The notes under the pieces: model-generated
Told to the model about the DNA's origin: nothing
The model's database searches: none
What the model saw: only the letters and a program-made list of their open reading frames with translations
In this document: positions 1 to 34,724 of the stretch, in pieces
Layout of the letters: each line of letters opens with the position of its first letter
Position numbering within the stretch: the stretch's first letter is position 1
DNA from: a bacterium
GTDB lineage: Bacteria; Patescibacteriota; Saccharimonadia; Saccharimonadales; UBA4665
Direction of reading: 5' to 3'
Assembly (NCBI GenBank): GCA_021841155.1
Contig: JAKBVU010000006.1
Span: 1 to 34,724 of the forward strand
DNA: 34,724 nucleotides
Translations under genes and position numbers: made by a program

Positions 1-212
1 GAGAAGACATCCGAACTTTTTTAAAATCTCTTGTGGACAAAGGATTTTTATATGATTCAACCGAAGCAATCTTCTTAAGTGCACTTGAAAATTATTTTTT
101 AACACCATATTTAGAAAATTTAAAAATCAATAACGATCACTTATTAACTCTTATAGGTCATGCTATAGACACTTGTTTAGAAGACAGAACTGCAAGAATT
201 CACAAAATTTAA
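1..212 (+). CDS. C-terminal end of an unidentified protein (5' partial)
   Basis: A reading frame is open from the left edge (first full codon at base 3) and ends in TAA at 210-212, giving the last 69 residues of a protein that starts outside the window. The visible part is helical-looking, with a run such as LVDKGFLYDSTEAIF followed by LENYFLTPYLENL, and ends RTARIHKI. No motif ties it to a family and there is no membrane segment. It could be the tail of a DNA-binding or regulatory helical protein, but this is a guess. Codon use matches the neighbouring genes. Confidence 0.6.
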   Translation, partial: EDIRTFLKSLVDKGFLYDSTEAIFLSALENYFLTPYLENLKINNDHLLTLIGHAIDTCLEDRTARIHKI

Positions 213-334
213 TCTTACATCATAATATTAAAAAATCAATTATCAACTAATAAATATAATATTGATTATTGCATTTTACATAATTTAAATAAAAATTTCA
301 TTTAGTCTTACTACCGGCGGCGCTTTAAATAAAA

Positions 335-1039
335 TCAAAAGTTTAATATATGGCCAATCAAATAAGCTACTTTAGCTTGAAATTGATTTTGGCCAGGCTG
401 ATCAATAATACAATAAGTGGAATCTAATAAATTATCAAAGTCATCAACTAAAATATTATTACAATTTAAATATTGATGACGTTTTAGTCTCACATCTGAC
501 ATCATCATTCTAATAATCGGATTATTTAGTCTTTTTTTAATCTCGATTTTGACTAAATCATTTAATTCCACTGCTTGATCATCATCAAGATTTTGATTAG
601 TTATATAGGTATCAAGAGCCTGCCAAGGAATTTTCTCAAAAAAAGCAATCCCAGTAGTATTAGTTAGCTGCAAGGCAAAAAATTGTTGCGGCGCAATTAT
701 TTTGTGATCATCGTGTCGATTAAAATAATGATTTAAAAAATCCATAACTCGAAACTGAATCAATAAATCTTCAGCCGCTAAATGCTTGCCATCATATTCT
801 TGAATTATTTTAGGTGAAGAAATTTTAAAAGCTATACTATCGTCATAATCAAAAACTAAGGAATAATTTCCCTGTCCGAGTTGTTTGAATCGACCAGTAT
901 CATAACGACCAGACGACATTGTTTCTATCAAACCACCGAGAAAATTTAATAAAGACTGGTTATTATCAATTAATTGTTGGCCTGAAAGATTAATCTCATA
1001 GTCAGTAATTAAAGACTTGAGAGATTTTAATTCATCCAC
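335..1039 (-). CDS. Protein-kinase-like fold protein lacking the catalytic Asp (putative pseudokinase)
   Basis: A 234-residue soluble protein. Residues 53-64 hold a glycine-rich-loop-like stretch (LGQGNYSLVF), followed by a candidate ATP Lys at K72 (AFKIS). Near the C-terminus, HQYLNCNNILV (188-198) lines up with the HGDLxPxNIL loop of aminoglycoside-phosphotransferase and RIO-type kinases, and IIDQPG (211-216) lines up with the metal-binding Asp motif. The catalytic Asp of HxD is Tyr190, while the Asn (N195) and the later Asp (D213) remain. The start is GTG at 1039, since the only nearby ATG is out of frame. It follows the 148-residue gene by 11 bp on the same strand, so the two are probably one operon. 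The family call is my own motif reading; a non-kinase fold remains possible. Confidence 0.45.
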   Translation of the reverse strand: MDELKSLKSLITDYEINLSGQQLIDNNQSLLNFLGGLIETMSSGRYDTGRFKQLGQGNYSLVFDYDDSIAFKISSPKIIQEYDGKHLAAEDLLIQFRVMDFLNHYFNRHDDHKIIAPQQFFALQLTNTTGIAFFEKIPWQALDTYITNQNLDDDQAVELNDLVKIEIKKRLNNPIIRMMMSDVRLKRHQYLNCNNILVDDFDNLLDSTYCIIDQPGQNQFQAKVAYLIGHILNF

Positions 1040-1050
1040 TTGATATTTTT

Positions 1051-1497
1051 TTACTTTGGACTTATTAGATCACTTCGGCATTTTTTTCCAAAAAATCTAG
1101 GACCTTTTTGACAATTATCTATCAATCTCTGAACCAATTGGTCATAAAACTCTTTTTCATCTTGTAATAAAATAATTTTTTCTTCTTTAATTTTAATTTC
1201 ATTTTGTACATCTGACATGAATTCATTTCTTAATAACGCTAACTGATCCAATCTTTTTTTAAAATCATCAACCTCTTTTGAAATTACTAAATCAGAACTA
1301 TTTTGTATAGCCTCTTCTAAAATAGATCTAAGATTATCATTTTCTTCAGTTTCTTTAATGGATTCTAGAAAAGAATTGAGAGCAAAATCTTTAATCTTAG
1401 TTAATGATTCTTGATACAGTAAAACATCTTGAGCATTCGATGAACTTCGACTAACACAATCTATAACTAAAGGACAACGACTACAAGCTTCATTCAT
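1051..1497 (-). CDS. Small coiled-coil protein with N-terminal CxxCxxxxxC motif
   Basis: A 148-residue protein of unknown family. Cysteines C5, C8 and C14 form CSRCPLVIDC, the same spacing and Pro as the CxxCPVxxxC core of WhiB-type Fe-S proteins. The extra upstream Cys of WhiB is absent because the start codon is only four residues before. Two more cysteines, C129 and C140, lie in a basic tail (FFGKKCR) and could complete a metal site. The middle (about 30-125) is charged and heptad-like, so probably a coiled coil. The ATG start is fixed by a TTGACA/TATAAA promoter ending 7 bp before it. It is the first gene of a two-gene unit with the kinase-like protein. Metal binding is inference. Confidence 0.5.
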   Translation of the reverse strand: MNEACSRCPLVIDCVSRSSSNAQDVLLYQESLTKIKDFALNSFLESIKETEENDNLRSILEEAIQNSSDLVISKEVDDFKKRLDQLALLRNEFMSDVQNEIKIKEEKIILLQDEKEFYDQLVQRLIDNCQKGPRFFGKKCRSDLISPK

Positions 1498-1504
1498 AAT
1501 TTAA

Positions 1505-1533
1505 TTTATACAACTATTGCATTTATATGTCAA
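1505..1533 (-). promoter_or_regulatory. Near-consensus sigma-70-type promoter, leaderless arrangement
   Basis: On the minus strand TTGACA (1528-1533) is followed by a 17-bp spacer and TATAAA (1505-1510). Only 7 bp separate the -10 box from the ATG at 1497, so the expected transcript starts at or next to the start codon. No Shine-Dalgarno sequence fits between them. Confidence 0.75.
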
Positions 1534-1587
1534 TAGTATTTCTCCTAGCATTAGTCTATAATAAAAGAAATAATTTAAGGTTAAAAG

Positions 1588-2268
1588 ATGTCATTAATTT
1601 TATTTGGATCTGGTGAATTTACTAACTCAGTTAAGGATATTGATCTTTTTTTAATAAAAAATTATCAGTTTAAATCAATTGCTGTCTTGCCAACAGCAGC
1701 TGGACTAGAATCCGACTGGTTGAAATGGATCGAGCAAGCCCAAATTCATTATAAAAAATTTAAAGTTAAAGTTATTCCACTACCAGTTCAAAATCAACAA
1801 CAAGCTAATGATCAAAAAATAGTTAACTCACTAGATCAAGCGGAAGCAATTTTTATTTCTGGTGGTAATCCGATTTATTTACATAATCAACTTCAAAATA
1901 CTGTTTTATTACAAAGGATTTTAGATAAAATAAATCAGACTAATTTTATGGTGGCCGGTAGTTCGGCTGGAGCCATGATTATGGGCGGTTATATTTTAAA
2001 AAGTCCATTTAGGGCTAATTTCAATCGCAATAGAGCTAACTGGATAGAAGGTTTTCAAATCATTAACTCAACTATTTTTCCTCATTTTAATCGTTTCAGC
2101 AAATTGCCTTTTTTCTTTAACAATATAATTGATAAAAGTCCCGATCAAGTTAAGAATAACTGGCTTGGAATTGATGAAAACACCGCATTAATAGTTGATC
2201 ATAAATATCAAAAAATTGGTTCAGGCCATGTAACGATTAGCCTCAATCAAACAACTAAAATAATCTAA
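1588..2268 (+). CDS. Peptidase S51 family protein (dipeptidase E / cyanophycinase-like)
   Basis: A 226-residue cytosolic protein, close to the length of dipeptidase E. The class I glutamine-amidotransferase-like fold is shown by the N-terminal LFGSGEF, VLPTAAG near 33-39, and FISGGNP near 89-95. The nucleophile elbow is GSSAGAM (124-130) with Ser126, and H166 (FPHFNR) is the likely catalytic His. The C-terminal GIDENTALIV stretch is typical of S51 members. PepE cleaves Asp-X dipeptides and cyanophycinases cleave poly-Asp-Arg; the sequence does not decide between them, and a role in peptide scavenging is inference. AAGG at 1577-1580, 7 bp before the ATG, is a good ribosome binding site. Its 3' end overlaps the convergent ATPase gene by 4 bp. 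Confidence 0.8.
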   Translation: MSLILFGSGEFTNSVKDIDLFLIKNYQFKSIAVLPTAAGLESDWLKWIEQAQIHYKKFKVKVIPLPVQNQQQANDQKIVNSLDQAEAIFISGGNPIYLHNQLQNTVLLQRILDKINQTNFMVAGSSAGAMIMGGYILKSPFRANFNRNRANWIEGFQIINSTIFPHFNRFSKLPFFFNNIIDKSPDQVKNNWLGIDENTALIVDHKYQKIGSGHVTISLNQTTKII

Positions 2269-4733
2269 CGAATTCTAAAAATATGCTCCTTAGCATCATC
2301 TTGATCATTGGATATATTGATTTCAAAACCATTCTGTGATATATTTTTATTTTTTCTGTGCCTAACACGATGTCTTTTTTTAGTCACAACCGGTTGACTA
2401 ATTTCTGTGACTTGATCGCTTAAATTAATGTTTTGATTAATGACTGGTTTAATTTTTTCATCAATAACACGACTATGAATCTGGCGGTTTGTTTGATCAT
2501 AATGAGCTTTAACATAATCATCTATCGAGCTTTTGTGACTGGAATAGAGATGACGACTCTGATCAATGATTTGTTTTGAAAAATCTTGCCCAAAAGCTGG
2601 CAAATCAACACTGATAGCTGAAAACGGACGAACTTTTTCACCCTCAATAGTCATAGAAATAACAAAATGTCTATTATTGAGGTTAATTAAATCGGCTTCA
2701 CTAAAGCTAGGCTGAAAATACTTTTGCATTTTATATGCATCATCGGCTCCCATTCTAAAACAAACAATTGATCCAACATTACCAAAGATCGCATCAGAAA
2801 TATCTTGAGACATCTGAGCAATATACTGATTAGCAACGGTCAAATTTAAGCCATACTTACGAGCCTCACTTAAAATCGTAGCAAAACTATCGGTTGCAAA
2901 ATTTTGAAATTCATCAACATAAAGATAAAAGGGCTGTCGATTTTTAATATCTATATTGGCTCGACTCATAGCCGCTAATTGGATTTTAGTCACCAACAAA
3001 GCTCCTAAAACAGCTGCATTGTCTTCACCGATTAAACCTCTTGTTAAATTAACGATTAAAATTTTTCGATGATCCATAATATCTCTAATATTAAAACTAC
3101 TTTTAGGTTGACCAATAATATTACGTACTAAAGGATTAGCCGTAAAAGCTCCAACTTTATTTAAGATTGGGGCTACGGCTTCAACAGCAAAACGATTATT
3201 CCAACTATTAAATTCGTTTATCCAAAAATGAGCTACTACACTATCTTGAATCGAATCAACAACTTGTTGACGAAATTTCTGATCAGTTAACATTCTAGTA
3301 ATATCTAACATAGTTGCATCTTTATAGTCTAAGAGCGCTAAAATTGTATAACGTAGAATATATTCCAGTCTTGGACCCCAACTATCAAACATCCTTTTTA
3401 AGACACCTATCAGCTCAGATGCAGTATGAGTTTTTAATTTTGGATCAATTACTTCCATTGGATTAAAAGCCATTGGGAATTCTGTATCAGCTGGATTGAA
3501 ATAAATAACATCATCCAATCGATCAGCTGGAATTCTTTTTAAAATATTGAAGGCTAGATCACCATGTGGATCAATAACAGCTAAACCAAAATTAGCTGAT
3601 AAGTCAGCAATCGTTAACAGCTCCAATAAAGCAGATTTACCAACACCGGTTTGACCCAAAATATATAAATGACGTGAACGATCGAATCGTGGTAAACCAA
3701 AAATTAAGTTCTGACTTCTAAAATTAACTGTTCCAATCGAACTAACTTGATTGTTTTCCAAACTAGCTAAAGGCAAATTAACCGGCGGTTCAGCTGTCTG
3801 ATAAGACGACCAAAGAATATAAGGTGTTTCAACATTAGTGTGCGGTAAATGATATAAAGTTGCTAACTCTTCAATATTTAATATTAATGGTTTTTTTGAA
3901 ATTCGGCGCTTTAAAAAATCATTGAAAAATTCATGATTTTGTTTAATATTACCTTTGAATCCGTTTAAATAAGTACTATTGAATTGACGATAACTAGCCA
4001 TGATTGATTGGATTTTTAAATTAGCTAAACTTTCTGATAAATGACCAGCATAAATGATTCTTAGATTAGCCTGATAAGCTAATTTTTGACTTTTCTGTTC
4101 AGCCCCAGAAATTTTAGTTTGTTGAAAATCAGATAATTTATAATTACTTACTTTAGACTGGTCTGAACCTGTCCAAAATGCCGAAGCAAAAGTTTTCACT
4201 AGGCCACCAGATTGATTATTATTTAATCGATCAATATATCTTTCACTAGAGTGGTGCCAATTAGACTCAGCCGGTCTAATAATCAATTGTACCCAAGCTT
4301 GCTCGTCTGGTTTGAATTTAGCAAGTGTTGCCGTGATAGAAGCTAATGGATCAACTTCAAAATTTTGAAAAGTCTTGATTGGCAAAGCTTGATCAGTTTC
4401 AAAAACCAATTCAGCTCCAATAACACTAGAAAAATTATGGAAATCTACTAGACAATAATCTTCAACTTCGGATATTTGAACATTGGGATATTGAGCATAA
4501 ATTTGATCTTCAACAAAATCTTTTAAATCATTTGGTACCCAAACATAAAATCCGATCTTAGAATTTAAAACAGCTATCTCTAGACTAATTCGTTGACCAA
4601 CAGATTTTTTCCAACTTAGTTTTTGATTTGGTAACAATAAACCATACAGGCTAGCGAACATTTGCTCAGCGGCTAATTCTTTTTTATCATTAGTTCGCGG
4701 TACTTGTAGTAATAAAACAACACCTTCAGACAT
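2265..4733 (-). CDS. VirD4/TraG/HerA-like ATPase (type IV secretion-type DNA-binding domain)
   Basis: An 822-residue P-loop ATPase. The first 350 or so residues are an accessory domain without clear motifs. Walker A is GQTGVGKS (360-367), followed by VIDPHGD (386-392), a signature of conjugative coupling proteins and HerA-type ATPases. Walker B is YLYVDEFQNF (603-612), and a sensor-like stretch SEARKYGLNLTVANQY follows. The tail is rich in Lys/Arg (KKRHRVRHRKNKN). No transmembrane helix is obvious. The family includes type IV secretion coupling ATPases and a CPR-widespread class annotated as type IV secretion DNA-binding domain proteins. No other mating-pair genes lie nearby, so DNA or protein pumping, perhaps with type IV pili or cell division, is inference. 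A TAAGAT box lies 8 bp upstream of the ATG. Confidence 0.75.
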   Translation of the reverse strand: MSEGVVLLLQVPRTNDKKELAAEQMFASLYGLLLPNQKLSWKKSVGQRISLEIAVLNSKIGFYVWVPNDLKDFVEDQIYAQYPNVQISEVEDYCLVDFHNFSSVIGAELVFETDQALPIKTFQNFEVDPLASITATLAKFKPDEQAWVQLIIRPAESNWHHSSERYIDRLNNNQSGGLVKTFASAFWTGSDQSKVSNYKLSDFQQTKISGAEQKSQKLAYQANLRIIYAGHLSESLANLKIQSIMASYRQFNSTYLNGFKGNIKQNHEFFNDFLKRRISKKPLILNIEELATLYHLPHTNVETPYILWSSYQTAEPPVNLPLASLENNQVSSIGTVNFRSQNLIFGLPRFDRSRHLYILGQTGVGKSALLELLTIADLSANFGLAVIDPHGDLAFNILKRIPADRLDDVIYFNPADTEFPMAFNPMEVIDPKLKTHTASELIGVLKRMFDSWGPRLEYILRYTILALLDYKDATMLDITRMLTDQKFRQQVVDSIQDSVVAHFWINEFNSWNNRFAVEAVAPILNKVGAFTANPLVRNIIGQPKSSFNIRDIMDHRKILIVNLTRGLIGEDNAAVLGALLVTKIQLAAMSRANIDIKNRQPFYLYVDEFQNFATDSFATILSEARKYGLNLTVANQYIAQMSQDISDAIFGNVGSIVCFRMGADDAYKMQKYFQPSFSEADLINLNNRHFVISMTIEGEKVRPFSAISVDLPAFGQDFSKQIIDQSRHLYSSHKSSIDDYVKAHYDQTNRQIHSRVIDEKIKPVINQNINLSDQVTEISQPVVTKKRHRVRHRKNKNISQNGFEINISNDQDDAKEHIFRIR

Positions 4734-4777
4734 ATTTTTAAATCTTACACGACTTCATTAAAAGCAATATATTAGAT

Positions 4778-4957
4778 TTAATCTTGATTATAAAAACAAT
4801 CTTCAAATAAAGTTGATTGTCCATCAATCGATCTAAAAATTAAAAGACCGAGCAATACATTACTCTCTTTTGGGTCATCAATAATCTTACGATGATCTGA
4901 TTTTTCATCATCGTAATAATCTTCAAAATTTAATCTTGCTTGTTCAAATGAGGTCAT
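4778..4957 (-). CDS. Small acidic orphan protein
   Basis: A 59-residue protein if started at the second ATG (4957; begins MTSFEQARLNFEDYY). An ATG three codons upstream (4966) is possible, but AGAAAGG (4967-4973) touches it directly and sits 9 bp from the inner ATG, so I prefer the inner one. A TATAAT box (4986-4991) lies upstream, leaving a short leader. The protein is acidic (EDYYDDEKSD) with a hydrophobic patch (VLLGLLIF). No family is recognised. It lies head to head with the gene at 5054 and just upstream of the ATPase gene. A regulatory or adaptor role would be speculation. Confidence 0.45.
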   Translation of the reverse strand: MTSFEQARLNFEDYYDDEKSDHRKIIDDPKESNVLLGLLIFRSIDGQSTLFEDCFYNQD

Positions 4958-5037
4958 CCTTAACATCCTTTCTAATGTTACCCTAATTATACTACAAAAA
5001 TACTGAAAAATCGGTTTAAAAATGAACTTGCCAAATA

Positions 5038-5046
5038 TGATAAAAT
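5038..5046 (+). promoter_or_regulatory. Extended -10 promoter, leaderless arrangement
   Basis: TG-A-TAAAAT, with the -10 hexamer at 5041-5046, lies 7 bp before the ATG at 5054. There is no Shine-Dalgarno sequence and no clear -35 box. Confidence 0.5.
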
Positions 5047-5053
5047 AAACTTA

Positions 5054-5950
5054 ATGGAAAAACCAGAGACTTTAGAGCAAACAATGATTAGTTTAAATCA
5101 ATCTATTGATAATCAAAACACAATTGTTATCAATAAACGCTTTCAATGTCCAGAAGAAGAAAGTAGATTAGATATTATTGCGATACCAGGACATATTAAA
5201 TCGATTCAAATGATTGATTCATTGACTAGTCCTCAAATTTTAACTTATTACGCTAAATCTCTAGGAAAATATAGCATAGAAGCTATTAATCAACTCAATA
5301 CCAATCGAAATCATAATTACAGAACTTATCAACCTGAAGTTGAAATTGGAATTGGTTTATCTAATACTAACAAAAAAATTAAACAAAAATTTCAAATCAA
5401 CCCCTTAAAATCTCAACTAGAACACAATCTTAATACTCTGAAAGATTATTATGAATCTAATCAGATTAATCCAGAAAACGAATTAGAATTTTTAATTGTT
5501 TACAGTGCCCTGGAGATGGAAAAACTTAATATCTCATCTAACTTGGTGGTTAATTTTTCGGCTCGTCAACTTGTCAATCATCATGAACTTTTTTTACCCG
5601 GGATAGATTTTAATTTTAGTCCTTTCAACAAAAAATCATTGGCTAAAACTAATTTAATTAACAGAAACTATTTGTTAAAAATTAATAATCCACTAATTAA
5701 TACAATTATACAAGAAGCAATTGGATATCAAGAGGGTAAGAGTGATTTCATTTTAGGAATTAATGATTTTAGATTTAAAACGCCTAATAATGATTATTTA
5801 TTGAACCTAAAACCATTTTTTAAAGCTATGTTTACTAATCAAGATCAACTTAAAAAAGAAATTAATCAATATCAAGACACAACCAAGCGACGTTCAGCTG
5901 TCTGGCGATTCATTAATGATCTAAGTCTTCAAACATTACAATTAAAATAA
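5054..5950 (+). CDS. Uncharacterised cytosolic protein
   Basis: A 298-residue protein with no signal peptide or membrane segment and no motif I recognise. The N-terminal half has a mixed alpha/beta look (DIIAIPGHIKSIQMIDSL); the middle is Asn/Lys/Gln rich and probably helical (LEHNLNTLKDYYESNQINPENELEFLI is split here by residue type only). The last 60 residues are charged and helical. It stands alone behind its own extended -10 box, 103 bp upstream of the J-domain gene. Codon use resembles that of the neighbours. It is probably a real gene of a lineage-specific family; no function is proposed. Confidence 0.55.
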   Translation: MEKPETLEQTMISLNQSIDNQNTIVINKRFQCPEEESRLDIIAIPGHIKSIQMIDSLTSPQILTYYAKSLGKYSIEAINQLNTNRNHNYRTYQPEVEIGIGLSNTNKKIKQKFQINPLKSQLEHNLNTLKDYYESNQINPENELEFLIVYSALEMEKLNISSNLVVNFSARQLVNHHELFLPGIDFNFSPFNKKSLAKTNLINRNYLLKINNPLINTIIQEAIGYQEGKSDFILGINDFRFKTPNNDYLLNLKPFFKAMFTNQDQLKKEINQYQDTTKRRSAVWRFINDLSLQTLQLK

Positions 5951-6038
5951 TAAACGACTTTAAACGATTAAAAACTTAATTCAATCATAGCAACTCTAAA
6001 TAAACTAGAATTTAAATAATAAATACTATTAATAATTT

Positions 6039-6046
6039 GTTATAAT
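6039..6046 (+). promoter_or_regulatory. Extended -10 promoter, leaderless arrangement
   Basis: TG-T-TATAAT, with a perfect -10 hexamer at 6041-6046, sits 7 bp before the ATG of the J-domain gene at 6054. No Shine-Dalgarno sequence is present and no good -35 box is seen. Confidence 0.65.
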
Positions 6047-6053
6047 TGAATCA

Positions 6054-6674
6054 ATGAGGGAAAAAAATCTGTACCAAATAATGGGTTTAGATGCTGGTCG
6101 GTGTACAACTAGTCAAATTAAAAACCGGTATCGGCAACTAGTTAAACTTTATCATCCAGACCTAAAAGGCAATGAGACAAAGATGATTGAAATCAATCAA
6201 GCCTATGAAATTTTAAGTAACCCAATTAAACGTCTTAAATATGATCAACTATTAAAAACTAAAATTACTCCACAAACTCAACAATACAATCACAAAACAA
6301 AAACCAGTCCAATAATTACAAAATCAGTTCAACCCAACTTATCAAATTTAATATTTAAGATCAAGCTAGGCTTCTCTTTAATCTGCTTAACTCTAATAAT
6401 TTTAATAGGTCTTCGGTTTGTTCAGTTAAATAATCAGGTTATAGTTGATCAATATCCAATCAATTTTATCAATACTAGTTATAGTTTGACTAACACATTT
6501 CAACAAAAATCATTTAAAATTATTAAATTGATAAAAACGACTAAACAATCTTCAAACCAATCAATAAATTTTCCATCATCACCTCCCGCAAACAAACAAC
6601 AATGTCAAAGTAAAAATTTTATAGTAAATCCGGCTAAGTTTTTCAAATCTATTTTTAACGATAACCAATGTTAG
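6054..6674 (+). CDS. Membrane-anchored J-domain protein
   Basis: A 206-residue protein. Residues 5-68 are a complete J domain: NLYQIMGL, the helix II basic run NRYRQLVKLY, the invariant HPD at 34-36, and the NQAYEILSNP...KYDQLL helix III. A single transmembrane helix follows at about 103-123 (FSLICLTLIILIGL). The C-terminal 80 residues are Asn/Gln/Ser rich with two cysteines. There is no Gly/Phe region, zinc finger or DnaJ C-terminal domain, so this is a class C (type III) J protein. It would stimulate DnaK ATPase at the membrane; which substrate it recruits is unknown. If the J domain is cytosolic, the tail is outside. No dnaK or grpE lies nearby. Its end overlaps convergent msrA by 4 bp. 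Confidence 0.75.
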   Translation: MREKNLYQIMGLDAGRCTTSQIKNRYRQLVKLYHPDLKGNETKMIEINQAYEILSNPIKRLKYDQLLKTKITPQTQQYNHKTKTSPIITKSVQPNLSNLIFKIKLGFSLICLTLIILIGLRFVQLNNQVIVDQYPINFINTSYSLTNTFQQKSFKIIKLIKTTKQSSNQSINFPSSPPANKQQCQSKNFIVNPAKFFKSIFNDNQC

Positions 6675-7216
6675 TCACTAACTAAATAACGACTATAATA
6701 TTGCCTTAACTTAGTAATTTTAGGATTAATAATGATTTGACAATAAGCTTGATTTGGATGTTTAGTGAAGTAATCCTGATGTTCTTCTTCGGCCACATAA
6801 AAGTTCTTAAGTGGTTTAATAATTGTTACTATTGGTTTAATGTATAATCTTGAAACTTTTAAAACAACTTTATCAATGATATTTTTCTGATCATTCTTAG
6901 TATAAAAAACTGCCGAGCTATACTGATATCCAACATCATTGCCTTGACGAGCTAATGATGTTGGGTCATGGAGAGTAAAAAATATTGTCAAAATTGAATC
7001 AAGACTAATAATAGTCGGATTAAAAGTTAATTGAATAACTTCTATGTAGCCAGTATTTCCTTGACAAACTTGTTCGTAAGTTGGTTGATCGATATTACCA
7101 TCGCTATAACCAACTATTAAATTAGTTACCCCTTTAACCAAACGAAAGGTTGCCTCCAAACACCAAAAACATCCACCGCCTAATACGATCTGATTTTCTT
7201 GATTATTTTTCATCAT
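6671..7216 (-). CDS. msrA: Peptide-methionine (S)-S-oxide reductase MsrA
   Basis: A 181-residue protein that reduces the S epimer of methionine sulfoxide in proteins, drawing electrons from thioredoxin. The active-site signature GGCFWCLEA is at 14-22 with catalytic Cys16. Other family motifs are present: VGYSDG near 37-42, YEQVCQGNTGYIEVI, a HDPTSLARQGNDVG.QY stretch, and EEEHQDYF near 142-149. No signal peptide, so it is cytosolic. It overlaps msrB by 14 bp and is the last gene of guaB1-msrB-msrA, which implies translational coupling. The pair covers both methionine sulfoxide epimers. Assignment is firm. Confidence 0.95.
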   Translation of the reverse strand: MMKNNQENQIVLGGGCFWCLEATFRLVKGVTNLIVGYSDGNIDQPTYEQVCQGNTGYIEVIQLTFNPTIISLDSILTIFFTLHDPTSLARQGNDVGYQYSSAVFYTKNDQKNIIDKVVLKVSRLYIKPIVTIIKPLKNFYVAEEEHQDYFTKHPNQAYCQIIINPKITKLRQYYSRYLVSD

Positions 7217-7598
7217 GTTTAAAATCTAGTGCCGAGGAATTAATACAATATCTAGCTCCACCTTTATCTTGAGGGCCATCGTCAAATAAATGACCTAAAT
7301 GAGAATTGCAATTCCGACATCGTACCTCGGTTCTAATCATAAAATGAGACTTGTCTTTAACTAGTTTAATCTTAGAATCATCGACTGCTTGCCAAAAACT
7401 TGGCCAACCACAACCTGCATCATACTTAGTGTCAGATTGAAATAATAAAGTATGACATGCAGCACAATAATACTTACCTGTTTGCCAGAAATCATCAAAT
7501 TGACCAGAGAATGGTGCTTCTGTTACGCCCTGTCTTAAAACCATGTATTGTTGAGTTGTTAGTTTTTGACGAAAAAAATCATCTGTCAATTGATTCAT
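7203..7598 (-). CDS. msrB: Peptide-methionine (R)-S-oxide reductase MsrB
   Basis: A 131-residue protein reducing the R epimer of methionine sulfoxide. I start it at the ATG at 7598 (MNQLTDDFF), which directly follows the guaB1 TGA with GGTGA just before; the frame also opens 11 codons earlier, inside guaB1. From that start, zinc-binding pairs are C45/C48 (CAAC) and C94/C97 (CRNC), C63 lies in CGWPSFW, and the catalytic Cys is C118 in GGARYCINS. TEAPFSGQF and HLGHLFDDGP are family hallmarks. It has no export signal. It overlaps msrA downstream and abuts guaB1 upstream, so the three genes are almost certainly cotranscribed. Confidence 0.95.
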   Translation of the reverse strand: MNQLTDDFFRQKLTTQQYMVLRQGVTEAPFSGQFDDFWQTGKYYCAACHTLLFQSDTKYDAGCGWPSFWQAVDDSKIKLVKDKSHFMIRTEVRCRNCNSHLGHLFDDGPQDKGGARYCINSSALDFKHDEK

Positions 7599-7599
7599 T

Positions 7600-9042
7600 T
7601 CACCAACTCGTATTAACTGGACGACCTTCATCGTATCCTGATTGAGATTGTAAACCTACAATTGCCCGTTCAGAAAAACTATCTATATTTTGGGCACCAA
7701 GATATGATAAAGCACTCCTAAGACCGGCTACAATACGATCTATGATGTCTTCTGCACTAGGATTTGCCGGATCAAGATAAATTTTAGAATTAGATATTCC
7801 TTCTTCGAAAAATTCTTTCAAGCTTTGATTATAAGGATCATCCAAATGAGATCTTTGACTAACGGCGCGTCGACTAGCCATACCAAAATTTTCTTTATAA
7901 TATCGACCATCACTATCTAATCTTATATCAGCAGCACTTTCAAAAGTCCCAGTTAGCCAAGAAGCAAACATCACACTTGATGCACCAGCCGCTAAAGCCA
8001 ACACAACATCACGTGGGTAACGAATACCACCATCAGCCCAAACAAATTTACCTAAACTTTTAGCCTTGATCGAACATTCTAAAACAGCGCTAAATTGTGG
8101 ACGGCCAACACCTGTCACCATTCTAGTTGTACACATTGCGCCAGGTCCAACACCAACCTTAACTATATCGGCGCCAGCTTGAATTAAGTCTTCTGTAGCT
8201 TCTTGAGTTACAACATTACCAGCCACAATTTTAAAAGATTGACTAATAGATCGAACTTGCTTAATAGCTTGAATCATCTTATTTTGATGACCATGAGCTG
8301 TATCGAGTACAATTAAATCAGCCCCGTAACTTAAAACTTCTTCTGCCTTCTGCTTAACATCACCATTAATACCTATGGCTACGCCTATTAAAAACTTGTT
8401 ATTCTGATCAACAGCTGGTTGGTATAAATCAGCTCTTAAAGCGTTTTTTTTAGTTAGCACTCCGATTAGTTGATTATTATGATCAACAATTGGTGCTAAT
8501 TTAATATGATTCTGATTCATCTTATCAAACATATCTTTAGGACTTAAATCTTGCCGTAAAATTATCATATTTTCTTGTCGAACAATCTTATCGATTGTTT
8601 CAAATTGATCAATACCCTGAATCATTCTTTCTGAAACCAAACCTAACGGATGGTTGTCTTGATCAACGATCACAACCACACCATGATTTCTTTTATATAA
8701 AATATTGGCAGCTTGATTAATAGTATCACTAGGTTTTAATGTTAAAGCCGTATCAAAAACCAAATGACGACTTTTGACAAAATTAATCATTTCTTTTAAG
8801 CGCGGCATAGGTATATCCTGAGGTAAAATTGTAATTCCGCCGCGTCTGGCAACCGTCTCAGCCATTCTTTTGCCAGCTACAGCACTCATATTAGCCACAA
8901 CTATCGGTATAGTAGTACCAATCTGATCAGAAGTCATAAGATTAACATCAAATCGAGAATTAATTGAACTTCTTTGAGGAACTAAAAAAACATCATTATA
9001 AGTTAAATCATAACCAGGCATCTGATCATTTAAAAATTTCAT
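7600..9042 (-). CDS. guaB1: GuaB1-type GMP reductase with CBS domains (IMP dehydrogenase family)
   Basis: A 480-residue TIM-barrel enzyme of the IMPDH/GMPR family with a CBS pair inserted at about 95-205. The catalytic loop is GVGPGAMCTTRMVTGVG (297-313) with Cys304; classical IMPDH usually reads GxGPGSICTTR. The N-terminus (MKFLNDQ..YDLTYNDVFLVP, VVANMSAVAGKRMAETVARR) and the C-terminus (EEGISNSK, AIVGLQSQSGYDEGRP, ending TSW) match, from memory, mycobacterial GuaB1, which has been shown to be a GMP reductase (GMP to IMP) rather than an IMP dehydrogenase. The likely role is purine salvage, converting guanine to adenine nucleotides. It starts 10 bp after the coiled-coil gene and its TGA abuts msrB. 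IMP dehydrogenase is the alternative. Confidence 0.85.
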   Translation of the reverse strand: MKFLNDQMPGYDLTYNDVFLVPQRSSINSRFDVNLMTSDQIGTTIPIVVANMSAVAGKRMAETVARRGGITILPQDIPMPRLKEMINFVKSRHLVFDTALTLKPSDTINQAANILYKRNHGVVVIVDQDNHPLGLVSERMIQGIDQFETIDKIVRQENMIILRQDLSPKDMFDKMNQNHIKLAPIVDHNNQLIGVLTKKNALRADLYQPAVDQNNKFLIGVAIGINGDVKQKAEEVLSYGADLIVLDTAHGHQNKMIQAIKQVRSISQSFKIVAGNVVTQEATEDLIQAGADIVKVGVGPGAMCTTRMVTGVGRPQFSAVLECSIKAKSLGKFVWADGGIRYPRDVVLALAAGASSVMFASWLTGTFESAADIRLDSDGRYYKENFGMASRRAVSQRSHLDDPYNQSLKEFFEEGISNSKIYLDPANPSAEDIIDRIVAGLRSALSYLGAQNIDSFSERAIVGLQSQSGYDEGRPVNTSW

Positions 9043-9052
9043 TTAAAAAAAC

Positions 9053-10000
9053 CTATGGGTCAGTTTTGACATTTTTTAAACTATTTTGAAATTCAGTTAA
9101 AGCCTTCTGAGGATAAAGATTGTCGTACTGAGTTTTTAAATTTTCAGCGTCCAATTTAATACTAGCTAAATAACCAACTTCTAAGTTTAATAATAATTTG
9201 GTTTGACTAGTTACAGTACTTAAATTATTAGTCTGACTGGATTGCTCAACTTGAGTAATTAAATTATCAGATTTATTAATAAAACTTACTGACGTATTAA
9301 TCATATTTGTAAGCTCAGAATTACTAACTTTAACAGATTGAAAAACTTTTAAGGCCGATTGATTAGAGTTTTTTAATTGATTTAAAAAACTAACAGCATT
9401 AGTTGGATTATTAGTAATATTAGGTGATTTAACCAGTAAAGTGGCTTGGTTTAAAACATAACTAAGCAAGCTTGGTTCTGCTTGTTGATAACTTTGATTT
9501 AATTGAGTCACAAAATTATTAAAATTTTGCCATTTAACTTGAAAATTATCAAAAGCTTTTTTAACGGTTTGATTTTTTAAAACTGGTGATTTTTTTAAAA
9601 GATTAATCTGGGCTTGTGTTTTGATTAATTTTGAATTAATTTGTTGAATTTGAATCGATAGCTGTTGATTAATATCTTTCTGAGGTGAGGCTAAAACTTT
9701 TTTAGTTAAACTGGTTAAATTTAAATTATAGACCTGAGATGAACCGAGCGACTTAACATCTTGAGCTATAGTTTCGGATTGCAAATTAGCTGTTTTCAAT
9801 TCTTTAGACGTGATAGGTTTAATCAATAATAAATAACCAGCTAAAACAACTACAACAATCAATAATAGACCGACCAGGGTTAAAAATAATAAATGTTTTG
9901 ATTTAGTTTTTTTAGTAACTTGGTTTGAATTAGACTCAACCTTTGATTGATCAATAGTTGGTTTAATCTCGTCATTAATTGGTGCTTGATCTGAATTCAT
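9053..10000 (-). CDS. Membrane-anchored extracellular helical protein, unknown function
   Basis: A 315-residue protein. An N-terminal 35 residues of hydrophilic, probably cytosolic sequence is followed by one transmembrane helix (about 36-60, LLFLTLVGLLLIVVVVLAGYL) and about 255 residues rich in Gln, Asn, Ser, Leu and Lys. That outer region looks like long amphipathic helices or coiled coil (KKVLASPQKDINQQLSIQIQ and repeated NQLKNSN-like runs). There is no enzyme motif. The arrangement suggests a surface or cell-wall-space protein. It sits directly upstream of guaB1 on the same strand and after the LCP gene, so it may belong functionally to the envelope block. A TATAAT box at 10016-10021 gives it its own promoter with a leader of only a few bases. 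Confidence 0.55.
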   Translation of the reverse strand: MNSDQAPINDEIKPTIDQSKVESNSNQVTKKTKSKHLLFLTLVGLLLIVVVVLAGYLLLIKPITSKELKTANLQSETIAQDVKSLGSSQVYNLNLTSLTKKVLASPQKDINQQLSIQIQQINSKLIKTQAQINLLKKSPVLKNQTVKKAFDNFQVKWQNFNNFVTQLNQSYQQAEPSLLSYVLNQATLLVKSPNITNNPTNAVSFLNQLKNSNQSALKVFQSVKVSNSELTNMINTSVSFINKSDNLITQVEQSSQTNNLSTVTSQTKLLLNLEVGYLASIKLDAENLKTQYDNLYPQKALTEFQNSLKNVKTDP

Positions 10001-10044
10001 AACAATCTAGTACTTATTATACGCTAAAATATACAATTAATAAA

Positions 10045-11901
10045 CTAACTACAAACAGTTGGATCCCAAGGTTTGTGTTGAGTATTAGCTACAGTTGGCG
10101 GAGAAATATTATACGTAGCCTGAGCCTGAAGAAGTGCCGAATTACTGGCTTTAGAAGCTGTATATTCGTTAATAGCTGACGTCACGTTTTTAGTGTTAGT
10201 CGTAGCTTTTAATTGGGTTGTTTGACCGGTTACACTTAAACCACTTCCAGTCAAAACCGTCACATTTGATCCACTATTAACCATAGTAGGATTTTTAGAT
10301 AAAATGACATAACCTGTTAGTTGATTGGCAACTTCTTCAGCGTCAGCCTCACTAGTAGAATTAGCATAATAAACAACTGTTTCATTGGCTTGAGTACTAC
10401 CTGGATTAATGCTTGTCGGTTGATTAATAATTTTAAAACCTATACTGGCCAATTGGTCTGCAGTTTGAGTAGCTTGACCGTTAATACCGCTGCCATTAAC
10501 GACATTCAACTTTACAGAACTTGGATTAGGGAGTGGCTGATTGTTTAATGGATTAATATTTGGTTTTATATTAAGAAATTGATCAATGACATTGTGATCC
10601 ATTGGATTGACAGGAAAAACAACATCACCGTAATTATAATTTTGAAAAATATAGCTACCAAACCCAGTTACAGCAACAGGTAAAGTTAACTCCGGTGCAT
10701 GAGCTAAATTAACTGAATGAAAATCAGCTACTAACTGTAAAATATTTTCAGAAGAGAAATTAGAATCAATTTTTACGTTTGGTAAAACAGCGGTTAACAA
10801 TTTTTGGTCAACTATCGGATTACCCAAACCTTCATGTTTAACAGTACTAGCCAAAACATCTAAAAATTGATGCGTACGATCAATTCGACCAATATCACTT
10901 TGTTGCTCATAAGGCCAATAATAATGATTCATAGTCTGAACATTAGCTGGTTTATACTGTAAATGTCTGGCTCTGATAACTTGTAAAGCTTCTAAACCAT
11001 TTAATAGCTTACATCCAGGTGAAGTAATATTTAAATGAGAATATGCATCATAAACTGGCATCGAAAAGTTCATTTTAACACCTCCAAGGGCGTTAACAAT
11101 ATTAACAAAACCATCAAAACCAACTTCTACATAATGTTGAATTGGAATACCAAAATCTTCCTCAACTGCTCGAACTAATTGACTAGGTCCTTCATATAAA
11201 GCAGCATCAATCTTAAAAGATTGATGACCCTTTCTAGCGTTTGGCACAAAAGTATCTCTAGGAATTGATAATATCGTCACCGATCGAGTCTTCGGTACAA
11301 AATGAAAAATTAAAATAATGTCACTATTGACTCCAGTTACACCATTTGAGCAAAAACCCCATTGAGCATTTTGAACTTTTAAATTACAGCGATTAGTTGA
11401 ACCGGCTACTAAAATATTTTCTGGACTTCCATTAGGTACTGTAATTAATCCATTAACATTAACATGTTTAACTTGATTTAATAAATTATACGCGTCCCAG
11501 CCAGCAAAACTTAAGCCCAAAACAACCAATGCTAAGATTATTATCAGGGTTCGTTTTTTCCAACCAATTTTTTTTTTCAAACTTTTAATTGGTGTAACTA
11601 CACTTTGAGTTTTAAGCGATGAATCAAAATCTAATGATTGATCAATTTTTGTCGCATTAACATGACGAGGTGCTAGAGTATCAATCAATCCATCCAAACT
11701 AACGTCCCTAGTTCTCGATCTTTCTAAAATTTTACTTTTTTGATAAGTAGTTCGATTACCCAAATTAATTAAAGATGGCTTCTGGGGATTAACTTTAAAA
11801 GTTTTATTTTGAAGATTAGAATTAGAAACCAGTTTAATGACACCATCTATTGAGCCGACCCTCATTCTAGGTCTGTTGCGACGTTGATTATTTTGATCCA
11901 T
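10045..11901 (-). CDS. LytR-CpsA-Psr (LCP) family cell-wall glycopolymer ligase with LytR_C domain
   Basis: A 618-residue membrane protein. A long basic cytosolic N-terminus (1-117) precedes one transmembrane helix (about 118-137). The LCP catalytic domain spans about 160-355: NSDIILIFHF with D194, VTILSIPRD with R215 and D216, FKIDAAL, HYVEVGFDGFVNIVNALGGV, and the Arg pairs R310/R312 and R339/R342 that bind pyrophosphate. A C-terminal LytR_C domain (about 460-560, VKLNVVNGSGINGQA) follows. The family transfers undecaprenyl-linked polymers to peptidoglycan outside the cell. It neighbours a class A PBP, consistent with wall assembly. A TG-A-TATAAT box (11915-11923) precedes the ATG by 13 bp. 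The polymer substrate is not known. Confidence 0.9.
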   Translation of the reverse strand: MDQNNQRRNRPRMRVGSIDGVIKLVSNSNLQNKTFKVNPQKPSLINLGNRTTYQKSKILERSRTRDVSLDGLIDTLAPRHVNATKIDQSLDFDSSLKTQSVVTPIKSLKKKIGWKKRTLIIILALVVLGLSFAGWDAYNLLNQVKHVNVNGLITVPNGSPENILVAGSTNRCNLKVQNAQWGFCSNGVTGVNSDIILIFHFVPKTRSVTILSIPRDTFVPNARKGHQSFKIDAALYEGPSQLVRAVEEDFGIPIQHYVEVGFDGFVNIVNALGGVKMNFSMPVYDAYSHLNITSPGCKLLNGLEALQVIRARHLQYKPANVQTMNHYYWPYEQQSDIGRIDRTHQFLDVLASTVKHEGLGNPIVDQKLLTAVLPNVKIDSNFSSENILQLVADFHSVNLAHAPELTLPVAVTGFGSYIFQNYNYGDVVFPVNPMDHNVIDQFLNIKPNINPLNNQPLPNPSSVKLNVVNGSGINGQATQTADQLASIGFKIINQPTSINPGSTQANETVVYYANSTSEADAEEVANQLTGYVILSKNPTMVNSGSNVTVLTGSGLSVTGQTTQLKATTNTKNVTSAINEYTASKASNSALLQAQATYNISPPTVANTQHKPWDPTVCS

Positions 11902-11914
11902 AATTTTAAAAATA

Positions 11915-11923
11915 ATTATATCA
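11915..11923 (-). promoter_or_regulatory. Extended -10 promoter of the LCP gene
   Basis: On the minus strand TG-A-TATAAT, with the hexamer at 11915-11920, lies 13 bp from the ATG at 11901, predicting a leader of about 6 bases. No -35 box is convincing. Confidence 0.5.
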
Positions 11924-11936
11924 CAAAACCTAACTT

Positions 11937-11957
11937 AAAAAGCTAATGACAATTAGC
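11937..11957 (-). terminator. Intrinsic terminator after the 329-residue membrane protein gene
   Basis: On the minus strand a perfect 6-bp stem GCTAAT/ATTAGC with a 4-base loop (11942-11957) is followed at once by a run of five T (11937-11941). It lies 27 bp past the stop of the gene ending at 11984 and separates it from the LCP promoter. Confidence 0.6.
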
Positions 11958-11983
11958 AAATAAATAACTATATATGATATAAA

Positions 11984-12973
11984 TTATTTAACAGATACTT
12001 GGTTTAAATTAGCTAAAAATTGAGGTAATAAACTAGCATTTTGTTTAGAACATTGCGGGCAACCAACTCCACCTGAAGTTGGTATAGAAATCCAATAGCC
12101 ACTAACAATACGATTAGTAGCCTTAACTGCATTAACTAATTCGGCAACCGTAATAACTGAACCTCTAGGATTTGTGCTTAGACCAGCAAAAATCATTTGA
12201 TTTGGATATTGATGATGTACAACCTGAACGGCTTGATTAACAATTTTAAAATAGCTAGCCGAATTCCTTTCTGACTGTTGAGAATAATTCATTGCTGTTA
12301 TTTGACACGGTGAAGCTAACGGTTTTTTATTCGCTGTTCTTTTTGCCAAAATGTAATCACAGATTGATATTAAATTATGCTGCTTAGAAAAATTACTCAA
12401 TAATTGATCATACTTTAAGGGATTTTGAGCTTGGTTAGTTGGCACAACACTACTAGGCGTGTCAGAAGAATCATCAAATAAAACAGCCTGAATTGGATAT
12501 TTAATGTCATGAGATGAATATTGTTGCATAAATTTTTGGGAATTATTAATGTAATCTGTTGGTATTAAATTCAAATGGTCAGGATTAGCTAGTATCGTAG
12601 AACTAGCTAACTCTTTATTGGATAAAACTACGTATATTTTTGAATTTTTAAATTCATTTAATGCCTTTGAATTTTTTTCAACCAAAGCTAAAAAATGATA
12701 TTGCAAAATCCACTCTAGATTATTTTTAGATACAGAAGTACTAACTTGACTGGTAGGTAACTTTTTAGTTGTTTTGACAATAGCATTATTAACGCTTAAT
12801 TTAGAAAAATTTAAAATTAAAATTATAACAATTATAGCTAGTCCAACTAAAACTATGGCCACAATTTTCAGACCAGAAAATTTAAAATGTTTCGCAGATA
12901 GTGGTTGAACAAAATCATTTGACTCCATATCTAATTCTTTTTTATCTTGAGACAAATGATCGTTATGATCCAT
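11984..12973 (-). CDS. Membrane-anchored extracellular protein, TIM-barrel-like
   Basis: A 329-residue protein with a cytosolic N-terminus, one transmembrane helix (about 36-56, IVAIVLVGLAIIVIILIL) and an extracellular domain. Motif-like stretches are IQAVLFDDSSDTP, an AGLSTNPRG segment, and VSGYWISIP near the C-terminus. In my memory these resemble uncharacterised actinobacterial secreted proteins with YDxExWxxTP and GLSTNP segments and a glycoside-hydrolase-like barrel, but I cannot confirm this. Two cysteines form CPQC close to the end. It stands between the PBP and LCP genes, has its own strong promoter and a terminator behind it, and so is transcribed as a single gene. A wall-related role is inference from position. 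Confidence 0.5.
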   Translation of the reverse strand: MDHNDHLSQDKKELDMESNDFVQPLSAKHFKFSGLKIVAIVLVGLAIIVIILILNFSKLSVNNAIVKTTKKLPTSQVSTSVSKNNLEWILQYHFLALVEKNSKALNEFKNSKIYVVLSNKELASSTILANPDHLNLIPTDYINNSQKFMQQYSSHDIKYPIQAVLFDDSSDTPSSVVPTNQAQNPLKYDQLLSNFSKQHNLISICDYILAKRTANKKPLASPCQITAMNYSQQSERNSASYFKIVNQAVQVVHHQYPNQMIFAGLSTNPRGSVITVAELVNAVKATNRIVSGYWISIPTSGGVGCPQCSKQNASLLPQFLANLNQVSVK

Positions 12974-12980
12974 AATCTGA

Positions 12981-13009
12981 AGTATAGTTAATAAATTTTA
13001 AACTGTCAA
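12981..13009 (-). promoter_or_regulatory. Near-consensus sigma-70-type promoter, leaderless arrangement
   Basis: Minus-strand TTGACA (13004-13009), a 17-bp spacer and TATACT (12981-12986) end 7 bp before the ATG at 12973. There is no Shine-Dalgarno sequence. The -35 box begins 13 bp past the stop of the PBP gene. Confidence 0.75.
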
Positions 13010-13021
13010 TTAAGCTTTAGA

Positions 13022-15931
13022 CTAGATGGTTATACTAAATTTATGTTTTTTAGAATTCGGACTAGCTGCGGCAGTCGGTGTTGTTGGTCCAGTCGAATTA
13101 TTGGCCGGTGCCGGTAAACTAACAGCACTAGAAGTATTAGAGTACAGTACGCTATCTACCACTTCAACAGTTAATTGTTGAGAACCGTTAGCTGTGCTAT
13201 CTGGAACAGTACAATTCCCAACCGTTGAAGCTGGTGAAGTAGCTCCTCCAATACCGGGACTAAAATTACAACTAACCGTCACAGCTTTACCATTAATATA
13301 TGCATGAGTTTGAAAAGGAAACTTGCTACTAGATAAAGGATATGTGCCTTGCTTTACATCAATATTAAAATTACAAGATGTCGTCGTACAGGTTATAGAG
13401 TTAGGTACGATACTGACTGTTGGTTTAGCATTACTACACTGATGAATATTGTCGTAAACCGTTAAATTATACTGTCCCGCATAGTTAGTTGAACCATTTT
13501 TTACAAAAGGGTCAATCGAGAAAATATTTGCATTATTATTGATGCTAATAGTCCTAACTGCTAACGGTGGAGTACAACTAGTTGCTAAATCACCAGACAC
13601 AACATCAACATTATAGGTTTTTCCGTTAGCAATTTTAGGTGGATTATACCAAGAAGGATACAAATCTGTACTTGGACTTGGGTAAACCCAACCGTAATAA
13701 TGTCCCAATACTGGTGCGGGTGGATTATTAAGTACATAAGCAGGCAATAATTTAATACCAGGCGGTTGCTTCCAATTAATCGGTTTTTTGCCGTTAGTTA
13801 AATAAGTTATCATGCCTCTAGTTAGTGGTTCAGTTAAAGCCTCTAATCCACCATTAGATTCTATAATTGGTACCTGAGCTGTGTGATACCCTACCCAACT
13901 TCCTACAGCATATTGAGTCGTCATACCAATCATTAAACCAGTAAAATTACCGTGAGTCGTACCGGTTTTAACAGCTACATCCCAACCGTTAGTGTGTTGA
14001 AATTTAAAACCAAAACTCGACAATGGCGTACAATTAATTGGACCACAATAACCCGGTAAATACGTTGCGTTAGGATCAGATAGAATATTATCAATGATAT
14101 AAGCAGCGTCAGGCTTGACAACTTGTTTTGGTTTTGGTTGTTTCCATTGATAAATAGTTTGATTATTAGCATTTTTAACTTGTAAAATATAAGTCTGGGG
14201 CACATAATTTCCTAATCTAGAATCAGTCGCAAAACCATTAACTGTTTGGTTTAATTTCAAATAACCACCTTCACCGATCATTGACGAGGCATAACACGGA
14301 GCTGGAATTGTTCTGGCTGTATTGGCATAACATTTATAACCACTAGTTAATCCCATGGACTTGGCCATGGCTTGTACTTTAGGAATACCAACTATTAAAG
14401 CAGCTTTAATAGCTGGTACGTTTCGAGAACCAGCAAAAGCATATCTAATTGGTAGTGGTCCCGGGTATTGATAATCATAATCCCATAAACAATTTCCACC
14501 ATTACTCGGTAAAGCTTTATTAGTACAAGGATAACCCGGCAAAGGACCCTGTGAATCATACAAGACAGAACCTGCTCCTACATCGGTTTCATCATTAATC
14601 AAAGTAGTATAATCATAAATCTTAAAAGTTGAACCCGGATTAATCCTTGACGTGGCAAAATTAAGTTGTCCGTATACTGGATTAAAGAAATTAACTCCTC
14701 CGATTTGAGCGGTCACTTGACCGGTCGGCACATTTTCAACCACCATAGCCGCATCATCACCGTTTTTGGCTTTTATAGCTGGATAGTCTTGTTGAACTAA
14801 TTTATTAGCTTCATTTTGTTGACTAACGTGTAGTGAAGTAATCACCTTCCAACCACCTTCATTATATGACTTGGATCCAAACATTGATTGAAGTTGTTGT
14901 TGGGCCGACAAAACAAAATAAGGTGCTTTAATATTAGTATACAATCCTTCTTCTGGTTGAACTTGACTTAAAACATTAACTTTCAAAGCTTGTTGTTCTT
15001 GAGCAAGCGTAATGTAACCTTGTTGATGCATTAATTTAAGAATATAGTCCATACGACCAATCAAAGCTGATTTACTAAAATATGGTGCATATGGGGAATA
15101 ATAGCTAGGAGATTGAGGAATAGCAGCTAAGAAAGCCGATTGAGCTAAACTTAACTGAGAAGCATTTTCTCTGAAATAATTTTCAGCAGCTGCTTGAACA
15201 CCATAGTTAATTCCTCCATATGGTGCAATATTAAGATAACCGGTCAAAATTGTACTCTTAGAATATTTTTGACTAACGTCGTAAGCTAAAAATACTTCTT
15301 TTATTTTTCTTAAAATCGTTACTTGACCATTCCAGTTTTCGTTTAATTTCACTAACTGCATAGTTATGGTTGAAGCTCCCTCTAAGCTGCCACCTAAAGC
15401 ATCATGAACAGCGGCTCTTAAAATAGCTAAATAATCAATCGGTCCTGAAGTATAAAAACTCTTATCTTCAATAGCAACGGTAGCATCTCTAATAAATGGT
15501 GATTGCTGATTGGTTGCAACCGGAATTCTATCAATTCCATTGTAATCATTCCAAAGTAGTACTTTTCCGGTGTGGTTATAATAACTAATACTACCGCTCA
15601 GATTTTTACCATATAAACTAGAAATTGCTGGTAAATCTTTTTGTAAACTAACTAATACATAACTAAAAAAGATAACCATTAATATAAGAAAAACACCGGA
15701 AGAAATACCAATGTATTTTAAACCTTTTTTTGAAAAAACAAATTTTTTTAGTTTATAAAATCTTTTAGCTAAAAAGCCATCTGGGATTTTTTCGGGTTCA
15801 GGGTGATTATGACGTCTACCATCTTTATAAGGAGAGTTTTTTCGGGTCTTTTTAGATAATGAATTATTTAATTTAAAAGAACTTGAAGTAGTCTTTATAT
15901 TGGAAGTTTGTCGGTTAGATTTTCTTGGCAT
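13022..15931 (-). CDS. Class A penicillin-binding protein (GT51 transglycosylase + transpeptidase)
   Basis: A 969-residue bifunctional peptidoglycan synthase. A basic cytosolic tail is followed by one transmembrane helix (about 72-95). The GT51 domain (about 140-300) shows VAIEDKSFY with catalytic Glu155 and GASTITMQLVK (185-195). The third motif reads STILTGYLNIAPYG, with Thr230 where most relatives have Glu (ILExYLN). The transpeptidase domain has SxxK at 434-437 (STFK), SRN at 502-504, and KTG at 655-657. After about 760 come roughly 200 residues of Cys-containing Ig-like sequence and a Pro/Thr/Ser tail, likely wall-binding. It polymerises and cross-links glycan outside the membrane. Penicillin-binding protein 1A is the closest standard name. 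Confidence 0.93.
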   Translation of the reverse strand: MPRKSNRQTSNIKTTSSSFKLNNSLSKKTRKNSPYKDGRRHNHPEPEKIPDGFLAKRFYKLKKFVFSKKGLKYIGISSGVFLILMVIFFSYVLVSLQKDLPAISSLYGKNLSGSISYYNHTGKVLLWNDYNGIDRIPVATNQQSPFIRDATVAIEDKSFYTSGPIDYLAILRAAVHDALGGSLEGASTITMQLVKLNENWNGQVTILRKIKEVFLAYDVSQKYSKSTILTGYLNIAPYGGINYGVQAAAENYFRENASQLSLAQSAFLAAIPQSPSYYSPYAPYFSKSALIGRMDYILKLMHQQGYITLAQEQQALKVNVLSQVQPEEGLYTNIKAPYFVLSAQQQLQSMFGSKSYNEGGWKVITSLHVSQQNEANKLVQQDYPAIKAKNGDDAAMVVENVPTGQVTAQIGGVNFFNPVYGQLNFATSRINPGSTFKIYDYTTLINDETDVGAGSVLYDSQGPLPGYPCTNKALPSNGGNCLWDYDYQYPGPLPIRYAFAGSRNVPAIKAALIVGIPKVQAMAKSMGLTSGYKCYANTARTIPAPCYASSMIGEGGYLKLNQTVNGFATDSRLGNYVPQTYILQVKNANNQTIYQWKQPKPKQVVKPDAAYIIDNILSDPNATYLPGYCGPINCTPLSSFGFKFQHTNGWDVAVKTGTTHGNFTGLMIGMTTQYAVGSWVGYHTAQVPIIESNGGLEALTEPLTRGMITYLTNGKKPINWKQPPGIKLLPAYVLNNPPAPVLGHYYGWVYPSPSTDLYPSWYNPPKIANGKTYNVDVVSGDLATSCTPPLAVRTISINNNANIFSIDPFVKNGSTNYAGQYNLTVYDNIHQCSNAKPTVSIVPNSITCTTTSCNFNIDVKQGTYPLSSSKFPFQTHAYINGKAVTVSCNFSPGIGGATSPASTVGNCTVPDSTANGSQQLTVEVVDSVLYSNTSSAVSLPAPANNSTGPTTPTAAASPNSKKHKFSITI

Positions 15932-15988
15932 TAACTAGTGTACTTTCTCTTAAAAATTATTTAATTTATTATAAAAAATATTATAAAA

Positions 15989-15997
15989 ATTATAGCA
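15989..15997 (-). promoter_or_regulatory. Extended -10 promoter of the PBP gene
   Basis: Minus-strand TG-C-TATAAT, hexamer at 15989-15994, lies 57 bp from the ATG at 15931 and leaves a leader of about 50 bases with a weak AGAGAAAG ribosome site. The rest of the 187-bp divergent gap 15932-16118 is very AT-rich and holds nothing else I can name beyond the mscS promoter. Confidence 0.45.
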
Positions 15998-16118
15998 CCT
16001 CAAAATAATATATACTATAACTAAACAAGCTTAATTTGAAAAATAACTTAAAGAATAGACAATTGATAAAACAAAATTAAAAATTTTATGTCATAATATA
16101 TAAAATTAAGGAGTAATA

Positions 16119-17090
16119 ATGTACATGAGTTCAATATCAAGCAGTCTTAGTGCTTCAGACAAAGTATTAAGTGGAATAGGTAAATCATTCTTAAATTTTA
16201 ATTCACTGGTAATTTTAATTATTTGTTTAGTAGCCGGGGTACTGGTTAGTTTTTTAGCTGGTCGAATTATTCAAAGATTCAGTAATATTATCGGTTTAAG
16301 AGCCGACCGGTCAAAAGATATTAGAACAGTTACTTTTTTAAGAAGAATAGAAACATTTTTAATTCTATCAATAGCCTTAGTCCGAATGATCATTATTATC
16401 ATTAGTCTTTATATTTGGTGGATTACAACACACGCCGGCCAACAACCTTCAGCTTTAATTGGTGCTAGTGCTTTAGCCTTAGTTTTAGCTTATGGATTAT
16501 CAGGACCATTTTTAAGAGATATAGCTTTTGGAAGTTCAATGATGGCTGAACAGTGGTTTGGAGTAGGTGATGTTGTTACGGTTCAACCAAATAGTATCCA
16601 CGGAGTAGTAGAAAAGATTACACTTCGATCAACCAAATTAAGAAGCTTTAGCGGTGAAACTGTTTGGTTCAGTAATCAAAATATCAACATGGTCAGTGTT
16701 GTCAGAAAAGGATCTTGGGCAATTGCTCTCGAAATGTTTGTCAATGATCCAGACAAAGCAACAGAATTAATTGAAAAAACAAATTATCTTTTACCAAAAG
16801 GACCGACGTTATTAATTAATCCTTTAATTATTCATAATATTTCAAAACAAACTGAAGGTATTTTTCAAATTACCCTTATTGGTGAAACAGCTCCTGGACA
16901 AGATTATATTATCAGAGAAGACGCTATTAATGTTTTAAATAAATTAGATAGTAACAATAAAGAACCTATTATTTTAAGTGAAATAATTAGTCGTTTCACA
17001 GATCAAAAATCTGAAATTCAATTTATGCGAGCTTTAAAAAATGCTAAAAAGACTAAAATAACCCCTAAAATTAAAACACCTAAAAATTAA
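16119..17090 (+). CDS. MscS-family mechanosensitive ion channel
   Basis: A 323-residue membrane protein of the small-conductance mechanosensitive channel family, which releases solutes under hypo-osmotic stress. Hydrophobic segments at about 28-50, 85-110 and 120-140 match three transmembrane helices. The pore-lining helix and beta-domain entry are visible as SALIGASALALVLAYGLSGP, followed by MAEQWFGVGDVVTV and GVVEKITLRSTKLR, the hallmark of the family. The C-terminal alpha/beta vestibule ends in a Lys/Thr/Pro tail. The ATG at 16119 is fixed by AAGGAG 6 bp upstream; TG-T-CATAAT (hexamer 16092-16097) is a plausible promoter. It precedes the PIG-L and kup genes on the same strand, a grouping that suits osmotic and K+ homeostasis. 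Confidence 0.9.
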   Translation: MYMSSISSSLSASDKVLSGIGKSFLNFNSLVILIICLVAGVLVSFLAGRIIQRFSNIIGLRADRSKDIRTVTFLRRIETFLILSIALVRMIIIIISLYIWWITTHAGQQPSALIGASALALVLAYGLSGPFLRDIAFGSSMMAEQWFGVGDVVTVQPNSIHGVVEKITLRSTKLRSFSGETVWFSNQNINMVSVVRKGSWAIALEMFVNDPDKATELIEKTNYLLPKGPTLLINPLIIHNISKQTEGIFQITLIGETAPGQDYIIREDAINVLNKLDSNNKEPIILSEIISRFTDQKSEIQFMRALKNAKKTKITPKIKTPKN

Positions 17091-17150
17091 TTTCATATCA
17101 TTTAAAGAGAATAATTTCAAAAATAATCAAGAACAAAACAATAACTATAA

Positions 17151-17159
17151 TGATACAAT
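17151..17159 (+). promoter_or_regulatory. Extended -10 promoter of the PIG-L gene
   Basis: TG-A-TACAAT, hexamer at 17154-17159, ends 9 bp before the ATG at 17169, giving a leader of at most a few bases. An overlapping TATAAT lies at 17146-17151, so either could be used. Confidence 0.45.
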
Positions 17160-17168
17160 TAACTCAAA

Positions 17169-17870
17169 ATGATAGAAAAAATTAAAATTATTTCACCACA
17201 TTTTGATGATGGTGTTTTTAGTGCTTTTAATTTAATCAATCAAAATAACACCAGTTTAATAACTGTTTTTTCTCAGATTCCAAATCAAAACATATCAACA
17301 CTTTGGGATCGTTTATGTTCTGGCCAATCATCCAATCAAACGATGAAAAAAAGACAGCTAGAAAATCAAATAGCCCTTCAGTCCTACCACACAAAATTAA
17401 TTAACCTAGATTTACTTGATTATCAGTACCGTCGACACAATATCAAAAAAGATATAATCTTGTCTGAATTATCAAAGCATATCTCTCGTCAAGATCAACT
17501 TTTTTTCCCTTTAGCATTAAGTCGTTACTTCGTCCATCCTGACCACCAGATTTTAGCCTCAATTGGTTTAAAATTATTACAACAAAACTATCAAATTGGC
17601 TTTTATATTGATCAACCCTATATGATACCTCCTATTATTTTTAAAGCTAATTATCGAAAAAAAATGATTAAAAAAATTTATCAAAAATATCAAATTAACT
17701 GTCAAATCCGAATTATCAAACTTAGTCCTAATAATCGTCAGAAAAAAAACTACACTATGCATCAATATAAAACCCAGTATTTTTTTACTAATCTAGCTTC
17801 TTTTGGCAGATTAAGTTTAATTAATTATTTGGGTCAAGAAGTTTATATTATTCCTAATAAAGCACTATAA
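17169..17870 (+). CDS. PIG-L (LmbE-like) family deacetylase
   Basis: A 233-residue cytosolic protein. The zinc-site motif SPHFDDGVF (9-17) supplies H11, D13 and D14, and HPDHQ (123-127) supplies the second His motif. These define the PIG-L/LmbE fold, whose members remove acetyl groups from N-acetylglucosamine-type substrates (for example in mycothiol or bacillithiol synthesis, or from glycan precursors). The C-terminal third is Lys/Arg rich and less conserved. The substrate cannot be told from sequence, and no thiol-synthesis ligase is nearby. It ends 8 bp before kup, so the two are probably one transcript, without an obvious functional link. Confidence 0.8.
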   Translation: MIEKIKIISPHFDDGVFSAFNLINQNNTSLITVFSQIPNQNISTLWDRLCSGQSSNQTMKKRQLENQIALQSYHTKLINLDLLDYQYRRHNIKKDIILSELSKHISRQDQLFFPLALSRYFVHPDHQILASIGLKLLQQNYQIGFYIDQPYMIPPIIFKANYRKKMIKKIYQKYQINCQIRIIKLSPNNRQKKNYTMHQYKTQYFFTNLASFGRLSLINYLGQEVYIIPNKAL

Positions 17871-17878
17871 TAAAAATA

Positions 17879-19753
17879 ATGTTTAAAGAAAAAACTGCCA
17901 AGTGGTTATTACCCATCATGGCTTTAGGTGTAGTTTATGGTGATCTTGGTACTAGTCCATTATATGTTCTAAATACTGCTTTTTCTAAAATTGGCCTTCA
18001 TATAAAAATCAATCAGCTCAGCATAGAAGGTATTGCCTCTTTAATTATTTGGTCGTTAATCATAGTTGTCAGCTTAGAATTCATTTTTTTACTGATGAAA
18101 GCTGATAATGCTGGTGAAGGAGGTATTTTAGCTTTAGTTGGCCTAATCAAACATCATTTCAAGGAATCAAGCAAAATAAAAAAATATTTAATCTTAGTAG
18201 GTATCATCGGTGTAGCTTTATTTTTTGGTGATAGCACCATTACGCCAGCTATTTCTATTTTATCGGCTGTAGAAGGTTTAAATGTAATATCTACTAGTTT
18301 AAATCGATTAGTCATTCCAATTACTATCATTATTGTCTTAGGATTATTTTTTTTACAAAAAAAAGGCAGTTCGTTTATCGGGGATCTATTTGGTCCAATC
18401 ATGTTGATTTGGTTTATAACTATTGGGGTGGCTGGTTTATTTGAAATTATCAAATTACCGGGTATTTTAGTTAGCTTATCACCGACTTATGCCATTAATT
18501 TTATTATTCAGCAACCAATCACGGCATTTATTTCTTTGGGAGCTGTTGTCTTAGCTATTACAGGTTCAGAAGCTCTTTATGCAGATATGGGTCATTTCGG
18601 TCGTCAACCAATTAAAAAAGCTTGGCTTTTTGTGGTTTTACCTAGTTTAATTAGTTGTTACTTGGGTGAATCAGCTATTATTTTAAATCACCATTTCACA
18701 CTTAATAACCCTCTACTTTATCTGTTCCCAAACAATCTTAGATTAGCCATGACAATTTTAGCTACTATTGCAACCATTATCGCTTCTCAAGCTGTTATTT
18801 CTGGAGCTTTTTCTTTAGCCAAACAAGCTATTCAGTTAAACTTACTGCCAAAAATAAAAATTATTCATACCTCAGACATAGAAAGCGGTCAAGTCTATTT
18901 AAGTCTGGTTAATTGGTTACTAATGATAGCCGTATTGTTTTTAGTTTTATTTTTTCAATCTGCCACCAATTTAGCTGAGGCTTTTGGCATTGCCGTTTCG
19001 GGAACAATTTTAATTGATGGCATATTGTATCTATTCGTCGTTAAAAAAATATGGCGTCAGTCTCTACTCACAGTTTTATTAAAACTTATTTTCATCATTC
19101 CCCTACCCTTACTTTTTTTTAGTTCCAATTTACAAAAAATTATTAGTGGTGGTTGGTTTCCAATTTTAATTGCAATACTTGTCATAACTATTATTTATAT
19201 TTATTTAAAAGGCGAAAAAATAGTAACCAAAGAAAGACGTCTATTGGCTAAACCGGTTGATAAATTCATTCAAGAAATTGATCAAACCAAACCGTCTATT
19301 CAAAGATTAAAAGGTAATGGCGTTTACATTGGACACCATCAAGACTTAACCCCACTAGCTCTTCACGCTTGCATTAACCAATTCCATGAAATTCAAGAAA
19401 ACACAATTATAGTTACGACTGAAGTATTAAATTTAGCTCACAATGATGCTCAACATCAAAGAATTAATTATCGTCAATTATCTAGTTTACACGGTATAAT
19501 TATTCACATACATCTTTCTTATGGATATCACGATTATATCCATATTCCGAAAGATATTAATCATTATCTTCAAAAAAATTCAACTGCTTATTTTATTTCA
19601 TTAACTGAAATTATTCTAACTAACAAAAAAAATATGCCTTATTGGCAAAAAACACTTTTTCGTTATTTAAATCAAAACTCTGTTACATCATCTGAATTCT
19701 ATCATCTGCCACTCAATAAAACGATTCAAATTAAATATCCAATACCTCTCTAG
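17879..19753 (+). CDS. kup: Kup-family potassium uptake transporter
   Basis: A 624-residue polytopic membrane protein of normal length for the family, taking up K+ probably with H+. The N-terminal signature GVVYGDLGTSPLYVL (17-31) is diagnostic. Further hallmarks are MKADNAGEGGILAL, FFGDSTITPAISILSAVEG and ALYADMGHFG, and about twelve hydrophobic segments fill residues 10-450. The hydrophilic C-terminal cytosolic domain (about 460-624) is present. It directly follows the PIG-L gene. Its last 23 bp overlap the end of the convergent AAA+ gene. It probably serves K+ homeostasis together with the MscS channel upstream. Confidence 0.95.
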   Translation: MFKEKTAKWLLPIMALGVVYGDLGTSPLYVLNTAFSKIGLHIKINQLSIEGIASLIIWSLIIVVSLEFIFLLMKADNAGEGGILALVGLIKHHFKESSKIKKYLILVGIIGVALFFGDSTITPAISILSAVEGLNVISTSLNRLVIPITIIIVLGLFFLQKKGSSFIGDLFGPIMLIWFITIGVAGLFEIIKLPGILVSLSPTYAINFIIQQPITAFISLGAVVLAITGSEALYADMGHFGRQPIKKAWLFVVLPSLISCYLGESAIILNHHFTLNNPLLYLFPNNLRLAMTILATIATIIASQAVISGAFSLAKQAIQLNLLPKIKIIHTSDIESGQVYLSLVNWLLMIAVLFLVLFFQSATNLAEAFGIAVSGTILIDGILYLFVVKKIWRQSLLTVLLKLIFIIPLPLLFFSSNLQKIISGGWFPILIAILVITIIYIYLKGEKIVTKERRLLAKPVDKFIQEIDQTKPSIQRLKGNGVYIGHHQDLTPLALHACINQFHEIQENTIIVTTEVLNLAHNDAQHQRINYRQLSSLHGIIIHIHLSYGYHDYIHIPKDINHYLQKNSTAYFISLTEIILTNKKNMPYWQKTLFRYLNQNSVTSSEFYHLPLNKTIQIKYPIPL

Positions 19754-20573
19754 AATAACCATAAGTTCTTAAAAATTGTCCAGTTTCAATATGTTTGAGT
19801 TTGTTTTTAACATCAAACAAACTATCGAGCCTATAGCTAGGTTCTAAATACTTAACCAATAAATGATTCAAAGGATGTTTTAACAACCTTAAACTACCTA
19901 ATAAAAACTCTATCTTTTTAATTGTAAAACCCTTAGATTGTAATTGTTCACAAAAACTATCTTCAGAAATATTACCTTGATAATTAAATACAGCCGGAAA
20001 TTTATCAATAATTGTCTGTGAAATTTGATTAATAGATTGATGCTCATTAGCCCATAGCCAATGAGATTGTCTCCAATCTTCACAATGCGAAGTCGCTAAG
20101 CATTTTAAATTCGAACAATCAAAAACTTGATTCATTAAAATTGCTAATTCTTGACTGTAGTATTTGGCACTGGCAACAGAACGATGACCTTTATAACCTA
20201 GATAATCAATATTATCTATCAACATTAAACCACCAATATTTTGACAATTTTTCAAAAATTTCTCAAAAGGTTCTTTAATGTTTTCAATCCCATCTTTTTT
20301 ACCACCATTAATATGTGTAACCAACTTAAAAACATTATAGTCATTTGACTGATTAGAAGATTCGGTAAATAACAAATTAATCATTTCACTCTTACCACAA
20401 CCAGGTTGACCTTCTAGTCTTAAAAAATTTTGATCAAAAAGACTATCTAAAATTAAATTGGCTTCTAAAAAAATTAATTTGACCTGATCAAAACCAGATT
20501 TTTTAATTTCGTTTTGGCCAAGATTAACTCCAAAACCAAAACCATTGGAGTAATTTTCATTAAAATTAACCAT
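19731..20573 (-). CDS. AAA+-type P-loop ATPase of unknown role
   Basis: A 280-residue cytosolic protein. Walker A is GQPGCGKS (55-62) in LRLEGQPGCGKSEMINLLF; Walker B is LMLIDNIDYL (116-125), where Asp120 is followed by Asn rather than the usual acidic residue. A sensor-1-like stretch, LKCLATSHCEDW, follows. The rest is helical, with a possible small C-terminal lid domain. It recalls DnaA/Hda/DnaC-like helper ATPases in size and order, but no DNA-binding helix-turn-helix is evident. The replacement of the Walker B Glu suggests slow or no hydrolysis, a switch-like behaviour; this is inference. A strong promoter ends 7 bp before the ATG. It is a single gene, convergent with kup. Confidence 0.6.
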   Translation of the reverse strand: MVNFNENYSNGFGFGVNLGQNEIKKSGFDQVKLIFLEANLILDSLFDQNFLRLEGQPGCGKSEMINLLFTESSNQSNDYNVFKLVTHINGGKKDGIENIKEPFEKFLKNCQNIGGLMLIDNIDYLGYKGHRSVASAKYYSQELAILMNQVFDCSNLKCLATSHCEDWRQSHWLWANEHQSINQISQTIIDKFPAVFNYQGNISEDSFCEQLQSKGFTIKKIEFLLGSLRLLKHPLNHLLVKYLEPSYRLDSLFDVKNKLKHIETGQFLRTYGYSREVLDI

Positions 20574-20580
20574 AAATATA

Positions 20581-20608
20581 CTTATACAAGATAATTATAT
20601 TTTGTCAA
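20581..20608 (-). promoter_or_regulatory. Sigma-70-type promoter, leaderless arrangement
   Basis: Minus-strand TTGACA (20603-20608), a 16-bp spacer and TATAAG (20581-20586) end 7 bp before the ATG at 20573. No Shine-Dalgarno sequence is present. Confidence 0.65.
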
Positions 20609-20653
20609 AAGATTTAAATACGTTATACTTAATTATAAATAGGAGGGAATCTT

Positions 20654-21094
20654 ATGGATAATAATCAAACCACAACAGATCAAAATAAAAATAATCATCG
20701 ACATTATTATCGAAAAAAAAGATTAATTATTGCTCTAATTATTTTAATTATTGTAGCTTTTTTTAGTTTTTGGACCGGTGTGGCAGCCAGTCGATTAAGA
20801 GAATTTAATTGTCGACATTATAGTCGTGGAATGAATCTTCAAAATTATGGCCAATTAAATAATAGTTACAGTTCAGGCTATCTCAATAATTCAGTGGAAT
20901 TAAGCGGAGTGGTTACAAATATTAAAAATAATCAAATTACTGTTATCGGTAATGGAACGACCGATACAATCAATCTGAATTCAAACGTTATGTATCAAAA
21001 TGGCACAAAACTGAAAGTTAATGACAGTGTTACGATTTATGGTCAATATCTAAATAATCAACTGGTGGCTAATACTATCGAAATTAATCCTTGA
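20654..21094 (+). CDS. Single-pass membrane protein with OB-like outer domain (DUF5666-like)
   Basis: A 146-residue protein. A short basic cytosolic N-terminus precedes one transmembrane helix at about 23-45 (LIIALIILIIVAFFSFW). The outer part has a Ser/Asn/Tyr-rich linker (about 50-78) and a compact beta domain (about 79-146). That domain reads ELSGVVTNIKNNQITV, then DTINLNSNVMY, then LKVNDSVTIYG, which looks like the small OB-type fold of DUF5666 proteins. The ATG is fixed by a perfect AGGAGG (20641-20646), the best ribosome site in the window. It is 6 bp upstream of yvcK, so they are cotranscribed. No function is known to me. Confidence 0.6.
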   Translation: MDNNQTTTDQNKNNHRHYYRKKRLIIALIILIIVAFFSFWTGVAASRLREFNCRHYSRGMNLQNYGQLNNSYSSGYLNNSVELSGVVTNIKNNQITVIGNGTTDTINLNSNVMYQNGTKLKVNDSVTIYGQYLNNQLVANTIEINP

Positions 21095-21100
21095 TAATTA

Positions 21101-22078
21101 ATGTTAAGATTAACAGTCTTAGGTGGAGGAACTGGTAGTTATACTATCCTAAAATCACTTAAAAATCTGAAAGTGTCAATTGATTCAATAGTTAACATGA
21201 GCGATAATGGTGGCTCTTCGGGTATTTTAAGAGATGAGCTAGGCGTTTTACCACCTGGCGATATTAGACAATGCTTAGTCGCTTTAAGCTCTAAACCAGA
21301 AATTAGAGAACTGTTTAATTATCGTTTTCCAGCGGGATCATTGAAAGGACAATCACTCGGTAATATTATTTTAAGTGGTTTAAGTCTCCAATATAATAAT
21401 TTCTCAAAAGCCGTAGAAGTCGCTTCAGAAATTCTCCAAATTAAGGGTCGAGTCATTCCTGTCACTCTTCAAGAAAATCATCTAGTTTTGTCTATCAACA
21501 ATCAAACAATTATAGGCCAATATCAAATTGATAATTATTGTTTTAAAAACTATCGACCAAAATTAACGTTACAACCTAAAAGCCGTCTTAATCCTATAGC
21601 CAAAACTTCAATTTTAAATGCTAATTTTATTTTAATTGCACCCGGTAATCTTTTTTGTTCTATTATGCCGATTTTTTTAGTCAATCAAATAAAACAAACC
21701 ATCAATCAATCACAAGCAAAAATAATTTTATTGATTAATCTCATGAATAATTTTAACCATACTAATAATTGGCATGTTCAAGACTATATTAATCAATTTC
21801 AAGCTTTAATTAAACCTAAAAAAATAGACTTTGTGATTTACAACAATAATTTACCCAAACAACGGATTTTAAAAAATTATGCTAAAGAAAATGAATTCCC
21901 AGTTAGGATCAATCAAGCTAACTTTAAAAAAAATCAACATACTCAAATCATAGCAACCGACTTATTGTCTAGCCAAATAACTCTACAAAATCCAGTTGAT
22001 TTAATACCTCGAACACTTATAAGACACGACGGACAAAAAGTTTTACAAATTGTGAAGTCAATCATTAACGCCAGTTAA
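21101..22078 (+). CDS. yvcK: YvcK/GlmR-type gluconeogenesis factor (CofD-like)
   Basis: A 325-residue protein of the YvcK/CofD family. Residues 3-16 carry LTVLGGGTGSYTIL, followed by NMSDNGGSSGILRDELG and LPPGDIRQCLVALS, all signatures of YvcK. APGNLFCSIMPIFLV and the C-terminal RTLIRHDGQKV complete the family pattern. In Firmicutes YvcK binds UDP-GlcNAc and controls carbon flow into peptidoglycan precursors, and it helps cell-shape maintenance. It is unlike CofD proper because no F420 genes are nearby. The usual partners rapZ (yvcJ) and whiA are not next to it here; instead it follows a membrane OB-like protein. Cytosolic, with no clear ribosome site, so likely coupled to the upstream gene. 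Confidence 0.92.
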   Translation: MLRLTVLGGGTGSYTILKSLKNLKVSIDSIVNMSDNGGSSGILRDELGVLPPGDIRQCLVALSSKPEIRELFNYRFPAGSLKGQSLGNIILSGLSLQYNNFSKAVEVASEILQIKGRVIPVTLQENHLVLSINNQTIIGQYQIDNYCFKNYRPKLTLQPKSRLNPIAKTSILNANFILIAPGNLFCSIMPIFLVNQIKQTINQSQAKIILLINLMNNFNHTNNWHVQDYINQFQALIKPKKIDFVIYNNNLPKQRILKNYAKENEFPVRINQANFKKNQHTQIIATDLLSSQITLQNPVDLIPRTLIRHDGQKVLQIVKSIINAS

Positions 22079-22116
22079 AATTATTATAAAACATAATCAT
22101 ATGTTTATTAAATATA

Positions 22117-22125
22117 TGTTATAAT
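22117..22125 (+). promoter_or_regulatory. Extended -10 promoter, leaderless arrangement
   Basis: TG-T-TATAAT, perfect hexamer at 22120-22125, ends 6 bp before the ATG of the NUDIX gene at 22132. No Shine-Dalgarno sequence is present. Confidence 0.65.
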
Positions 22126-22131
22126 ATAGTA

Positions 22132-22611
22132 ATGTCTAACTTTCTTAAAGAAGAAAAAATCATTATATCGGCAAAATTATTAATTTACGATCGAGATCAA
22201 GAAAATTTCTTAATTATTCAAAGAAGCTTAAATCATAAACACAATCCAGGATTATGGGAATTGCCTGGTGGTAAAATTACACCGTCAGAATTAATCAGAG
22301 TCGGCTTAAGTCGTGAAGTCATGGAAGAAACAAATTTATTAACTAATTTAGAAGACGCTGACATCGTCACGCTTGATTCTAGAAAAATTATTGATCAAAA
22401 TTCTTCATATAATGGTTTTGTAATCAATCTTCTAGCAGCTTTTATTAATCAGTCCTTAGACTTAAATAATATACAACTATCTCATGAGCATACAGATAAA
22501 CAATTAATCAAGATTAATTCTAACTCTTGGCAAAAACAAGAATTAACACCTGAAACAAAATTAATTCTAGAATATTTTCTAGACAATATCATGGAAAATA
22601 GCTACAATTAA
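22132..22611 (+). CDS. NUDIX hydrolase
   Basis: A 159-residue cytosolic protein. The Nudix box is complete at 47-69: Gly47, Glu53, Arg61-Glu62, Glu65-Glu66, following the GX5EX7REUXEEXGU pattern with Asn68 in place of the Gly. Upstream, NPGLWELPGG is typical of MutT-like members. The enzymes hydrolyse nucleoside diphosphates linked to another moiety; candidate substrates are oxidised dNTPs, nucleotide sugars or other metabolites, and the sequence does not decide. It starts behind its own leaderless-type promoter and is followed 25 bp later by the cohesin gene, which has no clear promoter of its own, so the two may share a transcript. Confidence 0.88.
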   Translation: MSNFLKEEKIIISAKLLIYDRDQENFLIIQRSLNHKHNPGLWELPGGKITPSELIRVGLSREVMEETNLLTNLEDADIVTLDSRKIIDQNSSYNGFVINLLAAFINQSLDLNNIQLSHEHTDKQLIKINSNSWQKQELTPETKLILEYFLDNIMENSYN

Positions 22612-22636
22612 AATTAGTTATAAAAAAAACAAAAAT

Positions 22637-23935
22637 ATGATTAAAAAAATTTCCTTAACTAGCTTAGTGTTAATGGTCCTCTTTTTGTTGGTAATGCCAT
22701 TAAAAACTTATGCTACTTCAGTTGGTACGATCTATATTTCTCCGTCTAGTCTCAGTCAAGAAAATGGTACAACTTTCACGGTAGCCCTAATGATTAATCC
22801 GGGTACTGCAGTTAATGCTGTTCAGGCCAACGTAAACTATAATCCCAGTTATCTACAGTATGTATCTAACTCAACTAGTGGTTCGGCCTTTCCAACCTGC
22901 GTCCAAGACTCTCCCGAAAGTACAGCGGTAGTTTTTGCTTGTACTATCTTATCCGGCTCAGTCAGTAGTAATGCTGAAATCGCAACCATTACCTTTAAAG
23001 CCATCAGCAACGGAACGACAACCTTAACACTCAGTAATGCTAACGCGGCCAATAATGGGACCTGGACCAACCCAGCTTCATTAAACAGTTCAGTTGGTAT
23101 TTATACTCCAGCTCCGAAACCACAACCCAAAGCTCCTACCAGTAGTTCAAGTTCAAGCTCAAATCAAAATTACTATACTAATCAATCAACCTCAACTCCT
23201 ACATCAACAACAACTTCAAAACCAGTTCAAACCCAATCGACAAAACCTAATATCAGTATTAAATCGATTAATCAACAAGTTCAATCGAATCAAGTCCAAT
23301 TAGCTATTACAACTAACACAGCAGCTACTATTTTAGTTAAATACGGTGTTAATGCTAACAATCTTAATCAACAAATATCAAATTCTAAAAATAGCACCAA
23401 TAATCAGCTCAGCTTGACTAATTTAATCCCAAATACAACTTATTATTATAAGGTTTTTACTAGCCTTAATGGTCAAATTATTACTACAAGCCCTCTCAAA
23501 AGCTTTAAAACAATTGGCTTAACAATTACAGTGGTAATTTTAACAAAAAATTTTAAACCTATTCAAGGTCAAACTTTTTATCTTAATAACCTAAAAAACA
23601 AAACTACTTCTAATCAGAACGGACAAGTAACTTTTTACAATCAAAGTCCAGGCAATAATCAATTAATTTATTTTATTAATCATAAAGAAATCAAACAAAG
23701 CTTTTATGTACCAACATTCTATCAAAATCATCAACTAATTAATCAAAAAACTATTATTACACTTAATCAATATAACCTAGCCGCTTTAAACCAATCTGAT
23801 TTAGCTGGTTTAATAACAATTACATTATTTATTATTGGAATCGCTGCTAGAATAATTATTGGTCACAAACACCATCTTATGAAATCAACTAAGACTTTAT
23901 CTTTAAACAAATCGAACCAACCTCAATCTGACTAG
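22637..23935 (+). CDS. Cell-surface protein with cohesin-like domain, Fn3-like domain and C-terminal membrane anchor
   Basis: A 432-residue exported protein. Signal peptide at 1-26 (KKISLTSLVLMVLFLLVM, cut near TYA). Residues 29-157 look like a cohesin: YISPSSLSQENGTTFTVAL, the NAVQANVNYNPSYLQYV strand pair, then EIATITFKAISNGTTTLTL. A Ser/Thr/Pro linker (158-203) leads to an Fn3-like domain (205-291, NLIPNTTYYYKVFT) and a second beta-sandwich (295-377, resembling carboxypeptidase-regulatory-like domains). A transmembrane helix at 390-408 and a basic tail anchor it. In cellulosomes cohesins bind dockerins with high affinity; the convergent neighbour encodes a dockerin protease, so this is probably its surface receptor. 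Two cysteines (C88, C102) could form a disulfide in the cohesin. Confidence 0.8.
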   Translation: MIKKISLTSLVLMVLFLLVMPLKTYATSVGTIYISPSSLSQENGTTFTVALMINPGTAVNAVQANVNYNPSYLQYVSNSTSGSAFPTCVQDSPESTAVVFACTILSGSVSSNAEIATITFKAISNGTTTLTLSNANAANNGTWTNPASLNSSVGIYTPAPKPQPKAPTSSSSSSSNQNYYTNQSTSTPTSTTTSKPVQTQSTKPNISIKSINQQVQSNQVQLAITTNTAATILVKYGVNANNLNQQISNSKNSTNNQLSLTNLIPNTTYYYKVFTSLNGQIITTSPLKSFKTIGLTITVVILTKNFKPIQGQTFYLNNLKNKTTSNQNGQVTFYNQSPGNNQLIYFINHKEIKQSFYVPTFYQNHQLINQKTIITLNQYNLAALNQSDLAGLITITLFIIGIAARIIIGHKHHLMKSTKTLSLNKSNQPQSD

Positions 23936-24137
23936 CGGCATTATTGTTCCAAGAAGGACAATAATAACCAAGCTTTAAAGCTTTTTGACGCCAACGATTT
24001 GGCACAATTAAATTACCAGCATAGAGAGGTTTTGATTTAGATTGATGATTCTTAACGTAAACATAATAACTAAAACTCAAAATAATAATTAGAACAACTA
24101 GACCTATTAAATAAACTAAACTTCTATTTTTTTTCAT
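23889..24137 (-). CDS. Small membrane-anchored protein coupled to the S53 protease gene
   Basis: An 82-residue protein with one N-terminal transmembrane helix (about 8-27, VYLIGLVVLIIILSFSYYVYV) and a 55-residue tail with two cysteines (YYCPSWNN, GSICLK). Its ATG overlaps the TAA of the protease gene (TAATG), which suggests translational coupling. Its last 47 bp overlap the end of the convergent cohesin gene, where both strands are coding. No family is recognised. The position suggests a helper for export, maturation or anchoring of the protease, but this is inference. It could also be a chance frame, though the start overlap and the clear helix argue for a real gene. Confidence 0.5.
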   Translation of the reverse strand: MKKNRSLVYLIGLVVLIIILSFSYYVYVKNHQSKSKPLYAGNLIVPNRWRQKALKLGYYCPSWNNNAASQIEVGSICLKIKS

Positions 24138-25879
24138 TAATTATCTCCATATTCTTGAGCTAAAATACTTAAATCTAATAGATTGACCACTCCATCACGA
24201 TTAATATCAGCTCGACCCAAATTAGAGCCACTCTGACCGTATTTAGCCGACAACAAACTTAAATCGAGCAAACCAACATGTCCATTTTGATTAATATCGG
24301 CTGGATAAGTTGCTCTAGCCGTCACCGTCATTGAAGGACTAGATAATTCACCTTGACTATTATAGGCTACCACGAAATAGTTATAATAGGCATTAAGAGT
24401 TAATCCAGTGGCTGCATAACTTTCTGTCGTCACATTGGCTATTTTGACACCATTTTGATAAACGTAATAACCACTAATACCGGTCGTACTCTCCATTGAC
24501 CAGGATAAATCAATTAAATTTTGATTAATGTCGGTGGCGTTTAAATTAATAGGATTAAGAGGTAATGTTTGAAATGCACCAAGTCCATTAGGTGAACCTA
24601 AACCACTAGGCGTATTAAAACCAGTAGTAGCCGTACAGTGTAACTGACCGGTTGAAGTACAATCATTACCGGTTGTAATATTGTGAAAATTAGCTGCTGA
24701 ATTGTTAAGATAAAGAGTCTCAACTGGTGGTGAGGTAGCACTAGCTATACCTGAAGATAATCCATAAATACCAGCTATAATTGGAGTTGCTAACGAAGTG
24801 CCACCAATCAAATACCAGGTACCATCAATATTAACTGCTTCACCAGTATTCGGATTAGCGTCAGCCGAGACATCGCCAAAAGATCGATATGCACCACAAC
24901 CATTCGTTGACCAATCACTTAAACTTTTTTGCCAAGTTGGTGCCGAATAATAGTTCGAACAGCCTCCACCGCTATCAATCCAAACACTTTCACTATTATA
25001 AGTATTATTAGAATTCAAGTTAAGTGTTGTGCCTGCCACGGCCACCACTTGAGGAATATCTGCCGGCCAGGCTGCTCCGACTGATACTGTTCCACTATCT
25101 CCGGTAGCTGCTAAATCAGCTATATTATTATATTGAAAATTAGCATCATAACTAGAATAATCACTACCAGCTCCCCAGCTATTAGAAATCGCAACCGGAT
25201 TAAAACTAGAAGCGGTTAAATTAGCCGCTGCTAAATCAGCTACGCTTGCTGTATTGGCCTCAACTAGTAAAATCTTACAGGTTTGACAAATCATATGAGC
25301 TGTCTCTAAATCAAGCGCTATCTCATCCGACCATCCAGCATCAGCTGGTAGATTGGCAGGATTATTAGAACCTGTTTGATTGACAACTTCTAAACAACCG
25401 TCAGTGGTATTACACTGTGCAATACCAAAATATTGATCGTAATTATTTAATGAAGTATTTAATCCGCTAATCCCTGAAGAAAAATTACCAGCATCAACAA
25501 TAGCAATCGTCTGCGGACCAAAGTTTTGAGGAGTTTGACAAACTGTTGCTACGTTACCACCAGGTGTGCATGGCAAATCATAAGCAGTATGAAATTGATC
25601 AGGTCCGTAACCACCACTAGTAGCTGGAAAACCATTAAGTGGATGACCGTCTATATTGAGAGCAATCTCAGCCAAACAATGCCCATAACCAGCTTTATAA
25701 TTATTACAAACCGGTTTATAGGGATGATTGACGACTGGTCGAAGGCTTAGACCAAATTGTTGTAAAAGTTTTTGATTATTAAAGCGATAATTGTTATTAA
25801 TGACCAATAAACTTCCAAATAATAAAAATAATATCATTAAACCAAATACTAAATGATGACGTCTTAAACTTTGGTACAT
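24137..25879 (-). CDS. Secreted sedolisin-family (S53) serine-carboxyl peptidase with Fn3 and dockerin domains
   Basis: A 580-residue exported protein with an N-terminal hydrophobic segment (9-28) acting as signal or anchor. The S53 catalytic domain (about 60-435) has Glu186 and Asp190 (DEIALDLE), Asp261 (AATGDSGTV) and nucleophile Ser362 (GGTSLATP). The long propeptide usual in sedolisins is missing. An Fn3 domain (about 441-522) and a type I-like dockerin (526-578) follow. Its two calcium loops are DINQNGHVGLLD (528-539) and DINRDGVVNLLD (558-569), each followed by a KYG/EYG helix. It would digest proteins outside the cell, held by a cohesin partner. Two Asp positions of the usual S53 calcium site (DIT and WD) look replaced by Asn (HNITTG, GFN), so calcium binding may differ. 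Confidence 0.87.
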   Translation of the reverse strand: MYQSLRRHHLVFGLMILFLLFGSLLVINNNYRFNNQKLLQQFGLSLRPVVNHPYKPVCNNYKAGYGHCLAEIALNIDGHPLNGFPATSGGYGPDQFHTAYDLPCTPGGNVATVCQTPQNFGPQTIAIVDAGNFSSGISGLNTSLNNYDQYFGIAQCNTTDGCLEVVNQTGSNNPANLPADAGWSDEIALDLETAHMICQTCKILLVEANTASVADLAAANLTASSFNPVAISNSWGAGSDYSSYDANFQYNNIADLAATGDSGTVSVGAAWPADIPQVVAVAGTTLNLNSNNTYNSESVWIDSGGGCSNYYSAPTWQKSLSDWSTNGCGAYRSFGDVSADANPNTGEAVNIDGTWYLIGGTSLATPIIAGIYGLSSGIASATSPPVETLYLNNSAANFHNITTGNDCTSTGQLHCTATTGFNTPSGLGSPNGLGAFQTLPLNPINLNATDINQNLIDLSWSMESTTGISGYYVYQNGVKIANVTTESYAATGLTLNAYYNYFVVAYNSQGELSSPSMTVTARATYPADINQNGHVGLLDLSLLSAKYGQSGSNLGRADINRDGVVNLLDLSILAQEYGDN

Positions 25880-25886
25880 ATTTACT

Positions 25887-25895
25887 ATTGTAACA
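25887..25895 (-). promoter_or_regulatory. Extended -10 promoter of the S53 protease gene, leaderless arrangement
   Basis: Minus-strand TG-T-TACAAT, hexamer at 25887-25892, ends 7 bp before the ATG at 25879. It touches the terminator-like hairpin just upstream, so the protease has its own transcription start. Confidence 0.55.
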
Positions 25896-25916
25896 AAAAA
25901 CTATTAATCATAGTTT
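25895..25916 (-). terminator. Probable intrinsic terminator of the isoprenoid gene pair
   Basis: On the minus strand a 7-bp stem AAACTAT/ATAGTTT with a 5-base loop (25898-25916) runs into six T. The stem is weak (one C-G pair) but the position, 65 bp past the stop of the squalene/phytoene-synthase-like gene, fits. Confidence 0.35.
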
Positions 25917-25980
25917 ATCTAATAATCAATAAAATATGTCAGAATTTATTTAATTAATAAAAAAACAATCTTATTCTAAT

Positions 25981-26799
25981 TTAAACTATTTTTAGTAAAT
26001 TTTTTAAAATAATTAATGACTGAATCAATCGACTAGCTTTAATTGGTTTTTGCTTTAAATCATTAACACTGTAACGTTTAATTTTTTTAAAAAGATAATA
26101 ATAATAATCATAGCTAACTAAAACAATCAATCGACAGTTGCGTGGTAACAATTCAATCGACCGTCTAACGGTTGCAAAATCTCGATCAATTTGGTTAGTA
26201 ATAGATTTTTTATAACTTTCATCAAATTGTTGATAATTATCAAGCGGCCAATAAAAATATCCTAGATTTTCATAATTCTTTTTTAAATTAATAATTAAAT
26301 TTATTCGTTGATAAATTGATCCCAACAACCTAGCATTTGTTTCTAATTTTCTAATCTTTATCTCATCAATCATAAAAACTCGTAAAATCATCAAGCTTAT
26401 TACTTCAGCTGAGCCATGAATATAAAGATCAAATTTTTTCTGATTTAATTTAGTCTTCCTTAAATCTAGTTTAGCTGCTTGAAATAAATCTAATATCTCA
26501 TTTAAATCAAATTGATTTTTTTTGGCTGTACGCACAAATGACATAACAATTAGATTAGTTGAATATTGGTTCAAAAAAGCCTGAACTGTTTCTTCTCTCA
26601 CTTCATTTAAATATTTGACTGGATATTCAAGAGATGGCTGGTTAATAATTTGTTTTATTAAAATTATTAATCCATAAAGATTATACAGATCATGTCTAGT
26701 ATCTTTTTTAATCAACCGACTTAAATAATAAAAAAACTTTTGATGTTGCTTCAAAAATCTCTTAGATATTAAGCTAGAAAAAACAATTAAATCATCCAC
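25981..26799 (-). CDS. Squalene/phytoene synthase-fold protein lacking both Asp-rich motifs
   Basis: A 272-residue all-helical protein. YIHGSAEVISLMILRVF (126-142) matches the YCxxVAGxVGLM helix of trans-isoprenyl head-to-head synthases. LGSIYQRINLIINLKKN (159-175) followed by LGYFYWPLD matches the LGxAxQxxNILRDxxED...GRxYxP segment. The first metal motif, normally DDxxD after LYxFCR, reads LYGLIILIKQIIN (41-53), and the second, normally DxxxD, reads NLKKN; both have lost their Asp residues. The start is GTG at 26799, overlapping the TAG of the polyprenyl synthase (TAGTG), so they are coupled. Loss of all metal ligands argues against ordinary catalysis; a partner or regulatory subunit of the upstream synthase is possible. 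The family call rests on motif alignment by eye. Confidence 0.6.
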   Translation of the reverse strand: MDDLIVFSSLISKRFLKQHQKFFYYLSRLIKKDTRHDLYNLYGLIILIKQIINQPSLEYPVKYLNEVREETVQAFLNQYSTNLIVMSFVRTAKKNQFDLNEILDLFQAAKLDLRKTKLNQKKFDLYIHGSAEVISLMILRVFMIDEIKIRKLETNARLLGSIYQRINLIINLKKNYENLGYFYWPLDNYQQFDESYKKSITNQIDRDFATVRRSIELLPRNCRLIVLVSYDYYYYLFKKIKRYSVNDLKQKPIKASRLIQSLIILKNLLKIV

Positions 26800-27848
26800 T
26801 AAAAACCAACTCTCAAATTATTAATATAACTACTAAATTGTTTAAGGTAAGAGTTACTAATTGGTAATTCTTGCAATAATTTCAACGAAGTCATTTTTAA
26901 ATTATCAATTAAATCTAAAATTTCCTGATAAGCCGTAGAACCGATAATTAAACTTTGTAATTTTTTTTGATCAGTCTTACTAATATTATGTTGACCCATT
27001 AAATTATTAATTAATCTTCTACTTTCCTCGTTAACATCATTATAAACTCGAGATATAATATAGGTTTTCTTGTTATCACGAATATCACTTAAAATAGGTT
27101 TACCTATGACTATTTCTGTTGAAAATAAATTATTTAAATCATCAATTAATTGATAAATTTGTCCTAAATTAAAACTAAACCTCTTCAATAAAGATTCGTT
27201 GAGTTTTGTTTTGGTTAAAATACCAGCCATCTTGATTGGAAAATAAAAACTATACATTGATGTTTTAAAATTAATTATCTTTAACGCTTGGTCCTGATCA
27301 TATTTATTAAAAAAAGTTTCCATATCCATTAATTCACCACCAGCAACCAAAAAGATATCGTCTTGCAAAATTTTTAATAATTTAATTTTTATTTGCGACT
27401 TTAAACAACTATTTAAAATTAAATCATAGCTAGCTGACAATAATAAATCACCACTCAAAAGCGCAGCAGAATTACCTAAATGATAAGCCATATTCGAAGA
27501 TTTTAATTTATATTGTTCAACTCTTACGGCTGCTAAATTAGGACGAGAATGTCGAATAAAATCTTGGTCAATCATATCGTCATGAATTAATAGAGCAGTG
27601 TGTAAAATCTCTTGAGATAATGCTATATCTAAAATATCTTGCATCTCTTGACCACCAAATGCTAAATAACTTAAAACTAATAAATATGCCCGACTTCTTT
27701 TACCGCCTCCTAAAATATAATCTCGAATATCTTGCCATAACAAAGCATAGCTACTATCAACTTTTTCAGCTAAACAAACTTGTAGCTTCAAATAATCATT
27801 TAAAGTCTGACTCAATTGACTTAAAATTTCTGCTTTAGATATAGACAT
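26799..27848 (-). CDS. Polyprenyl (trans-isoprenyl) diphosphate synthase
   Basis: A 349-residue enzyme that condenses isopentenyl diphosphate with allylic diphosphates. Substrate residues GGGKRSRA (47-54) and the first Asp-rich motif DDMID (90-94) in ALLIHDDMIDQD are clear. HLGNSAALLSGDLLL is a family hallmark. The second motif, DDLNN (236-240), has Asn for its last Asp, with GKPILSD and NKKTY following. Position -5 from the first motif is Ala85 rather than an aromatic residue, a pattern typical of longer-chain synthases such as ASLLHDD enzymes, so the product may exceed C15; this is inference. Its product could feed UppS or another isoprenoid. It heads a two-gene operon; a TATAAT box (27863-27868) lies 14 bp before the ATG. 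Confidence 0.9.
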   Translation of the reverse strand: MSISKAEILSQLSQTLNDYLKLQVCLAEKVDSSYALLWQDIRDYILGGGKRSRAYLLVLSYLAFGGQEMQDILDIALSQEILHTALLIHDDMIDQDFIRHSRPNLAAVRVEQYKLKSSNMAYHLGNSAALLSGDLLLSASYDLILNSCLKSQIKIKLLKILQDDIFLVAGGELMDMETFFNKYDQDQALKIINFKTSMYSFYFPIKMAGILTKTKLNESLLKRFSFNLGQIYQLIDDLNNLFSTEIVIGKPILSDIRDNKKTYIISRVYNDVNEESRRLINNLMGQHNISKTDQKKLQSLIIGSTAYQEILDLIDNLKMTSLKLLQELPISNSYLKQFSSYINNLRVGF

Positions 27849-27897
27849 TTAATAAGTTTTTTATTATAGTTAGTATTTTACACGAATAAATCTAGAT

Positions 27898-28308
27898 ATG
27901 AAAGAACAATCACTAATAAAGACGTCTTCTATTCAGCCAAAATATTATTGGTTTGAGAAAGTTTTATTAAATCAAGTCTCTCAAGAATTAATCAAACTCT
28001 ATTCATCTCAAAATCAAATTAATTTATTTGAGTTATATCAAATTAAAACAAATTATCTCGAACCAACACCATTAATTAATAGCATTAATATTCTTTATGA
28101 AAATATAGCTAAACAAAAAAGTTTTGATCTAAAAGCCAATTTTCCTGGTAATAAAAAAAATTTTTACTTAGAAGGGCTAATAGAAAATAATAATTCAACA
28201 TATCTAATTAACCAAACGGTAAACAAAATTAAACTACAAGATTTATTTTTTCTCTATAATTCCATAAAAAAAATCTCCAACCATCAAAAGAAAGATCAAA
28301 TTATATGA
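27898..28308 (+). CDS. Orphan protein, first of a coupled pair
   Basis: A 136-residue, Lys/Asn/Ile-rich soluble protein with no recognised family. The N-terminal half looks helical (WFEKVLLNQVSQELIKLY), the middle has a beta-like stretch (KKNFYLEGLIENN, then STYLINQTVNKIKL). It begins 49 bp from the divergent polyprenyl synthase gene and its TGA overlaps the next ATG (ATGA), so the two orphans are translated together. No ribosome site is obvious. I can say only that the gene arrangement supports coding. Confidence 0.5.
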   Translation: MKEQSLIKTSSIQPKYYWFEKVLLNQVSQELIKLYSSQNQINLFELYQIKTNYLEPTPLINSINILYENIAKQKSFDLKANFPGNKKNFYLEGLIENNNSTYLINQTVNKIKLQDLFFLYNSIKKISNHQKKDQII

Positions 28309-28715
28309 ACGAAAAACTTTCAGTTGACAAACATGATCAAAGTAAGTCAAAGCAATTGGTCGGTGGCATGGGTAAAAGATGGCTTTTTCGACTTAATCAA
28401 AGTTTGGTTAATGACTTTGAATTTAACGATGATAAAGTTGAATTCCAGCTAGAAAAAATTAATCAAGCTTTTTTATTATATTTTAACTATTTACCTAATC
28501 AAACTAAGTATGAATTATTGATTGGTCCAGATTATGACAAAAAAGTATATTTTTTAGGCAAAATTATAAGTCATGTTATAGATTATGACGAAATTACTAT
28601 CATTGACTCAGAAAAACCTAATTTAATAAATGGTATATGGCCTTATTTAGAATTTTCAATAGTCACTAAAAAAACTAAACAAATCATTAAACAAGAATCT
28701 AAACTCTGGCTTTAA
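28305..28715 (+). CDS. Orphan protein, second of a coupled pair
   Basis: A 136-residue soluble protein with no recognised family. Features that can be seen are a charged N-terminus (DKHDQSKSKQ), a VGGMGKRWLFRLN stretch, and alternating beta-like segments (YELLIGPDYDKKVYFLGKII, then EITIIDSE, then LEFSIVTKK). This alpha/beta pattern with YFLGKIISHV could be a small ligand-binding or enzyme-like domain, but no catalytic motif is evident. Its start overlaps the upstream stop (ATGA). Its last 17 bp overlap the end of the convergent methyltransferase gene. Confidence 0.5.
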   Translation: MNEKLSVDKHDQSKSKQLVGGMGKRWLFRLNQSLVNDFEFNDDKVEFQLEKINQAFLLYFNYLPNQTKYELLIGPDYDKKVYFLGKIISHVIDYDEITIIDSEKPNLINGIWPYLEFSIVTKKTKQIIKQESKLWL

Positions 28716-29253
28716 TGAGATAATAATTTTGATCATAAATATTTGCTTTAATATCTTTAAAACCAGCTTGTTTAATTATGTTTGAAGCAAAATCTAAACT
28801 AAATCTTATCTCTCGAGGTGGACCAAAATTTGAAATTTTGTCAGCTCGAAAATCATAGTCAATCAATATGGTACTAGAATCAGACATTTTTTTTAAATTT
28901 TGTAAAACTTTTTTGGGTTTATCAAAATCATGTAAAACAGTAGCTAGTAAAATAAAATCGAATTTATAGTCTTTTAACAAAAAATCTTCAGCCGATAAAA
29001 CATCTAAGCTGTAATTATTAAAATCACTTGCTTTTAATTTAGATCTTAAATTATCGACTGCAATTCAATCAACATCAACCCCATAATAAATACCTTCAAA
29101 ACCAATAATTTTTAAAGCGGCTAAAGCATAAAATCCATTATTACAACCTAGATCTAGAATTTTCATGCCTGACTTTAAGCCGAAACTCTGCAACAACTGA
29201 GTTGGATTTTGTATTTTTAGTCGTTCTATCGGATCATAATGAAAGTGATGCAT
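28699..29253 (-). pseudogene. Class I SAM-dependent methyltransferase interrupted by an in-frame TGA
   Basis: A frame of 185 codons is intact apart from one TGA at 29065-29067 (codon 63). Before it lie ERLKIQNPTQLLQSFGLKSG and the SAM-binding motif I, KILDLGCNNG (31-40), ending at the acidic loop of strand beta-2, YYGVDVD. After it the frame runs on without a break (IAVDNLRSKLKASDF...), with a post-I/II region FDFILLATVLHDF and a C-terminal beta strand. So the TGA falls just after the ribose-binding Asp in one otherwise normal methyltransferase. No frameshift is needed. It is the last gene of the PerR-led operon and its ATG overlaps the rhodanese stop. Either a recent nonsense mutation, a sequencing error, or readthrough explains it; TGA serves as a normal stop elsewhere here. 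Confidence 0.75.
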
Positions 29254-29516
29254 TAAAGGTAATTACTCTCCACTGTAGATTGATTAACACCATTTTTTAA
29301 ATTTTTATAACCATTTTTTTGCAAAAAACTAATTGCCATTGAAGCTCGATGTCCTGAACGACAATAAACAATAATTTCATCTTCAAAATCTACATCTTCT
29401 AAAACAGATTGATGATTAATCATCATACTAGATAAAGGTAAATTTTTGGCCTCTTTGACATGACTTTTTTTATATTCATGTTTTTCGCGAACATCCAAAA
29501 TAATTTTTTTTGACAT
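29253..29516 (-). CDS. Single-domain rhodanese (sulfurtransferase)
   Basis: An 87-residue single-domain rhodanese. ILDVREKHEYKKSHVKEAKNLPLS (the DVR and GHIxGAxNxP-type landmarks) and the active-site loop YCRSGHRAS with Cys52 are present; the loop CRSGHR is the type found in single-domain sulfurtransferases such as GlpE and PspE. It carries persulfide sulfur or acts as a thiol relay in the cytosol. It is translationally linked on both sides: its ATG lies at the end of the glutaredoxin gene and its TAA overlaps the methyltransferase ATG. With glutaredoxin and the PerR-like regulator it suggests a response to peroxide or reactive sulfur. The operon role is inference. Confidence 0.9.
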   Translation of the reverse strand: MSKKIILDVREKHEYKKSHVKEAKNLPLSSMMINHQSVLEDVDFEDEIIVYCRSGHRASMAISFLQKNGYKNLKNGVNQSTVESNYL

Positions 29517-29761
29517 TAACTTAAAACTCCTCTTAATTGATTTAAATCAAAACCTAAAATTCGATCAGTAATTTTATTATCGACTTCTACAGTCGTAAAA
29601 GGTACACTTCTCTGACCGCTAAGATTAATCATAGCTTGAGCCGCAAAAGGATTTTGATCAACCTTATATTCCGTATATTCAATCTTGTTATCTTTTAACC
29701 AACTAGTTAACATTTTGCAATACGGACAAGTTGTAGTTGAATAAACTGTTACTTTTTTCAT
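29516..29761 (-). CDS. Glutaredoxin / NrdH-like thiol oxidoreductase
   Basis: An 81-residue protein of thioredoxin fold. The N-terminal VTVYSTTTCPYCKML carries the CPYC active site (C12, C15); the cis-Pro loop is SVPFTTV, and a GFDLNQL C-terminal stretch matches the GxxxxxL end of NrdH and small glutaredoxins. Cytosolic. It would reduce protein disulfides or mixed disulfides, possibly via thioredoxin reductase as NrdH does, since glutathione is unlikely in this lineage. Its ATG overlaps the stop of the regulator gene (ATGA) and it overlaps the rhodanese gene downstream. This is the second gene of the redox operon. Confidence 0.9.
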   Translation of the reverse strand: MKKVTVYSTTTCPYCKMLTSWLKDNKIEYTEYKVDQNPFAAQAMINLSGQRSVPFTTVEVDNKITDRILGFDLNQLRGVLS

Positions 29762-30150
29762 AAAACCTCCTTATTTTTAATACATTTTTGACAAACACCA
29801 CTAATAGTTAAACTACCATTTAAGCGACAACCATTTAAAAGCGTTTCAATTTCCCTAACAATATGATCAGGTAAATTAATATCTCTCAATAAATCACAGT
29901 TACGACAATGAAAGTGATCGTGATAGACTAGATTACTATCAAAACGCTTAATCTGATTAATGGTCAAAGGTGCTAATCCCAAAACCTTATTTTTAACCAT
30001 TCGCTCGGTAATACGATGAACCGTAGTAGCTGTTAAATTAGGATAAAATGATTGTAAATATTCTAAAGCCTGATGATTAGAACTATGATTATAATTTTTA
30101 AAATAGTCCTGTACTGCTTTCGTATATTTAGTTTGCCTAGTTTTTAACAT
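29758..30150 (-). CDS. Fur-superfamily regulator, PerR-like by metal-site residues
   Basis: A 130-residue repressor: an N-terminal winged helix (about 10-60, PNLTATTVHRITERM is the recognition region) and a C-terminal metal domain. Structural zinc cysteines are C82/C85 (CRNC) and C120/C123 (CQKC). Aligned by eye with Bacillus PerR, the regulatory ligands are all there: H22 (H37), D71 (D85, in RFD), H77 (H91), H79 (H93) and D90 (D104). Fur proteins normally have Glu at the D85 position, so a peroxide-sensing PerR type is favoured over Fur or Zur. A 23-bp palindrome covers its promoter, so it probably represses itself and the redox genes behind it. Start ATG at 30150. Confidence 0.85.
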   Translation of the reverse strand: MLKTRQTKYTKAVQDYFKNYNHSSNHQALEYLQSFYPNLTATTVHRITERMVKNKVLGLAPLTINQIKRFDSNLVYHDHFHCRNCDLLRDINLPDHIVREIETLLNGCRLNGSLTISGVCQKCIKNKEVL

Positions 30151-30153
30151 ACC

Positions 30154-30176
30154 TTATTGTAAATCATTTACAATAA
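30154..30176. promoter_or_regulatory. Perfect 11-1-11 palindrome, probable PerR/Fur-family operator
   Basis: The half-site TTATTGTAAAT is followed by one central base (30165) and its exact reverse complement. The inner 7-1-7 core (TGTAAAT, ATTTACA) has the geometry of Fur, PerR and Zur boxes. It lies 3 bp before the regulator ATG and overlaps the regulator -10 box and most of its spacer. It is also 95 bp upstream of the divergent haem membrane protein gene. Confidence 0.8.
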
Positions 30177-30184
30177 TTATTCAA
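30156..30184 (-). promoter_or_regulatory. Promoter of the PerR-like regulator operon
   Basis: Minus-strand TTGAAT (30179-30184), a 17-bp spacer and TACAAT (30156-30161) end 5 bp before the ATG. The palindromic operator covers the -10 box and spacer, so bound repressor would block RNA polymerase. The mRNA is expected to be leaderless. Confidence 0.6.
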
Positions 30185-30244
30185 TGGTTTAAAAAATCAG
30201 AAAAAATTAAGCTAATTAGATTATTATATTGTTAATTTTTAATC

Positions 30245-30250
30245 TATAAT
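30245..30250 (+). promoter_or_regulatory. -10 box of the ferric-reductase-like gene
   Basis: TATAAT at 30245-30250 is 21 bp before the ATG, with AAGGA (30256-30260) as ribosome site 11 bp before it. No -35 box is convincing. The palindrome ends 68 bp upstream of it, too far for simple steric repression of this start. Confidence 0.45.
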
Positions 30251-30271
30251 AACTAAAGGATAACAAAATAA

Positions 30272-30886
30272 ATGCATTTTTTATTAGCTGTCAGTGACAT
30301 TAAAATTGTCACCGAAAGAGTCAGCGATTACTGGTCTTGGTATATAGTTAGAGCTTCAGGTTTTGTAGCGGCCGGTATTTTATTTGTTTTAATCATTTCT
30401 GGCATTGGACAAGTAACGGGATTTATTTATCGCTACATAGAACCTATTAAAGCCTGGGTAATTCATAAAACACTGGCTATTAGTTTGTTAGTTGCAATTG
30501 CAATCCATGGTGGTTTTTTGTTAATTAATCATTATATTAAATTTAATTTAGTCGAAATTTTAGTCCCATTTGCATCCACTTACTATAACGAAACTTCTTT
30601 TGCCGGTATTAATATTGGCGCTTTAGGTGTTACTTTTGGAATTTTTGCTACCTATATTATTATTTTTGTCGTTTTAACTTCACTAAAAATTATTGATACT
30701 AATAAAAAATTATGGCGTAAATTTCATTTTTTAAGCTACTTAGCAGTATTTTTTATTTTTTTACACGCTTTATATGTTGGTACTGATTTAAAATTTGGAT
30801 TTTTTAGAGATTTTTGGTTACTAGCTGGTTTTATGTTAATTCTAGCTGGAGCTTATAGACTCTGGAGAGCTAGGGTTATTAAATAA
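30272..30886 (+). CDS. Ferric-reductase-like transmembrane protein (haem b, YedZ/MsrQ-like)
   Basis: A 204-residue membrane protein with about five transmembrane helices. Two His pairs with the usual b-haem spacing are seen: H65 and H79 (VIHKTLAI, AIAIHGG), then H152 and H165 (KFHFLSYLAVFFIFLHAL). This is the ferric_reduct domain shared by MsrQ/YedZ and NADPH-oxidase-type proteins. It has no flavin or NAD domain of its own and so must take electrons from a partner, perhaps the NqrB/RnfD-FNR fusion or the FMN-binding protein encoded in the converging operon. Electrons would cross the membrane through stacked haems. The stops of this gene and the fusion gene abut with no base between. It is divergent from the PerR-like regulator. 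Confidence 0.8.
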   Translation: MHFLLAVSDIKIVTERVSDYWSWYIVRASGFVAAGILFVLIISGIGQVTGFIYRYIEPIKAWVIHKTLAISLLVAIAIHGGFLLINHYIKFNLVEILVPFASTYYNETSFAGINIGALGVTFGIFATYIIIFVVLTSLKIIDTNKKLWRKFHFLSYLAVFFIFLHALYVGTDLKFGFFRDFWLLAGFMLILAGAYRLWRARVIK

Positions 30887-32389
30887 TCAATAACCACTAA
30901 AATGATCAGTTTTTATTTGACTAAATCTAAGGCCTAATTTTCTTAAAATTTGTTTAGAGCTTTTTACAATCGAATCAGAACCAGCCAATAAAAATAATCT
31001 TTGATGATAATCACTAACTAGATCTTGAACTAAATCAACCGATAAACGCTGATTAGTAATTAATGAATTATTAAATTTAATAGTTGGTTTTCGAGACGAA
31101 GAACAAATATACCAAACTTTTAAATTAATGTGTTTACTCGCCTGATCAAAAAAATCTTTATAAACAAAATCTTCATAATTTGAACAAAAATAAAGTAAAT
31201 AAATGTCTCTAGATTGTTTAGAATCGACTAGATATTTAATCATACTTCGAAAAGGTGTAATCCCAATTCCACCGGCTACAAAAACTAATTTTTGATTAGG
31301 ATTTTCTGGTAAAACAAAATCACCCCCTAAGCTACTAGCAATCAATAATGGTTCTTCAAGATTTAAAAGAGCTTTTTTATAGCTAGAATCACTGTTTTTG
31401 AGGGCTATAGTTAGTTTATCTTCAGTGGGCGAAGAAGATATTGTAAAATAACGTCTTATACCCTTTTGATCAAAATTATCATGAGCTAAAGTCCATTCCA
31501 TATATTGCCCGGGTATAAAATTAAAGTTACTTGGTCGATTAAAAATTAATTCAAATTGATCGGGACTCAATTTAATAATTTTTTGTAAATATAAAAATAA
31601 CTTGTCTTTAGCGTTGACCCAAAAAGCATAAAGATTAGCAACTATTAAAGCAAACTCGGGAGTAGTATATAGATTAAACAAATGAATTTGTGGTAACAAT
31701 AAGATGGCTACAATAATAGCGTAAACTAATTGTTGGTTCTGTTTTCTCGGTGAGGTCAATGGCTCAGTTAGCATCACAAAACCCAAGAACAAAAGTGGTG
31801 AAATTAAAATAGTATCTTTTAAACTTAAAACTAAATCATGATTAAATAATCCAATAATTGCCGTTAATGCTAAATTAACAAAAATAAAACTAGCTACCAT
31901 TTTAAAATCACTAATTTTACGAATAATTATTAAACCACCCACAAACACAAAAGGTGCTAAATACAAACTACCCACCCACCAACTAGCAGTTTGACGGGCT
32001 GATAAATCTAAGACTAAAACCGCTAAAGCAGCTGGATTAAAAATATGCTTGTCATGATACGTCAACAAATATTTACTAGCTTGAGCTATTAAAGAAGCCA
32101 TGACCAAAAAACCAATGGAATAGACATTGCTGTAGACGGGCGTAATAATTAAAACTAAAATTAAACTAGTTATAAAATTAGATTCAGGGTTAATTGGGGC
32201 ATCAAACAAATAAGAAAACATTAAATTAAATAAATAACCACTGACAGTTAAAACAGCTAATGATAAAATTAAAAATCCAGGACTATAGCTAATGACCTTA
32301 AAGACCGATAGAAGGAAAGCTATTAAAAAAATACCGGCTAAATAATATAAAATCAATCGATACATACTAAAACGATTTAATAATTTCAT
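30887..32389 (-). CDS. NqrB/RnfD-like membrane domain fused to a ferredoxin-NADP reductase (FNR) domain
   Basis: A 500-residue fusion. The N-terminal part (1 to about 265) has eight or so hydrophobic segments with the NqrB/RnfD marks HIFNPAALAVLVL and FVMLTEPLTSPRKQ; no SGAT flavinylation site is seen in it. The cytosolic part (about 275-500) is an FNR module: GQYMEW, the FAD motif RRYFTISSSP, the NAD(P) motif FVAGGIGITPFRSM, the LLAGSDSIVKSSK loop, and a C-terminal DHFSGY. It has no 2Fe-2S domain. It should pass electrons from NAD(P)H through flavins across the membrane to an outer flavoprotein. Its ATG overlaps the apbE TGA. It is the third gene of the FMN_bind-apbE-fusion operon. Confidence 0.87.
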   Translation of the reverse strand: MKLLNRFSMYRLILYYLAGIFLIAFLLSVFKVISYSPGFLILSLAVLTVSGYLFNLMFSYLFDAPINPESNFITSLILVLIITPVYSNVYSIGFLVMASLIAQASKYLLTYHDKHIFNPAALAVLVLDLSARQTASWWVGSLYLAPFVFVGGLIIIRKISDFKMVASFIFVNLALTAIIGLFNHDLVLSLKDTILISPLLFLGFVMLTEPLTSPRKQNQQLVYAIIVAILLLPQIHLFNLYTTPEFALIVANLYAFWVNAKDKLFLYLQKIIKLSPDQFELIFNRPSNFNFIPGQYMEWTLAHDNFDQKGIRRYFTISSSPTEDKLTIALKNSDSSYKKALLNLEEPLLIASSLGGDFVLPENPNQKLVFVAGGIGITPFRSMIKYLVDSKQSRDIYLLYFCSNYEDFVYKDFFDQASKHINLKVWYICSSSRKPTIKFNNSLITNQRLSVDLVQDLVSDYHQRLFLLAGSDSIVKSSKQILRKLGLRFSQIKTDHFSGY

Positions 32390-33123
32390 TTAACATACTC
32401 CTCAAAACAACTAGTCATTGTCGCTTGTTGATCTGATTCAATCATATAAGCTTCAAGACCGTTTAATTTTTCTAACCAATTAACCCCGTCTGGACCCATC
32501 GCAAAAGCCGCCGTAGCCATAACGTCAGCATCTATGATTGACTGGCCAATGACCGTTAAAGAAACTGGGTTAACTACAACTTGACCATTTAGAGGATTAA
32601 AAATATGATTTTTTTTAACATAATTACCTGAGGTTGCTACGGCCCCATTTTGCAAAACAATAGTTTTAACGATTTGGTTGAGTTCAAAAGGATTTCGAAC
32701 ACCAATTGTCCATGATTGGACTGAATTGACAGGTTTTGAAACCACAATATCACCACCAACTTCTAAATAAAAATCATCGTAATGTTCTCTTATAATAGAA
32801 TAGGCTTTATCAATAGCATAACTTTTAACTAAACCAGACGGATCAATAATGCCATTATAATTAATCTGAAAATAGCCATTAGTTTTTCTTTCATAATCAT
32901 AACAAGTTTGTAAAATTTCTTTCAACTGTTTGGATGGTTTGTGCTGGACTGGATTTTGATTGAAACGAGAAATCTGACTTGTTGGTTTATAAGGACTAAA
33001 CTTCTCGTCTATATCCTGGAAATATCTAAAAACACGTTGAAATGTTTGGTGCAATAATAAATCTTGATCATGATTAATCTGAAGAGTAATAGGCATAGAC
33101 ATAATAAGTTTAGTTTGTTTCAT
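32386..33123 (-). CDS. apbE: ApbE-family FAD:protein FMN transferase
   Basis: A 245-residue flavin transferase that attaches FMN from FAD covalently to a Thr of partner proteins. Family motifs in order: FSPYKPTSQISRFN (42-55), GLVKSYAIDKA (97-107), YLEVGGDIVVS (119-129), TSGNYVKK (164-171), HIFNPLNG (173-180), and the metal Asp/Thr region DADVMATAAFAMG (198-210). No signal peptide or lipobox is visible: the protein starts MKQTKLIMSMPITL. Family members acting on outer flavoproteins are usually exported, so location is an open question. Start and stop overlap both neighbours, so it is made together with the FMN-binding protein it probably modifies. Confidence 0.9.
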   Translation of the reverse strand: MKQTKLIMSMPITLQINHDQDLLLHQTFQRVFRYFQDIDEKFSPYKPTSQISRFNQNPVQHKPSKQLKEILQTCYDYERKTNGYFQINYNGIIDPSGLVKSYAIDKAYSIIREHYDDFYLEVGGDIVVSKPVNSVQSWTIGVRNPFELNQIVKTIVLQNGAVATSGNYVKKNHIFNPLNGQVVVNPVSLTVIGQSIIDADVMATAAFAMGPDGVNWLEKLNGLEAYMIESDQQATMTSCFEEYVK

Positions 33124-33572
33124 TATTGAGCCTTCTTTAAAGCCGATGCCAAAGATTGAATAAAAGCTTCTGACGTGAAAGTTGCTCCAGATATAATTTG
33201 GACTTTTGATGATTGTTTTTGAATAGCTTCTTTTTTTAAAATTGGTAGCACTTGTTGATTAATATAAACTGAGGCTGAATGGGAGTTAGGATACTGTAAA
33301 ATATTCAAACCACTTAAATGATTGGCTTGAATAATAGCCTCAACTTGAACATTACCCCAATAAGCATTAGCACTTTGACCAATAAAACTTCCATTTTGGA
33401 AAACTGATTGAGTTTTTTGACTAATAACTAATTTAGTTTGTTTATTCTTGACGCTATTGTTCTTGGGTACAGTAAATTTTAATTTATTATTTTGATAATA
33501 ACGGCGTGCTAATAGACCATAACCTAAAACAATAATAACAATCAACACGCTGACAATATTTTTTTTCATCAA
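33123..33572 (-). CDS. Membrane-anchored FMN-binding domain protein (flavinylation substrate)
   Basis: A 149-residue protein with an N-terminal signal anchor (about 4-22, NIVSVLIVIIVLGYGLLA) and an extracellular FMN_bind domain (about 55-149). The flavinylation motif is SGATFTS (128-134), with Thr131 as the probable FMN attachment site. SFIGQSANAYWGNVQVEAII (62-81) and LNILQYPNSHSASVYI are typical of the domain. It is like the outer subunits of Rnf/Nqr and of extracellular electron-transfer systems. It would collect electrons from the fused reductase and pass them to an outer acceptor. It heads the operon; the start overlaps nothing and is 42 bp from uppS, so a shared uppS transcript is possible. 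Confidence 0.88.
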   Translation of the reverse strand: MMKKNIVSVLIVIIVLGYGLLARRYYQNNKLKFTVPKNNSVKNKQTKLVISQKTQSVFQNGSFIGQSANAYWGNVQVEAIIQANHLSGLNILQYPNSHSASVYINQQVLPILKKEAIQKQSSKVQIISGATFTSEAFIQSLASALKKAQ

Positions 33573-33614
33573 TAAGGTATTTTAAATTAAGTTGACTTAG
33601 AATATGCTTAACTT

Positions 33615-34319
33615 TTATTGACCAAAACGACGATGAATTTGTTGAAACTTTTTCAAAGAATAATTTAAATCAGTCTCGTGAAAATCTGGCCAATATTTTT
33701 TTGAAAACATTAATTCCGCATAACTAGATTGCCAAGTTAAAAAATTAGATAAACGCTGCTCACCAGAAGTCCTAATAATTAAATCTGGTGGTGGTACATC
33801 GGCTGCATAAAGGTGTTGGTTAATTAAAGGTACCGTAATTTTATTTGGTTTAATACCTTCAGCTACTATTTTTTTAACTGCATCAACAATTTCTTGCTGA
33901 CCACCATAATCTAAACACAATAAAATAGTTCCTCGTGTATTGTGCTCGGTTAATTTTTCTGCATCATGAATAGCTGTTAACATGGCGGCACCAAGTTTTA
34001 CTTTAGAACCAATTACCCTAACTCTAATATTGTCTTTATGTAGTTTTTTGATTTCATGATTTAAAACCCACCGCAACAATTTCATAATATCTTTAACTTC
34101 TTGTCGATCTCTTTTCCAATTTTCAGTTGAAAACACATAAGCCGAAACATACCTTACCCCATATTTAATAGCTGCTTTAGATATTGTTCGTAAATTTTCA
34201 TAACCTTGACGGTGACCTTGTGCGACACTTAAATGGTGCTCTTTAGCCCATCGCCTATTACCGTCAAGAATTAAACCAATATGAGTTGGAATTTCTGAAG
34301 ATTGAGATTTATTAGACAT
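33615..34319 (-). CDS. uppS: Undecaprenyl diphosphate synthase (cis-prenyltransferase)
   Basis: A 234-residue cytosolic enzyme making the C55 lipid carrier for peptidoglycan. The catalytic Asp19 lies in IGLILDGNRRWA (14-25). GHRQGYENLR, VSAYVFSTENWKR, and the C-terminal PDLIIRTSGEQRLSNFL and SYAELMF are all family signatures. It uses FPP and isopentenyl diphosphate; the trans-prenyl synthase at 26799-27848 could supply an allylic primer if its product is short enough. A perfect extended -10 box ends 6 bp before the ATG. Its carrier would serve the PBP and LCP systems at 10-16 kb. Confidence 0.95.
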   Translation of the reverse strand: MSNKSQSSEIPTHIGLILDGNRRWAKEHHLSVAQGHRQGYENLRTISKAAIKYGVRYVSAYVFSTENWKRDRQEVKDIMKLLRWVLNHEIKKLHKDNIRVRVIGSKVKLGAAMLTAIHDAEKLTEHNTRGTILLCLDYGGQQEIVDAVKKIVAEGIKPNKITVPLINQHLYAADVPPPDLIIRTSGEQRLSNFLTWQSSYAELMFSKKYWPDFHETDLNYSLKKFQQIHRRFGQ

Positions 34320-34325
34320 AACAAA

Positions 34326-34334
34326 ATTATATCA
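34326..34334 (-). promoter_or_regulatory. Extended -10 promoter of uppS, leaderless arrangement
   Basis: Minus-strand TG-A-TATAAT, hexamer at 34326-34331, ends 6 bp before the ATG at 34319. No Shine-Dalgarno sequence is present. Confidence 0.65.
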
Positions 34335-34353
34335 CTTTAAATTGAAAAATATT

Positions 34354-34719
34354 TTAATTTTTTGACAATTTAATAATTTGATTAAATACATTGTTCCAAT
34401 AAAGAAATAAATTATTAACATTCTCTTCAGCCGCTAAATAAATTCTTTGAGCCATATTATCATTTTTTTCCTTAACACATTGCTCAAATAAATCATAATA
34501 ACCATCATAAATATTAACTTTAAAAATTAACGGATTATCTGCTTGATTAGTAATGCCCATCATATTGGCTGCGACAACTCCAATAGGAATCACCAAATTA
34601 AGCCTACGAGATAATTCTAAATTTTTAATTGAAGCAAAATCAGTTAAATCTGGTTGACGAAAATTAAACGAATTTAATAAAGCAGCTTTTTGTCTAACAG
34701 CCGAATTTTTATACTCCAC
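34354..34719 (-). CDS. Unidentified protein, possibly 5' partial
   Basis: At least 121 residues starting from GTG at 34719, but the frame stays open to the right edge, so the true start may lie outside. The sequence is helical, with VRQKAALLNSF, NLELSRRLNLVIPIGVVAANMMGI and a C-terminal LYWNNVFNQIIKL. A moderately hydrophobic stretch (LVIPIGVVAANMMG) is too short to be a sure membrane helix. I do not recognise the family. It lies 34 bp upstream of uppS, in which gap the uppS promoter sits, so it need not share a transcript. Confidence 0.45.
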   Translation of the reverse strand: MEYKNSAVRQKAALLNSFNFRQPDLTDFASIKNLELSRRLNLVIPIGVVAANMMGITNQADNPLIFKVNIYDGYYDLFEQCVKEKNDNMAQRIYLAAEENVNNLFLYWNNVFNQIIKLSKN

Positions 34720-34724
34720 AATAT

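Follow-up and report, generated by a model that had tools for sequence, protein, structure and literature searches.

A predicted one-cohesin, one-dockerin surface-display cassette carrying a sedolisin protease in a Saccharibacteria genome

We identified a gene pair that most probably forms a surface-display cassette with one cohesin and one dockerin. It would be a form of cohesin-dockerin docking apart from the cellulosome, in which a membrane-anchored cohesin would hold a dockerin-tagged protease outside the cell. The analysis establishes the following: 1) domain assignments; 2) catalytic residues; 3) topology by hydropathy; 4) uniqueness of both domains in the genome; and 5) conserved linkage and orientation. 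Docking, surface location and protease activity are predicted. The window, meaning the whole stretch of 34,724 nucleotides that was analysed, is contig C3 of a genome that totals 599 kb over 35 contigs and is 94% complete. Relatives with named records (L125 and L127) are Candidatus Saccharibacteria. The features of the pair, and of a third gene beside it, are as follows.

22637..23935, + strand: membrane anchor of 432 aa with a cohesin (in order: signal segment, cohesin, linker, the two beta domains and a transmembrane helix near the C-terminus)
22721..23107, + strand: cohesin domain, residues 29-157 (Pfam PF00963 and a model matching solved cohesins)
23108..23251, + strand: Ser/Thr/Pro/Asn-rich linker, residues 158-205 (from sequence; pLDDT <50 over 164-202)
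23252..23761, + strand: two beta-sandwich spacer domains, residues 206-294 and 295-375 (sub-cut-off Pfam match; model)
23795..23869, + strand: C-terminal transmembrane helix, residues 387-411, then a basic tail (hydropathy 2.37; model helix 387-413)
23889..24137, - strand: small membrane protein, 82 aa (start overlaps the protease stop codon, TAATG)
24137..25879, - strand: sedolisin (S53) protease of 580 aa that carries an Fn3 domain and ends in a dockerin
25790..25861, - strand: N-terminal hydrophobic segment of the protease, residues 7-30, signal peptide or signal anchor (hydropathy 2.61)
24566..25618, - strand: sedolisin catalytic domain, residues 88-438 (invariant E186, D190, D261, S362)
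24314..24562, - strand: Fn3 domain, residues 440-522 (Pfam fn3; chitinase A1 Fn3 1k85)
24140..24304, - strand: type I dockerin, residues 526-580 (Pfam PF00404; 2y3n_B)
24263..24298, - strand: dockerin calcium loop 1, residues 528-539, DINQNGHVGLLD (from sequence)
24173..24208, - strand: dockerin calcium loop 2, residues 558-569, DINRDGVVNLLD (from sequence)

The original prediction had read the first gene as an exported, membrane-anchored protein with a cohesin-like N-terminal domain, and both parts of this reading were borne out. The N-terminus is a hydrophobic export segment that ends near ...TYA, and the C-terminal transmembrane helix was found by hydropathy as well as in the model. PF00963 matched residues 39-134 (4.9e-9; 37.0 bits against a cut-off of 24.1). 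Structure prediction, a check proposed for residues 29-157 together with the prediction, gave a cohesin fold: in the AlphaFold model of the anchor, residues 31-156 form a beta-sandwich with pLDDT of about 70-93. Its best single-domain structural matches by Foldseek are solved cohesins, with TM scores (normalised to the target) of 0.82 for 2vo8 from Clostridium perfringens, 0.79 for 6kge from C. acetobutylicum and 0.76 for the non-cellulosomal 2xdh from Archaeoglobus fulgidus; with 1aoh included, the scores span 0.74-0.82. A search of PDB chains by sequence, even with a profile, found no cohesin for the anchor, whereas the fold search did recover cohesins. The objection that lack of a cohesin profile match or fold would have raised therefore falls away. 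Of the two spacer domains, residues 206-294 resemble an Fn3/purple-acid-phosphatase-N domain and residues 295-375 a prealbumin/CarboxypepD_reg domain; a CarboxypepD_reg match below the cut-off was also seen in the homologous anchor L114. The cohesins of the anchor homologues L113 and L114 lie under Pfam detection, yet they were recovered by a lineage-specific cohesin model.

For the second gene, a sedolisin-family protease ending in Fn3 and a two-loop dockerin had been predicted, and each of these modules was recovered. The catalytic part matched kumamolisin (1t1e) at 8.9e-19. The Glu-Asp-Ser triad and the oxyanion Asp of S53 peptidases are intact: E186, D190, D261 and S362, which we take to be the catalytic positions from established knowledge of kumamolisin, align to that enzyme and are invariant in nine homologues. 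Kumamolisin has an N-terminal propeptide of about 190 residues; here about 57 residues separate the hydrophobic segment from the catalytic domain, whose start lies near residue 88, and no propeptide was matched by profile in the protease up to E=10. Pfam fn3 fell just under its cut-off at residues 443-517 (3.8e-5; 24.3 against 25), and the Fn3 of chitinase A1 (1k85) matched this region by profile at 2.9e-11. Dockerin_1 (PF00404) matched residues 527-575 (1.1e-8; 35.6 bits against 22.9), and the Pfam search proposed for PF00963 and PF00404 thus placed both domains over their curated cut-offs. The best PDB relative of the dockerin is that of a cellulosomal GH48 enzyme (2y3n_B, 6.6e-8). The dockerin consists of two duplicated loop-helix segments of the calcium-binding kind. 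Both calcium loops are complete and lie where they had been predicted, and D528, N530 and D539 of the first and D558, N560, D562 and D569 of the second are invariant in nine homologues. Among NCBIfam models no cohesin or dockerin was matched, the sole match being CbhB, confined to the Fn3 part. An AlphaFold model of the full protease, built from nine sequences, was poor (mean pLDDT 45.8) and was set aside.

The open reading frames at 22637-23935 (+) and 24137-25879 (-) form a convergent pair, as predicted, and this orientation also rules out a single split protein. Profile searches of the whole genome at E<=10 returned one PF00963 match and one PF00404 match, and these belong to the adjacent genes; a proposed scan for other dockerins accordingly yielded none beyond that of the protease, even at E=10, in a genome 94% complete. 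Promoter and terminator scans gave signal no better than shuffles.

The original prediction did not mention the third gene (23889-24137, -), or that other genomes share the arrangement. The 82-aa product of this gene carries a hydrophobic helix at its N-terminus and a short conserved stretch, VPxxWxxxAxxLGYYCPSW...C, at its end; it also occurs in the other two cassettes of its genus as well as in L123 and L064. Strong matches to it within the order (>110 bits) occur only in sedolisin cassettes, all others scoring <=25 bits. That it serves as a chaperone or inhibitor of the protease is a reasonable guess and no more, made because the protease is without the usual propeptide.

Ten sedolisin-dockerin genes were found, namely that of the window, two others from its genus, five from elsewhere in the order, and those of the named records L123 and L124, and all ten are convergent to an anchor homologue. 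Neighbouring genes, named by reading their sequences, are yvcK/NUDIX in this genus, apbE-like in L123, rpsB-tsf and prfA-prmC in L124, an ABC transporter in L125, parB and a signal peptidase in L126, and gyrA in L127 and L128. The neighbourhoods differ, and the pair therefore stays together as its surroundings change. Six genomes of the genus were sampled; three carry both genes and three carry neither. Four more distant sedolisin matches within the order are confined to the catalytic part and are without dockerin. Mean pairwise identities among seven divergent sedolisins were 73% (dockerin), 62% (catalytic domain), 41% (Fn3) and 17% (N-terminus); those in the anchors were 46% (cohesin), 32-34% (linker and beta domains) and 18% (transmembrane helix and tail). 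The best-conserved modules are thus the dockerin in the proteases and the cohesin in the anchors.

We then considered 247 genomes of the same order, the genomes used being mostly draft assemblies, at the Pfam threshold. Cohesin was detected in 50 and dockerin in 68 of them: the two occur together in 42 genomes, cohesin alone in 8, dockerin alone in 26 and neither in 171, a co-occurrence with a Fisher p of 1.5e-21 that ignores phylogeny among related genomes. A cohesin-dockerin pair lies within 5 kb in 38 of the 42 genomes holding both domains; where a genome has a single cohesin and a single dockerin, the two are always adjacent (21/21), which rules out chance neighbourhood. The lineage-specific model detected cohesins beside several dockerins that Pfam had left unpaired. 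Elsewhere the two genes are usually in tandem, the dockerin gene in most cases lying immediately ahead of the cohesin gene, whereas the sedolisin version is convergent. Among the cohesin proteins of the order, 51 of 57 have a transmembrane segment after residue 90 by hydropathy, as against 0 of 51 dockerin-only proteins, a pattern that fits the cohesin as anchored receptor and the dockerin as tag of exported cargo; proteins with both domains have such a segment in 2 of 11 cases and look like adaptors. Distances among cohesins and among dockerins are correlated over 20 one-to-one pairs (Mantel r 0.74, 0/5000), and r is 0.50 when the sedolisin group is left out, both figures being computed with phylogeny ignored. 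Comparative evidence, comprising unique domains, adjacency, convergent orientation, conserved modules and topology, thus lends good support to the one-receptor, one-protease display pair put forward in the original prediction.

Cohesin anchors of the order have other neighbours too. A subtilisin lies beside the anchor in L070, where Pfam sees the S8 domain and the dockerin is below the family cut-off; the dockerin cargo is a polysaccharide deacetylase in L068, L073, L077 and L086, and in L084 it is an N-acetylmuramoyl-L-alanine amidase bearing four peptidoglycan-binding repeats. Further cargo consists of arrays of Ig-like or Fn3 domains. At L088 and L089, overlapping or abutting genes encode a chain of dockerin protein, cohesin-plus-dockerin protein and cohesin anchor, the first two members of which are also found at L091. 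One genus has a scaffold-like protein (L092) with three cohesins, five Fn3 domains and one dockerin, and L097 and L098 are similar to it by domain tags and Fn3 matches. These loci suggest an arrangement general to Saccharibacteria, with the same receptor module and different cargo, of which the sedolisin cassette is one form. In a sample of 380 genomes of the phylum outside the order, cohesin was detected in 112 and dockerin in 149, and at least 19 genomes of other classes have both domains within 3 kb or in one frame, according to lists compared by eye.

Cohesin and dockerin domains are shared with the cellulosome of Clostridium thermocellum and others, the classical setting of such docking, from which the present system differs in its convergent two-gene cassette, S53 protease, transmembrane-helix anchor, single dockerin in the genome and lack of a multi-cohesin scaffoldin. 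Membership in a cellulosome was ruled out: in place of a multi-cohesin scaffoldin with several dockerin enzymes, the genome (94% complete) has one cohesin and one dockerin, the latter on a protease, and Pfam detected neither carbohydrate-binding modules nor glycoside hydrolase cargo in either protein. The cassette may rather be likened to a one-site cellulosome anchor. A dockerin-tagged S8 protease of the cellulosome prefers the cell-bound scaffoldin ScaD, and a cysteine peptidase of Ruminococcus flavefaciens binds the surface-anchoring ScaE cohesin (PMC12484212). In another uncultured lineage, Ca. Stygibacter (Cloacimonadota), a predicted cellulosome-like complex includes a dockerin-tagged serine peptidase with an S8/S53 domain in its cargo (PMC8542988); its large scaffoldin has tandem cohesins and carbohydrate-binding modules and serves several enzymes, whereas here there is one cohesin and one enzyme. 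The archaeal pair of Archaeoglobus fulgidus, the source of 2xdh, is likewise non-cellulosomal and has been used in engineered surface display (PMC12484212). Top structural matches of the anchor model also include the C. perfringens cohesin-Fn3 double module 2w1n beside cohesin 2vo8; in the glycoside hydrolases GH84C and GH33 of that species the cohesin is on the enzymes, while here it is on a membrane anchor. With kumamolisin and other sedolisins the protease shares the catalytic domain and tetrad, but it has no recognisable long propeptide and has gained Fn3 and dockerin. The original prediction was aware of no example described in this lineage. In so far as it concerned the pair, this stood, as a literature search mostly of journals open without subscription found no cohesin-dockerin pair described in Saccharibacteria; dockerin proteins as such are known, SEML1_0315 having been reported as essential in a cultured Saccharibacterium (PMC10633639).

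In the mechanism that we propose, the anchor would be exported and kept in the cytoplasmic membrane by its C-terminal helix, with the flexible linker and the two beta domains holding the N-terminal cohesin away from the membrane. The sedolisin would be exported through its own N-terminal hydrophobic segment, and its C-terminal dockerin, folded round two calcium ions, would plug into the cohesin of the anchor. The protease would thereby be retained outside the cell. Its most likely use, and here we are guessing, may be protein digestion at the contact with a host or neighbour, for attachment or for amino acids.

How the protease is held can be explained differently. An uncleaved N-terminal helix of its own might tether it, with the dockerin-cohesin contact serving to orient, cluster or regulate it relative to the anchor. 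Segment 7-30 is hydrophobic and has no clear cleavage site (no obvious AxA) in this species, as this explanation would have it; the dockerin would then be partly redundant. We consider it unlikely, as plausible signal-peptidase sites were seen by eye in several homologues (L125 ...HPALA/AQP, L126 ...VFA/LDL and L127 ...VVA/SG, with the slash marking the site), the N-terminus is the least conserved part of the protease, and a C-terminal anchor is found in no dockerin-only protein of the order. Far less probable still is the notion that both domains are structural remnants, with the cohesin acting as an ordinary beta spacer and the dockerin as a cap stabilised by calcium, and that chance or shared regulation has made the genes neighbours. 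Cohesin-like and dockerin-like modules do occur in isolation outside cellulosomes, according to Peer et al. 2009 as cited in PMC10066038, and the 26 dockerin-only genomes at the Pfam threshold point the same way; against this stand the invariable adjacency of single cohesins and dockerins, the convergent order kept in different neighbourhoods and the superior conservation of these very modules.

A different question is what a display pair would be for. Digestion of host or neighbour proteins is a guess, and the pair may quite possibly be real and yet serve nutrient scavenging or the processing of the cell's own surface proteins instead of host attack. Sedolisins are acid proteases that work best in acid, and an acid protease would suit the breakdown of dead protein if the habitat were acid; the low charged-residue content seen here would suit such a habitat. 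Processing or nitrogen recycling has also been proposed for cellulosomal proteases (PMC12484212). Nothing specific speaks against these uses; the amidase and deacetylase cargo of other genomes fits action on the wall of another cell at least as well.

Beyond the display cassette itself, we tentatively propose a plug-in surface system that may be general in Saccharibacteria and probably in other Patescibacteria. In such a system an anchored cohesin would receive an exchangeable dockerin tool encoded next to it (an S53 or S8 protease, a wall amidase, a deacetylase, or Ig/Fn3 arrays) for use in host contact, and adaptors with both cohesin and dockerin would in some cases build it out into chains or small scaffolds; in the sedolisin version the 82-aa protein, whose gene directly follows that of the protease, would replace the propeptide as chaperone or inhibitor. 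The results suggest a general and apparently undescribed way for these probably parasitic bacteria to hold tools at their surface. A receptor-and-plug pair with swappable cargo would, if true, be a compact and testable answer to the question of how very small epibionts build their surfaces and handle host cells. It would extend cohesin-dockerin docking beyond the breakdown of plant fibre, make sense of a set of Patescibacteria gene pairs that lack annotation, and indicate what kind of partner dockerin proteins such as SEML1_0315 (PMC10633639) may have. As naturally matched two-gene pairs, such cassettes might also find use in laboratory surface display.

Two features of the window flank the sedolisin-dockerin protease gene of the cassette:

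23889-24137, minus strand: gene that overlaps the stop codon of the protease and encodes a membrane protein of 82 aa
25981-27848, minus strand: squalene/phytoene synthase and polyprenyl synthetase genes, adjoining the cassette

Sedolisin cassettes were the sole setting in which the gene for the 82-aa protein was found, and its product is possibly a chaperone or an inhibitor of the protease, itself lacking the usual propeptide. The synthase and synthetase genes suggest an isoprenoid pathway, unexpected for a 0.6 Mb genome.

Dockerins also tag other cargo in related genomes. At locus L084, a two-cohesin anchor adjoins the gene (978-3800) for an N-acetylmuramoyl-L-alanine amidase that carries a dockerin and four peptidoglycan-binding repeats; this enzyme is a candidate for acting on the wall of another cell. 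In another family (L115, L116, L117), dockerins are carried by proteases 1100-1500 aa long, of the papain-like (C1) and subtilisin-plus-LRR types; no recognisable cohesin was found near them. Beyond Saccharibacteria, matches in a 380-genome sample of Patescibacteria include dockerin genes in rows (e.g. G312:C27, G338:C36), and multi-cohesin frames share a contig with such a row in genome G312.

At L088, L089 and L091, a dockerin-protein gene abuts one for a cohesin-plus-dockerin protein, with a cohesin anchor gene also in the abutting row at L088 and L089; this arrangement suggests head-to-tail chains. In one genus (L092, L097, L098; genomes G097, G146, G170), scaffold-like proteins combine three cohesins and several Fn3 domains with a dockerin, and further cohesin anchors adjoin them. 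Together, these proteins and neighbouring anchors may constitute a small cellulosome-like system in Saccharibacteria.
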